Shown here: one piece after another, positions 1 to 64,000 of the stretch
How positions within the stretch are numbered: position 1 is the first letter of the stretch
How the letters are laid out: each line of letters opens with the position of its first letter
Origin: Mollicutes bacterium Phil14
GTDB lineage: Bacteria; Bacillota_I; Bacilli_A; ML615J-28; CAG-698
Assembly (NCBI GenBank): GCA_001940985.1
Contig: MSHB01000017.1
Location: 1-64,000, forward strand
Length of the DNA stretch: 64,000 nt
Direction: 5' to 3'
Position numbers and translations under genes: made by a program
Notes under the pieces: generated by a model
The model's database searches: none
The model's input: only the letters and a program-made list of their open reading frames with translations
Told to the model about the DNA's origin: nothing

Positions 1-1
1 A

Positions 2-1255
2 AATATAATAAGAGTAGGGAATAAAGAGTATGGATATAACAATCGAGGATTAATAGAAAGTTATACAAAAGGAGAAGAAAGATATAAATATTATTATAAT
101 TATCTAGGACAAAGAAATAAAAAAGAAAGATATAAAAAAGAAGAAAACGAATGGAAACTAAAAGAAAGTAAAGAGTATTACCTAGATGAAGGAATAATAA
201 TAGAAGAAAGCAGTGGGGAAGAAAAGCTAAAGTACTACTATGATAAAGATGGAGTAAGTGGAATAAGATATAAAGGAAAAAATTATGAATTAATAAGAGA
301 TATTTTAAATAATGTAAGTGAAGTAGTATTAAATGGAAAAGTAATAGGGGAATATCTATATGATGGATGGGGAAATGTAGAAGTAAGATTAACGCAAGGT
401 ATAACAAAAGAAGAGCAATATGTAATAGAAAACAATCCATATAGATATAGAGGATATTACTATGATAAAGAGACTGGACTGTTCATGATGGGACAAAGAT
501 ACTATAGTCCTGAGCTATGTAGGTTTATTCAACCAGCTGATGTATCAACATTAAACCCACGCTCTATCAATGGGTTAAATCTATATAGTTTTTCGAACAA
601 CAATCCAATAGGTATTGCATATAGCAGTTTTGGTGCTACTTTTGGGACTAGTGGTGGAATGATTGGTTCTACAAGAGGAACAATCGGTAATATTGTTGGA
701 AGCGGAAGTGTAGGTGGAGGATCAAAAATTAGTGGCTTTGGTTCATTAGGAGGATCTAGTTTTAGTAGTATAAATTGGCCTAAAGCGAATTCTGTTGCAA
801 TGACACACTATACTACTTCGTTGATTAAAAATCCATTTATATCTTGGATGTTGGGAAATATTTCTTATACAAAAACTGTTCAATTAAATTCTGCTGAGAC
901 TTTCTATTCATTTAGCAATATTGGTAATGATGGTTATAGTGCTGGCGTTGGTTTTAATTTTGGTAATTGGTATGGAGGAAGTGTATATGTTAGCAGTGAT
1001 ATCGGTTTTGGTTCTAGTTGGCAACTAACACCTTGGTTGACCGGAAGTTCTGGATGGAGTCTTGAAAACGGAATTTCAATTAGTGGAGGGGTAATTATTG
1101 GTGATACAACTCATGAAATTACTGTTTCAATAGGTAATGGAGCATTATTAGGGTATGCAGCTTGTGCTGGAATTGCTGCTATACCGGTGCCTGGCGCAAG
1201 GGCAGTTGCGGCCACGGCTGCATGCATTATATTTATTATTGATTTGTTTAATTAA
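2..1255 (+). CDS. Rhs/YD-repeat polymorphic toxin, 3' part (5' end outside window) with variable Gly/Ser-rich C-terminal tip
   Basis: Frame is open from the window edge into ORF 485..1255. Rhs core signature NPYRYRGYYYDKETGLFMMGQRYYSPELCRF..., then a divergent C-terminal domain. Confidence 0.85.
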   Translation, partial: NIIRVGNKEYGYNNRGLIESYTKGEERYKYYYNYLGQRNKKERYKKEENEWKLKESKEYYLDEGIIIEESSGEEKLKYYYDKDGVSGIRYKGKNYELIRDILNNVSEVVLNGKVIGEYLYDGWGNVEVRLTQGITKEEQYVIENNPYRYRGYYYDKETGLFMMGQRYYSPELCRFIQPADVSTLNPRSINGLNLYSFSNNNPIGIAYSSFGATFGTSGGMIGSTRGTIGNIVGSGSVGGGSKISGFGSLGGSSFSSINWPKANSVAMTHYTTSLIKNPFISWMLGNISYTKTVQLNSAETFYSFSNIGNDGYSAGVGFNFGNWYGGSVYVSSDIGFGSSWQLTPWLTGSSGWSLENGISISGGVIIGDTTHEITVSIGNGALLGYAACAGIAAIPVPGARAVAATAACIIFIIDLFN

Positions 1256-1269
1256 TTTGGAGGAAAATT

Positions 1270-1704
1270 ATGTATAATAAAATAATTGATGGAATGAAAA
1301 AAGAAGGGAAAAGTTTTCTTAGACTTGCTATATTTTCTACCATTTTATTTGTACTTACATTTATATATATGTATGTTAATGAGAAGAATTTTCAGGATAA
1401 AGTTGTATTATCAATGTTGATGGTATACTCAATGTTTTCTTTGTTTGGCTTATATGGATGGCTATATTCTATTAAATATAGAGTTGAGTTTGATAATGAA
1501 AGAGTTTATTTAAAAACTTTATTTAGAAAAATCGAACTTAATATATGTGATGTTAAAAAATATACATGTAATAGATATAGAAAATCGGTATTCTATCAAT
1601 TCAATTTATTCATAAATGACAAAAAAATTTTGATTAATACAAGATATAAAGATGAATTCGAAAAAGTATTAAATGATTATAAAATCGAACAAATAATTAA
1701 ATAA
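1270..1704 (+). CDS. Small membrane protein, candidate immunity protein for the Rhs tip
   Basis: ORF starts 14 nt after the Rhs stop; two predicted TM segments in the N-terminal half; position is typical for an immunity gene. Confidence 0.5.
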   Translation: MYNKIIDGMKKEGKSFLRLAIFSTILFVLTFIYMYVNEKNFQDKVVLSMLMVYSMFSLFGLYGWLYSIKYRVEFDNERVYLKTLFRKIELNICDVKKYTCNRYRKSVFYQFNLFINDKKILINTRYKDEFEKVLNDYKIEQIIK

Positions 1705-1789
1705 TTGTAAACAGGATAAGACGTGCTTCACTTTGCATCACATAGTCTTGCACGTCACCTGTTTTAACTGGGATACCCAGCTTAAAATT
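1704..1789 (+). other. Structured intergenic element, copy A (upstream of serine recombinase)
   Basis: AAACAGG (1709-1715) pairs with CCTGTTT (1758-1764); GACGTGC (1720-1726) pairs with GCACGTC (1750-1756); CTGGG-ATA-CCCAG hairpin (1768-1780). Near-identical flanks recur at 13069-13150. Confidence 0.7.
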
Positions 1790-1811
1790 GTAATGGTAAG
1801 GAGGCGATGAT

Positions 1812-3203
1812 ATGATAGAATCTATTTTATATAAGACTGCTATATATTGTAGACTTTCTTTAGATGATGGATCTTTAGGAGAATCAGGTAGTATTCAAAC
1901 ACAAAAGATGATGCTAGAAAAATATTGTTGTGATAATAACTTTACTATTAAAGAAGTATATATTGATGATGGTTATTCAGGATTAAATTTTGATAGACCA
2001 GCATTTAAAAGATTAATCGCAGATATTGAATCAGGAAAGATTAGTTTAGTAATAACTAAAGACTTATCTAGGTTAGGTAGAGATTACTTACAAACTGGAT
2101 ACTATACAGAACAATACTTTCCTTTACACAATGTAAGATATATTGCAGTTAACGATAGTGTAGATACATTAATAGATAACAATGATATCGCACCATTTAA
2201 AAATATCTTAAATGATATGTATGCTAAAGATTTATCTAGAAAAGTTAAATCAGCCAAAAGACAAAGAGCGTTAAATGGATTATTTATATCTGCTCAAACA
2301 CCTTATGGGTATATAAAGGATTCTACAAATAAAAATCATTTAATAGTAGATGAAGATGTAAGACATGTTATTGAATTAATATTTAACATGTGTGTTAATG
2401 GAAAAGGAGCACCCACTATTGCTAAAGTTTTAGAAGAAAAAGGAATATTAAATCCTGCGGCTTATAAAACATTAAAAGGTTCAACTAGATTTGCAAAACT
2501 TCAAGGAACTAACCATTATAAATGGAAAGCAGTAACTGTAAGAAAGATATTAACTGATATGGTTTACTGTGGACATATGGAAAATGGTAAATATAAAGTT
2601 GAAAACTACAAAACTAAAAGAAGAGTTAAAGTTCCTGATAGTGAACATATAGTAGTTAAAAATACTCATGAAGCTATTATTAGTGAAGAAACATTTGAAA
2701 CAGTACAAACAGTTTTAAGTGCTAGACACTATCCAGCACATCATGAACATGAAAACTTATTTAAATCAATCTTATTTTGTGAATGTGGTAAAAGAATGGC
2801 TATTGCTCATAAAGTAGGAAACAATAAGAAAGATACTTTTTATAAGTGTGCAAATCACGAGAATAATCCTCATGAATGTCCTAGATCAAATATTATTCAA
2901 TATAGCCAAATAAAAAGTATTATTGAAAAAGAAATATTTGAATTAATGAATAAACTTAAACATAATGAAAAAGCATTCGAAACATTTGTTAGTAAACTAA
3001 AGAAAGAAGAATCTAAGGATAAATCTTCTGAAATTAAGAAAACAGAATCTAGAATTAATACCTTAATCAAAATTGCTTCAAAATTATATGAAGATTATGC
3101 AAGTGATTTAATTAATGAAAGAACTTATAAAGAATTGTTACTTAGAAATAAGCAAGAACAAGACTTATTAGAACAAAAGTTACAATCATTAAAGAATGTG
3201 TAA
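1812..3203 (+). CDS. Serine recombinase (resolvase N-terminal domain, recombinase domain, zinc ribbon)
   Basis: TAIYCRLSLDD..ESGSIQTQ, ITKDLSRLGRDYLQTGYYTE, CECGKRM...CANHE zinc ribbon. The same frame continues past an in-frame TAA (3201-3203) to 3404. Confidence 0.9.
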   Translation: MIESILYKTAIYCRLSLDDGSLGESGSIQTQKMMLEKYCCDNNFTIKEVYIDDGYSGLNFDRPAFKRLIADIESGKISLVITKDLSRLGRDYLQTGYYTEQYFPLHNVRYIAVNDSVDTLIDNNDIAPFKNILNDMYAKDLSRKVKSAKRQRALNGLFISAQTPYGYIKDSTNKNHLIVDEDVRHVIELIFNMCVNGKGAPTIAKVLEEKGILNPAAYKTLKGSTRFAKLQGTNHYKWKAVTVRKILTDMVYCGHMENGKYKVENYKTKRRVKVPDSEHIVVKNTHEAIISEETFETVQTVLSARHYPAHHEHENLFKSILFCECGKRMAIAHKVGNNKKDTFYKCANHENNPHECPRSNIIQYSQIKSIIEKEIFELMNKLKHNEKAFETFVSKLKKEESKDKSSEIKKTESRINTLIKIASKLYEDYASDLINERTYKELLLRNKQEQDLLEQKLQSLKNV

Positions 3204-3404
3204 GAAAATATAACTTATAAATTAATGAAACTAGACCAATTAAAGCATAAATTTAACAAATTCATAGATAATGTTGAACTAACTACAGATATGGTTAATT
3301 CATTAATAGAACGAATAGAATTGAGTTATTATACAAAAACAGAAGATGGTAAGAAACATAGACGAATGATCATTAAATACAAATTTATTGATGATTCATT
3401 GTAA
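3204..3404 (+). pseudogene. C-terminal remainder of the serine recombinase after a premature in-frame TAA
   Basis: Same frame reads ENITYKLMKLDQLKHKFNKFIDNVELTTDMVNSLIERIELSYYTKTEDGKKHRRMIIKYKFIDDSL*, a typical recombinase C-terminal tail. Confidence 0.7.
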
Positions 3405-3465
3405 TTATTATAAAATATAGGTGACCTAGATGTTTAATACTTAGGACACCATAGAATATGACGTC

Positions 3466-3662
3466 GAAAGTGGACTATATTATTGTATTACTAGATATTA
3501 TTCACCAGAGTTATGTATATTTACAAGTATAGATAGTATAGAGTATTTAGACTATGAAAGTATCAATGGATTAGATTTATATTGTTATTGTTTGAATAAT
3601 CCGATTTCTTATTCCGATCCATCAGGTAATTTACCTCAATGGGCTGAATGGTTGATTGGTGG
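3466..3662 (+). repeat. Rhs core direct repeat, copy 1
   Basis: About 197 bp nearly identical to 5019-5215 (GAAAGTGGA...TATATTATTGTATTACTAGATATTATTCACCAGAG...GAATGGTTGATTGGTGG). Confidence 0.85.
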
Positions 3663-4227
3663 AGCACTGGTTGTAGGAGCGATTGCTTTAACGATTGCTA
3701 CTGCAGGAGTTGGAGGCGCTTTAACAACCGCTTTAGGAGGAAGTTTACTAGCTACTATTGGAAGTGGAGTAGTAGTTGGGGCAGCGGTAGGAGCTGTTAG
3801 TGGAATGATGATTAATGCTGGAACGCAATTAATAACAAATGGTGCCGAAAACTTCTCTTGGAGTGAATTTGGTAAAAGTGCGTGGACTGGTGCTATTGCT
3901 GGTGGAATTGCAGGAGGAGTATTTGCTTGTATTCAATATGGATTATCTGCGGGGAAAATTGCAAATAGTGTTTCAGGATTTAATAAAGCACAAACTAGAT
4001 TAAATAATGTACTTAAACCATTAGGAAATGTTAAAAATTTAGCTAATGCTCCTTTTAGTGGAGCAAACATTGCTAGAACTGTGGGACAAGTTGCGGGTAA
4101 CTATAATACCGCATATTCCGCATATATTTTGGCAAAAGGGACTAAGGCTATTGTAAAGGTTGGCATAGGAGTAGCATATTTCTTACTTGAAAATTTAACT
4201 AGTGATTTAATTGGATTGGCTTTTTAG
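3466..4227 (+). pseudogene. Orphan Rhs tip cassette (tip 2): Rhs core fragment plus C-terminal toxin-like domain, no standard start at the core
   Basis: Core ESGLYYCITRYYSPELCIFTSIDSIEYLDYESINGLDLYCYCLNNPISYSDPSGN followed by a hydrophobic/Gly-rich pre-toxin region; only a TTG inside the core (3592). Confidence 0.75.
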
Positions 4228-4236
4228 AAAGGAATT

Positions 4237-4551
4237 ATGGTAAAAATGGAAATAGAATTTAAAAAAGCAATATTTACTTCGAACCAAATAATAATTAAAA
4301 AGAAAAAACAAAATATTGTTATTCCATTAGCTAAAGTGGACAAACTTCTTTATGCAAAATTTTCTATTAAAAATTATTTATCTTTAGGGTTTGGTGATTG
4401 GAGAACTACAGGAGCATTATATATTTATTTAAATGAAAAAATTAATAATAAAAACATGTATTGTTTCTTTATTAAATATGATAATCTTGTACAAATTCCA
4501 GAGAATATTTATAAAAAAATTAAATTTTACGTTCCAGGAGAAACATGGTAA
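4237..4551 (+). CDS. Small protein, candidate immunity for tip 2
   Basis: ORF immediately downstream of the tip 2 stop. Confidence 0.45.
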   Translation: MVKMEIEFKKAIFTSNQIIIKKKKQNIVIPLAKVDKLLYAKFSIKNYLSLGFGDWRTTGALYIYLNEKINNKNMYCFFIKYDNLVQIPENIYKKIKFYVPGETW

Positions 4552-4587
4552 AAAATATTAAATAATAATTAGCACAAACTTGTAAGA

Positions 4588-4622
4588 GTGTAACTATCTT
4601 AATAGGTAGTTACACTTTTTTT
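4588..4622 (+). terminator. Rho-independent terminator after tip 2 cassette
   Basis: GTGTAACTA...TAGTTACAC followed by a T-run. Confidence 0.75.
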
Positions 4623-4860
4623 AAATAATAAAACTTTTAAAGTTTAACAATATTTTATAATAAATCATTACTATGATATAATTATATCGTAAAAATGATT
4701 GTTGAGTTTAAAATTATAAGAAATTTATTATAAGTGTAATATTTTAAGAAAGTAATAATCTAATAAACATATCAAGTTTTTGAATTTACTAAATATGAGT
4801 TCTATTAAATATTTGGTAATACCATATTTTTAAAACTAATGAAGCGTTAGTCTTAACATT

Positions 4861-4889
4861 TTGACAAAGATATATAATGATGATATAAT
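4861..4889 (+). promoter_or_regulatory. Consensus sigma-A-type promoter upstream of orphan tip 3
   Basis: TTGACA (4861-4866), 17-nt spacer, TATAAT (4884-4889). Confidence 0.55.
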
Positions 4890-4910
4890 TAAAGATAATA
4901 GATAAAATAT

Positions 4911-5792
4911 GATGGATGGGGAAATGTAGAAGTAAGATTAACGCAAGGTATAACAAAAGAAGATCAATATGTATTAGAAAACAATCCATATCGATATAGA
5001 GGATATTACTATGATAAAGAAAGTGGATTATATTATTGTATTACTAGATATTATTCACCAGAGTTATGTATATTTACAAGTATAGATAGTATAGAGTATT
5101 TAGACTGTGAAAGTATTAATGGATTAGATTTATATTGTTATTGTTTGAATAATCCGATTTCTTATAGTGACCCATCAGGTAATCTTCCACAATGGGCTGA
5201 ATGGTTGATTGGTGGTGCAGTAATTGTAGGATTAGGAATAGCGACAGTCTTTACTGGAGGAGCGGCAGGAGTAATTCTCGGTGCAGCTTTCTATGGTGCC
5301 GTTACAAGTGCTATTGGAGGAGCTTTAGTCGGAGGTGTTATCGGGGGAATAACAGGAGGTTGGAAAGGCGCTTTAGACGGTGCCGCTAGTGGTTTTATGT
5401 GGGGCGCAATATCAGGAGCCATAATAGGTACCTTGACTTCTGGAATTAATATTGCTACAGGTAGCGTTCAAATTGTTGGCAGTGCTCAAAGAACTGGATC
5501 TTTATTTCATCAATTTGCTAGTAATGTTCAAGCTGGCAAAATGTCTCTTGCAGTAGGAAGATATAGTGAAATTCATTTGAATAGAAGTAAAGGATTAGGT
5601 ATTAAAGGATTTAGACCTGATGTAAGTGGTGTTACTAAAAATGGATTAAGGGTTGTTGAAGTTGTTAGTAGTAGTCAAACCTATGCTAGCCAAGTCGCTA
5701 AAATAGGAAGAATGATGGGACAATATTCTCATATTTCTAATGGACTAACTTTAGATGCTTTACGATTTATTATGAACTGGTTTGTATTCTAG
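4911..5792 (+). pseudogene. Orphan Rhs tip cassette (tip 3) with REase-like C-terminal toxin domain
   Basis: Core DGWGNVEVRLTQGITKEDQYVLENNPYRYRGYYYDKESGLYYC... duplicates 362-471. Tip ends GLGIKGFRPDVSGVTKNGLRVVEVVSSSQT, resembling PD-(D/E)XK-type Rhs tips. No ATG/GTG/TTG in frame before 5145. Confidence 0.75.
5019..5215 (+). repeat. Rhs core direct repeat, copy 2
   Basis: Nearly identical to 3466-3662. Confidence 0.85.
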
Positions 5793-5830
5793 TAACGTTA
5801 ATTTGTTTAATTATTAAATTGGAGGATAGT

Positions 5831-6412
5831 ATGTTAATTCCTAAATATTTAGAAGAAATATCTGAGGTTATAGATACTTCTAAAAATATAGAAGTGGCTA
5901 AAATTAAATGTAAATGTAGCCATGGTCATTTTTTAGTTTATGAATTTTTTGAGACTGATAATGTAAATATTAAATCAGGATTTAATGAAATAATACGTGA
6001 AAATGATAAATTGTATTTAGTCAAACGCAATTTCTTTGGCAAAATTGTAAAAAAGATTGAATGTGGAAATATGTTTGAAAGAAAACAACGAAGAATAATA
6101 AAGGTGATATGTGAAAAGTGCGGTAAAGAATATACTCTGTTTGATAATTATAAACACGGATATGATGCAGTAATTGCTCAACAAGAAAGCTATACTTTGA
6201 AAGAGAAAATAACTTTTGATTTTAAACAAGTATATCCACAACCAATTGAAGTTTATGTAAAAATTTACCAGGATATTTCCTATGATCAATTTAAAGATGA
6301 GTTTAAAAGTATAGATTATAATGGCTACTTGAATTCATTTTGCAACATTGATATATATGGCATAAATTCAAAATCAAGAAAAATTAAAATTTGTTCAGAG
6401 GAAACAGCATAA
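5831..6412 (+). CDS. Candidate immunity protein for tip 3 (Cys-containing)
   Basis: ORF 5819..6412, likely ATG at 5831, downstream of tip 3; contains CKCSHGH and CEKCGKEY. Confidence 0.45.
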   Translation: MLIPKYLEEISEVIDTSKNIEVAKIKCKCSHGHFLVYEFFETDNVNIKSGFNEIIRENDKLYLVKRNFFGKIVKKIECGNMFERKQRRIIKVICEKCGKEYTLFDNYKHGYDAVIAQQESYTLKEKITFDFKQVYPQPIEVYVKIYQDISYDQFKDEFKSIDYNGYLNSFCNIDIYGINSKSRKIKICSEETA

Positions 6413-6483
6413 AATATTATATGAATTAATATAAACTTGTATGAGTGCAGCTATCAGTTCAATAGTTACACTTGTTTTTAAAA

Positions 6484-6811
6484 ATGATACTCGTTTGATA
6501 GAAGTGCTAAAATATGGTATAATGATCTATATAAATTATGGAGAATATTTAAAACAGATCAAAAAATTATGTAAAGATATGCTTCTGATAATATTAACAG
6601 GTACATTTGTGAGTTTTGCGACATATTTTTTATAAAGAAATTATAAAATGTATGTAACAAGATATTTTATAGAGACTATGAATACAAGAAAGACTAAAAC
6701 AATAATGAAATTAAACTTTCTTTTTTGCTTAATTAAAATATGTATTAATGATAATATTTATTGATAAAAAGTAAAAGAAGTATGTAGTAGCATGTTGATG
6801 GAGTTTATCAT
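6484..6811 (+). pseudogene. Decayed copy of CBASS promoter, CIRCE-like operator and 5' end of the 2TM-NUDIX effector
   Basis: Matches 7907-8328 with an internal deletion. IKKLCKDMLLIILTGTFVSFATYFL vs MKKLFKDIFWIIIIGTFVIMATYYL, with the start codon ATG changed to ATC at 6558; later blocks ATTGATAAAAAGTAAAAGA and TGTTGATGGAGTTTATCAT also match. Confidence 0.8.
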
Positions 6812-7552
6812 AGCTATGATAAAAAAAGTGGACCATATTATTGTAGTTCTAGATATTATTCACCAGAGTTATGTATATTTACAAGTATAGATAGTATTAA
6901 GTATTTAGAACCAAGTTCTATTAATGGATTGAATTTATATTGCTATTGTGCTAATAACCCTATCATGAATATCGATCCTAGTGGGCATGCATGGTATAAC
7001 CCATTAACATGGGATTGGGGCGAAATCGCTAAAGGTGTTGGACTAGTTATTACAGGGGTTGCTGCGATAGCTGTTGGTGTGGTCACTCTTCCATATGGAG
7101 GATGGATTGCTGCGGTTGCAGGAGTTACAATTCTTGCTGGTGGTGGAACTGCATTGTTTGGATTATCGGATATAGGTGAAGGAATAACAGATTACAATGT
7201 TATTCAAGAGGCAGTCTTTATGGGAAATGAAGATGCATATAATTTAGCAGAAGATATATTTATGTATACAGCTATTGTGGGTACAGCAATTTGTGGTGTT
7301 TACGGCGCTACTCATACAACAATCTCTGCTAATAGAAGTACACCACAATTTAACAAAAAACCACATTCTGCTTTATATAATAAGCAATCAAAAGTATTAA
7401 CTTATTATGGAAAGAATAAACAAATGAAGTATTCTGTTGGTTTCTTCGAAAGAGGGCATCAATGGAACCATTGGCATACAGAAATGAAGCATAGTAAACC
7501 TATTAATAATTTCTTAAGATTTGTTTGGGAAATGGCAAAGAAAGGATTCTAA
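6812..7552 (+). pseudogene. Orphan Rhs tip cassette (tip 4) with Gly-rich pre-toxin region and His-rich C-terminal domain
   Basis: YDKKSGPYYCSSRYYSPELCIFTSIDSIKYLEPSSINGLNLYCYCANNPIMNIDPSGHAW; tip end FERGHQWNHWHTEMKHSK. Confidence 0.75.
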
Positions 7553-7553
7553 T

Positions 7554-7835
7554 ATGAACTGGAATGAATTTATTGAAAGATATTTAATTAATCACGAAGA
7601 GTTTAGATTTAAATATAAGAATTATATTATTGATTTGCTTTATTCTAGTGGTGGGACAAAATATGCTTATTATATTAGTGAGTATATTGAAAATGAAACT
7701 ATTTTTAGTAAAATAAAAAATAGAAATAAATATTTGAAATTTGATGAATTCGATTCTCCACAAGAATTATTAGAAAAATTTAGTATTAACAATAATAGTT
7801 TCCAAGAAATTTGGAACGAACTAGAATGGAAATAA
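7554..7835 (+). CDS. Candidate immunity protein for tip 4
   Basis: ORF 7521..7835, likely ATG at 7554 just after the tip 4 stop. Confidence 0.5.
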   Translation: MNWNEFIERYLINHEEFRFKYKNYIIDLLYSSGGTKYAYYISEYIENETIFSKIKNRNKYLKFDEFDSPQELLEKFSINNNSFQEIWNELEWK

Positions 7836-7854
7836 TTAAATAACACAGACTTGC

Positions 7855-7896
7855 AGGAGTGTAACTATCTTAACAGATGGGTGCACTCCTTTTTTA
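7855..7896 (+). terminator. Rho-independent terminator between tip 4 cassette and CBASS operon
   Basis: AGGAGTGTAACTATC...GATGGGTGCACTCCT followed by T6. Confidence 0.75.
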
Positions 7897-7906
7897 ATTT
7901 TTAAAG

Positions 7907-7933
7907 TTGACACTCGTTTGACAAGAGTGCTAA
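7907..7933 (+). promoter_or_regulatory. CIRCE-like inverted repeat (HrcA-type operator)
   Basis: TTGACACTC-GTTTGACAA-GAGTGCTAA versus consensus TTAGCACTC-N9-GAGTGCTAA: 16 of 18 half-site bases match with exact N9 spacing. Confidence 0.75.
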
Positions 7934-7946
7934 AATGCGATATAAT
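7918..7946 (+). promoter_or_regulatory. Consensus sigma-A-type promoter of the CBASS operon
   Basis: TTGACA (7918-7923), 17-nt spacer, TATAAT (7941-7946); -35 lies inside the CIRCE-like repeat. Confidence 0.75.
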
Positions 7947-7986
7947 ATTCGTATGAAATATACATTATGGAGGACATTTAAAACAA

Positions 7987-8823
7987 ATGAAAAAATTGTT
8001 TAAAGACATATTTTGGATAATAATAATAGGCACATTTGTAATCATGGCAACATATTATTTATTAAAAATTTTTGATAAAGAATTTAAAACAGCAATTTAT
8101 ATAGAGATTTCGATTGCAATAATAATTGCTTTTATCAGAATGTTTTATAAAAAAATCATAGATTTATTCAACAAGATATTTTATAAAGGTTATGAATATA
8201 AGAAAGAATACGATGATAAGGAGATTAGACTCTCTTTTGCTTACCTAATTAGAATACGTATTAATAATAAATATTTATTGATAAAAAGCAAAAGAGATAA
8301 GTATCAACCTGTTGGCGGAGTTTATCATATCGACGACAAAGCAAAAATTAATGATAAATTTGGTTTTTATCGAGATTCTAATCCAGGGGATGCAAATGAT
8401 ATAAGAGGGAATATTTTAGGGAGAAATATTAAAAAATTTATTAAATGGTTTAATAAAAAAACTGAAAGAGAAATTACTCCAGATAGAGAGTTTAGAGAAG
8501 AATTGATTGCTTCTGAGTTGTTACCAAGTGAAATTTTTAGTGAGTTAAACTTCTCTTATTTCGATACTTTTTATAAAGGTGTTAATCATGATAATTTTTA
8601 TAATACTTTACAATTGTTAAGGCTCGATATTTTTGATTTTATACCTACAAAAGAACAAGAGCGATACTTAGCAAACTTAGATTTTAAAAATAAAAAAATA
8701 AAAGCAAATTTATATTTAGCTACAAATGATGAAATTAAAAGATTAGGTGTTAGTGAAGCAAATGATAAGCAAATTTTTGGAACTCAAACACCATTTATTT
8801 TGGAGGGATTTAAAAATGAATGA
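7987..8823 (+). CDS. CBASS effector: two-TM N-terminus plus SMODS-associated NUDIX-like domain
   Basis: Two N-terminal hydrophobic helices; YLLIKSKRDKYQPVGGVYH...TPDREFREELIASELLPSE resembles a NUDIX-box region; directly precedes the CD-NTase. Confidence 0.75.
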   Translation: MKKLFKDIFWIIIIGTFVIMATYYLLKIFDKEFKTAIYIEISIAIIIAFIRMFYKKIIDLFNKIFYKGYEYKKEYDDKEIRLSFAYLIRIRINNKYLLIKSKRDKYQPVGGVYHIDDKAKINDKFGFYRDSNPGDANDIRGNILGRNIKKFIKWFNKKTEREITPDREFREELIASELLPSEIFSELNFSYFDTFYKGVNHDNFYNTLQLLRLDIFDFIPTKEQERYLANLDFKNKKIKANLYLATNDEIKRLGVSEANDKQIFGTQTPFILEGFKNE

Positions 8824-9931
8824 AATTAATAAGTACTTAAATATAATAGGTTCAAAACTACAATTATCAGAAGAAAAGTTTGAAGAATTAAATAAAAACT
8901 ATAAAGCTATTTCATCTTATATAGCAAATAATCATGCTTTGGCTGGTGATGAAGAATATAGTATTTATCAACAAGGATCTTTTGCAATTGATACAGCTAT
9001 AAAACCTTTAAAAGGTGATGAATTTGATGTAGATGTTGTAATCGAGTTTGATATTAAAAAAGGTGACGTAGGACCAATTGAATTCTATAATCAATTATTT
9101 AAAGCCTTTAAAGAAGGTAGGTATGGCAATATTGTTGAAGAGTATAGAAATAATATAAGAATAAATTATGATAACAATTATCATTTTGATATTATGCCTG
9201 CAATTCCTTTGGCTTATAATTCACAATTATTAAATGTTCCAGATAGAAAAAAATGTGAGTGGGTTATTAGATCTCCAAAATTATATAGAAGCTGGTTTTT
9301 AGAACAAGCAAATAAAATTTCTAAATATAATAAAGGAATCAAAGTGTCTGTAAATGATAATAATCAGTTTGTATTAGAAAGAGATATTGCTCCGCTTGCG
9401 AAACCTAAAGATTACGAGCTTAAACCAACGTTAAATCGTGTCGTTCAATTAATTAAAAGGGCAAGAGATGTTTATTTCTATCATAAAGAAGAATATGTAC
9501 CTCAAAGCATTGTGTTGACAACTTTAGCTGCACAGTTTTATCAAGGTGAACAATCAATAGTAGACGCTTTATTAAATATAGCAAAAAAAATGTTTGAACT
9601 AGGAAACAATAATCCTAGATTCGATGTATATAATCCCGCTTGCCCGAACAAACAAGAGAATTTTACTCAAAAATGGAAATATAAAATAAAATTTTATGAT
9701 AATTATTTTGCATTTACAAAGTGGTTTTTAAATGGAATTAAGGGGTTACTAAACAATTCTACGGCCAAAGATTCATTGATTAATTTATTTGGGGAATCAT
9801 TGTTAAATAATGTTTATGAGGAAACTAAATATGATTATTTTTGGAGGGAATTAGAATCTAACATTCACAAAGGGAATATTTTTCCCAATGCTCCTGTAAA
9901 AGTAGACAAAAAGGAGAGAGGAAATGCTTAG
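8816..9931 (+). CDS. CD-NTase (SMODS nucleotidyltransferase), CBASS second-messenger synthase
   Basis: YQQGSFAIDTAIKPLKGDEFDVDVVIEFD (GS...DxD motif) and FDIMPAIPL; start overlaps the effector stop (ATGAATGA). Confidence 0.9.
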   Translation: MNEINKYLNIIGSKLQLSEEKFEELNKNYKAISSYIANNHALAGDEEYSIYQQGSFAIDTAIKPLKGDEFDVDVVIEFDIKKGDVGPIEFYNQLFKAFKEGRYGNIVEEYRNNIRINYDNNYHFDIMPAIPLAYNSQLLNVPDRKKCEWVIRSPKLYRSWFLEQANKISKYNKGIKVSVNDNNQFVLERDIAPLAKPKDYELKPTLNRVVQLIKRARDVYFYHKEEYVPQSIVLTTLAAQFYQGEQSIVDALLNIAKKMFELGNNNPRFDVYNPACPNKQENFTQKWKYKIKFYDNYFAFTKWFLNGIKGLLNNSTAKDSLINLFGESLLNNVYEETKYDYFWRELESNIHKGNIFPNAPVKVDKKERGNA

Positions 9932-11534
9932 TAATAGGTTATTATATGAATTATTTTGCATAGAAGAATTTAAAAAAATAGAAGAGTATTTTTATTATGA
10001 AATTATCAATGCTGAACCACTATCTATTTTGTTTTCTATAAATGTGCATAATTTTACATATGAATTTATTGCTGAATACCCTAAGTATTTTCCACATCAG
10101 CCTATAATTATTTACAGGAAAACTGATTTTAAAACTGTCCATTGCTATAAAAATGGTGCTATGTGCTTAAAATGGGGGAACGACAATTGGAATAGTGATT
10201 TGACAATAGTGGATCTAATTAAAAATCTATATGATTTGTTATTTGTAGAGAATCCGCTTGGTAGTGAACATCAACAATCAGAATCGGGCGATTCATTTTC
10301 ACTAGGACAAGAGATTAGATATGTAGATAATATTTGCTTGGTACTAGGAAAAGATACATTAAGTTATATTAATGATTATGGAAATATGAAATTATCTTAT
10401 AATAAAACTGATGAAAACAAAAAAATTTATTTTATTAAAAGTATAGATGATAAAAAAATAATTAAATCTAAAGCATTAAAAAATGAAAAAGAAGTTAAAT
10501 ATTTTAGAACAAAAATTTTATGGAAAGAATTAATATGTTTGAAACCTAGAGAATTATTTAATCACTTAAATATAGGAGAAATAATAAAAAAAGATTTCAT
10601 TATATTTACAATTGATAATTACGCCATTTTCCTTTCTAAACAAGGTAAAAAGGTTGATTATATTAAAATTATTGTGAGTGAGTTTGAAACAGATAAAAGA
10701 TTAAAAATTGACAAAAATATTTTAAATAAAAAAATCTTAATTCTTGGATTGGGTTCAATTGGTTCTAGAGTATTAATGGACTTGTCTAGAACTGGGTTTA
10801 ACAATTTTATATTAGTTGATAATGATATTATGCTTCCGTATAATACAGTTAGACATGAATTAACAGAAAAACATATTGGCGAATATAAAGTTAATGCATT
10901 AAAAAGAATGATTTCTGATGAAATAAATCCGAATATTAATATTGAAGTTTCAACATTAAATATGTTGGGCCAAGAATCATCAACGTCTACTGAAAGATTC
11001 TTAAAAATGTGTGAGAGTGCCGATTTAATTATTGATTGTACAGCTAATGACAATTTATTATTGTTGGTTGATAATGTTTTAAAAGATAAACAAATTCCTT
11101 TGATAAGTGGTACTGTTATTCCGGGTGGACTAGGAAATATTGTGTTGATTAGAAAAAAAGAAGATGTTTTTTCTATGGAGAAAATATTATCTGCTTATTA
11201 TTATTTTAAATCCACAAAAAATATGTTTGCAGAAGAATCTCATGATTATGAAGCAACTATTGAAGAAACACCTTATGTAGCTACTATGTCAGATTGTTCA
11301 ATATTGAGTGGATTGATTGGAAAAAATGCTATATTAATATTAAACAATGATAACGATATATATAATATAAATGTATTTTCAACAAGTTCTTATGGTGATT
11401 TGAAAGAAATGTATAATACATATAGATTAAATGTTGTAGATATACCTGTAGAAGAAGTAGAATTTGATGAAGAAATAATAAAAAAAGGTGAAAAAATATA
11501 TGAAGATTATCATTCAAGAAGATATAGCAAATAA
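9924..11534 (+). CDS. cap2: CBASS Cap2: E2-like plus ThiF/E1-like fusion
   Basis: E2-like N-terminus with candidate catalytic Cys (HCYKNGAMCLKWGNDNW); E1 Rossmann ILILGLGSIGSRVLMDLSRTGFNNFILVDND; E1 Cys candidate SDCSILSGLIG. Confidence 0.9.
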   Translation: MLSNRLLYELFCIEEFKKIEEYFYYEIINAEPLSILFSINVHNFTYEFIAEYPKYFPHQPIIIYRKTDFKTVHCYKNGAMCLKWGNDNWNSDLTIVDLIKNLYDLLFVENPLGSEHQQSESGDSFSLGQEIRYVDNICLVLGKDTLSYINDYGNMKLSYNKTDENKKIYFIKSIDDKKIIKSKALKNEKEVKYFRTKILWKELICLKPRELFNHLNIGEIIKKDFIIFTIDNYAIFLSKQGKKVDYIKIIVSEFETDKRLKIDKNILNKKILILGLGSIGSRVLMDLSRTGFNNFILVDNDIMLPYNTVRHELTEKHIGEYKVNALKRMISDEINPNINIEVSTLNMLGQESSTSTERFLKMCESADLIIDCTANDNLLLLVDNVLKDKQIPLISGTVIPGGLGNIVLIRKKEDVFSMEKILSAYYYFKSTKNMFAEESHDYEATIEETPYVATMSDCSILSGLIGKNAILILNNDNDIYNINVFSTSSYGDLKEMYNTYRLNVVDIPVEEVEFDEEIIKKGEKIYEDYHSRRYSK

Positions 11535-11958
11535 ACTTTATAAAATATTAAAAAAAGCAGGAAGTAAAGAAATAAAAGGAGCTTGTTTTGCTAAATTTAT
11601 AGAAAATGGAACATATGAAATAGAAGAAATTTATGTAAGTCCTATAATTGGAAATAGTGTATTTTCAAATTTGATTATAGATTTAAAATATAAAAAGTTT
11701 GAGAATAAATATTATAAAAAACATTTATTTGATTATGAAAATCATAACTATATTGGGGATTGGCACTCACATCCGGTGTTTGATTGTAGACCATCTAATT
11801 ATGATATAAATGAACTTGAAGAAGAATTGGATAAATCTAATGCAAATTTTCTTATTCAATTAATTGTAAAAATAGAAAACAATTTTTTAGTTGGTAGATG
11901 CTATTACTTGTCAAAGTCGAATAAAAAATATAGTGAGTGTGAATTGGAACTAAAGTAA
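11500..11958 (+). CDS. cap3: CBASS Cap3: JAB/JAMM isopeptidase
   Basis: JAMM motif GDWHSHPVFDCRPSNYD; overlaps the 3' end of cap2. Confidence 0.9.
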   Translation: MKIIIQEDIANKLYKILKKAGSKEIKGACFAKFIENGTYEIEEIYVSPIIGNSVFSNLIIDLKYKKFENKYYKKHLFDYENHNYIGDWHSHPVFDCRPSNYDINELEEELDKSNANFLIQLIVKIENNFLVGRCYYLSKSNKKYSECELELK

Positions 11959-11994
11959 AAACCGGGTATTACGGAGTTGTAATACTCGGTTTTC
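11957..11994 (+). terminator. Terminator of CBASS operon
   Basis: AAAACCGGGTATTAC-GGAGTT-GTAATACTCGGTTTT. Confidence 0.75.
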
Positions 11995-11996
11995 AT

Positions 11997-12440
11997 TTAA
12001 CATCCATATTTATTTCTAATTCTAGTTAATGCGTCTTTTATATATTGTGAAGATATTTTATATTGATCGAATACAATGTCAAATCCGTGTTCATCATTAC
12101 AAACAAAATTCCAATAGTCTTTACCAATTAATAATTCATCTTTAGAAAAGAATCTTTCTACATTCGCTTGATGCCATGAGTTATTTTCTCCAAATTTGTT
12201 ATATGCTGTAGCAAAGTATATTAATATTTTTTGATCTGATGGAGTAATATTTTTTAACATAAAATATTCTTTTATTAAAGCTGATTTTTCGCTTTTTGCT
12301 TTTTTATTATCTAAATCTCCACCAGCTTTAAGTTCTACTAAATAATGAGTTCCAGTATTTTAATCATAAAACCAGTTATCGCATACATGTTGAGTTTTAA
12401 AGCTTGTTGTATCTCTAGGTTGAACAACAAAAATTAGAGA
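11997..12440 (-). pseudogene. TdeIII-like type II restriction endonuclease, 5'-truncated with an in-frame TAA
   Basis: Minus-strand reading SLIFVVQPRDTTSFKTQHVCDNWFYD*NTGTHYLVELKAGGDLDNKKAKSEKSALIKEYFMLKNI...WHQANVERFFSKDELLIGKDYWNFV; ELK plus GGDLDNKKAKSEK recalls TdeIII-family enzymes. Confidence 0.6.
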
Positions 12441-13003
12441 ACTATTGTCTTAAATCTAAACCTAACTATATAGGAATAATTATTTGTTTGTATACAGGAA
12501 TAAGACTTGGTGAATTACTTGCTTTAACTTGGGATGATATTGATTTTGATAAAAGATTATTAAGAGTTAACAAGACTGTTTATACCATTAGTAAAAATGG
12601 TAAGAACGAAGCATATATTGATAAACCTAAAACTAAACAATCTAATAGAATAATACCTTTACCTAAGCAATTAATAATTTTGTTAAAGAAAAACAAAAAA
12701 GAATCTATTTCAAACTACATCATCGCCACAAAAACTGGAGGTATAGTTCAAAATAGATCCTATCAAAAAGCATTTAAAAGTCTTTTAAGAAAATGTGACA
12801 TTTCCTATAAAAACTTTCATTCATTAAGACACACATTTGCTACTCGTGCATTAGAACTTGGAATGGATGTTAAAATATTATCTGAAATATTAGGTCATAA
12901 AAATTCGGTTGTAACATTAAATCGATATTCACATTCTTTACCAGAACATAAAGCAGAATTTGTGAATAAGGTTGGAAAGTTATTAGATACCTCCAATTTA
13001 TAG
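12434..13003 (+). pseudogene. Tyrosine recombinase/phage integrase, N-terminally truncated
   Basis: YTGIRLGELLALTWDDID, HSLRHTFATRALELGMDVKILSEILGHKNSVVTLNRYSH (R..HxxR..H..Y); SAM-like N-terminal domain absent. Confidence 0.85.
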
Positions 13004-13068
13004 ATTTTATGGATGTAATATGGAGATTTTAACTAAAAAATGGATGAGTTTATGGATGTATTACATCA

Positions 13069-13150
13069 ATTGTAAACAGGATAAGGGGTGCATCACTTTG
13101 CATCACAAAGTGTTTCGCCATAGTGTTATAACTGGGATACCCAGCTTACA
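13069..13150 (+). other. Structured intergenic element, copy B (upstream of truncated serine recombinase)
   Basis: ATTGTAAACAGGATAAG...TCACTTTGCATCACA...TAACTGGGATACCCAGCTTA shared with copy A; here CACTTTG-CATCA-CAAAGTG forms a perfect inner hairpin (13094-13112). Confidence 0.7.
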
Positions 13151-13233
13151 AAATTTATAAACAAATAGATGGATGTAAACATAAACTTGTGGTATCATCA
13201 TGATGCAAGTTTGTGAAGGAATTGGAGGTTAAT

Positions 13234-13365
13234 TTGAAAGATAATAAAATTTACAACCCAACTTTATATTGTAGACTATCACTAGATGATGGAAATGTGG
13301 GAGAATCAGGAAGTATTCAAACACAAAAGATTATTTTAGAAGAATATGTCGCATTTTACATCTAA
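13234..13365 (+). pseudogene. Serine recombinase fragment (N-terminal ~40 aa only)
   Basis: LKDNKIYNPTLYCRLSLDDGNVGESGSIQTQKIILEEYVAFYI*, homologous to the start of the recombinase at 1812. Confidence 0.85.
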
Positions 13366-13463
13366 ATGCATAATGCGTCTACTCTAGTATACTTATCTTT
13401 TTTGGTTGAAAAAAAATAATTTAAATGATAAAATATATTTAATGTAGTATAGGCGGTGATTCA

Positions 13464-14378
13464 ATGAGAAATAAAGTCTTTGTTATTGGCTTGAGCGGTG
13501 AATCAGTATTTTTGAATGTTGATGAATATCATAAAAATGGCGAAACATTACATTCGAAAACTTTTAAAAGCGAAGTTGGTGGAAAAGGTTATAATCAAGT
13601 AATTGCCTTAAATAAATTTGGTAGTGATGTGTTTTATTTATCATCTATTGGACATGATTATTATGGTGAAAAATGTGAAGAATTTTTGAAACAAAAAAAT
13701 GTGAACGCGTTATTTGTGAAAAAAGATTTGCCAACAGCTTTTGCCACAATCTTGACAAATAGCCATGGAGAAAATCAAGTAACGGTTTATGATGGAGCAA
13801 CGCGTTTATTAGATAAAAAAGATGTTTTAAAAGTGGAAGATGAGATTAAAACAAGTTCTGTTGTTTTATTACAACTTGAAGTTCCATTAAGTGTAAACTT
13901 AGAGGCTGTAAGAATAGCTAAAGCTAATAATGTGAAAGTTATTATTAATCCAGCCCCCGCAATTAACTATAATTTAGAGTTGTTACAATGTGCTGATATT
14001 ATAACTCCTAATGAAAGCGAAGCAAGAAAAATATTTGGTCTGAATGAAAGTGAAAATATCAATAATATTTTAGTTAAAATGAAAGAAATGTTAATTAAAG
14101 AAGTAATTGTTACATTAGGTGACAAAGGTGCAATGCGCTTCTTTAATGAAAGTGTTGAATATTATCCACCACTTAAAGTTAAAGCAGTTGATACAACTGG
14201 TGCTGGTGATACATTTAATGCTATGTTAGCATATATGATTTCTAATGAAACAGAGATGAAACTAGCAATTGAATATGCAATAATAGCTTCAGCGTTAAGT
14301 GTTACTAGAAAGGGTGTAGTAGATGCTATTTTTAAATTAGAGGAGGTAAAAGAAGAATATGAAAAAAATCGACATTAA
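13464..14378 (+). CDS. PfkB-family carbohydrate kinase (ribokinase-like)
   Basis: GGKGYNQ, DTTGAGDTFNAMLAY. Confidence 0.9.
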   Translation: MRNKVFVIGLSGESVFLNVDEYHKNGETLHSKTFKSEVGGKGYNQVIALNKFGSDVFYLSSIGHDYYGEKCEEFLKQKNVNALFVKKDLPTAFATILTNSHGENQVTVYDGATRLLDKKDVLKVEDEIKTSSVVLLQLEVPLSVNLEAVRIAKANNVKVIINPAPAINYNLELLQCADIITPNESEARKIFGLNESENINNILVKMKEMLIKEVIVTLGDKGAMRFFNESVEYYPPLKVKAVDTTGAGDTFNAMLAYMISNETEMKLAIEYAIIASALSVTRKGVVDAIFKLEEVKEEYEKNRH

Positions 14379-15012
14379 TAATTGGAAAGGCAAAAAACAT
14401 TATGAATGGTTTAAGAACTATCCAACGCATTTTTATGGAGTTACTTCTAGAATAGATGTTACTGAACTTGTAAAAATAACAAAAGAAAAGAAATATTCTT
14501 TCTTTCCATGTTTTTTATATATAATCACTAAAGCATTAAATAATGTTGAAGAAATGCGATTAAGAATTATTAATGATGAAGTTTATTTATTTGATTTATG
14601 TCATCCTGCATATACTGTAATGACAGATAGTGGTGTTTTTGATAATTGTGATAATGAATATTGTGAAGATTTTCAGAAATTTTATAAAGAAACAAAAGAA
14701 GCAATTGCAAAAGTGAAAGTAGGAGTAGATGAGAACAAGAGTTATAACGATCTAACAAGATTTGATCAGTTCTTTTTTAGTTGCTTACCTTGGATAGATT
14801 TCACATCATTGTCTCATCCTATGCCTAATGATCCAACAGTTTCAGTTCCAAGAATGTGTTGGGGGAAATATGTTTATAATGAGGTAACTAATAGATATGA
14901 AATGGCATTGAATATTCAAGTTACTCATGCACTAGTTGATGGACATCCGTTATCAAAATGTTTCTTAGAAATTCAAAAATTATTAAATGAAGCAAGTATG
15001 TATATAAAATAA
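14359..15012 (+). CDS. Chloramphenicol acetyltransferase-like protein
   Basis: Overall CAT-like; C-terminal HALVDGHPLSKCF corresponds to the catalytic His region. Confidence 0.75.
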   Translation: MKKIDINNWKGKKHYEWFKNYPTHFYGVTSRIDVTELVKITKEKKYSFFPCFLYIITKALNNVEEMRLRIINDEVYLFDLCHPAYTVMTDSGVFDNCDNEYCEDFQKFYKETKEAIAKVKVGVDENKSYNDLTRFDQFFFSCLPWIDFTSLSHPMPNDPTVSVPRMCWGKYVYNEVTNRYEMALNIQVTHALVDGHPLSKCFLEIQKLLNEASMYIK

Positions 15013-15015
15013 AAG

Positions 15016-15042
15016 CATTAGCAGTGAAGCTAATGTTTTTTT
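15016..15042 (+). terminator. Rho-independent terminator
   Basis: CATTAGC-AGTGAA-GCTAATG plus T-run. Confidence 0.8.
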
Positions 15043-15121
15043 ATATAAAAAAATATTTTTATTGCTTTTTATAAATAATAGTGCTATTATAGTGTATGCA
15101 AAAAAATTGAGGTAAAATTGT

Positions 15122-16039
15122 ATGATTAATAATGACAAAGTTAATGAAGAAAATAAAGAAATATGGCGTGAGTTACAAGTTCAAAAATTAGAAGAAGCTG
15201 ATTGTGTTGTTTTTGGAATTCCGTTTGATGAAAATTGCTCTTGTGGGAGAGGCACAAGTGAAGCACCAGATGTTATAAGAGAACTTTCTAAATACCTTCC
15301 TCCAGTAACTGAAGATGGTTATATTATTAATAAAAAGATTTTTGATTATGGTAATATCACCAAAAATAGCGATGTTGAAAAGTATTTTGATTTATTGTGC
15401 GAAGAAGAAGGAAAACTTCTAAAAAGCAATAAATTTGTTATTGCCATTGGTGGTGATCATTCTGTTAGTATACCACTAAGAAAGGCATTTGCTAAAGCAA
15501 ATAGTGGTAAAAAAATAGGGTTAATCCATTTTGATGCTCATGCAGATTTTTGTGATATTTATGATGATTCAAAATTATCACATGCATCAGTTAATGCTAG
15601 AAGCATAGAGGACGGATTCAGTGAAGAATCAATAATGTTAGTTGGAATTAGATCTTTTGAGATCCAAGAATTGAAATATTTTGAATCTCATCCTAAAACA
15701 GTGGTTTTAAGAAGTAGTGAGCTTTTTGAAAAGAAGTATAAAGAAATCGCTAATGGAATTAAAAAACATTTTAAAGGATATGATGCAATTTATTTATCTT
15801 TAGACATCGATGTTTTAGATCCATCAATTGCTCCGGGAACTGGAACTCCAGAGACAGGTGGCCTAAATTCAAGAATGTTATTAGAGATTATAAAGAATAT
15901 TATGGTTGAATTGCCAATTAAGGCAATGGATATTGTTGAAGTTGCTCCTCCAAGAGATATAAATGATATAACTTCTTGGACTGCTTTGAAAATAATGTTA
16001 GAATGTGTATACTATCAAAATGGAGGTGTTAAAAGATAA
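15122..16039 (+). CDS. speB: Ureohydrolase family, probable agmatinase
   Basis: GGDHSVSIPLRKAF, HFDAHADFCD, SLDIDVLDPSIAPGTGTPETGG. Confidence 0.8.
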   Translation: MINNDKVNEENKEIWRELQVQKLEEADCVVFGIPFDENCSCGRGTSEAPDVIRELSKYLPPVTEDGYIINKKIFDYGNITKNSDVEKYFDLLCEEEGKLLKSNKFVIAIGGDHSVSIPLRKAFAKANSGKKIGLIHFDAHADFCDIYDDSKLSHASVNARSIEDGFSEESIMLVGIRSFEIQELKYFESHPKTVVLRSSELFEKKYKEIANGIKKHFKGYDAIYLSLDIDVLDPSIAPGTGTPETGGLNSRMLLEIIKNIMVELPIKAMDIVEVAPPRDINDITSWTALKIMLECVYYQNGGVKR

Positions 16040-16848
16040 TGAAACATACTATGTTGGATTGTTATGGTTCAATTGAATCAAAACTAGATGATGTGAAATA
16101 TATTAATAATTTGTTAAATCACGTTGCTTATCAATTAAATTTGGTGAGTGTTGCTCCACCATTTTTATTACCATATTATTATGGAGTTGAACCTGAAGAT
16201 ATTGGTATTAGTGCTTTTCTATTTTTGAAAGGTGGCCATATAACAATTCATACTTTCCCATTGAGAGAATGTTATTTTGTTGATATGGTTTATGATGGCG
16301 AATATGATGAAAATGTTGCATATAAATTATTTAAAAGATTATTACCTTTTGAAGATGAAAGAAGCATAATTAATACTAAAGAACGAAAGATTAATGAAGA
16401 ATATATTTTACCAATTAGTTCTGAAGAAGATTTTGGACCACACATTTTAGCGAAGATAGATGCTAACGTTGTTCCAACTATGGAAACAATTTTCGACTTT
16501 TTAGAATCTACAATTGATAAAATTGGTATGACACCAATTATTAGACCATATGTAATTAAAGACTTGATGGTTAATCCAACATATTTGTCAGGCATCGTAA
16601 TGATAGCTGAAAGTCATATTTCTTTTCATTACAATTATAATGAAAAAGTTATATATTTTGATTTGTTTAGTTGTAAGATGTTTGACCATTCAAAAATTAA
16701 AGATATTTTAATTCGTGAGTTTGGAAATGTATCTTCATATGTGGTAATTCCAAGAGGTACAAAACATAAATATAATAAAGTATCTAATATGATTCAAACT
16801 GAAAAGATTTATAATTCAGTTTGGAAAGATAATATATGCAAAAAGTAA
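16039..16848 (+). CDS. AdoMet decarboxylase-like protein with two tandem AdoMetDC-like halves
   Basis: Half 1 KGGHITIHTFPLRECYFVDMV lacks the ESH processing motif; half 2 SGIVMIAESHISFHYNYNEKVIYFDLFSC retains it. Confidence 0.8.
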   Translation: MKHTMLDCYGSIESKLDDVKYINNLLNHVAYQLNLVSVAPPFLLPYYYGVEPEDIGISAFLFLKGGHITIHTFPLRECYFVDMVYDGEYDENVAYKLFKRLLPFEDERSIINTKERKINEEYILPISSEEDFGPHILAKIDANVVPTMETIFDFLESTIDKIGMTPIIRPYVIKDLMVNPTYLSGIVMIAESHISFHYNYNEKVIYFDLFSCKMFDHSKIKDILIREFGNVSSYVVIPRGTKHKYNKVSNMIQTEKIYNSVWKDNICKK

Positions 16849-16874
16849 AAAAGAGGTTCAGCTGAACCTCTTTT
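16849..16874. terminator. Bidirectional terminator between convergent genes
   Basis: Perfect palindrome AAAAGAGGTTCAGCTGAACCTCTTTT. Confidence 0.85.
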
Positions 16875-16880
16875 AATTAT

Positions 16881-18761
16881 TTATTTTAGAGCTCTAATTG
16901 CATTTAATACAGCTATAATCATTACACCAACATCTGCAAAAATTGCTACCCACATATTGGCAATACCGATTGCTCCCAAAGCAAGGCAAACAAATTTAAC
17001 CAAAAATGAGAAAATTATATTTTCATATACTATTGAAATACACTTTCGAGAGATTTTAATTCCTTTTACTATCTTCAAAGGATCATCATCCATTAAAACT
17101 ACATCAGCAGCTTCGATTGCGGCATCGCTTCCAAGTGCCCCCATAGCAATTCCAATATCTGCTCTAGCAAGCACAGGAGCATCATTTATACCATCACCAA
17201 CGAAAGCCAATTTGCTTTTTGCTGGTTTTTCTTTTAAAAGCTTTTCAACTTGCACTACTTTATCAGCTGGTAATAATTCATAATGAACTTCATCAAGTCC
17301 TAAATCATTAGCTACACTTTCAGCAACCTTTTTAGCATCACCTGTAAGCATAACAGTTTTTTCTACACCTAAGTTTTTAAGAGCAGCAATTGCAGTTCTT
17401 GAATTAGGTTTTTCAATATCTGATATAACAATGTGACCAGCATATTCATCATCAATTGCTACATGGATAATTGTTCCAATTGAATGACAATCATTATATT
17501 CAATATTAAGACTATTCATTAATTTAGTATTACCAATTGCAATAGTTAAGTTATCTACTTTAGCAATTAGTCCTTCACCACTAATTTCTTTAATATCTTT
17601 GACTCTAGTTTTATCAATCTTCTTACCATATGCTCTTTGTAAACTTTTAGCAATAGGGTGAGATGAATAACTTTCAGCTGTAGCAGCATATTCTAATAAT
17701 TCGGATTCTTTAATCTCACTATGATGAATTCCATTTACTTCAAATACACCTTTAGTTAAAGTTCCAGTTTTATCGAAAACAACAACTTTTGTTTTTGATA
17801 AAGTTTCTAGATAATTAGATCCTTTAATTAAGACACCATTGCGACTAGCACCACCTAAACCAGCAAAAAAGCTTAAAGGTATGCTAATGACTAAGGCACA
17901 TGGGCAACTAATAACTAAAAATGTTAGTGCTCTGTAAACCCAAGTTGACCAGTTTGCATCATTAGATAAAATAATATTAAATACTGGTGGCAATATTGCT
18001 AAAGCTAAAGCTGAAAGACAAACAGCAGGAGTATATATTCTAGCAAATTTAGAAATAAAATCTTCTGATTTAGATTTTCTAGAACTAGCATTTTCAACTA
18101 GATCAAGAATTTTAGCTGCTGTTGATTCGCTATATTCTTTAGTAGTTTTAATTCTTAGTACACCAGTCATATTGATGCAACCACTAATAACATCATCACC
18201 GGTGCTAACTTCTTTTGGTAAACTTTCACCAGTTAAGGCACTAGTATTAAGAGTAGAAGTACCACTTACAATTCTTCCATCAAGAGGAATTTTTTCACCT
18301 GGTTTTACTACAATTGTACTACCAACTTTAACTTCTTCGGGACTAACTTGAGTTAATTCATTATTAACTTCAATATTGGCATAGTCTGGTCTAATATCCA
18401 TAAGGGCAGTTATGCTCTTTCTACTTTTACCAACAGCAATGTTTTGGAATAATTCACCTATTTGGTATAAAAGCATAACCATAATTGCTTCGTTATAATC
18501 ACCATCTTTTTCATTTTTATATATGGTAAGGGCAATGGCACCAATAGTGGCAACTGCCATTAAAAAGTTTTCATCAAAGACATTACCATGAATAATTCCT
18601 AAAAAAGCTTTTCTTAGAATATCATATCCAATTATTAAGTAGGCGATTAGTGATAAGACTGTTTTTAAAATCAAACTTTCTATTGGAATAACATTAATAA
18701 GTAGTAACATTACTCCAGAAATAATGATTCTTATTAATACTTTTTTTTGTTTTTTGTTCAT
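16881..18761 (-). CDS. Heavy-metal P1B-type ATPase (Zn/Cd/Pb type)
   Basis: SCPCALVISIP, DKTGTLTKG, GDGINDAPVLARADIGIAMG. Confidence 0.9.
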   Translation of the reverse strand: MNKKQKKVLIRIIISGVMLLLINVIPIESLILKTVLSLIAYLIIGYDILRKAFLGIIHGNVFDENFLMAVATIGAIALTIYKNEKDGDYNEAIMVMLLYQIGELFQNIAVGKSRKSITALMDIRPDYANIEVNNELTQVSPEEVKVGSTIVVKPGEKIPLDGRIVSGTSTLNTSALTGESLPKEVSTGDDVISGCINMTGVLRIKTTKEYSESTAAKILDLVENASSRKSKSEDFISKFARIYTPAVCLSALALAILPPVFNIILSNDANWSTWVYRALTFLVISCPCALVISIPLSFFAGLGGASRNGVLIKGSNYLETLSKTKVVVFDKTGTLTKGVFEVNGIHHSEIKESELLEYAATAESYSSHPIAKSLQRAYGKKIDKTRVKDIKEISGEGLIAKVDNLTIAIGNTKLMNSLNIEYNDCHSIGTIIHVAIDDEYAGHIVISDIEKPNSRTAIAALKNLGVEKTVMLTGDAKKVAESVANDLGLDEVHYELLPADKVVQVEKLLKEKPAKSKLAFVGDGINDAPVLARADIGIAMGALGSDAAIEAADVVLMDDDPLKIVKGIKISRKCISIVYENIIFSFLVKFVCLALGAIGIANMWVAIFADVGVMIIAVLNAIRALK

Positions 18762-18777
18762 CCGATATCCCCATAGC

Positions 18778-18996
18778 TTACAATTCTATTTCACAATCAG
18801 GTTCAATCTTCTTGCAAGCTTTTAAAACATTTTTCATTACTTTTTTGTCATTGACATTTTCTTCAAATTCAACAACCATTTTTTGCATCATAAAGTTAAC
18901 GGTGGCATTAGCAACGCCTTCAGTCTTCTTTGCAGCATTTTCCATAAGATTTGCACAGTTAGCGCAATCAACATCAATTTGATAAGTTCTTTTCAT
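18778..18996 (-). CDS. Heavy-metal-associated (HMA) domain protein
   Basis: DVDCANCANLMENAAKKTEGVANATVNFMMQKMVVEF. Confidence 0.85.
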   Translation of the reverse strand: MKRTYQIDVDCANCANLMENAAKKTEGVANATVNFMMQKMVVEFEENVNDKKVMKNVLKACKKIEPDCEIEL

Positions 18997-19039
18997 ATTT
19001 TTTTACCCTTTCAATTATTAATTTCTAAACAATCAAACG

Positions 19040-19057
19040 ATTAAACACTTGTTTAAT
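19040..19057. promoter_or_regulatory. Perfect inverted repeat, candidate metalloregulator operator
   Basis: ATTAAACA-CT-TGTTTAAT between the divergent HMA/ATPase and ArsR-type genes. Confidence 0.55.
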
Positions 19058-19171
19058 TATTACATTAATAGTATAATAGAAAAGGAGGAAAAAAGCAACT
19101 ATTTTACACCTCTTTTACTAAAAGGGGCAAAAAGTTTGCTAAAAAGAATAAAGAAAATTTGGAGGAAAAAT

Positions 19172-19888
19172 ATGTCTGAATTAGAATTGCCACATGATCA
19201 TGGCTCACATAGAAGTATTGATTATATTGAGAAAGAATTAGAAAAAACGGAGAGTTTTGCAATCGTTTCTGAAGTCTTTAAGAAGCTTTCAGATATGACG
19301 AGAATAAGAATTTTTTGGTTGCTTTGCCATATGGAAGAATGCGTAATTAATATCTCTGCTTTACTTAAAATTTCTAGTCCCGCAACTTCACATCATTTGC
19401 GTACACTTAAGGAGGGAAATCTCATAACATTCCGCCGAGAAGGAAAAGAAGTATATTATAGAGCAGCTGACACAGAAGAAGCCCAACTTTTACATAAAAT
19501 GATTGAAAGAGTGATGGAAATATCATGTCCTAAAAATACTAATAGTAATAATTTGAATCAATCACAATATGATATAATGGAAAACGTGCATACTTATTTA
19601 ACTGAACACTTAAGTGAAAGAATAACAATAGAAGAACTATCAAGAAAGTTTTTGATGAATCCAACAACCTTAAAACAAGTGTTTAAAAATATTTATGGTA
19701 ATTCTATAGCTGCCCATATTAAAGAACATAGAATGGAAAAGGCGGCAGAACTTTTGCGAGAAACAGATGAAAGTATTTTAGAAGCGGCACAAGAAGTTGG
19801 ATATGAAAGTCAAAGCAAATTTAGTGAGGCATTTAAAGAACATTTTAATATGCTACCAAAAGAATACAGGAAAGAAAAGAAAAAATAA
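19172..19888 (+). CDS. Fused ArsR/SmtB-type plus AraC-type HTH regulator
   Basis: ArsR wHTH (FKKLSDMTRIRIFWLLCHMEECVINISALLKISSPATSHHLRTLKEGNLITFRREGKEVYYR) followed by an AraC HTH (ITIEELSRKFLMNPTTLKQVFKNIYGNSIAAHIKEHRMEKAAELLRETDESILEAAQEVGYESQSKFSEAFKEHF). Confidence 0.85.
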   Translation: MSELELPHDHGSHRSIDYIEKELEKTESFAIVSEVFKKLSDMTRIRIFWLLCHMEECVINISALLKISSPATSHHLRTLKEGNLITFRREGKEVYYRAADTEEAQLLHKMIERVMEISCPKNTNSNNLNQSQYDIMENVHTYLTEHLSERITIEELSRKFLMNPTTLKQVFKNIYGNSIAAHIKEHRMEKAAELLRETDESILEAAQEVGYESQSKFSEAFKEHFNMLPKEYRKEKKK

Positions 19889-20028
19889 TTTGTATGTTAT
19901 GATTATTACTGCCAAATTAATATTGTCCTATTAAGTAAACAATGGTATAATAAGTTGTTAGAGATAATATGTAGAAAAATGTAGAATTTAAAATTGGAAT
20001 GATTGTATTGTAGCTTAGGAGTGAGATT

Positions 20029-21216
20029 ATGGAAATGAATGAAGTAGGTTTGGATAATGGACTTAACACATTTGAAAAAAATATATTGAAAACCAAATAC
20101 CATACTGAAAGTAAATATGATTTTGTGATAAAAAACAATTTGAAATTTGCATGGATTATTGCGACTATCGTTATTGTAATAAATTCATTTTGGTTAATTG
20201 TTAGGGAAAGATTTGAATCTTTTGCCATACCAAAAGAACCAATTGTATATTTTTCCTTGTTATTTCAAATTGTATTATCAGTTGTATTATTAATTATGTC
20301 ATTATGTTATAAGAAGATAACAAATATTGCAGTTGTAAGACATTTGTTTTTATTTTACTATTTGTATTTGATTTATGCAGTGACTATAATTGTTATTTCA
20401 GAGTATAATTTAGCTTATGAAAATGGAGTCCCCGATAGATATATTGGTTTATCTTTAATTACATTTTATTTGTTTATAATAGTTGCTTTACCAATGCCAA
20501 AAATCAGTTATGGGATGGTAATCATTTCAGCTTTGATTTTAAGTTTGGTAGTGCAATTTATTGTGATTAAAGATGCCCCATATTCACTTATTGTTCATAC
20601 AGTTTTAAAAATATGTTTAATAGCGGGATACTTTGCATTTAGAAAATATAATATAAACTTAGCTTTGAAAAATTACGAAATAGTTAAATTAAATAATCAA
20701 TTATTAGTTTCTTCATATGTTGACTTTTTAACAAATGTTATGAATAGAAGAGCTCTAGATACATATTGGGAATGGCTATGTGATAATGATGATGTTGAAA
20801 ATGTTGGTATAATATTATTTGATATAGATTATTTTAAAAGTTATAATGATACATATTCTCATCGCAATGGTGATAATATTTTAAGAAAAATAAGTGCTAT
20901 AACTATGGATATGCTTGATAGTGAAAAAAACTTATTGTTTAGATATGGTGGAGAAGAATTCATTATAGTTTTTGTTAACACAACAAAAAAAGAACTTTTA
21001 GATTTTGTATTTGAACTTAAAAAAAGAGTATATGAAGAAAAAATATACCGTGCTGATGTAAGTGAATTTGACAGAATCACTATAACTTGTGGCTGTGGAA
21101 TAATTAAAAAAGAAGATATGGATAAATCAGATTATATTACTAATTCTGATAAACAGTTATATGTTGGAAAAAGAAATAATAGGAATTGTGTTGTGTTTGA
21201 TGAAGAAATATTTTAG
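20029..21216 (+). CDS. Membrane diguanylate cyclase (GGDEF)
   Basis: Multiple N-terminal TM helices; LFDIDYFKSYNDTYSHRNGDNILR and RYGGEEF. Confidence 0.9.
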   Translation: MEMNEVGLDNGLNTFEKNILKTKYHTESKYDFVIKNNLKFAWIIATIVIVINSFWLIVRERFESFAIPKEPIVYFSLLFQIVLSVVLLIMSLCYKKITNIAVVRHLFLFYYLYLIYAVTIIVISEYNLAYENGVPDRYIGLSLITFYLFIIVALPMPKISYGMVIISALILSLVVQFIVIKDAPYSLIVHTVLKICLIAGYFAFRKYNINLALKNYEIVKLNNQLLVSSYVDFLTNVMNRRALDTYWEWLCDNDDVENVGIILFDIDYFKSYNDTYSHRNGDNILRKISAITMDMLDSEKNLLFRYGGEEFIIVFVNTTKKELLDFVFELKKRVYEEKIYRADVSEFDRITITCGCGIIKKEDMDKSDYITNSDKQLYVGKRNNRNCVVFDEEIF

Positions 21217-21231
21217 ATAATTAACTTTTAT

Positions 21232-21257
21232 AGACGAATATTTATTCGTCTTTTTTT
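21232..21257. terminator. Rho-independent terminator
   Basis: AGACGAATA-TT-TATTCGTCT plus T-run. Confidence 0.75.
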
Positions 21258-21273
21258 ATATATAAAAATCCCC

Positions 21274-22551
21274 TTAGTAAAAACTAAAGGGATATTTATT
21301 AATCAGATTATTAATTTTATTATTTATTTTACCTTTGAATATAGCACCATCATCATTATATAAAACTGAATAATCAATGGCATTTTTCTTTATTACATCT
21401 AGAACAGAAAAATCAGAGTAAGGAAATTTTAAAGTTACTAAATGATACTCTTTAAATAATTCATCGGTAATAAAACTAATTAATCTTTCAATATTAACAT
21501 CATTTTTGGCGCTAATTGTAATTGATGGAAAATATTTTTGGGGTATGAAAAAATATCCATCATTAAGGTCTGTTTTATTAAAAGCATAAATTATAGGAAT
21601 ATTTTCTACACCTAAATCTTTTAAAACATTATTTGTTGTTTCAATTTGACTTTCAAAATGAGGATTGCTTGAATCAACAACATGGATAATTAAATCTGAT
21701 TCTTTAATTTCTTCAAGTGTTGATTTGAATGATTCAACAAGATGATGAGGAAGTTTACTAACAAAGCCAACTGTATCAGTTAATAAAAAGTGAGCATTGT
21801 TGTTAGTCATAATCGAACGAGTTGAAGTTTCAAGAGTTGCAAAAAGCATATCCTTTTCTAAAACTTCTTTATTAGCATTAGCTATTTCTTTTGAATGCTT
21901 TAAAATTGCGTTAAGAGTAGATGACTTTCCACTATTAGTATACCCAACAAGACTTACGACTTTTACTTCGTTTTTCTCTCTTCTGACTCTTTGCTGTTTC
22001 CTTAACTTTGTTAACTCTTCTAATTCTTTCTTTAGGGCAACAATCTTATCTGTTGTTAATCTTCTGTCAAGTTCAAGTTTCTTTTCACCGCTTCCACGAC
22101 CATGAGCAAACCCACCACCAGTTCCACGTTGTCTAGATAGTCCAGCTCTAAGACCAGTAAGTCTTGGTAAAAGATAATCTAAAGATGCAATTTCCACTTG
22201 TAGTTGGGCTTCCTTAGTTTTTGCTCTACGTTTAAAGATTTCAAGAATTATAAATGTTCTATCGTAAATTGTGATTTCTAAAGCTTTTTCTAAATTAGAT
22301 ATTTGTGATGGTAATAATTCATCGTTAAAAATAACACAATCAGCGTCTAAACTTTGAATAGCTATTTTGATTTCATCAATTTTTCCTTTTCCAACATATG
22401 TTCTCTTGTCAAATGTTTCTTTATTTTGAGTGACAACATCTAATACTTCGATTTCACAAGCAAAGCAAAGATTTTTAAGTTCTTCAATTTCTTCTAAAAA
22501 CAGACGAGAATCATCAATTGTATTAACGCCAACAATTATACCTTTTTCCAT
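21274..22551 (-). CDS. hflX: GTPase HflX
   Basis: GTGGGFAHGRGSGEKKLELDRR and G1 SLVGYTNSGKSSTLNAI. Confidence 0.93.
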   Translation of the reverse strand: MEKGIIVGVNTIDDSRLFLEEIEELKNLCFACEIEVLDVVTQNKETFDKRTYVGKGKIDEIKIAIQSLDADCVIFNDELLPSQISNLEKALEITIYDRTFIILEIFKRRAKTKEAQLQVEIASLDYLLPRLTGLRAGLSRQRGTGGGFAHGRGSGEKKLELDRRLTTDKIVALKKELEELTKLRKQQRVRREKNEVKVVSLVGYTNSGKSSTLNAILKHSKEIANANKEVLEKDMLFATLETSTRSIMTNNNAHFLLTDTVGFVSKLPHHLVESFKSTLEEIKESDLIIHVVDSSNPHFESQIETTNNVLKDLGVENIPIIYAFNKTDLNDGYFFIPQKYFPSITISAKNDVNIERLISFITDELFKEYHLVTLKFPYSDFSVLDVIKKNAIDYSVLYNDDGAIFKGKINNKINNLINKYPFSFY

Positions 22552-22674
22552 GAAATCACCTCTAGTATATTATAGCATATAAATTTTCTACTTACAAAGC
22601 TTTTTATATTTGTGGGTAAAAAAACAAACTAATAATCATATAATATTATAGTTGAATAAAAACAGGAGGATATT

Positions 22675-24663
22675 TTGTTTGAAAAATTTAGTTTGCTTCT
22701 TCAAAAAAAACTTGAAGAGGTAAAAGAAGAATTTAAATCATGGGGGATATATCAATTAGGAACAGAAGGAATACTCTACACTTTATTAAGTTTAGAAAAT
22801 TCTGTTTGCAAGCACCTTTTTTTAGTGTTAGGAAATGAGGAAAAAGTTGTCGCAGTAAAAGAAAAAATAAGAGAATCATACTATTTAAGAAAAGATAATA
22901 AAGAGTATACAGCTAAATTTCTTGAGGTCATAGAAAGTGCTGAAAAAATAGCCTTAGCTGATGAAAGTGAACTGATTTATGATGAACATTTATTGTATTC
23001 ATTATTAATGGTTAAAAACAGTGTTGCGGTAAGCATAATAAAAAATGTAGGAATATCACTTGATGAAATATTAGATAGTGTAAAAAACATTTTTGAATTA
23101 GACAACTATGAATATGAAGAAAATGCATATTTAATAGATTTAAGCAAGGAAGCAGAAAAAGGAAAACTTAATACCTTCATTGGTAGAAAAAAATATTTAG
23201 ATAAAGTAATAATGGTGCTTTCAAAGAAACAAAAGAATAACCCAATGCTTATTGGTAATGCGGGAGTGGGTAAAAGTGCTTTAGTTGAAGGCGTAGCTTT
23301 AGAATATTTAAAAATAGATAAAGATATCAAAATATATCGACTTGATATAGGCGGTCTATTAGCAGGAACAAAATACCGAGGAGATTTAGAAGAAAGACTA
23401 GTGGAAGTAATTGAAAGAGTAAAAGGAGAAAAAACAATATTATTCATTGATGAAATACATAATATTATTGGAAATAATACAAATGAGAGTTCCCTTGATA
23501 TAGCTAATATTTTAAAACCAATTTTAGCTAGAAATGAAATAAAATGTATTGGCGCTACAACACTTGATGAATATTATAAATATATCGCTAAAGACAAAGC
23601 TTTATCAAGGAGATTTCAAAACATATTTATCGAAGAACCACAATACGAAGAAATGGTAATGATTTTAAATGGCATCGTAAAAGAATATGAAAAATATTAT
23701 CAAGTAAAGTATTCAAAAGATGTATTAAGAACAATAATTGAAAAAAGCAGTCTCTTAACTAATAGATATTTTCCAGATAAAGCCATAGACATTTTAGATG
23801 AAAGTGGCTTATTAGCAAAAAATAAAAATAGAAATTATGTATCTAAAAATGATGTCAATAGAATAGTTTTTGAACTTTTAGGTATAGATTATATTAAATT
23901 TAAAACAAACATTAATAAAAAACTTAACTTTATGCAACTAAAAAAATATTATCTAGATTATTTTATGCAAATAACAAATAGAAAAACAATTGTTAATATT
24001 TTAATAAATAATGATTTTTTTGAAGAACTATTTGATGATTTAAAACTAATATTTAATATCACTTTTGAAGAAGTAATAAATATTGATTTTTCAGAATATA
24101 CCGATCAACATTATGCATCCAATTTGTTTGGTGCTCCAAGTGGTTATGTAGGATATGAAAATGGAGGTATACTTACTGAACATGTTAATAGATATCCAAT
24201 ATCAGTTGTGATTATTAATAACTTTTCTTTAGCTCATATAATAATAAGAAAACAAATAGAAAATATCTTACGATTAGGAATGATTAATGATGGTAAAGGA
24301 CGAAAGATAAGTTTTAAAAATTGTATTTTTATTTATAAAAAGGAAAATAACGATACTCAAAAAATTGGTTTTAAAACTAATGATACAGCTTATAAAAACA
24401 CCTATAATTATCCATTAGTTGATGAAGTGATAGATTTAAAAAATGCTTTAAAAAATGTAAGCAAAGAAAAGTTAAATTATATAAATAAAATAGTTAAGAA
24501 TTATGAAAAGAATAATTATTCAGTAAAAATAAAAATAAAAAATATAAATGATAAAGATGCAAATGAAATAATAAATATTTTAAAAGACATAAGTATTTTT
24601 AAAAAAGAAAAGATGAACATTGTTAGAAAAAATGACAAAGGAATTATAATTATTGAAAATTAA
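22675..24663 (+). CDS. ClpC/ClpB-like AAA+ protein with degenerate second AAA module
   Basis: Module 1 GNAGVGKSALVEG and ILFIDEIHNI; module 2 retains LFGAPSGYVGYENGGILTEHVNRYPISVVIINNF but lacks Walker A, and Walker B is IINN. Confidence 0.85.
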   Translation: MFEKFSLLLQKKLEEVKEEFKSWGIYQLGTEGILYTLLSLENSVCKHLFLVLGNEEKVVAVKEKIRESYYLRKDNKEYTAKFLEVIESAEKIALADESELIYDEHLLYSLLMVKNSVAVSIIKNVGISLDEILDSVKNIFELDNYEYEENAYLIDLSKEAEKGKLNTFIGRKKYLDKVIMVLSKKQKNNPMLIGNAGVGKSALVEGVALEYLKIDKDIKIYRLDIGGLLAGTKYRGDLEERLVEVIERVKGEKTILFIDEIHNIIGNNTNESSLDIANILKPILARNEIKCIGATTLDEYYKYIAKDKALSRRFQNIFIEEPQYEEMVMILNGIVKEYEKYYQVKYSKDVLRTIIEKSSLLTNRYFPDKAIDILDESGLLAKNKNRNYVSKNDVNRIVFELLGIDYIKFKTNINKKLNFMQLKKYYLDYFMQITNRKTIVNILINNDFFEELFDDLKLIFNITFEEVINIDFSEYTDQHYASNLFGAPSGYVGYENGGILTEHVNRYPISVVIINNFSLAHIIIRKQIENILRLGMINDGKGRKISFKNCIFIYKKENNDTQKIGFKTNDTAYKNTYNYPLVDEVIDLKNALKNVSKEKLNYINKIVKNYEKNNYSVKIKIKNINDKDANEIINILKDISIFKKEKMNIVRKNDKGIIIIEN

Positions 24664-24726
24664 TAAAATAGTTTAAAATAATGTAAGATTGTGTTATAAT
24701 AATATGACGAAATAAGGTAAAAAAAT

Positions 24727-27700
24727 ATGGGTAAAGAAATTAATTTGAGACTTAGTGCAAATAATTTGCATTTGAAAAACATTTTTACAGATGAATACTA
24801 TATTGAATTAGGTAACATTGAAATTTCAGTTATTGAAAGAATTTTAAATAGAGAGCTTATAAGAATTGAAGAAGTTGCTTATTTTCCTATTCAGAATAGA
24901 GGACTTGGGCATAGTACTTTAACTAATGAGGAATTAAAGAACATGTTACCTTATTTATATTTTAAAAACCTAAATGATAAAGATATTAGTAAACAACTTT
25001 TTATTACTTATGGTTTAGTAAAATATAAAAACAATGATAAAGAAGAAATATTCATTCCAATAGTTTTATTGCCAATAAAGTTGTATTATGAAGATGGTCA
25101 ATTATACATTCAGTTAATTTCAAGACCAATTAAGAACCCATTTTTACTTAAAATATTTAATGATAATAGAAACTCAGATTTAATTGTTGATAAGTTAGAT
25201 ACTATCTATGAAATTGATAAGCTATGCATGAGCTTTTCTAAGATAGCACAATTTGAATTGAAATTAGAAAATTATCTTACTTTTGCTTTTGTAAAGAAAA
25301 AAGAAACGATAATTAATCAAAATAAGTTCCAAATGCTTCCAGATAATAGTGAAGAGTATTTTGACAAAATCGTTCCTAATTCAAAAGAAATATATTTTTC
25401 TGATTTGTTGAATAAAAGACAAAGAAAAGCAGTTGTCTCAAGCATGAATGGTAGTAGCTTTTCAATTGTTGGTAGAGGTGGTTGTGGAAAGACAACTACA
25501 TTAAAAAACATATTGGTTAATGCTGTAAATCAAGGAAAAAGAGTATTATATATTTCAAATATGCGTGAAACATTAGATGATGTTGAAACATTTTTAAATG
25601 AGAATAGTTTAAACAGAATAACAGCTAATTTTTCAAAGCCTTACCGCTTCTTATTTGAAGAAAATGATATTATAAAAAAAGAAGATATTAATGATAGCGA
25701 TGTTGTTTCTCTTTATAATGAATTAAAAGAAAAATATAAATTTATAAATGATTTTGAAGAAAAAATGAGCAAACGAATATTTGACTATCGTTTTATAGAT
25801 ATTGTTAATGCTTTAGCAATGGTATCTTTAGAGAAACCAAAATTGTTAGAAATTGATGATTTATCGAATATATATAAAAATGAATATCTTGAAATTGAAA
25901 ACAAACTAACTTTGATTGAAGAATCATTACAGTATATTGATAGTTTCAAAGATAGTATTTGGAAAGAGATTCCAATTATTAATTCTATCAAATATCCAGA
26001 ACAGATAATATCTTTAATAAAGAGGATATATAGATGCTTTGTTTTGTTCGAAGAAGAAAAGAAAGTTCTAGAGAATAAGTTTCTTGTTAAAACTATTGAT
26101 AATTATGCAATGTTGAAAAATGTTATTTATAATCTTGAAAGTTTAAACATTAAAAATGTTCCTGATACATGGAAAGAAGAAGATTTAAGTGCCTTTTCAA
26201 AAGCTCAAGAGGAATATAAGAATCTAAAGAGCGATATATATAGTTACCAAGAATTAGAATATAATTTAGAACACAAGTATTATGAGACAAATGGTATCAA
26301 TATAGATAATGAAGTGAATATTTTGTTTGGCGATTATTATTCTGAAAATGATGCACAGATTATTAATAGTCTTTTAGAAGATAAAAGTAGCATGACGGTT
26401 AGAATAAATTTAGGTATTTATCAAAAAGAGAATTATGAGAAATCTGTTGCTTCTTTAGAAAAATTTATGAATGTTAATTTTCATGAAAGTAGAAGCAATG
26501 AATATATAAAAGAATTATTGAAATTAGCTGACTTTTTAAACGAAAATCATTTTAATCGTCGTTTGATAAACATAGTAAATAATAAACAATTCCATAAGGT
26601 TTATCAACGTGTATTAGAAGCGGTAGATTCAATAACTGAAGCCAATAAGAATATTGAAGCTTTTACTACTGATCATCCTAAAATTACTTTAAGTAGTTTG
26701 AAAGAAATATCAAAAATATTAGATGATTATAATCAACTATCTGAACAAGAGAAAAAAGAAGATACTAAGACTCTAACTCTATTAAAGAAGAGACTAGGAA
26801 ATGGAAGTATAGATAGTCTAGAATTTCAAGTTAAGTCTTATTTCAATAATCTTCGAATATTGAAACGTGAAAAAGAAGAATATTATGATTTGCTTAAGGA
26901 AAAATATATTCCTAATGATAAATCATATGAAAAACTTAAAACTTTAAATGATTATGTATATGGAATAAGAGATAAGAATATTAGAAATGTAATAATCAAG
27001 GTATTGTATAATATAAATGAAAAAGAAGCTGATGGCAATGAAAGTAGAATTTATAAAGTCTTGAATACATTTAAGAAATCTTATTATGAATTAGAAGATT
27101 TAGCCAATGTTTTGAAAAAGTACAATATTGAATTTGATGATAACTGTTTTAATGTTAAAGTTAACCAAATAGAGAAGGCTATAAATTATATTAAAAACCT
27201 TTATCAATCAAATGAAAGAATGAAAAATATTATTAAGAATAAAGATAGTGATTATGTAAATGTAGAGACATATTTACACCTAAAGAAACTTTTGACGGAA
27301 AAGAAGAACTTAAAGCAAAAGCTTGTTAATAATCAAAAGTATATTGAATATTATGGTAATCTTTATTGTGAAGAAAAAACTGATATCACTCTAATTTCAA
27401 GAGTTTTACAAAGCTTCCAATTGTTCTGCGATAACTTTGTGAATGAAAAAGGTTTTTTAAAGTGTTTAAATGAAGAAGAAAATGAAAAACTATTGAATTA
27501 TTTAAATGAATGCAAAAAAGTTAATGATGAAATCAATGAAATTTTCAAATTGTATTGTAGAATATTTAAAGATGGAGTTTCTCGATTCTATTATACAAGT
27601 TTCAAAGATAATGTTGAATATTTAAGACTTTTACAATCATCAAGAAGTGAATTGATACATTACTTATCTATCACAAAAGGACTAAATGTTTTGAACAAAT

Positions 27701-29040
27701 ATGGACTTAAAAAATTGATAGATTATATAATTAATCATTCAAAATGTGAAAACTTAGTTAATGACTTCAAATATACTTATTTTAGGAATGCTGAAAAATT
27801 ATATTTAGAAGCTAATCCAGAACTAGCAAACTATGGTGAAGTGCCTAATATTTTAAAAGATATTATAAATTTAGAAAGTAGAATAACTAAAACAAATAAT
27901 GCAAATATTATTTCACATATACTACACAACAATTCTAACAAGACATATGTTAGCGGTGTTAAAAACTTAGATTATTCTAGTTATCTAAAAAAGACTTCTG
28001 GATATAAAAAAATAGTATTATCTTCAACAGATATAGCAAATCTATTCTTATCACCATATGATTTTGATTTGGTAATTATTGATGATGGTCAATTAAATGA
28101 TGCAAATGAATATGGAGATTTTGTAAATGCTAATCAAGTAATAGTTGCTGGAGAATTGCAGATACATGCTACTATTTCTAATAGTTTGATATCAAGAGTT
28201 AGAAATTCTTCAACAATCTTCTTAGATTATCGCTATCTACCTATTCCAAAGAATTTGCAAAAGAAGTATAGTAGTATTAGAGGAATAATAAAAGAGAATT
28301 TCCATGATAATGTGGGACTTGAAATAATAGAAGATGGATTATATGAATATATATATAATTTACATAAAAATAATTATAATGTTAATCTAAAAATTAATTA
28401 CTTTACAAAAGGAATAAATAGGCAAAGAGAATTCTTTGAAAAATTCTCTCAGTTTATGATTTCAAATGGAGCAAAAAATGAAGAAATCATTTATTGCTTA
28501 ACTAATATGATTAATGTTACCGATTTGAATAATGAATATTTGTATAATTCAGATTATAATATTTTGGATTTCAAGAGCTATTATGATATTGATATTGATT
28601 ATATCAATGATAATATCATTTCGTTCTTGTTGTTATGTAAGGAAAAATTAGTTATCTATGATGATAATTTATTATTAAATAAAGATTACTCTTATCGCTT
28701 TTTTGGAACAATCAAAAATATTTTAGATGATAGAAACAATGTTTTTGAAGATCTTGAAGCTGATAAAGTTTTATATGAATTGAACAAATGTATTAGGAAA
28801 AATGAAGTTGAATCGTATTATGTTCAAGATAATGAAATAGTAATGGTAAGAAATAATAAATTATTAACAGTGATGATTATTTGGGGAGATAGCTCTCCTA
28901 ATGAAGCTTTGAATTATTATCGTGATAATTATAGGAATTATGTTTTAAACAACTATAAAGTTAGAGTAATTTGTAAAAACACATTAGTTAGTGGGTTAGA
29001 TGAAGTTGCTTTCCGACTAGTTAGGGGCAAAAATGTATAA
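24727..29040 (+). CDS. Very large divergent SF1 helicase-like protein (1437 aa)
   Basis: FSIVGRGGCGKTTTLKNIL Walker A; FDLVIIDDGQL in place of the DEAxQ motif; NANQVIVAGELQ and IFLDYRYLP in the positions of GDxxQ and xYR motifs. Confidence 0.65.
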   Translation: MGKEINLRLSANNLHLKNIFTDEYYIELGNIEISVIERILNRELIRIEEVAYFPIQNRGLGHSTLTNEELKNMLPYLYFKNLNDKDISKQLFITYGLVKYKNNDKEEIFIPIVLLPIKLYYEDGQLYIQLISRPIKNPFLLKIFNDNRNSDLIVDKLDTIYEIDKLCMSFSKIAQFELKLENYLTFAFVKKKETIINQNKFQMLPDNSEEYFDKIVPNSKEIYFSDLLNKRQRKAVVSSMNGSSFSIVGRGGCGKTTTLKNILVNAVNQGKRVLYISNMRETLDDVETFLNENSLNRITANFSKPYRFLFEENDIIKKEDINDSDVVSLYNELKEKYKFINDFEEKMSKRIFDYRFIDIVNALAMVSLEKPKLLEIDDLSNIYKNEYLEIENKLTLIEESLQYIDSFKDSIWKEIPIINSIKYPEQIISLIKRIYRCFVLFEEEKKVLENKFLVKTIDNYAMLKNVIYNLESLNIKNVPDTWKEEDLSAFSKAQEEYKNLKSDIYSYQELEYNLEHKYYETNGINIDNEVNILFGDYYSENDAQIINSLLEDKSSMTVRINLGIYQKENYEKSVASLEKFMNVNFHESRSNEYIKELLKLADFLNENHFNRRLINIVNNKQFHKVYQRVLEAVDSITEANKNIEAFTTDHPKITLSSLKEISKILDDYNQLSEQEKKEDTKTLTLLKKRLGNGSIDSLEFQVKSYFNNLRILKREKEEYYDLLKEKYIPNDKSYEKLKTLNDYVYGIRDKNIRNVIIKVLYNINEKEADGNESRIYKVLNTFKKSYYELEDLANVLKKYNIEFDDNCFNVKVNQIEKAINYIKNLYQSNERMKNIIKNKDSDYVNVETYLHLKKLLTEKKNLKQKLVNNQKYIEYYGNLYCEEKTDITLISRVLQSFQLFCDNFVNEKGFLKCLNEEENEKLLNYLNECKKVNDEINEIFKLYCRIFKDGVSRFYYTSFKDNVEYLRLLQSSRSELIHYLSITKGLNVLNKYGLKKLIDYIINHSKCENLVNDFKYTYFRNAEKLYLEANPELANYGEVPNILKDIINLESRITKTNNANIISHILHNNSNKTYVSGVKNLDYSSYLKKTSGYKKIVLSSTDIANLFLSPYDFDLVIIDDGQLNDANEYGDFVNANQVIVAGELQIHATISNSLISRVRNSSTIFLDYRYLPIPKNLQKKYSSIRGIIKENFHDNVGLEIIEDGLYEYIYNLHKNNYNVNLKINYFTKGINRQREFFEKFSQFMISNGAKNEEIIYCLTNMINVTDLNNEYLYNSDYNILDFKSYYDIDIDYINDNIISFLLLCKEKLVIYDDNLLLNKDYSYRFFGTIKNILDDRNNVFEDLEADKVLYELNKCIRKNEVESYYVQDNEIVMVRNNKLLTVMIIWGDSSPNEALNYYRDNYRNYVLNNYKVRVICKNTLVSGLDEVAFRLVRGKNV

Positions 29041-29602
29041 AAGAGGAACAAAAAAGAAATTTAATGATTTCGTTAAAACAGTTAGAAGTGATCCTCACAG
29101 ATACTTATATATTAAAAATACTTTAAACAAAATGAAGGAAGAAGAAGTAGATATTAATACTCAAAACGTTTCTGGAAATACCTTGTTGCATATAGCAATA
29201 AAACTTAATGATTTGCGTTTGTTCAAGATATTTTTAGCTGCTGGAGTAAATATTAATTTAGCTAATGAAAATGGTGATGCTCCAATTCACAAAGCGGTTA
29301 TTGAAAATAAAATGCCATTTGTAAAAGCGTTAGTTAATTATGGATGCGATTTAAACATTGGTTCTGAATTAGAACAAGCTCCACTTCATTTAGCTGCAAT
29401 TAGTGGTAATATTGATATGGTAAAGTATTTAGTTGAGCATGGCGCTGATATATTGTTGTTAGATGAAATCAATAATTTGCCTATTGATTACGCGATTGAT
29501 GAAAAAGATAAAAAAATGATAAACTATTTTTTAACAAAGCAAGAAATAGATGAAGAAAGAAAAATGAAAATCAAATCAATTTTTGGTAAAGATGGTGATT
29601 AA
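29033..29602 (+). CDS. Ankyrin-repeat protein
   Basis: GNTLLHIAIKLNDLRLFKIFLAAGVNINLANENGDAPIHKAVIENK...APLHLAAISGNIDMVKYLVEHGADI. Confidence 0.9.
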   Translation: MYKRGTKKKFNDFVKTVRSDPHRYLYIKNTLNKMKEEEVDINTQNVSGNTLLHIAIKLNDLRLFKIFLAAGVNINLANENGDAPIHKAVIENKMPFVKALVNYGCDLNIGSELEQAPLHLAAISGNIDMVKYLVEHGADILLLDEINNLPIDYAIDEKDKKMINYFLTKQEIDEERKMKIKSIFGKDGD

Positions 29603-29603
29603 T

Positions 29604-30404
29604 ATGTTTAAAATATTTGAAGAAAACATTTTGAAATATACTGATAATTTTAGTAGTGCAGGAATAATTAAATTAGTAATTGATATTGTTCTGTTTGCAG
29701 TTGTATTATACTTTATTATTAAACTAATTAAGAAGAAGATTAAACAACCTAAATTTTATGTTATTATTGGAGCCTTATTATTAACATATATTTTATCAGC
29801 ACTTTTCTCTTTAAGTATGCTGAATGCAATATTGAGATTGTTAGTTTTTTGGTTAGTGGGTTGTATGATTATTGTTTATAGTCAAGAGATTAGACATGAG
29901 TTTGAACAAATGTTTACAATGAATAAAATTGACAATGCTTTTTCTTCTAATCAAGAAAAACAAGAAATTATTTCAATTTTATGTTCAACTGCCGAATACT
30001 TGTCAAAGAGAAGAATTGGAGCTTTAATAACAATAGAAAAAGAAGATAGCTTAAATACTTTCATAGATAAAGCTATTCCACTTAATTCTACTATCACACA
30101 AGAAATTCTAACAACAATTTTTACTCCAGGAACAGCTTGTCATGATGGTGCTGTAATAATAAGAAAAAATAAAATTATGTGTGCTGGAGCATATTTCCCA
30201 TCTACAGATAAATACGATGTTCCAAAATTCTTGGGAACAAGACATCGTGCTGCTATTGGTATCAGTGAAAGATATGATGCGATAACAATTGTAGTTTCTG
30301 AAGAAACAGGGAATATTTCTATAACTGTTTCAGGAAATATTAGTTTAGAGTTAAGCATTGATAGACTTAAAGAAATGCTTGATGGCTATTTGAATATTAA
30401 ATAA
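29604..30404 (+). CDS. cdaA: Diadenylate cyclase CdaA (DisA_N)
   Basis: CHDGAVIIRKNKI and GTRHRAAIGISE with N-terminal TM helices. Confidence 0.92.
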   Translation: MFKIFEENILKYTDNFSSAGIIKLVIDIVLFAVVLYFIIKLIKKKIKQPKFYVIIGALLLTYILSALFSLSMLNAILRLLVFWLVGCMIIVYSQEIRHEFEQMFTMNKIDNAFSSNQEKQEIISILCSTAEYLSKRRIGALITIEKEDSLNTFIDKAIPLNSTITQEILTTIFTPGTACHDGAVIIRKNKIMCAGAYFPSTDKYDVPKFLGTRHRAAIGISERYDAITIVVSEETGNISITVSGNISLELSIDRLKEMLDGYLNIK

Positions 30405-30411
30405 AATGATT

Positions 30412-30442
30412 GCTACTAGATTTTTAATTTAGTAGCTTTTTT
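30412..30442 (+). terminator. Rho-independent terminator after cdaA
   Basis: GCTACTA...TTAGTAGC plus T6. Confidence 0.7.
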
Positions 30443-30594
30443 AAATCGATTGAAAAAAATTGCTCTCCATGTTATAATATCAGTGAAATGTTTATTTTTG
30501 AAAAATAAAACTTTATTTTAAAAAACATTTAAAATATGTTATAATAATTAAAAGTTTGATAGAATTTAAATTATATATAAAAAAGGAGAAAAAT

Positions 30595-32184
30595 ATGGAA
30601 AAACTACTTGAGATATTGAAAAATTTTAATCGTTTGATAGATCAACAACATCTTGTAATATCAGCAATTATTACTTTTGTTTTTGTTTCTGTTATTATTA
30701 TAGAAATAGTTAAATTTAAAAAAGTTCCTTTTTTTGAAACAATTTTATTTATATTACCAATTTTGGTAATAGGGTTTGATTATTATGCTAGATACGTTAA
30801 AGGACATTCATACTTCATTAAGGGAAATGAAGCCTTAACTTTGAAGATAATAAGTATTTATGTTTATCTTTTGGCTTTATTAGTATCTTTAATTATTTTC
30901 ATTTTCCGTTTAGTAAAAGCTAAGCATAAAACAAATTCTAATATTAGTGATGATCTATGTGGAGTATATTTAAACAAAGAAAGAAAATTATCATTGAATA
31001 AAAACTTTTCATTGCAATTAGTACCATTAGGAATTAATAGCAAGAAATGGAATAAAAAATGTTTAGGCATATATATTGATAATGAAGATATAGAATATCA
31101 AAAATTAGGTGAATATATTTCTACTATTGATGGAAATTTTGTTTTGAGACTGCGTTTTCCTGAGGATAAAGAACTTATTCTTAGTTTACAAAAACAAGTT
31201 AATGAAAATGGTTATATATTGAAAATAATTGAAAGCGATGTAAGAGAAGTAATTAAAGAACAAGTTTTAGAAGAGAATACTTTTGATAAAAAAGTTAATA
31301 ATAGTACTTCAATTGTTAAATACTTAGAGAGCTTAAATGAACCTATTGGATATTTTGATAGTTCAATAGATAAATATCGCTTAACAAAAAATATGATGGA
31401 TAAACTTAACTTGGATACTTCTGTTATTTCGAGTGAAGAATTCAAAAACTTTGTTTACTATGAAGATTATGTTACTTATGATGCTTTATTAAAACAAACT
31501 AGTGGTAGTTACAAATATCGTTATCGTTTAAAAACTTCTGACGGAATTGAATGGTATGAAGAAGTTAAGGCATATGATCCAAAAAGTAATGAACTGATTG
31601 CTACATTCCATAAAGTAATATTTGAAAGTGAAAATGCTGTTATTTTCACAAGAGAAAACTTGAATAAAGATTTAGAAGCAAGAATTGATAATAATGAAGA
31701 ATTTGGCTTAGTATTTTTATATATTGAAAGAGCTCAATCTTTGATAAGAAAATATGGTAATGAGGCTGGGAAGGTAATTATTGAAAACTACTTCAATGTT
31801 TTAAAAAAGGATTTATTGACTACTGAAGATAATATTTATAAAATTTCAAATAGTGAATATTGTATTTTGTTTTCAGAATTAGATAAGTATTACGAAGTTC
31901 AAAAAGGCGTTTTAAAAGGTAGTAGCAAATTGATTAAAGCAGATGTATATTTTGAAGGGAATAAATATGTTATTAATAATACAATAGGTTTTGTATATAG
32001 TGAAGATGTTCAAGAAAAGAATGCTCTTGAATGCGTAGAAGCTGGACTTTTATCTTTGTATTTAGCACAAAATGATGAGAATAAAAAATATAATATTTAT
32101 TCAATAGAAAATGTGCGTGATGGCGAAGATGATTTTGAAACTTATAAAGTGGATTTAGATAACACATTTTTAAAAAATTTATGA
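30595..32184 (+). CDS. Membrane protein with PAS-like domain and degenerate GGDEF domain
   Basis: N-terminal TMs; PAS-like IGYFDSSIDKYRLTKNMMDKLNL; GGDEF position reads YKISNSEYCILFSEL. Confidence 0.65.
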   Translation: MEKLLEILKNFNRLIDQQHLVISAIITFVFVSVIIIEIVKFKKVPFFETILFILPILVIGFDYYARYVKGHSYFIKGNEALTLKIISIYVYLLALLVSLIIFIFRLVKAKHKTNSNISDDLCGVYLNKERKLSLNKNFSLQLVPLGINSKKWNKKCLGIYIDNEDIEYQKLGEYISTIDGNFVLRLRFPEDKELILSLQKQVNENGYILKIIESDVREVIKEQVLEENTFDKKVNNSTSIVKYLESLNEPIGYFDSSIDKYRLTKNMMDKLNLDTSVISSEEFKNFVYYEDYVTYDALLKQTSGSYKYRYRLKTSDGIEWYEEVKAYDPKSNELIATFHKVIFESENAVIFTRENLNKDLEARIDNNEEFGLVFLYIERAQSLIRKYGNEAGKVIIENYFNVLKKDLLTTEDNIYKISNSEYCILFSELDKYYEVQKGVLKGSSKLIKADVYFEGNKYVINNTIGFVYSEDVQEKNALECVEAGLLSLYLAQNDENKKYNIYSIENVRDGEDDFETYKVDLDNTFLKNL

Positions 32185-33335
32185 TAGAAAGTTTTTCAAC
32201 AATCCTATTACTAGCAGGATCTAGTACGAGATGTGAACTAGGATATAATAAAGTATTACATTTGATTAATAATAAGCCTATTTTTATGTACTCATTAGAA
32301 AAATTTTTGAGTGTTAAAGAGTGCACGAAGGTAGTTGTTGTATGCAAAAAAGAAGAAGAGAAAATAATTAAACAATATATTTCAAATGATTTTTCTGAAA
32401 GAATTACTTTTGCGTATGGTGGTTTAACTAGACAAGATAGTGTTTTTAATGGTTTAGAAAAAATAACTGAAGAATATGTTTTAATTCATGATGGCGCAAG
32501 ACCATTTATAACAACTAGTGATATAAAAGAAGTTTTTGAAGAACTTAAAAAGAGTCATTTAGTTACACTTGCTTCAAAATGTTGCGAAGCTTTAAGATAT
32601 GTTGATGATGACTATAGTAAAAGCGTTGAAAGAAATAAAATGTATAGTATCAAAACTCCTCAAGGCTTAATGAAATCTGATTTAATATATTCTTTAAAAA
32701 AAGCCAAAGAAGAAAATATTTCTTTTTATGATGATGTTAGTGCTGTTGAAAAGTATATAGGAATTTCACCTAAAATTGTTATTTGTAAAAACAATAATAT
32801 TAAAATAACAGAAAATGAGGATGTAGAGATGGCGGAAAAAATATTGAAAAATATCCCACAGTTCTTAATTGGTCATTCATGTGATACCCACAGATTAGAA
32901 AGTGGAGACTTCATCACTTTGGGCGGAGAAAAGATTACCTGTGAGTTTAGAGTTGTTGCTCATTCTGACGGTGATGTCTTATATCATAGTATTGCTGAAG
33001 CTTTACTAGGAGCTTTATCAAAAGGAGATCTAGGAACATGGTTTCCAGATAATGATCCTAAATATAAAGGAATTGCTTCAAAATATTTTCTAATAGAAAC
33101 AGCTAAAATGGTTAATGATTCGGGATATGAAATAGTTAATATTGATTCAACAATATACATTGAAAAACCTATGATGGCTCCTTTTATTTCAAAAATGAAA
33201 AATAATATTTCTGATTGTTTAAATATTGATTTAAACCAAATAAATGTTAAGGCAACTAGAGGAGAAAAAGTAGGGCCAATTGGAGAGAGTAAGGCTGTTA
33301 TGGCGGAAACAGTATTACTTTTAAAGAAAAAATAA
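32181..33335 (+). CDS. ispDF: Bifunctional IspD/IspF (MEP pathway)
   Basis: IspD half (LLLAGSSTRCELGYNKVL..HDGARPFI) fused to IspF half (GHSCDTHRLESGD..HSDGDVLYHSIAEALLGALSKGDLGTWFPD). Confidence 0.92.
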   Translation: MIESFSTILLLAGSSTRCELGYNKVLHLINNKPIFMYSLEKFLSVKECTKVVVVCKKEEEKIIKQYISNDFSERITFAYGGLTRQDSVFNGLEKITEEYVLIHDGARPFITTSDIKEVFEELKKSHLVTLASKCCEALRYVDDDYSKSVERNKMYSIKTPQGLMKSDLIYSLKKAKEENISFYDDVSAVEKYIGISPKIVICKNNNIKITENEDVEMAEKILKNIPQFLIGHSCDTHRLESGDFITLGGEKITCEFRVVAHSDGDVLYHSIAEALLGALSKGDLGTWFPDNDPKYKGIASKYFLIETAKMVNDSGYEIVNIDSTIYIEKPMMAPFISKMKNNISDCLNIDLNQINVKATRGEKVGPIGESKAVMAETVLLLKKK

Positions 33336-33337
33336 AC

Positions 33338-33366
33338 AAAGCAAGCACGATGTGCTTGCTTTTTAT
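33338..33366. terminator. Terminator between ispDF and convergent CBS gene
   Basis: AAAGCAAGCACGATGTGCTTGCTTTTT. Confidence 0.75.
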
Positions 33367-33836
33367 TAAAGTGGGAAATCATCAACCTTTAAGTATTTTA
33401 ATGGTTTTTCTGTTTGTGGGTTTGGAAGACAAATTTCTCTAAAGGTGTTTCCAAGAAAATTTTGTGTTTGTTTACATATAGCTATATCAGATATAGTTAC
33501 TATTCCAACAAGCTCATCTTTTTCATTTGTTACTGGTAGTCTTCTTAATTGATAATCAGCTAATTTCTTGATTAACGAAGTTATATCCTCATCTTTATTG
33601 ATAACAACTGATGTATGGGTCATAACATCATTTATAGTACCATTACAATTATTATCTTTTAAAACTTTTCTTATTAAAATATCACGATCCGTTAATACTC
33701 CTTCGATTTTTCTATCATCATTAATTATAACTAACATCCCAATATCATTTTTTTCTAATAGTTTTATAGCATCTAAAATTGTATCACTTCTTTTAGCAGT
33801 GACAACTTTTTTACACATCAAATCTTTTACTTTCAT
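33366..33836 (-). CDS. CBS-domain pair protein
   Basis: MKVKDLMCKKVVTAKRSDTILDAIKLLEKNDIGMLVI...GVLTDRDI; LRRLPVTNEKDELVGIVTISDIA. Confidence 0.9.
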   Translation of the reverse strand: MKVKDLMCKKVVTAKRSDTILDAIKLLEKNDIGMLVIINDDRKIEGVLTDRDILIRKVLKDNNCNGTINDVMTHTSVVINKDEDITSLIKKLADYQLRRLPVTNEKDELVGIVTISDIAICKQTQNFLGNTFREICLPNPQTEKPLKYLKVDDFPL

Positions 33837-33935
33837 TTAAAATTTTACCTCCGCATAATTATATTATTATTATATCTAAAAATTATATTTTTATAAAAAT
33901 ATACATTAAATCATTATAAAATACTATAATTTAGT

Positions 33936-34568
33936 ATGAAGAGTTTTGTTAAGAAAAGTATAAGTTTTTTAATTTTTTTGCTTGTTGCATATTGCTTAAT
34001 AAAGTTTTTAGATGGTTATTATAGTAAAAGAATAAGAGATTATATAAAACAAGAAGCAACAAATTCCTCTACAAGGGTAATTGAAAATATTGTAAGAAAT
34101 GGAATAGTTGATGAAATTGATGCAGATAATATTATAAGTGTAAACTCAAAAGGAATAATAGTCGATACAAAAAAAGTTAATAATATTTTAGCTAAAACCA
34201 ATGAAAACTTGTTAGCAAGTAAAGATGTTTTTAGTAACCTTGAGAATTTGGAGTTACCTTTAGGAATAATTTTTAGTGATGCTTTATTTAATATTGGTCC
34301 AAACATAAAAATTAAAATGCTTCCAATTGGTAGTGGTAAAACAGATGTTGTTACTTCAATTGATGAATATGGCATTAATAACAGTTTGTTTAGACTGGAT
34401 TTAGCAGTAAGTATGAGTTTTCAAACGCTGATACCATTAAATAATCAAGAGATACAAATAGAAACCAAAATACCAATTGTGGCTTATATTATTCAAGGAG
34501 AAGTGCCAAGGTATTATTCTTATGGTGCTAGTGACAAGATTATACCATTTGCTGATTATGATGAATGA
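33936..34568 (+). CDS. yunB: YunB-like sporulation protein
   Basis: LPLGIIFSDALFNIGPNIKIKMLPIGSGKTDVVTSIDEYGINNSLFRLDLAVSM is typical of YunB. Confidence 0.8.
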   Translation: MKSFVKKSISFLIFLLVAYCLIKFLDGYYSKRIRDYIKQEATNSSTRVIENIVRNGIVDEIDADNIISVNSKGIIVDTKKVNNILAKTNENLLASKDVFSNLENLELPLGIIFSDALFNIGPNIKIKMLPIGSGKTDVVTSIDEYGINNSLFRLDLAVSMSFQTLIPLNNQEIQIETKIPIVAYIIQGEVPRYYSYGASDKIIPFADYDE

Positions 34569-34645
34569 TTTATTATTTACTTTTTTGACTTTTGTAGTAT
34601 AATAATATTGTATAAAAAAAGAACAAATAAGAAAGGAATAAAAAA

Positions 34646-34882
34646 ATGACACAAGCAGAAATCGAAAAGAAAGTAAAAAAAGTTATAGATAAAGTTCGTC
34701 CTTATCTTGTAAGAGATGGTGGAGATTGTGAAATTGTTAAGATTGAAAATGGAATAGTTTATGTGAGAATGTTAGGAGCATGTGTAGGCTGTTCAAGCAT
34801 AGATTTAACATTAAAGGATGGAATTGAAGCAATATTATTAGAAGAAGTTCCAGGTATTATTGGTGTCGAAAATGTTGAATAA
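34646..34882 (+). CDS. NifU C-terminal domain Fe-S protein
   Basis: VRPYLVRDGGDCEIVKIENGIVYVRMLGACVGCSSIDLTLKDGIE. Confidence 0.92.
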   Translation: MTQAEIEKKVKKVIDKVRPYLVRDGGDCEIVKIENGIVYVRMLGACVGCSSIDLTLKDGIEAILLEEVPGIIGVENVE

Positions 34883-35267
34883 GCAAAAAATTGGTAGAGA
34901 TATTTATTTCGGTTCGGTTATTGTTAGTATAATAATCTTGCTATTATCAATGATTCTACTACCTGTTAAGGATTTAGAAGGAGAAGAGTTGGCACAAATG
35001 CTTTCATATAGATATGCTATAGTTTTTGTATGTTTAGCTTTTTTAATTCCAACAGGTTGCATGATTAGAGAATATTGTAGTTGGAATTATATTAAAAAAA
35101 TGTTTATTATCAAAGTTATTATTACTTTTGTAACTTTAACAAGCGGTTTATTAATAATTCTTTTATTGAAAAAAACTAGCTACAGCAAGGTGATGACGTT
35201 TATTGGAGCCCTTGTTTTGATGTATACTGCTACTCCAACAGTTAGGGATAATAACAAAAATGTTTAA
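34869..35267 (+). CDS. Small multi-TM membrane protein, unknown
   Basis: ORF 34860..35267 with about four hydrophobic segments. Confidence 0.6.
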   Translation, partial: KMLNKQKIGRDIYFGSVIVSIIILLLSMILLPVKDLEGEELAQMLSYRYAIVFVCLAFLIPTGCMIREYCSWNYIKKMFIIKVIITFVTLTSGLLIILLLKKTSYSKVMTFIGALVLMYTATPTVRDNNKNV

Positions 35268-36087
35268 AAAAATATATATTGAAATTGGCAATTTGTGTAA
35301 TCTACATTGCCATTTTTGTTCTTTAGATGGAAGAAAAAAGCAAATAATGAGTGTTGAAGATTTTAGTAAAATCGTTAGGCAAACTAAAGAATTTACTGAT
35401 TATATCTATTTACATGTTAAGGGAGAACCTCTTATTCATCCTAATTTTGATGAGATTTTAGCTATATGTACTAGAGAAAATGTTAAAGTAAATATCACTA
35501 CAAATGCCACAAAATTGCAAGAAAAGTTCGATTGTTTAACTAAAAGTCCTTGCATTAGACAAGTGAATATTTCCGCTCATGCACTTAGTGAAATAAGTTT
35601 AGATAGAAGAGATGAATACTTAAATGGTATATTAGAAATGATAAAATATGTTTCTTTAAACAAAACATTTTATCTATCAATTAGACTGTGGGTAAAAAAT
35701 GAAAGTATTACTAAGCTTATTTTAGATTATCTAAATGATAATTTAAAATTAGAAGAAAAGATAACTATTGATTCTAAAAAAATAGTTGATAATGTTTATT
35801 TATCTGTTGATGAAGAATTTGAATGGCCAAGCTTAACAAACAAATTTGTTTCTGAAAAGGGAAGATGCTATGGTAGTAGAGATCAGATTGCCATTTTAGC
35901 AAATGGAGATGTTGTTCCTTGTTGCCTTGATAGTTCTGCTAATATAGTCTTAGGAAATTGTTTAAACGATAGTTTAGAAAACATTTTGTCTGGTGAACGA
36001 TTTAAAAAAATGCAAGAAGGATTCAAAAGAGGAATAGTAATTGAAGAACTTTGTAAACACTGTTCATATAGATTGAGATTTAAATGA
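35260..36087 (+). CDS. Radical SAM/SPASM-domain protein
   Basis: YIEIGNLCNLHCHFCSLDGRKKQ and C-terminal VVPCCLDSSANIVLGNC...CKHCSYR. Confidence 0.9.
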   Translation: MFKKIYIEIGNLCNLHCHFCSLDGRKKQIMSVEDFSKIVRQTKEFTDYIYLHVKGEPLIHPNFDEILAICTRENVKVNITTNATKLQEKFDCLTKSPCIRQVNISAHALSEISLDRRDEYLNGILEMIKYVSLNKTFYLSIRLWVKNESITKLILDYLNDNLKLEEKITIDSKKIVDNVYLSVDEEFEWPSLTNKFVSEKGRCYGSRDQIAILANGDVVPCCLDSSANIVLGNCLNDSLENILSGERFKKMQEGFKRGIVIEELCKHCSYRLRFK

Positions 36088-36147
36088 AAAATTACCTTAA
36101 CAAAAGCCGGGTTTTGTGATATAATAAAGTTATGTTGAGGTATTAAA

Positions 36148-36483
36148 ATGATAAAAAAAGGTGAAATTGTGTATGGCAAAGTTACTAATATTTTAGGATA
36201 TGGTGCCTTTGTCAGTGTTGGAGAATATGACGGACTAATACATATTTCTGAGTTCTCTGATAATTTCGTTCGTGATATTCATGAATTTGTTAATGTTGGA
36301 CAACAAGTTAAATTAAAAGTTTTAGATATTGATGAAAAAGAAAAAAAATTACGTTTAAGTTATAAACTATTAAATAAAAACCGTGGTGTTAAAGGTGAAG
36401 TGCCAAAATACAAAATTGGTTTTGATACACTAAAAAAAGAAATGCCTAATTTTATTTCTAAAGAGTTGAGAAAAGAAGGGTAA
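36148..36483 (+). CDS. S1 RNA-binding domain protein
   Basis: GEIVYGKVTNILGYGAFVSVGEYDGLIHISEFSD...LKVLDIDEKEKKLRLSYK. Confidence 0.9.
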   Translation: MIKKGEIVYGKVTNILGYGAFVSVGEYDGLIHISEFSDNFVRDIHEFVNVGQQVKLKVLDIDEKEKKLRLSYKLLNKNRGVKGEVPKYKIGFDTLKKEMPNFISKELRKEG

Positions 36484-36488
36484 TATTT

Positions 36489-37775
36489 ATGAAAACATTA
36501 GAATTTGATTATAAAAACGTATTGGGTTTTGTTGGCGAAAATGAAATTTTATCTATGGAAGCTAAGGCAAATTCTGCTAGGCGTGAACTATTAGAAAAAA
36601 CTGGAGCCGGAAATGATTTTGTTGATTGGGTGGATTGGCCAATTAAAATTACTTCTGATGAAGTTGATAGAATAAAAAAATGTGCTTCTAGATTAAGAAA
36701 AAATGGTAAGTATTTAGTTGTTATTGGAATTGGCGGTTCATACTTAGGTGCAAAAGCTGGACTTGAAATGTTAGATGAATATTTCGTTGATTCAGAATTT
36801 GAAGTTGTGTTTGCTGGAAACAGTTTTTCATCTACTTATTCTAAACAATTGCTTAAATTTTTAGCTGATAAAGATTTTTCTGCTGTAGTGATTTCAAAGT
36901 CAGGAACAACAACAGAATCAGCAATTGCATTTAGATTAATAAAAGAGTTGTTATTAGAAAAATATGCTGATTATAGTGAAAGAATAGTAGCTATAACTAC
37001 TAATCATGATAGCGCCCTACATACAATGGCTTGCAAGGAAGGCTATGAAGAGTTCTTTATTCCTGATGGAATTGGAGGAAGATATTCAGTTTTAACAGCT
37101 GTTGGATTATTACCACTTGCTTACAAAGGATATGATATATATGAAATTCTAAAAGGTAGCAAAGATGCTTATGAAAGATTTTCAAAGACACCATTTTTAG
37201 AAAATGAAGCTTTGCTGTATGCTAGTGTTAGAAATGCCCTTTACGACTTGGGAAAAGAAACTGAAATTTTAGCGTTTTATGAGCCGAAATTAAGATATAT
37301 TGGTGAGTGGTGGAAACAACTATATGGTGAAAGTGAAGGAAAAGATGGAAAAGGACTTTTCCCAGCAAGTGTGATTTATTCTACTGACCTTCATTCTTTA
37401 GGACAATATGTTCAAGATGGAAAGAGAAATTTATTTGAAACGGTTGTTGAAATAGAAAATCCAGAAGAAGATTTATTAATAAAAAGCGATGATAGCAATT
37501 TAGATAAATTAAACTATTTAGCTGGTAAAAGCTTAAACTATGTTAACTCTCAAGCTATGAAAGGAACTATTATTGCTCATGTCAATGGTGAAGTTCCAAA
37601 TATATTGATTAAAGTTAAAGAGATTAGTTGTTATACTTTTGGTTATATGGTATATTTCTTTATGTTTGCTTGTGGTGTTAGTGGATATTTATTAGGTGTA
37701 AATCCATTTAATCAAAATGGAGTAGAAGCTTATAAAAAGAAAATGTTTGAATTATTAGGTAAACCTAAAAATTGA
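36489..37775 (+). CDS. pgi: Glucose-6-phosphate isomerase
   Basis: VIGIGGSYLGAKAGLEML, VISKSGTTTESAIAFR, GSEGKDGKGLFP-like region. Confidence 0.93.
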   Translation: MKTLEFDYKNVLGFVGENEILSMEAKANSARRELLEKTGAGNDFVDWVDWPIKITSDEVDRIKKCASRLRKNGKYLVVIGIGGSYLGAKAGLEMLDEYFVDSEFEVVFAGNSFSSTYSKQLLKFLADKDFSAVVISKSGTTTESAIAFRLIKELLLEKYADYSERIVAITTNHDSALHTMACKEGYEEFFIPDGIGGRYSVLTAVGLLPLAYKGYDIYEILKGSKDAYERFSKTPFLENEALLYASVRNALYDLGKETEILAFYEPKLRYIGEWWKQLYGESEGKDGKGLFPASVIYSTDLHSLGQYVQDGKRNLFETVVEIENPEEDLLIKSDDSNLDKLNYLAGKSLNYVNSQAMKGTIIAHVNGEVPNILIKVKEISCYTFGYMVYFFMFACGVSGYLLGVNPFNQNGVEAYKKKMFELLGKPKN

Positions 37776-37786
37776 TTTGGTGATGT

Positions 37787-38407
37787 ATGAAAAATAGAAT
37801 CTTTATAATATTGTGTTTGTTATTTGTTATTGCTATTTTTAATGGCTGTAAAAAAGAAGACGAAAAGGAAACATTCAATAGTGATTATAGTTATTACTCA
37901 AATGAAGAATTAATTCCATCTGATTGGGATTGGTTAGATATTAATGAATACAAAAAAATGCTTGAAAAAAACGTGTTTGTAAAGAAAGATTTCGATACTA
38001 TAAAAAAAGCTCTTACATCAGATAAAAGAGTATATATATATTTTGGATATAATCCTTACAAATATCAATGTCCATTTTGTGCTGCAGCTTTGCCAACAGC
38101 TAATGAAGCTGCTCAATCAAATAAAGTAGAGGAAATATTGTATTTAGACATTTTTGATATGAGAAAAAATAACACTGATGAGTATTTATGGCTTTTAGAT
38201 TTTATTCAAAAACAAGTTTCAGATTTTGGAGAAAAGCTTTTAGTTCCTGATATATTTGTTGTAGAAAATGGGAAAATATTAGGTCATCATCGTGCTACTA
38301 TTGAAATAACAAAAGAAGATGGTCAAACTGAATATTTAAAAGGTATGACTATAGAACAAAAAGAACAATTAAAGAAAATCTATATTGATTTGTTTAAAAA
38401 AGAATAA
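37787..38407 (+). CDS. Lipoprotein with thioredoxin-like fold
   Basis: Lipobox FNGCKK; CPFCAAALPTANEAA redox-type motif. Confidence 0.7.
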   Translation: MKNRIFIILCLLFVIAIFNGCKKEDEKETFNSDYSYYSNEELIPSDWDWLDINEYKKMLEKNVFVKKDFDTIKKALTSDKRVYIYFGYNPYKYQCPFCAAALPTANEAAQSNKVEEILYLDIFDMRKNNTDEYLWLLDFIQKQVSDFGEKLLVPDIFVVENGKILGHHRATIEITKEDGQTEYLKGMTIEQKEQLKKIYIDLFKKE

Positions 38408-38428
38408 CATTAAGTTATTCTTTTTTTT
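38399..38428 (+). terminator. Rho-independent terminator
   Basis: AAAGAATAAC-ATTAA-GTTATTCTTTTTTTT. Confidence 0.75.
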
Positions 38429-38454
38429 ATTATTAATAAAATTATTATAGGAAG

Positions 38455-39129
38455 GTGAAAGAAACAATGAAAAAAATATTAATTGGATTATCATTTTTTT
38501 TATTCTTTATTTGTACAACAGCATTTTCTAAAGTAAGCAAAGATGTAATTAATTCAAAAGCGATTTATTTAGATGCTGGTCATGGAGGAATGGATGGAGG
38601 AACTAGTTATAATGGTATTTTAGAAAAAGATGTTGATTTGGATTTTGTCTTTACTTTGAAAGAAGTTTTAGAAAATAATGGTTATATTGTTTATTTAACT
38701 AGAGAAGGCGACTATGATTTAGCTAGTGCTAATTCTAAAAACAGAAAGAGAGAGGATATCCAAAAAAGAGTTGATCTGATTAACTCTTCTAATTGCTTTT
38801 TGTATTTATCGATTCATGCTAATAGTTATAGTAATAATAAAATAAGTGGTGCGCAAGTGTTTTATAATTCTAATAACATTGATAATAAAAATTTAGCTAC
38901 ATACATTCAAAAATCAATTAGAAGCGAACTTAAAAACACAAAACGTGAAGCAATGCCAATTAAAGATAAATATTTAGTAGATAACATCAACAAAGTTGGT
39001 TGTTTAATTGAAATAGGTTTTTTATCTAATCCTAATGAAGCTAGTTTGTTAACAAGTAAAAGTTATCAACTTGCTTTAAGCGGAGCTATCCTTTTAGGTG
39101 TTTTGGAATATGAAGAATTAATAAAATAA
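38455..39129 (+). CDS. cwlD: N-acetylmuramoyl-L-alanine amidase, CwlD-like
   Basis: YLDAGHGGMDGGTSYNGILEKDVDL, FLYLSIHANSYSN, CLIEIGFLSNPNEA. Confidence 0.85.
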   Translation: MKETMKKILIGLSFFLFFICTTAFSKVSKDVINSKAIYLDAGHGGMDGGTSYNGILEKDVDLDFVFTLKEVLENNGYIVYLTREGDYDLASANSKNRKREDIQKRVDLINSSNCFLYLSIHANSYSNNKISGAQVFYNSNNIDNKNLATYIQKSIRSELKNTKREAMPIKDKYLVDNINKVGCLIEIGFLSNPNEASLLTSKSYQLALSGAILLGVLEYEELIK

Positions 39130-39174
39130 AATTAATACCCCTTTAAAAAATAAATAATTGTGGTATAATAAGTA

Positions 39175-39648
39175 ATGGTGAATTTTATGGAAAGAATGAA
39201 AAAATTTGAGATTAAATCTCCAGAAGAAATGATAGAGTTAGGGGAAAAAATCGGAAAGTACTTAGAAAAAAATATGGTAATTTTGATGGAAGGCGATTTG
39301 GGAGCTGGAAAAACTACTATGACGAAAGGAATTGCTAAGGCTTTAGGAATAAATAGAGTTGTTAATAGTCCAACTTTTACCATTATGAAAATATATGAAA
39401 ATGGTAAAATGCCACTATATCATATGGATGTGTATCGCCTAGATAATCAAAGTGGTGATGAATACTTAGAGGAGTATTTTGAAAATGGTGGAGTAACTAT
39501 TATTGAATGGGCTCATCAAATTAGTGATATTTTACCTCAAAGTTATTTATTAATTAATATAGATTATTTAAATAATGGTAATAGATTAGTTACATTAAGT
39601 GCAACAGGAGAAGAGTACGATAAAATCCTAGAAAGTGTGATAATATGA
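39175..39648 (+). CDS. tsaE: tRNA threonylcarbamoyladenosine biosynthesis TsaE
   Basis: LMEGDLGAGKTTMTKGIAKALG...VNSPTFTIMKIYE; in cluster with tsaB/tsaD. Confidence 0.95.
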   Translation: MVNFMERMKKFEIKSPEEMIELGEKIGKYLEKNMVILMEGDLGAGKTTMTKGIAKALGINRVVNSPTFTIMKIYENGKMPLYHMDVYRLDNQSGDEYLEEYFENGGVTIIEWAHQISDILPQSYLLINIDYLNNGNRLVTLSATGEEYDKILESVII

Positions 39649-40226
39649 AAGTAATGATTTTAGATACATCATCTGATTATTTGTATTTATATATAAATAA
39701 TGGTTCTGATGAATACCAAACAATTTTAGAGGGGAAAAACAATCATTCAGAAAAATTGATGGGTTTAATTGAAGAAGGCTTTGGGAAATTAAAATTAGAA
39801 GTAAAAGATTTAGATAGAATAATTTGTGGAATAGGTCCTGGTTCTTATACAGGATTAAGAGTAGGCCTTACTGTATGTAAGATTTTTGCTTGGACTTTTA
39901 AAATTCCCCTTTATACAATTAGTAGTTTAGATATTCTTGGCAGTGGTTATTTGAAAGAAGACGGAAAATATGCCATAACTAATATTGCTAAAAAGAATTA
40001 TGTTTATGGGAAAATAGTTGAAGTTAAAGATAAAGAAGTAAGAGTTGTATCTAATGATGAATTTTCTTTAAAAGAAGAGTTTTTGAATAAAGTTACTACT
40101 GATATGACTTTGGTTAATGAAGAGAACTTTAAATTTGATAGTGAAGTAATAATTAAACTTGCTAAAGATAAAGTTGAAGATATTCATAGTGTTGTTCCTA
40201 ACTATTTAAGAAAGGCGAATTCATGA
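39645..40226 (+). CDS. tsaB: TsaB
   Basis: MILDTSSDYLYLYI, GIGPGSYTGLRVGLTVCK. Confidence 0.94.
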   Translation: MKVMILDTSSDYLYLYINNGSDEYQTILEGKNNHSEKLMGLIEEGFGKLKLEVKDLDRIICGIGPGSYTGLRVGLTVCKIFAWTFKIPLYTISSLDILGSGYLKEDGKYAITNIAKKNYVYGKIVEVKDKEVRVVSNDEFSLKEEFLNKVTTDMTLVNEENFKFDSEVIIKLAKDKVEDIHSVVPNYLRKANS

Positions 40227-40666
40227 ATTACAGCATTCGTCAAATGACAACCGATGATATCAACGATATTATTATTGGTGAAGAAAAAATTTTTGGTGAA
40301 AGCCTTGGTTATGATATGCTTTATTCAGAACTTACACTAAACCCTTATGCTTATTATTTTGTATTAGAAATAGATAGTAAAATAAATGGCTACATAGGTA
40401 CGTGGATAGATCCTGACCATGCGGAGATAGTTAATTTTTATATTGATGAAAAATATCAAGGACTAGGTTTTGGAAGTATGATGCTAGAATTCTTTATTGA
40501 ACTTTGTGATAGTTGCAATGTTCCTAATATTAGTTTAGAAGTAAGAGAACATAATTTAAAGGCACAAAGTTTATACAAGAAATATGGCTTTGAGTTTTCT
40601 CATAAAAGAGAAAAATATTATAAAGATTCAGAAGATGCATTAGTTTTAATTAAAAAGATGAGGTAA
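40223..40666 (+). CDS. rimI: GNAT acetyltransferase RimI
   Basis: GNAT fold, NISLEVREHNLKAQSLYKKYGFEF; between tsaB and tsaD. Confidence 0.9.
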   Translation: MNYSIRQMTTDDINDIIIGEEKIFGESLGYDMLYSELTLNPYAYYFVLEIDSKINGYIGTWIDPDHAEIVNFYIDEKYQGLGFGSMMLEFFIELCDSCNVPNISLEVREHNLKAQSLYKKYGFEFSHKREKYYKDSEDALVLIKKMR

Positions 40667-40671
40667 TTATA

Positions 40672-41640
40672 ATGATAGTTTTAGGAGTTGAAAGCAGTTG
40701 TGATGAAACAGCTGTTGCAATAGTTAAAGATGGAAAAGAAGTGTTAGCTAATGCTGTTTATACACAAATTGATATACATAAAGAATTTGGTGGAGTAATA
40801 CCGGAAGTAGCTAGTCGCCATCATGTGCAAAAAATAACATATGTTTTTGAAGAAGCATTAAGAGAAGCTAATATTACACCAGACAAAATTGATTTGGTTG
40901 CTGTTACTACACATCCCGGATTGATAGGTTCATTATTAGTTGGTATCAATGCTGCTAAAGCTTTTGCTTTTGCACATCACATTAAATATGTTGAAGTAGA
41001 TCATATTGTTGGTCACATTTATGCCAACTACATTGAAAGTGATTTTAATTTTCCAATGATAGCTTTAGTAGTATCAGGTGGGCATACAGAACTTTTGTTA
41101 ATGAAAGATCATTATCAATTTGAACTTTTAGGGGAAACCCTAGATGATGCAGTTGGAGAGGCATATGATAAAGTCGGTCGTGTTTTAGATTTGGAGTATC
41201 CTGCTGGTGTTAAGGTCGATAATTTGGCTGCAACTGGGGAACCATCTTACCATCTTCCTGTTGTTTTGTTAGATAAAGATAGTTATAATTTTTCTTTTTC
41301 TGGTTTAAAATCAGCAGTTATTAACACAGTTAATAAATGTCATATGAAAGGTGAAGAAATTAACAAGGCTGATTTAGCATGTTCATTTCAAACAAGTGTT
41401 GTAAAAGTTTTAGTAAGTAAAACTATAAAAGCTGCTAAAGAATACAATGTTAAACAAATAGTAGTCGCTGGTGGTGTAGCTGCAAACAAAGGACTTAGGA
41501 AAGGTCTTAAAGATGCTACAGATGAAATACCTGGATTAATTTTAACTTTCCCAAAAATGAAATATTGTACAGATAACGCAGCTATGATAGCTGTTGCTGG
41601 TTACTTTAAGTATATATTGAGTAATACAACTAACTATTAG
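40672..41640 (+). CDS. tsaD: TsaD
   Basis: GVESSCDETAVAIV, EVASRHHVQ, VVSGGHTELLLM, VAGGVAANKGLR. Confidence 0.96.
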   Translation: MIVLGVESSCDETAVAIVKDGKEVLANAVYTQIDIHKEFGGVIPEVASRHHVQKITYVFEEALREANITPDKIDLVAVTTHPGLIGSLLVGINAAKAFAFAHHIKYVEVDHIVGHIYANYIESDFNFPMIALVVSGGHTELLLMKDHYQFELLGETLDDAVGEAYDKVGRVLDLEYPAGVKVDNLAATGEPSYHLPVVLLDKDSYNFSFSGLKSAVINTVNKCHMKGEEINKADLACSFQTSVVKVLVSKTIKAAKEYNVKQIVVAGGVAANKGLRKGLKDATDEIPGLILTFPKMKYCTDNAAMIAVAGYFKYILSNTTNY

Positions 41641-41779
41641 TAAAGAAATATAGTGTGGTGCGTTTGCTTTTTAAATGGGTTTTCTCTACTGAAAACGGTT
41701 TAAAAATATATTGCAATTAAAGTGAAAATAGTGTATAATTAATATAATGATTATATTATCTAATTAATATGGAGGAATT

Positions 41780-43141
41780 ATGAAAGCAAGAAAGCCTATT
41801 ATAATATTTTTAATACTAATATCTATATTTGTATTAGGAGGTTGTGCATCTCAAGATAAAGGCCCTAGAAAACTATGGGATAAATATGTTGCTGGTATGA
41901 ATAAGAAATCAATTGAAGAAGTAGCTGCAACTTATTATGTTCCTGAAAGTAATGGTTATAAAGAATATATTGGTAATACAAATAATCTTGCTCAATTTGA
42001 TGCTGTTGATTCAATAAAGACAAAGACTTTCCAATTATTGACTCAATCTGATTTGTCATCATCAACTGTTGTTCAAAAATATTATAGTGCTAAGGTTAGT
42101 GCAACTGTTGTATTACAAAATACTAATTTTGATTTAGAATTTGAAGTGTATATGAGTAAAACTAGTACTAATGGTTGGTTCTTTACATCACAAGTTGTAG
42201 TGGATCCACTTGCTGATAGATTTGGTAATTTGCCTGATGATTTGTGGTTAAGAAATGCACTTCATACTGATGGAGACTTCTTATATAAACCTGATTATAC
42301 ATTAACTGCTACAGATGTCACTTATACATCTGCTGCTATTTCATCTTATACAGGAAATGCTAAAGATGTTGTTATTCCTTCTGAAGTTAATGGTTTACCT
42401 GTAACAACTATTAAAAAATATGCTTTTATGAAATTAGGAAGTATATTTGAGATTACTTTCTCAGGAAGCAAAATGCGTTCTGTAACAATTCCTAACACAG
42501 TAACAACTATTGAAGAATATGCATTTTTCGAAAGCGCAAAATTAAAAGAATTAAGATTACCTTCAAGTGTTACTTCAGTTGGTGAATATGCATTTGCTAG
42601 TTGTAAGAAGTTATCTAAAGTTATATTTGATTTTGATGATTCTAATTTATATACAGAAGACATTTTGAAAGAAATTGAAAGTTCTTCAACAAGCGGAATG
42701 GTAATTAAAAATGCTCATAATATGTATGTTGGAGATATCATTCAATTAAGTGAAGAAAACAATGAATTAGTTAGTTGGAGTGTAGATAAAACAAATGTTG
42801 CTTCTATCGATTCTGATAAGGGTATCATTACTGCTAAATCGCCTGGTGATATAGTAGTTACAGCTGCTTTAAAGAATGATCCAACAGTTAAAGCTACAGT
42901 TAAGATTAATGTTCAATCTTGCAAAGAATTAACTAAGATTCAAGGTTCTGCATTTGAACGTTGTTCTGGATTAAAAGAAATGTATATCTATGCTAGAAAT
43001 CCATATTCATTTGGTATCGCTGGAACATCATTTAAACTTCCTAAAGGCGTAACAATCTATGTTCCTGAAGGCAGTAAAGAGATGTATATCAATTCTAGTA
43101 ACTGGAGTTCATATAAAGATCAAATAAAAGAAATGGAATAA
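41780..43141 (+). CDS. Lipoprotein with BspA-type leucine-rich repeats and Ig-like (BIG2) segment
   Basis: Lipobox LGGCAS; RSVTIPNTVTTIEEYAFFESAKLKELRLPSSVTSVGEYAFASCKKL; VASIDSDKGIITAKSPGDIVVTA. Confidence 0.85.
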   Translation: MKARKPIIIFLILISIFVLGGCASQDKGPRKLWDKYVAGMNKKSIEEVAATYYVPESNGYKEYIGNTNNLAQFDAVDSIKTKTFQLLTQSDLSSSTVVQKYYSAKVSATVVLQNTNFDLEFEVYMSKTSTNGWFFTSQVVVDPLADRFGNLPDDLWLRNALHTDGDFLYKPDYTLTATDVTYTSAAISSYTGNAKDVVIPSEVNGLPVTTIKKYAFMKLGSIFEITFSGSKMRSVTIPNTVTTIEEYAFFESAKLKELRLPSSVTSVGEYAFASCKKLSKVIFDFDDSNLYTEDILKEIESSSTSGMVIKNAHNMYVGDIIQLSEENNELVSWSVDKTNVASIDSDKGIITAKSPGDIVVTAALKNDPTVKATVKINVQSCKELTKIQGSAFERCSGLKEMYIYARNPYSFGIAGTSFKLPKGVTIYVPEGSKEMYINSSNWSSYKDQIKEME

Positions 43142-43158
43142 AGTTATTTTTGAAATTT

Positions 43159-43194
43159 AGTTCTTATGATATTATTTATCGTAAGAACTTTTTT
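43159..43194 (+). terminator. Rho-independent terminator
   Basis: AGTTCTTA...TAAGAACT plus T6. Confidence 0.7.
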
Positions 43195-43268
43195 GTTTTT
43201 CTACTGAATAAATGGTATTGTAAAAAATAAGAAAATATGTTATAATGAGTAATAAAACTTGTTGAAAA

Positions 43269-44393
43269 ATGGAGGAAATAATGATTTCTTTTGAAATATT
43301 CAATTTTGATATTATAATATTAATTATTATTTTCTTTTCAATTATTTTTGGAGCATATTATGGCATAAAAAGAGAGATTAGACATTTCTTGGTTGTCTTT
43401 ATTCCTTTGCTTGTCTTACATTTCTCTTTTTCTGATATCATTGTTATTTTAAGAGAAAAAACTGAGATATTTAGTTATATGCAAAAAATTGTTCATGTAA
43501 TTGCAAATAATGGAATTTATAATACTGATTTAATAGTCGCCACAATTATTAGTTGTTTGTGTTACTTAATATTGATGTTGATTGCCATATTTATTATGAA
43601 AGCATTTGAATCCAAAAATGAAAAATATCTTTTGAAAAAAGAGACCAAAAAGACTAGACTGTTTGGTGGACTGCTTGGTATTTTTCAAGGGTATTTCATT
43701 TCATTAATAGTGTTATGCTTTGCATCAAATATTTTTATAATAAACTATGATAGTTTTCTTACAAGTTTTATAAGCAGTACTTCGAAAAATATTTCATATT
43801 ATTGTGAATATGACTACTTCAAGGATGTATGCAAAAAATATAATGATTTATCATATGAAATGTCTATTATTTTTGGAGAAAAAGAAAAAGACATTTATGA
43901 GTACGCTAGTTTAGATGAAAAGTTTTTTGAAGATAGTTTTGCTAAAGAAACAAAAGATGATACACTGAAAAAATATTATACATATTTAGAACAAAAAAAA
44001 TCATTGAGCTATGAAGAATTTAAATCACATGAAGAGTTAAAGAAATATTTTAAGTATAAGGATACATTGATAAAAAGTCTTAAACTTAAAAATTGTGATT
44101 TAGATGAATATTGTTCTGCTATTAGTGAATTGTTATCAAATAATCCTAATGATGTTTTGGATGTATTAAGAACTGTTCTTGAAAATGAAGATTATTATAA
44201 TATTTTACCACTAATTAAAAACACTAAAAATAAAAAAATTTTGGGTGATGATTTTGTTTATGAAATTATTTTAGTTAATTATCCAAATATTAAAAGAGTT
44301 AATAGTATGAAAAAAAATAATTTATTTTTAGAATATTATATTAATGGAATAGATAAGACAGATGAAGGTAAATTAATAGAAAAAATACAATAA
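43269..44393 (+). CDS. CvpA-like membrane protein with helical cytoplasmic tail
   Basis: Four N-terminal TM helices resembling CvpA, then a charged helical tail. Confidence 0.5.
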   Translation: MEEIMISFEIFNFDIIILIIIFFSIIFGAYYGIKREIRHFLVVFIPLLVLHFSFSDIIVILREKTEIFSYMQKIVHVIANNGIYNTDLIVATIISCLCYLILMLIAIFIMKAFESKNEKYLLKKETKKTRLFGGLLGIFQGYFISLIVLCFASNIFIINYDSFLTSFISSTSKNISYYCEYDYFKDVCKKYNDLSYEMSIIFGEKEKDIYEYASLDEKFFEDSFAKETKDDTLKKYYTYLEQKKSLSYEEFKSHEELKKYFKYKDTLIKSLKLKNCDLDEYCSAISELLSNNPNDVLDVLRTVLENEDYYNILPLIKNTKNKKILGDDFVYEIILVNYPNIKRVNSMKKNNLFLEYYINGIDKTDEGKLIEKIQ

Positions 44394-44415
44394 TAGTTTA
44401 ATATAGAGGAAACTT

Positions 44416-45369
44416 ATGGTTAAGGCACCAAATCGAGAAAAGTATGAAATATATGATCAAAATATTGTTCAAAAAATGAATGGCGAACAAGTTGATGAAT
44501 CTGTAAAAAAAGTCTTCTTAAGAGGTAATCCCTTCTTATATAATCTAAATAATGCCAATATGGGTGTTACTAGTATAGAAGAATATCACGTAAAATTTTG
44601 TGGAGAAGAAAAAACCTTTGGTGAAGTTGTTAGGTGTCGTGATTATAGTAAATTTAAAAGAAAAAGATTTGTTAAAAAGACTTTAAAAGATTGGAAAAAA
44701 GAATATCTGAAAACTCGTGATAAAACTATTGAAGAGAATTTAGGAGCTGTCGAGTTAATAGGTGAAATTAATACTCTGAAATTTAGAAATAGTTTAAAAT
44801 TACTATTAATAGTTATTCTAGTATTAATTATATTTATTTCATCGTTAAGCACTGGATGGTTTTTATCTAAGACCTCTAGTGAGTTTATCAATCAGCTTGG
44901 TATAATTATTATAAATAGCTTTTCACAAGTTAAGTTTATTAAAATAATAAATTATATATCATTATATTTATTAATAATAGCATTGATATATTCATTTTTG
45001 TATAATGTTATATCAAAAGATTTTAGAGTTTTTTATAAAACATCAAAAAATGTTTTAAGTAATGCCCATTATCATTTAGCCAGGGATTATAAAAAAAAAT
45101 ATACTAGAGTTAGAAAATATTACATTTCAGGAATAAAGAAAAATCTTATTACTGCACCATATGATATTAGATTAGTTGGTGAAGGAAAAGAAAATTTAAA
45201 AATGTTTGAAGATATATCATCAGCAACAGTTGTTAGGGCTAGAAATTTTAAAAATAAAAAGATATTTTTTATAATAATTAAATATATCTTGAGTATTTCA
45301 TCTATTGCTCTGTCATCTGTAGTGATTGTTTATTTTGCATATCAGCTAATAAAAAATTTACTATTTTAG
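44416..45369 (+). CDS. Membrane protein of unknown function
   Basis: Several TM segments; same apparent operon. Confidence 0.55.
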   Translation: MVKAPNREKYEIYDQNIVQKMNGEQVDESVKKVFLRGNPFLYNLNNANMGVTSIEEYHVKFCGEEKTFGEVVRCRDYSKFKRKRFVKKTLKDWKKEYLKTRDKTIEENLGAVELIGEINTLKFRNSLKLLLIVILVLIIFISSLSTGWFLSKTSSEFINQLGIIIINSFSQVKFIKIINYISLYLLIIALIYSFLYNVISKDFRVFYKTSKNVLSNAHYHLARDYKKKYTRVRKYYISGIKKNLITAPYDIRLVGEGKENLKMFEDISSATVVRARNFKNKKIFFIIIKYILSISSIALSSVVIVYFAYQLIKNLLF

Positions 45370-45380
45370 GAGAAACTTTT

Positions 45381-48300
45381 ATGGATAATATGAAGATAGA
45401 AAACATTCAGGATAATAAGAAAGAGGGTGAAGATATGCCTGAAGAATTAAAAACAAAAAAAGAAGAAAATGTTAAAGAAAATTCTCAAACTGAAAATGAC
45501 TCTGTTAAAGCCAGATTCAAAGGCCTATCTATGAAAAATGCTGTATCTGAAGAACTTGGTGAAGAAGATTCAGATAATAGTAAAAAGGAAATCAAATTAG
45601 AAGGCATAGAACAGCCTACCGATCATTTATCAAGAATGCGTCTTCAAATGTTAGCGCAGAAGAAGCTTGACAAGGGCTTAATGGAAAAAGAAGCCCAAAA
45701 GGTAAAGACTAAAGAAGTAATGGAGAAATTAACTGATTTGGAAGAAGAAAGTGTTATAGAAGAACAAGATTTAATGTCTGAAGAATTAGATAAATTGAAA
45801 GAAAAGGTTTCTCAATTAGAAAAAGAAAACGCAGAATATAAAAAGGCTGTTGATAAAAAGGTTAAAGAGCAAGATAGTGAAGATGTGAAAAAAGAAAATG
45901 CCCGCTTGCTTAAAGCTAATCAAAAGTTATCAGATAATAATGATGCATATAATCAAAAGATTAATGAGTTGCAAAAAGCATGTAAGAATTCAAATGCATC
46001 TAATGCTAAACTTGAAGCAAAACAAGAAAAGTTGGTATTAGAAAATACTAGTTTAAAGGATGATTTACAAGGAAAAAATAAAGAATTGGCTAAGCTTAAA
46101 AAACAAGTTGAGAGCTTAGAAGCAAAAAATCAAACTTTAAAAGAAAACAGTTCTTTAGGACAAAAATTAGAAGCTCGTCAAGAAAAATTGTTATCTGAAA
46201 ATACGTCATTAAAAGAAGATTTACAAAATAAAAATAAAGAATTAACAAAGCTTAAGAAACAATTTGAATCTTTAGAAACAAAAAATCAGTTTCAAGCTAA
46301 TGAAGACTTGAAAGAAAAATTGGAAACTGAAAATAAGAATTTGAAAGAAGAACTTAAAGCTAAAGCGTTAGAATTAGAAGCTAATAAGAAAAAAATCGAA
46401 GAACTTAGTGGGAAAACTTCAAAAGTATCTACTGCAAAAGATGATAGCGCTATAGCTGAAAATAAAAATCTTAAGAAAGAAATTGCTTTAAAAGAAAAAG
46501 AAATTGCTAAGATTCAAAAACAAATTTCTGCTCTTCAAGAAAAAGTTCAATTGGTTGCTGATTTAAAGAAAGAGATTAATAGCAAGAAAAAAGAAAATGA
46601 GAAATTATTAGTTTCTAAAGAAAAAGCAGCTAATGATGTTAAAGATAAGAAAAAAGAAATTTTAACTTTAAGTAAATTAGTTAAGAAAAATGAAAAGACT
46701 TTGGAAGATTTATCAACATATAAAAAAGATACTACTGGTTTAGTAAAGAAGATTAATGATGATAATGAAAAACTTTTGAAGAAAGTCAGTGAGTTGGAAG
46801 AAAGAAATCAAAAAATAAAGAAAGACTATGATGAAGAAATTTCAGAATTAAATACTGGTTATATGCAAGCTATTAATGAAAGATTAGTGGCTGAAGAAAA
46901 TATAGCTAAGGAACTAAGCGAGAAAAATAGTATAATTGCCGAGTTGAATGAAAGAATAGAAGTATTGAAAAATGAAATTTTGGAAGCAGAAAGCAATCAT
47001 ACATTAGTACTTGAAGAAAGATTAAATAATGAGAACAATTTGGCTGAATCTTTAGTAAAGACTCAAGAAGTTGTTAAAGAGCAAAGTCAAAAGATAATTG
47101 AATTAGAAAATGCATTAAGTAGTAAAGTTGAAGTTTCAGAGTCTCTTGATAAAGATGATGAAAGTGATAATAATGTAGCTACTGAAGTATCTGAAAATGA
47201 CAACACATTAAGTGAGGAAGTTAGAAGAATTCGTTCTGAACTTGATATGTTGAAACAAAGAGAAGTAATCAATTTGCGTCGTCAATCTAATCTTCCTCAA
47301 GAAAATGAACCTCAAGGATTAAATGAAAATGCAATTTTAACTTTAAAAGATGAAATAGCAAATTGTGAAAAACAATTGATGTCTATTAAAAACAAGTTTG
47401 AAAGCCTTGATGAAAGTGCAATTTTAGATCCAGAATTTAGAGTTAAAATTAGAAGTATTCGTGAAATGAAAAATGAATTACTTTACGGTATCGAAGAAGA
47501 AAAGAAACAATTTTCTAAGAGTTTTAATGAACTTTCTGAAAGAATAAGCATTAAGAACAAAGAAATTAAATTAGCTTTGAAGAAAGTTGAAAATATTGAT
47601 AATGAATATGAAGGAACTACTAATAGAACTTCTATAATTAGAGAACAATATACTGCTAAACGTAGCAAAGCTATGATTGAACTTGAGAGTATAAAAACTA
47701 GATGTCGATTATTAGAAGATGAGTATCAAAGTTTGAAATTGAAATATAATAATTTTAATGATGCTAACAATCGTAAGTTAGAAAGCATAAACAATGCGGA
47801 AATGGATATCATAAATTATTACTTGAATCAATTGAAATCTGATTTATTAAATAAAGATGATGAATATCTAACAAAGACTGTTGAAAGAGAAGAATTAATT
47901 GAAAAATTAAAGAAAATTGAAAGCAAACAACCTTTAGAAGATAAACATGAGTTATTATTAAGTTCAAACAAATTAGAACAAGAAATAAAAGCTTTAGATT
48001 CAGACTATAATCAACTTACTAATAAAATTAGCATTTTAAAAGAAAAGAAAGAAGAAAGACTTGAGTCTCAAAGAAAAGTTGAAGAAAATGATAAATACAT
48101 CAAGATGTATATTCAATTGAATGAAGAATTATCTAATTATATCAAGAGTCAACGCGATAACGAATCTTTATTAAATAGTTATCGTGAAGAATTGAGTAAT
48201 TATAGCAATAATGATCATTCAACAACAGTTAAGATTCGTGCTAAAATTCAAGATATCATAATTATTCAAAACGATTTACAAAGAAAAATTAATGATGCAA

Positions 48301-48491
48301 AATATCGCATAAATGATTTGACAAATAACGGACGCGTTAGATATTATATTGATCTTTTGAATAGCATGGAAGAATTAAATAAGAAATATGATCAAATTTA
48401 TTCACAAATGGAAAGTGTTAAATCTGAGATTACAACTAAAAATGATAAGTTATTTGAAATTAAAAATGAATTAAAGGATATGCAAGACTAA
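45381..48491 (+). CDS. Large coiled-coil protein (1036 aa)
   Basis: Near-continuous K/E/L-rich heptad-like sequence; no Walker A motif seen, so not SMC-like. Confidence 0.75.
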   Translation: MDNMKIENIQDNKKEGEDMPEELKTKKEENVKENSQTENDSVKARFKGLSMKNAVSEELGEEDSDNSKKEIKLEGIEQPTDHLSRMRLQMLAQKKLDKGLMEKEAQKVKTKEVMEKLTDLEEESVIEEQDLMSEELDKLKEKVSQLEKENAEYKKAVDKKVKEQDSEDVKKENARLLKANQKLSDNNDAYNQKINELQKACKNSNASNAKLEAKQEKLVLENTSLKDDLQGKNKELAKLKKQVESLEAKNQTLKENSSLGQKLEARQEKLLSENTSLKEDLQNKNKELTKLKKQFESLETKNQFQANEDLKEKLETENKNLKEELKAKALELEANKKKIEELSGKTSKVSTAKDDSAIAENKNLKKEIALKEKEIAKIQKQISALQEKVQLVADLKKEINSKKKENEKLLVSKEKAANDVKDKKKEILTLSKLVKKNEKTLEDLSTYKKDTTGLVKKINDDNEKLLKKVSELEERNQKIKKDYDEEISELNTGYMQAINERLVAEENIAKELSEKNSIIAELNERIEVLKNEILEAESNHTLVLEERLNNENNLAESLVKTQEVVKEQSQKIIELENALSSKVEVSESLDKDDESDNNVATEVSENDNTLSEEVRRIRSELDMLKQREVINLRRQSNLPQENEPQGLNENAILTLKDEIANCEKQLMSIKNKFESLDESAILDPEFRVKIRSIREMKNELLYGIEEEKKQFSKSFNELSERISIKNKEIKLALKKVENIDNEYEGTTNRTSIIREQYTAKRSKAMIELESIKTRCRLLEDEYQSLKLKYNNFNDANNRKLESINNAEMDIINYYLNQLKSDLLNKDDEYLTKTVEREELIEKLKKIESKQPLEDKHELLLSSNKLEQEIKALDSDYNQLTNKISILKEKKEERLESQRKVEENDKYIKMYIQLNEELSNYIKSQRDNESLLNSYREELSNYSNNDHSTTVKIRAKIQDIIIIQNDLQRKINDAKYRINDLTNNGRVRYYIDLLNSMEELNKKYDQIYSQMESVKSEITTKNDKLFEIKNELKDMQD

Positions 48492-49151
48492 ATGAAAATT
48501 TATATTGAAAAGACTATTTCATCAATATTACCAGATTTTAATGTTTTAGCTATGACAATGGATGTTGTTGAAGAAAGTAGTGACATTATAGATGGATTAA
48601 TTGTTGAAGTGGAAAATGAAATTGAGAAAAAATATAAATTAGAAGATGTTTTAACTATTCCATTTATTAAAGAAGCTAGGGATGCTTACAAGGCTTTAGG
48701 AAAAGATCCTAGTAGATATCGTTTGGCATGTGAGTCTTTATTAAGAAGAATTATTAAAGGCAACAAATTATATCGCATTAATAATTTAGTTGATGCTGGT
48801 AATGTATTATCCATTGAATGTAAAAGAAGTACTGCTGTTTTAGATTTAGATAAAATTGTTGGTGATGTCTCTATTCGTTTAGGAAACGAAAGTGATATTT
48901 ATGAAGGAATAGGCCGCGGAATAATTAATGTTAGCAATATACCTTTATATTGCGATGAAGTTGGCCCATTTGGTTCTCCAACAAGTGATACTCCTAGAAC
49001 AATGGTTACTGAAAATACTAGGGAAATATTGTTAATGATTATATGCTTTAGTAATGAAAAAACAGAAGAAAATATTTGTTTAGCAAAAGATATATTTTCT
49101 AAATATGCTAGTGCAACAAATATTAATGAAATAGAAGTTATCAGGAAGTGA
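48492..49151 (+). CDS. B3/B4 tRNA-binding domain protein
   Basis: ARDAYKALGKDPSRYRLACESLLRRIIKGNKLYRINNLVDAGNVLSIE typical of standalone B3/4 domains. Confidence 0.85.
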   Translation: MKIYIEKTISSILPDFNVLAMTMDVVEESSDIIDGLIVEVENEIEKKYKLEDVLTIPFIKEARDAYKALGKDPSRYRLACESLLRRIIKGNKLYRINNLVDAGNVLSIECKRSTAVLDLDKIVGDVSIRLGNESDIYEGIGRGIINVSNIPLYCDEVGPFGSPTSDTPRTMVTENTREILLMIICFSNEKTEENICLAKDIFSKYASATNINEIEVIRK

Positions 49152-49157
49152 TTTAAT

Positions 49158-50795
49158 ATGGAAGAAATTTCAAATTTTATAAAAACAATAATGGAAAAAG
49201 ATTTAGAGTCAGGTAAGTGTGATTCTATTATGACTAGATTTCCTCCTGAACCTAATGCGTATTTACACATTGGTCATGCAAGAGCAATGATTACTAATTT
49301 TGAACTTGCAAAAAGTTTTGGTGGAAAGACAAATTTAAGATTCGATGATACAAATCCAGCAAAAGAAGATACTGAATTTGTTGAAGCTATAAAAAAAGAT
49401 ATTGAATGGTTAGGATACCATCCAGCAAATGTTTTCTTTGGTTCAGATTATTTTGATCAAACTTATGAATTAGCCAAAAAACTTATTAAAAAAGGGTTAG
49501 CATATGTTTGTGATTTAAGCCAAGAAGATATTAGCAAATATCGTGGCGACTTAAAAACTCCAGGAATTAATTCTCCATATCGTGATCGTAGTGTGGAAGA
49601 AAATTTAGAGTTGTTTGAAAACATGAAAAATGGTAAATATGCTGATGGCGAAAAAGTGCTAAGAGCAAAAATTGATATGGCTAGTCCTAATATCAATATG
49701 AGAGATCCAGTTTTATATCGTATATTACATATTAAACATCATCGTACTGGAAATAAATGGTGTATTTATCCAATGTATGATTTTGCTCATCCTCTTCAAG
49801 ATGCTATTGAAGGTATTACCCATTCTTTATGTAGTTTAGAGTATGACAATCATCGTGTATTATATGATTGGGTAGTAGAGAAATGTGAAATGCCTCATGT
49901 TCCACAACAAATTGAATTTGGTCGTTTAAATATTACAAATACAATAATGAGTAAAAGGTATTTACGTGAATTAGTTCAAAACAATAAAGTTGAGGGATAT
50001 GATGATCCTAGAATGCCTACACTTGTTGGATTAAAACGTCGTGGATACACTCCTGAAGCAATTAAAAACTTTATAAAAGCATCTGGTCTTTCAAGAGTTA
50101 ACTCAACAATTGAAGGTGAAATGTTAGAGCATTTCTTAAGGGAAGATATCAAACTTAAAGTTAATAGATTGATGGCTGTTAAAGATCCTTTAAAAGTTGT
50201 AATTGATAATTATGAAGATGGAAAAATTGAATATGTAGATGCTGAAAATAATAGTGAAAATCCTGAACTTGGTTCTAGAAAAGTAGCATTTTCAAAAAAA
50301 CTTTATATTGAAAGAGAAGATTTTGTATTGGAAAAACCAAACAAACATTATAAACGTTTAGCATTAGGTATAGAAGTGAGATTATATCATGCATATTTTA
50401 TTAAGGCTAATTCAGTTGAAACTGATGAAAATGGCAACATTACAGTTGTTCATTGTACATATGATCCACTAACTAAGTCTGGTTCTGGCTTTAATGAAAG
50501 AAAACCTAATGGTACAATTCAATTTGTTGAAGCACAAACAGCTAGAGAAGCTACTTTCAATCTTTTCGAACCATTAATTATTGAAGATGAAAATGATGAA
50601 AGAAGTTTTCTTGACAGAATAAATCCTAATTCTTGGACTGTTAAAAAAGGTTTTATCGAAAATGCAAAACAACATTTTGAAGAGTTAGAAAGATTTCAAT
50701 TTATACGTGATGGTTATTATGCTGTTGATAAAGAATCTAAAGATGATAATTTAGTATTTAATCGCATTGTGCCATTAAAATCATCAATTAAATAA
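49158..50795 (+). CDS. glnS: Glutaminyl-tRNA synthetase
   Basis: [40 protein letters not shown]. Confidence 0.93.
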
Positions 50796-50809
50796 ACGGG
50801 AGAAGTGAG

Positions 50810-52951
50810 ATGCTAGGAGAATTGAATGAGTTACAACGACAGGCGGTTTTACCAATAGATGGACCAGTTATTGTATTTGCTGGGGCTGGAAGTGGTAAAA
50901 CTAGAACCTTAACACATAGAATAGCATATATGATTAAAGAAAAATCTATTGCTGCTTCCAATATCCTAGCAATAACATTCACCAATAAAGCTGCTAACGA
51001 AATGAAAGAACGATTGAAGGGAATGTTAGGATATGAGGCAACCTTATCAACAATTTCCACTTTTCATTCATTATGTGCTAAGATTCTTCGTCGTGAAATC
51101 GAAATTTTAGGATATGATCGTTCTTTTTCAATTATTGATGATGATGAACAATTAAAAATAATTAGTGAAGTTTTAAGTGAAAATAATTTTGATAAAAAGA
51201 AAGCTCGCAGTATTCAAAATATGATAGGGTATTGCAAATGCTTCGGAACAAAATCAAAAGATGGTTGGGAAAATAAGGTTTGGGATTTATATGAAGAAAA
51301 AATGAAAAATCTTAATCTTTTGGATTTTGATGATTTGTTGTTGAAAGTAAAAGAAATTTTCTTGTATAATCCTGAGATTTTACAAAAGTATAGAAATAAG
51401 TATCGTTATATATTAGTAGATGAATTTCAAGATACCAATTTAATACAATATCAAATTGTAAAATTATTAGCCCTAGAACATAGAAACTTATTCGTTGTTG
51501 GTGATGATGATCAAAGTATTTATAGTTTTAGAGGCGCAAACTATGAAAATGTTAGATTGTTTAAAAAAGATTTTCCAGAACATTTGTCTTTTTCATTAAC
51601 TCAAAATTATCGTTCTACACAAACTATTCTTGATGGTTGCAATAGACTTATTAGTCATAATAAGGATCGTGAGAAGAAAGAGCTTTTTTCTAATGAAAAA
51701 GGCAATACAAATGATGTAGAATTATTTGAAGCTAGAAATGAAAAAGAGGAAGTAGAATATGTTTTAAATGAAATATATTCACTGAAAAACAAAAATAATT
51801 CTTATGAAGATTTTGCAATTTTATATCGTAGTTCGGTGCTATTAAGAAATTTTGAACTCGGACTTATTAAACAACAAATTCCTTATAAAGTCTATGGTGG
51901 TGTTTCTTACTTAAAGAGACGTGAAATTAAAGATGTTATTGCTTATTTGAAATTAATAGTTAATAATAATGATTTACACAATTTTAAAAGAATAGTAAAT
52001 GTTCCGCCAAGAGGAATTGGGCAGGCTTCATTAGAAAAAATTGAAGATATAAAAAATACATATAAAATTTCACTTTTTGAAGCGCTTGATGCTTGCAAAA
52101 CAATCTTTCCTAAATCTAAATATGAAACTTTGATGGAATTTAAAAATATGATATTAGATTTTTCTCAAAAATTGGAGGAAACAGAGCTTGTACAATTTTA
52201 TGTTGATGTTCTAACAAAGATTGATTATTTAAATTATTTAAAAGGTGAAGTAGATGATTTTGAAGATAGAAAAGCTAACCTTGATGAATTTAAAAGTATA
52301 CTTTATCAAGTTGATAATGGTAGCGAAAATACTTCACGAACTGAAAAATTACGTGAAGCATTTGACGAAGCTATTCTTTCTGATGAATATCTTCAAACAC
52401 AAAAAGAAAATAAAACTGGTGTAACAATTTCTACAATTCATTCTGTAAAAGGTTTAGAATTTGATTATGTTTTTCTTGTTGGATTTGAAGAAAATATATT
52501 CCCTAATACTTTTAGATTAGAAGATGAATCTGAGCTTGAAGAGGAAAGAAGAGTAGCCTATGTTGCTTGTACAAGAGCAAGAAAGAAGCTTATTTTCACT
52601 CGAGCTAAGCAGAGAATGTTATATGGTAGTTTCTTTAAAAATGAACCATCAAGATTTCTATCTGAGTTTATGGGAAATAGTATGGTGAAGAAAAAAACAG
52701 TCTTGTTTGAAGATTATCAATTTGATGATATAAAACCAGATATAGATGTAAAGCCAAAAGAAAAAAGTGAAACTGTCATTCAGGAAGCAAATGATCCTAA
52801 GATGTATAAACTTGGTGATCAAGTAGTACACAAAAAGTTTGGCGAGGGAGTAATAATTGCTATTGATGGCACTATAGGTCAAATATTTTTCAATAGTGAG
52901 AAAAGGTTGATAAAAATAGAATTATCACACCCAGCATTAAATAAAAAATAA
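50810..52951 (+). CDS. pcrA: UvrD/PcrA-family helicase
   Basis: GAGSGKTRTLTHRIAYM, LVDEFQDTNLIQYQ, VGDDDQSIYSFRGA, TIHSVKGLEFDYVFL. Confidence 0.95.
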   Translation: MLGELNELQRQAVLPIDGPVIVFAGAGSGKTRTLTHRIAYMIKEKSIAASNILAITFTNKAANEMKERLKGMLGYEATLSTISTFHSLCAKILRREIEILGYDRSFSIIDDDEQLKIISEVLSENNFDKKKARSIQNMIGYCKCFGTKSKDGWENKVWDLYEEKMKNLNLLDFDDLLLKVKEIFLYNPEILQKYRNKYRYILVDEFQDTNLIQYQIVKLLALEHRNLFVVGDDDQSIYSFRGANYENVRLFKKDFPEHLSFSLTQNYRSTQTILDGCNRLISHNKDREKKELFSNEKGNTNDVELFEARNEKEEVEYVLNEIYSLKNKNNSYEDFAILYRSSVLLRNFELGLIKQQIPYKVYGGVSYLKRREIKDVIAYLKLIVNNNDLHNFKRIVNVPPRGIGQASLEKIEDIKNTYKISLFEALDACKTIFPKSKYETLMEFKNMILDFSQKLEETELVQFYVDVLTKIDYLNYLKGEVDDFEDRKANLDEFKSILYQVDNGSENTSRTEKLREAFDEAILSDEYLQTQKENKTGVTISTIHSVKGLEFDYVFLVGFEENIFPNTFRLEDESELEEERRVAYVACTRARKKLIFTRAKQRMLYGSFFKNEPSRFLSEFMGNSMVKKKTVLFEDYQFDDIKPDIDVKPKEKSETVIQEANDPKMYKLGDQVVHKKFGEGVIIAIDGTIGQIFFNSEKRLIKIELSHPALNKK

Positions 52952-52957
52952 AAATTA

Positions 52958-52989
52958 AATCTTCTTTGCATGAAGAAGATTTTTTGTTT
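52958..52989 (+). terminator. Rho-independent terminator
   Basis: AATCTTCTT-TGCATG-AAGAAGATTTTTT. Confidence 0.75.
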
Positions 52990-53034
52990 TTAAAAAGGTA
53001 ACAAATGTGTTATAATATATATAAGTAATATTAG

Positions 53035-55023
<1,989 letters not shown>

Positions 55024-55028
55024 TATAA

Positions 55029-57845
55029 ATGCAAAAATATATAGTAGTAAAAGGAGCTCGTGAGAATAATCTAAAAAATATTACTATTAAAATTCCCAAA
55101 GAAAAATTAGTTGTAATGACTGGATTAAGTGGAAGTGGAAAGACTTCTTTGGCATTTGATACTATATATGCTGAAGGTCAAAGAAGGTATGTTGAAAGTC
55201 TTTCATCATATGCTAGACAGTTTTTAGGAAATATGGAAAAACCTGATGTTGATTCTATTGAAGGATTATCTCCAGCTATTTCTATTGATCAGAAAACTAC
55301 AAATAAAAATCCTCGTTCTACAGTGGGAACAGTTACAGAAATCTATGACTATTTAAGATTATTATATGCGAGAGTTGGTAAGGCATATTGTCCTGAACAT
55401 AATGTTGAAATATCTGCGCAAACTATAAAACAAATGATTGATAAAATATATTTATCTGATGTCGATAGTAGAGTTATTATATACAGTCCTATCGTATTTG
55501 GTCGAAAAGGTACTCATGAAAAGACTTTGGAGTTAATTAGGAAAGAAGGATTTTCACGTGCTAGGATTGACGGTGAAATATATGATATGGATGATGATAT
55601 TGAACTTGATAAAAATAAAAAGCACAATATAGAAATAATAGTTGATAGAATAAAATTAAGAGAAGATGTAAGAGGAAGATTATTTTCTTCACTTGAAACG
55701 GCACTTAAGTTTGGCGATGGAAAAGTTGTTGTTTCTATAAACGACATTGAACAGGTGTTTAGTGAGCATTTATCTTGTCCTTATTGTGATTTTTCGGTCC
55801 CAGCTTTAGAACCAAGATTATTTTCATTTAATTTACCATATGGTGCATGTAGTGAGTGCAAGGGTCTTGGAGTAATGCAAAGAATAGATGAAAATTTATT
55901 AGTTACAGATCCTTCAAAATCAATAAGAGAAGGAGCAATAAGATATTTGAAAAATATTGTTGATAGTGACAATATTGAATGGCAAACATTTAAAGTAATG
56001 ATGGATTTTTATCATATTGATATAGATAAACCTTATAAAGATCTTAGCTCTGATGAAAAAGAAATTATTATGGTTGGTTCTAAAGAACCAATAACATATG
56101 AGATAACTACTAGTGGTAATAATACATATAAGAAAACTAATTATATAGAAGGAATAGCTAAACTAATAGAAAGAAGATATTTACAGACTACTTCTAGTAT
56201 GTCACGTGAGTATTATAATTCATATCTAACAGATTCACCATGTCCAAAATGTGGTGGTAAGAGATTATCTAAAGAAGCATTAAGTGTTAAGATAAATGGT
56301 AAAAACATATATGAATTTACTGAGATGTCAATTATTCAAGCTCTAGATTTTGTTAATAATTTAAAATTGACTGAAACTGAAGAAAAAATATCCTTTATGA
56401 TTTTGAAAGAAATTAGGGAGAGATTACAATTCTTAGCAAATGTTGGTTTGGAATACTTAACATTAGTTAGATTGAGTGGTACTTTGTCTGGTGGAGAAAG
56501 TCAAAGAATTAGACTTGCTACTCAGATTGGTTCCCATTTGTCTGGGGTATTATATGTTTTAGATGAACCATCAATTGGATTACACCAAAGAGATAATGAG
56601 AAATTAATTAATGCTTTAAAGGAAATGAGAGATTTAGGTAATACGTTGATAGTTGTTGAACATGATGAAGAAATGATGCTTAAATCAGATTATTTAGTTG
56701 ATATTGGTCCTGGTGCTGGCATTCATGGTGGTGAAGTTATAGCTGCCGGAACACCAGAAGAAGTGATGAAAAATGAAAATAGTATAACTGGACAATATCT
56801 TTCAAAGAAGAAAAAGATTCTAGTGCCAGAAAAAAGACGAATAGGAAATGGTAAATTCTTAGAAATAGTAAACGCGAGTGAAAATAATTTAAAGAATATA
56901 AATGTTAAAATACCTGAGGGTGTATTGACAGTGGTAACTGGCGTTAGTGGTAGTGGTAAATCTACTTTGATTAATGAAACTTTATTAAAAACGTTAATGA
57001 AAAGAATTTATCATTCTAAAGTTGTTCCTGGAAAATGTGATGATATTTTAGGAACTAATGATTTTGATAGAATAATTGATATTAATCAATCACCAATTGG
57101 TAGAACTCCTCGTAGCAATCCAGCAACTTATACAGGAGTTTTTGATAACATTAGAGATTTGTTTGCTGAAACAGTAGACGCAAAAGTAAGAGGATATAAA
57201 AAGGGCAGATTTTCTTTTAATGTTAAAGGAGGTAGATGTGAAAAATGTTGGGGAGATGGAGTCATAAAAATAGAAATGCATTTTCTTCCTGACGTTTATG
57301 TTCCTTGTGAAGAATGTAATGGTAAGAGATATAATCAAGAAACTTTGGAAGTAAAATATAAAGGTAAGTCAATTGCTGATGTTTTAGAAATGACTATTGA
57401 AGAAGCAACAGAGTTCTTTGATAAAATTCCTAATATTAAAAACAAATTACAAACATTGAAAAATGTTGGACTTGGATATGTGAAACTTGGTCAAAGTGCT
57501 ACGACTTTGTCTGGTGGAGAAGCACAAAGAGTCAAATTAGCTAGCGAATTATATAGAAAAATAACACCTAATACAATATACTTGTTAGATGAGCCTACAA
57601 CAGGACTACATTCTGATGATGTAAAAAGATTACTTGAAGTTATACAATATATAGTTGATCAAGGGGCAACTGTAATTATAATTGAACATAATCTTGATGT
57701 GATAAAAGTTGCCGATTACATTATTGACTTAGGACCAGAAGGTGGAGATGGCGGTGGCGAGGTTGTTGCAACTGGAACACCAGAAGAAGTGGCAGAATGT
57801 GAGAAATCATATACTGGACAATTCTTGAAAAAAGTATTAAATTAA
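55029..57845 (+). CDS. uvrA: Excinuclease ABC subunit A
   Basis: GLSGSGKTSLAFDTIYAEGQRRYVESLSSYARQFL, LSGGESQRIRLATQIGS, GVSGSGKSTLINETL. Confidence 0.97.
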   Translation: MQKYIVVKGARENNLKNITIKIPKEKLVVMTGLSGSGKTSLAFDTIYAEGQRRYVESLSSYARQFLGNMEKPDVDSIEGLSPAISIDQKTTNKNPRSTVGTVTEIYDYLRLLYARVGKAYCPEHNVEISAQTIKQMIDKIYLSDVDSRVIIYSPIVFGRKGTHEKTLELIRKEGFSRARIDGEIYDMDDDIELDKNKKHNIEIIVDRIKLREDVRGRLFSSLETALKFGDGKVVVSINDIEQVFSEHLSCPYCDFSVPALEPRLFSFNLPYGACSECKGLGVMQRIDENLLVTDPSKSIREGAIRYLKNIVDSDNIEWQTFKVMMDFYHIDIDKPYKDLSSDEKEIIMVGSKEPITYEITTSGNNTYKKTNYIEGIAKLIERRYLQTTSSMSREYYNSYLTDSPCPKCGGKRLSKEALSVKINGKNIYEFTEMSIIQALDFVNNLKLTETEEKISFMILKEIRERLQFLANVGLEYLTLVRLSGTLSGGESQRIRLATQIGSHLSGVLYVLDEPSIGLHQRDNEKLINALKEMRDLGNTLIVVEHDEEMMLKSDYLVDIGPGAGIHGGEVIAAGTPEEVMKNENSITGQYLSKKKKILVPEKRRIGNGKFLEIVNASENNLKNINVKIPEGVLTVVTGVSGSGKSTLINETLLKTLMKRIYHSKVVPGKCDDILGTNDFDRIIDINQSPIGRTPRSNPATYTGVFDNIRDLFAETVDAKVRGYKKGRFSFNVKGGRCEKCWGDGVIKIEMHFLPDVYVPCEECNGKRYNQETLEVKYKGKSIADVLEMTIEEATEFFDKIPNIKNKLQTLKNVGLGYVKLGQSATTLSGGEAQRVKLASELYRKITPNTIYLLDEPTTGLHSDDVKRLLEVIQYIVDQGATVIIIEHNLDVIKVADYIIDLGPEGGDGGGEVVATGTPEEVAECEKSYTGQFLKKVLN

Positions 57846-57860
57846 AAGGATGTTAGACGG

Positions 57861-58412
57861 ATGTTTGTTAAAAAAGGTTTTTCTGCTTTATGTATATTAG
57901 TTTTAATTGTTATATTTTTTGTAATGACTAAAAAATTAATTATTAGATTTGATATTTTCTTAAATGGTGTAGAATACTATTTGACAATCGCTTTTGGAGC
58001 TTTTATAGTTTTATTTTACCTGAAAAAATATAGGCTATCAGTTTGCTTTTATATGGTTATGTTGTGTATATTTTTAACATTTCGGGAAAAAGTTGAAAAG
58101 TCATACAGTTTTGATTTATATTTAGGAAAATGGTTAAAAGTGATATTTACCAATCAAACTGTATTTATTAATATAATTGGCAATCTTATTTTGTTTACTC
58201 CTATAACCATTGTTATGTTATTAGGTAATAATAATTATGTAAAAACTTTTCTATATGTTTTTTTGTTAATTGTCTTTTTAGAGGTTATTCAATTTGTTAC
58301 TAAGACAGGTGTATTTGATATAATTGATATATTTTTGAATACTATTGGAATATTGTTAGGATTTCTTTTTTATAGTATACCTTTTCAATTTAAAAAAATA
58401 TCGAAAAATTAG
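57861..58412 (+). CDS. VanZ-like membrane protein
   Basis: Multi-TM; NLILFTPITIVMLLG...EVIQFVTKTGVFDIIDIFLNTIGILLGF. Confidence 0.75.
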   Translation: MFVKKGFSALCILVLIVIFFVMTKKLIIRFDIFLNGVEYYLTIAFGAFIVLFYLKKYRLSVCFYMVMLCIFLTFREKVEKSYSFDLYLGKWLKVIFTNQTVFINIIGNLILFTPITIVMLLGNNNYVKTFLYVFLLIVFLEVIQFVTKTGVFDIIDIFLNTIGILLGFLFYSIPFQFKKISKN

Positions 58413-58420
58413 GAGAGAAT

Positions 58421-59059
58421 ATGATATTATTATTTGATTTAGATGGTACAATTTTAGATACATATGCCTTAATTAGAGAAACTTTTATAGAGTTATTTAA
58501 GCGATTTTTACCTAGTTATGAGTATACAGAAGATGATTTGAGAAGCTTTTTTGGACCATCTTTATATGATACATTTAAAAGAATTGGCTGCAATGAAGAA
58601 AAAAGTAAAGAACTTTTTATCAAGTATCGTAAGATTAATAAGACTCTTCAAAGTAAATATTTAAAATTGTTTCCTAATACTGAATGCTTTTTAGAAGATT
58701 TGAAATCTAAAGGATATAAAATGGCAATTTTTTCTAACAAAGTTCATGAAGCAATTATGTCAGGATTAATAGAAAAAGGAATAGATAAATACTTTTTGTA
58801 TGTATTAGGTGTCGATGAAGTCAACTATCCAAAGCCAAATCCTCAAGGTATAGAAATAGTCAAAAATAGATTTAAAGATGAATGCATATATATAGGAGAT
58901 ACAAAAAGCGATATGTTAACAGCAAAAAATGCTGGTGTATTAGCAATTGGCACAACACAAGCAGGTTCAAAAAAAGAAGACTTGATTGATGGTGGCGCTG
59001 ATTATGTGATTGAAAAAATTAGCGACTTGCCAAAACTTTTGGAGGTATTAAAGATATGA
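58421..59059 (+). CDS. HAD-superfamily phosphatase (PpaX/Gph-like)
   Basis: LLFDLDGTILDTYALIRETF; YIGDTKSDMLTAKNAG. Confidence 0.9.
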   Translation: MILLFDLDGTILDTYALIRETFIELFKRFLPSYEYTEDDLRSFFGPSLYDTFKRIGCNEEKSKELFIKYRKINKTLQSKYLKLFPNTECFLEDLKSKGYKMAIFSNKVHEAIMSGLIEKGIDKYFLYVLGVDEVNYPKPNPQGIEIVKNRFKDECIYIGDTKSDMLTAKNAGVLAIGTTQAGSKKEDLIDGGADYVIEKISDLPKLLEVLKI

Positions 59060-59961
59060 TATATGATATGTTAATTATTGGAAGTGGCCCTGCTGGAATG
59101 ACAAGTGCAATTTATGGTTTGAGAGCAAATTTAAAGGTAGCTTTATTTGAAAAAAGCGCCCCTGGTGGAGCCATGATTAACACAGCCAAAATTGAAAATT
59201 ATCCAGGATATAAAAGTATAGATGGTGTTAGTCTATCAATGAATATGTACCAACAAGTTATTGATTTAGGAGTAGATTATTATTCGCGTGAAATAGAAAA
59301 AATCGAAAAAGGTGATGATAAATTTAAAGTTTTTTCTGATGGGGAAATATTTTATTCAAAAACAGTGATTATTGCTACTGGAACTAAGAATAAAAAACTT
59401 TCAGTTGAAAATGAAGAAAAATTTAGTGGACGTGGTATTTCTTGGTGTGCTATTTGTGATGGCAATTTCTTTAAAAATAAGATTGTTGCAGTTGTTGGCG
59501 GAGGAAATTCTGCTTTGGAAGAAGGTATGTATTTATCTGGCTTAGCTAAAAAGGTATATATAATACACAGAAGAGATGAATTTAGAGCTAGTAAAAGAAT
59601 TGTTGAAGAAGCAATGGAAAAAGAAAACATTGAATTTGTTTATAACACAATAGTTACTGGATTTTTTGGAAGTGATAAACTAGAAGGACTAATATTAAAA
59701 AAATTAACAAGTGGAAATGAAACAATTCTTAATGTTGATGGCTGTTTTGAATATATTGGTCAAGAACCTAATTCTAATTTTGTAAAGGGACTAAATATAA
59801 CAAATGAAAAAGGCTACATAATGGTTGATAATAATTTTGAAACTAAAATAAAAGGCCTATTTGCGTCTGGTGATATTATTAATAAGGAGTTTCGACAAAT
59901 TGCAACAGCAGTTAATGATGGAGCAATTGCAGCACTAAGTGCTAGTCGATATTGTAAATAA
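59056..59961 (+). CDS. trxB: Thioredoxin reductase
   Basis: IIGSGPAGMTSAIYGLRA, SWCAICDGNFFKNK, FASGDIINKEFRQIATAVNDGAIAA. Confidence 0.93.
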   Translation: MIYDMLIIGSGPAGMTSAIYGLRANLKVALFEKSAPGGAMINTAKIENYPGYKSIDGVSLSMNMYQQVIDLGVDYYSREIEKIEKGDDKFKVFSDGEIFYSKTVIIATGTKNKKLSVENEEKFSGRGISWCAICDGNFFKNKIVAVVGGGNSALEEGMYLSGLAKKVYIIHRRDEFRASKRIVEEAMEKENIEFVYNTIVTGFFGSDKLEGLILKKLTSGNETILNVDGCFEYIGQEPNSNFVKGLNITNEKGYIMVDNNFETKIKGLFASGDIINKEFRQIATAVNDGAIAALSASRYCK

Positions 59962-59963
59962 TT

Positions 59964-60905
59964 ATGTCTTTTTCTAGTGATGTAAAAAAAGAACTATCAA
60001 ATATTGATGTTGATATTTGTTGTATGAAAGCAGAATTATATACAATAATTAAATTTCGTTCTACAATTTTGATTTCAAGAGGTAATCTCGAAGTAGAAAT
60101 TGTTACAACATTAAATTCAACTGCTAGAAGGATAGTGAATTTATTTAAAAAGATTTATAATGTCAATTTGGAAATACTTGCTTTTTATAAAGAGAAACTT
60201 GATTATAAAGTAAGATATAATTTGAAGTTGCAAGAAAATGGAACATATATTTTAAAAGACCTTGGAATAATCGATGAAAATTATAGAATAATAGAAGATA
60301 TAAATTATAGTCTTTTTGAAAAAGAATGTTGCAAAATCAGTGCTATTAGAGGAGCTTTCTTAATTCAAGGATCTATTAATGATCCTGCTAAAAATGAGTA
60401 TCATTTGGAAATAGTAGGGGCAAATTTGAGCGATGCTACATTTTTAAAAAATATTTTAGAAGAAGTAAACATCTTTTCAAAAATCATTGAAAGAAAAAAA
60501 GGCTACGTACTATATATTAAAAAAGCTGAACAGATAGCTGATTTCCTTCGCTTTACTGGTGCAGTAAATAGTTTATTTTATTTCGAAGACAAAAGAATAA
60601 AAAGAGATTATAATAACTATGCTAATAGAATGATAAATTGTGATATAGCTAATGAAGAAAAAGCTTTGCGAACTGCCGCAAAACAATTAGAAGATATCGC
60701 TTATTTGGACAAAAATTATGGTCTGATTAATCTTAAAGAAAGATTAATAGATGCAATTGTTTTAAGAAATACTTATCCAGATGACTCTTTGTCTCAATTG
60801 AGTGAAAAATCTGAAGAATTATTAGGTAGATATATAAGTAAATCAGGTTTAAGTCATTGTTATAGAGATATTAGTCAAATGGTTAATGAACTAAAAAAAA
60901 AGTAG
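59964..60905 (+). CDS. whiA: WhiA sporulation/division regulator
   Basis: MSFSSDVKKELSNI...; IRGAFLIQGSINDPAKNEYHLEI; C-terminal DDSLSQLSEKSEELLGRYISKSGLSHCYRDI. Confidence 0.92.
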   Translation: MSFSSDVKKELSNIDVDICCMKAELYTIIKFRSTILISRGNLEVEIVTTLNSTARRIVNLFKKIYNVNLEILAFYKEKLDYKVRYNLKLQENGTYILKDLGIIDENYRIIEDINYSLFEKECCKISAIRGAFLIQGSINDPAKNEYHLEIVGANLSDATFLKNILEEVNIFSKIIERKKGYVLYIKKAEQIADFLRFTGAVNSLFYFEDKRIKRDYNNYANRMINCDIANEEKALRTAAKQLEDIAYLDKNYGLINLKERLIDAIVLRNTYPDDSLSQLSEKSEELLGRYISKSGLSHCYRDISQMVNELKKK

Positions 60906-60954
60906 AGAGCAAGATTCTTAATAGAAAATGTCTCTACTTTTATTATATTTGTTA

Positions 60955-61161
60955 CTAGTGTACATCATGATCAGTAGTAAATAAAGAAGATATTGAAATT
61001 AAACCTGCTATACCTACTAATGAATAAATAATTCTTGTAACTACTGTGCTTAAATTGTCAAAGATAAATGCAACTAAATCGAATTTGAAAATACCAACCA
61101 AACCCCAATTAAGTGCACCGATAATAACTAGAACTAAAGCAATTTTTTGCAAAATATTCAT
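60955..61161 (-). CDS. DUF378 membrane protein
   Basis: IALVLVIIGALNWGLVGIFKFDLVAFIF...RIIYSLVGIAGL. Confidence 0.9.
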   Translation of the reverse strand: MNILQKIALVLVIIGALNWGLVGIFKFDLVAFIFDNLSTVVTRIIYSLVGIAGLISISSLFTTDHDVH

Positions 61162-61287
61162 AAATTTACCTCCTAATTTATAATTATTATTCCCCAAAAA
61201 AATACTAATATTCATTTTTCAAAAATAAGCATAAAATTTCATTATTAATCATAGGATTAAATGAAAAATAGGGGTGTAAATAATATA

Positions 61288-62295
61288 ATGAAAAAAAGTT
61301 TAATGTTTATTTTAGTAATGGTTTTATGTTTTTTATTTGTAGGTTGCAAATTTAAAAAAGAAAAGGAAACACAAAAAGAGTTTATGCAAATGGTTACTAA
61401 TGCTAGTTCATATTGTGTGGAAGGCATAATGGAATCATATTATCAAGATGGTAGAAAGCAAAATGAGTTTACTGTAAAGTATAAGAGCCCTGATTTTATT
61501 AAGGTTACAATAAAAGATGCTGAACAAAATGATAAACAAATTATTTTGAAAAATTCAGAAGGAGTTTATGTGTTAATACCATCTGTTAATAAGAATTTCA
61601 AAATAAAGAGCACTTGGCCAACAAATTCAAGTTATCCATATTTATTACAAAGTATTTCTAAAGATTTAGCTAATGAAAAAGAACCAATAATTACTGAGCA
61701 AGATGATACTTATACTGTGGAAACTAAAACATCTCTTCATAATGATGCTTTAGCTGTTAAGCAAAAGATAATTTTTGATAAAAAAACAGCTTTACCTAAA
61801 GAAGTGCTAGTTTATGATGAAAATTCTGATTTATATATTAGAGTGGTATTTACAAAAGTTGATTTTGAAGCAAAGGTTAGTGATGATGAGTTTTCAGTAG
61901 AAAAAAGTATGGAAACTATAAGACTTGAATATGGTGAAAAAGGAATAGAATATGATAGAGTAGTAAGCTATCCAATAATTTTTCCAAAAGGATCTAATTT
62001 GATTGGTGAGGATACAATAAAAAGCACAGATGGTAATGACGTAAGAACAATAATGAAATTTTCTGGAGATGTTGGATTCACAATTATTCAAGAATTTATT
62101 CGTGATAGAGATGTTACTGTTTTCCAACAAGAAACTGGGGAAATAACTACAGTTTTAGGAAATGTTGCAATTATTAAATCTAATGGTGTACAAATGTTCT
62201 ACCAAGGAGTTGAGTACACGATTGGTTCAAATGACTTAGCTGTAATGCAAATGTTAGATATATTAGCTGGTTATATGACAAATCCATCAAAATAA
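61288..62295 (+). CDS. LolA-like/GerS-like lipoprotein
   Basis: Lipobox LFVGCKF; LolA-like organisation (CVEGIMESYYQDGRKQNEFTVKYKSPDFIKVTIK). Confidence 0.6.
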   Translation: MKKSLMFILVMVLCFLFVGCKFKKEKETQKEFMQMVTNASSYCVEGIMESYYQDGRKQNEFTVKYKSPDFIKVTIKDAEQNDKQIILKNSEGVYVLIPSVNKNFKIKSTWPTNSSYPYLLQSISKDLANEKEPIITEQDDTYTVETKTSLHNDALAVKQKIIFDKKTALPKEVLVYDENSDLYIRVVFTKVDFEAKVSDDEFSVEKSMETIRLEYGEKGIEYDRVVSYPIIFPKGSNLIGEDTIKSTDGNDVRTIMKFSGDVGFTIIQEFIRDRDVTVFQQETGEITTVLGNVAIIKSNGVQMFYQGVEYTIGSNDLAVMQMLDILAGYMTNPSK

Positions 62296-62310
62296 TTAAA
62301 ATAAAAACTA

Positions 62311-62338
62311 AAAGTTCTTGATAAAAGAACTTTTTTTT
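62311..62338 (+). terminator. Rho-independent terminator
   Basis: AAAGTTCTT-GATA-AAAGAACTTTTTTTT. Confidence 0.75.
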
Positions 62339-62376
62339 AGTATAATATATAAGTACAGAAATTTAGGAGTGTAATT

Positions 62377-62916
62377 ATGAATAAAAAATATGGACAACAA
62401 CAAAAAACTAGTTATAAATCAATTATCTTTTGGGGATTGATTGCTTTAATAACACTTATATTTATAATTGTTATAATTGTTAGATTTGCTCAATCAAGAA
62501 CAGTTAATAGTTATGATTCATTGAAACAACTTCAAGGAGAAGAAATATTAGAACAAAGTGATAAGTATTTAGTATTTGTTTATAATTCTACTACAGAAAA
62601 ATCAAGTGAAATTGATAACTTTGATAAAGTTGTTTTCAACTACATTTCTTTTGCTAAGAGAAATAAATCTAATGAGTCAGTTTTCAAAATTTTTGGTTTT
62701 GATATCGTAAATCCTGATAATAAAAAAGTTGTTATAAGTTCAGATAGTGGTAAAACTGCTAATATTTCTAATGTTGAAGATTTTAGTGAGTTATTAATTA
62801 AGTCTGGCGATATTCCAATGTTACTTATAATTAGTGGTAACAAAATAATTGATTATAAAGATTCTGATAATGCAATTAGTGAATATTTACAAAATATTAT
62901 TGATGAAAATAAGTAA
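62377..62916 (+). CDS. Single-TM protein of unknown function (possibly thioredoxin-like)
   Basis: N-terminal TM followed by an extracytoplasmic domain. Confidence 0.5.
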   Translation: MNKKYGQQQKTSYKSIIFWGLIALITLIFIIVIIVRFAQSRTVNSYDSLKQLQGEEILEQSDKYLVFVYNSTTEKSSEIDNFDKVVFNYISFAKRNKSNESVFKIFGFDIVNPDNKKVVISSDSGKTANISNVEDFSELLIKSGDIPMLLIISGNKIIDYKDSDNAISEYLQNIIDENK

Positions 62917-62985
62917 AGATTAAAGGTAAAATAAAAAAAACTTGACAAACCATAAAAAATTTAGTATTATGGTATGGCAAGGTAT

Positions 62986-63076
62986 GGAGTAGTACTCAAG
63001 TGGCTGAAGAGGTGCCCCTGCTAAGGGTATAGATCGGGAAACTGGTGCGAGGGTTCAAATCCCTCCTACTCCGCCA
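62986..63076 (+). tRNA. tRNA-Ser (GCT)
   Basis: Acceptor GGAGTAG/CTACTCC, anticodon loop CTGCTAA, long variable arm, GGTTCAAATCC T-arm, encoded CCA. Confidence 0.95.
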
Positions 63077-63083
63077 TTATTAA

Positions 63084-63160
63084 GGCCTTTTGGAGAAGCG
63101 GTTTAACTCATATGCCTTTCACGCATACACTCACGGGTTCGAATCCCGTAAAGGTCACCA
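63084..63160 (+). tRNA. tRNA-Glu (TTC)
   Basis: Acceptor GGCCTTT/AAAGGTC, anticodon loop CTTTCAC, GGGTTCGAATCCC T-arm, encoded CCA. Confidence 0.93.
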
Positions 63161-63364
63161 TTTGAATGTATCTGTAAGATATATATATGATTTCGTTTTT
63201 GAAGTTAAAAAAATATGCATCTTTTTAGGTGTATTTTTTATTACTTGTTAAATACTTTTATAAAAAATTCAGACAACTTAAATTAACACATTTACAGTAA
63301 AAAAATCATTTAGTTAATGTGTATGATTAGTTATATAATAAGATATGAGAAAGAGGGAATTAAA

Positions 63365-64000
63365 ATGTTTGATAAATAATTAATTGAAAGAATATGTAAT
63401 TTGACGTGTAGTGATGAAGATGTTTTTAAGGATAATACTTTAATAAAATATGATGTAGATTATCCATTTAAAAAATACTATAATGCTAATACAATTATAA
63501 ACGCAATTAAAAAATATGCTTCACACGAATGGAGCGATAAAAAATTGGCTCATTGGGCGTGTATCTATTTTTGGATTTTGGCGGGTGGAAATGACCAAAA
63601 TTTGAAAGAGGACTTGAATAGTTTTGAAGAATTTTATGCTCAACGCATAATAGAATCTTTAGATTCATTGTCTTTTTTTGAGTCTACAGATTTAGAGAAA
63701 AGTGAGATTCAAGAGTGGTTAGAATATAATATAGAATACTATACTGATTTAAATCATATATGGGAAACTAGAGAGAAATGGCAAATATATTATTATTTAA
63801 CTAACGAATTTGTTTGCTTTGATGATGAGGATGATTGTAAAAGCACTTATACTATTTTAGTAAATAATGAAACTAAAGAATTTGCGATATTATATGCAGA
63901 TTGTTTTTGTGATTTTCTAGAAGAAAAAACATTTACTTGTTTAGAAAAGAATAAAATTTATGATTTAGTTGAAGAACTTAAGAGAAAAGAATATCAAGAA
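63365..64000 (+). pseudogene. Partial ORF of unknown function with TAA at codon 5, runs off window
   Basis: AGAGGGA RBS-like, ATG TTT GAT AAA TAA, then an uninterrupted frame LIERICNLTCSDEDVFKD... to the window end. Confidence 0.45.

Follow-up and report, generated by a model that had tools for sequence, protein, structure and literature searches.

A CIRCE-like element over the promoter of a type II CBASS operon in Mollicutes bacterium Phil14, a candidate and probably weak HrcA operator

The window analysed here is a 64,000-nucleotide stretch of the Mollicutes bacterium Phil14 genome (contig MSHB01000017.1, positions 1 to 64,000, forward strand). It carries a complete four-gene type II CBASS operon, in which a 2TM-NUDIX effector, a CD-NTase, a Cap2 E1-E2 protein and a Cap3 JAB peptidase are encoded in this order by overlapping genes (Table 1). 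The effector directly follows the promoter discussed below, as the initial annotation had proposed, and its assignment was confirmed by PF18167 and PADLOC profile matches. All four genes have open reading frames and retain their visible active-site motifs, so that they appear intact. Known type II CBASS whose effector is of the 2TM-NUDIX (Cap16) type carry the same genes in one operon. The gene set is not unusual; the candidate novelty is the promoter.

The operon is flanked by Rhs-type cassettes upstream and by restriction-enzyme and integrase fragments downstream. Directly 3′ of CBASS (11997-13003), a partial TdeIII-type restriction endonuclease, encoded on the minus strand, stands beside a truncated tyrosine integrase; both are remains of a mobile defence island. 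The upstream array of Rhs-type C-terminal toxin cassettes (358-7835) contains three copies of a 222-nt repeat (3457, 5010, and 6815), each followed by a different tip with small ORFs downstream, and the cassettes have a common terminator repeat (4566 and 7837). The upstream toxin cassette ends in an intrinsic terminator, which insulates the CBASS promoter from it. Neither the ORFs nor a domain search of the neighbours revealed a regulator gene or domain beside the operon.

Table 1. Features of the CBASS locus and of its decayed second copy (window coordinates)
Feature	Position	Strand	Remarks
Decayed CIRCE-like promoter copy, ATGATACTC-N9-AAGTGCTAA; TTGATA-N17-TATAAT	6484..6523	+	
Pseudogene remnant of effector 5′ part, second copy	6555..6826	+	Several stops; protein 47% identical over 75 residues, corresponding to effector residues 45-119
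Intrinsic terminator of upstream toxin cassette	7855..7896	+	RNA fold −19.9 kcal/mol, z = −4.4, then T6
CIRCE-like operator, TTGACACTC-N9-GAGTGCTAA	7907..7933	+	Right arm perfect; left arm A3G and G4A
Weaker overlapping promoter-like match, TTGACA-N18-TAAAAT (11/12)	7907..7936	+	Consensus match only
Perfect sigma-A-type promoter, TTGACA-N17-TATAAT	7918..7946	+	−35 (7918-7923) inside CIRCE spacer; −10 at 7941-7946
CBASS effector, two predicted transmembrane helices and SMODS-associated NUDIX domain (Cap16 type)	7987..8823	+	PF18167 E=5.8e-49; PADLOC 2TM effector E=8.7e-47
CD-NTase (SMODS/DncV-like)	8816..9931	+	GS...DVD and later D motifs; PF18144 E=5.6e-18; PADLOC cyclase E=6e-80
Cap2-type E1-E2 protein	9924..11534	+	ThiF E=2.3e-24; PADLOC E1-E2 E=6.4e-71
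Cap3-type JAB/JAMM peptidase (HSHP...SNYD)	11503..11958	+	Prok-JAB E=8.7e-6; PADLOC JAB E=1.7e-26

The full element reads TTGACACTC GTTTGACAA GAGTGCTAA (arm, spacer, arm). It had been described in the initial annotation as a CIRCE-like inverted repeat overlapping the −35 of a perfect promoter, and both points held. Against the CIRCE reference TTAGCACTC-N9-GAGTGCTAA, 16 of the 18 arm positions are matched (2 mismatches) with exact N9 spacing; the −35 hexamer falls within the spacer, and the right arm sits in the −35/−10 interval. The left arm itself spells TTGACA, the −35 of the weaker overlapping promoter match. No other site in the 64-kb window has three or fewer mismatches to CIRCE, and 100 dinucleotide shuffles of the window produced none.

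Both the hrcA search and the genome-wide CIRCE scan suggested at the outset gave positive results. A full-length hrcA is present in the genome, and pattern searches returned a canonical regulon: besides CBASS, non-coding CIRCE sites with three or fewer mismatches are found at hrcA-grpE-dnaK-dnaJ (two sites), htpG, and clpB. A further three-mismatch site (C2:78620) lies inside the ruvB coding sequence and was rejected as chance. The htpG gene shares one 121-kb contig with CBASS, and its operator (TTAGCACTC TACTTGACA AAGTGCTAA, then AAAGTAGTATAAT) is arranged like the CBASS promoter; a −35 inside the CIRCE spacer, the geometry looked for under HrcA control and seen at CBASS, is found there and at the first hrcA site. 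Compared with 74 upstream regions in the examined DNA of this genome, the CBASS promoter was closest to that of htpG (score, 60; next, 43). Similarity of the 5′ untranslated region alone between CBASS and htpG was not above background, so capture of the promoter from htpG is not demonstrated. The pattern ACTC-N9-RAGTGCTAA occurs in the examined DNA of this genome only at CBASS, its decayed copy, htpG, and clpB.

In three sister species, CIRCE sites precede clpB, htpG, and hrcA, and in two of them also a TetR-family gene, so the regulon is not confined to chaperones. In these two (L084:1501-2181 and L086:210-890), a conserved CIRCE (TTAGCACTAAATAGGTTAGAGTGCTAA) lies just upstream of the promoter of the TetR-family gene, which may belong to the HrcA regulon without being a chaperone gene.

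The expected number of sites depends on how they are scored. In a third-order Markov simulation, ∼0.034 sites with two or fewer mismatches were expected per 1.69-Mb genome (based on 2 matches in 99 million positions); for sites in promoter register, i.e., overlapping a promoter −35, an expectation of ∼2e-4 per genome follows if one takes about 1000 promoters and nine registers. Each of the 43 genomes of the order carries 1 to 5 CIRCE sites (two or fewer mismatches), and the reversed-pattern control gave 0 sites in the same 43 genomes. By position weight matrix (PWM), the CBASS site scored 17.6 bits, genuine sites scored 23 to 34, and ∼0.22 sites of CBASS quality were expected per genome. The low score arises because A3 and G4 are near-invariant among relatives, with A3 varying in 4 and G4 in 0 of 206 HrcA half-sites. 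A3G is tolerated in the htpG sites of two sister species, and G4A is without precedent in the 206 half-sites. The half-site core TAGCA is thus kept in the right arm and lost from the left, where G4A falls at an invariant position and HrcA affinity may consequently be low. The CIRCE that function in Mycoplasma gallisepticum have no more than two mutations (PMC5138195), which puts the CBASS site, with its two mismatches, at the limit. A search of 2.9 million viral contigs for the exact variant TTGACACTC-N9-GAGTGCTAA gave a single match; it lies on a phage-like contig, within a GC-rich hairpin, and was dismissed as chance.

The CBASS promoter and the start of the effector are present a second time, in broken form, at about 6481-6826, within the array of Rhs-type toxin cassettes and fused to an Rhs-type repeat; it seems that the array recombined by way of an earlier copy of CBASS. 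The decayed promoter retains ACTC-N9-AAGTGCTAA, and its left arm (ATGATACTC) is poorer than that of the CBASS site. Since both copies have GA at arm positions 3 and 4, the left-arm deviation is probably older than the duplication.

The site is not conserved before orthologous operons. CIRCE with four or fewer mismatches was found at 0 of 53 CBASS-related loci elsewhere (347 kb), a set drawn from effector relatives, CD-NTase and NUDIX matches in class and phylum samples, and plasmid relatives, in which a few loci overlap or share a genome. The element therefore belongs to this locus and not to the CBASS family, and the lack of conservation that the initial annotation had named as refuting HrcA control is largely what was seen. 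Close relatives of this CBASS are rare: 24 effector relatives were found in a scan of 85,462 species genomes, the remaining 42 genomes of the order gave no effector match, and searches returned neither CBASS relatives in viral contigs nor DNA relatives in plasmids. The closest ortholog (L016; 41% identity) has all four CBASS genes in order and no CIRCE upstream of them, though its genome has CIRCE sites. It is followed by an ORF (L016:10308-10826) that resembles a reverse transcriptase and is possibly another defence gene. In an Erysipelotrichaceae MAG, a CIRCE-like site with five mismatches (ATAGCACATAGTATATGAAAGTGCTAG; L017:4678-4704) and a downstream TATAAT precede a CBASS with a NUDIX effector; this site was judged too weak to count as a conserved CIRCE.

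A chance occurrence of the motif is unlikely. That an ordinary strong promoter merely came to look like CIRCE draws some force from the PWM expectation and from the possibility that this window was picked out of many, but it sits poorly with the promoter-register expectation, the empty reversed control, and the recurrence of the pattern, in the examined DNA, only in heat-shock promoters and the decayed copy; we regard it as improbable. The inverted repeat CACTC-N9-GAGTG could also be the operator of a different repressor, e.g., one arriving with the mobile island, as characterised CBASS operons often have a promoter-overlapping palindrome bound by CapW (PMC9122588). This reading is very improbable, given arms that match CIRCE so closely, a neighbourhood free of regulator genes, and the failure to find a second CACTC-N9-GAGTG site in the examined DNA of the genome.

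The promoter may instead be a relic, captured or copied from an htpG-like heat-shock gene, whose CIRCE has decayed so that HrcA no longer binds and a strong promoter drives CBASS constitutively. A left arm deviating at an invariant position, a deviation common to both copies with the older one decayed further, and the strong overall likeness to the htpG promoter would all fit such a history. The perfect right arm and exact spacing nonetheless exceed what a neutral relic must keep, and the 5′ untranslated region is not specially htpG-like; we consider a relic unlikely, if less so than chance.

We favour the reading that CBASS is driven by a heat-shock-type promoter with a CIRCE-like operator of the host HrcA, from which stress would release repression and raise CBASS, and give it a probability of roughly one half. 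In its favour are the match with exact spacing, the regulon in the same genome, the htpG-like promoter, and the missing adjacent regulator; against it stand G4A, a PWM score below that of genuine sites, the restriction of the site to this locus, and the poorer arm of the decayed copy. The odds that HrcA still binds the CBASS site appear about even. As judged from these features, the element is probably a real, probably weak, locus-specific candidate HrcA operator that would make CBASS stress-inducible.

Under HrcA control, the repressor, with the perfect right half-site as its anchor, would at rest partly occlude the −35 and spacer, hindering RNA polymerase sterically by analogy with characterised CIRCE promoters, and CBASS expression would be low. 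HrcA of Campylobacter jejuni occupies a compact stretch of the core promoter (PMC7464140). Heat or protein-folding stress would inactivate HrcA, freeing this operator at the same time as the hrcA-dnaK, htpG, and clpB operators, and CBASS would become more abundant; since the site seems weaker than those of the chaperone genes, repression would be partial. In Acholeplasma laidlawii, HrcA promoters rise about 100-fold on heat (PMC5138195). What was observed here is the sequence, the promoter layout, CBASS genes that look intact, and HrcA together with its canonical regulon; HrcA binding, repression, stress induction, and any benefit in phage infection are inferred.

The initial annotation had suggested de-repression by protein-folding stress, for example when phage overload chaperones. 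The first part fits the presence of hrcA, the regulon, and the shared promoter architecture; overload of GroE by phage is doubtful. GroEL (PF00118), which 32 of the order's 43 genomes have, was not found in this genome (assembly 93% complete); a GroE-overload trigger is therefore unlikely, and the usual GroE-dependent switch may be absent. Direct inactivation of HrcA by heat or proteotoxic stress is a more plausible trigger, and direct thermosensing, as shown for HrcA of C. jejuni (PMC8533110), would by analogy be the more likely route here. Carrier-state cultures of C. jejuni repress the HrcA regulon, perhaps because the phage brings its own chaperones (PMC4534711), so the direction of a phage effect is uncertain.

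The element shares its arms, N9 spacing, and core-promoter overlap with the HrcA-CIRCE operators of hrcA-dnaK, groE, clpB, and htpG. Those control chaperones, whereas the CBASS site, with its A3G/G4A left arm, precedes an anti-phage operon and is not conserved among the operon's relatives. CapW, CapH/CapP, and CapK/CapS offer a parallel in the palindromic operator over the CBASS promoter (shown for CapW) and in an expected low expression until stress. The genes for these CBASS repressors lie next to their operons, and CapK/CapS reacts to DNA damage (PMC9122588 and PMC13373217); here, by contrast, the candidate repressor is the unlinked heat-shock regulator of the host and the cue would be proteotoxic. 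In the literature searched, we found no paper that brings HrcA or CIRCE together with either CBASS or phage defence, in agreement with the initial annotation, to which no described HrcA-controlled CBASS was known.

A fuller proposal is that this mobile-island CBASS, which has no regulator of its own, has joined the heat-shock regulon of its host: HrcA would repress it through a low-affinity CIRCE, and proteotoxic stress, including that caused by phage infection, would raise the level of the suicide system. This proposal is tentative and falls a little short of even odds. If true, it would represent an abortive-infection system cued by the protein-folding state of the host via a global chaperone repressor. 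Acquisition of a heat-shock promoter would then be a simple path by which a horizontally moving defence operon gains regulation.
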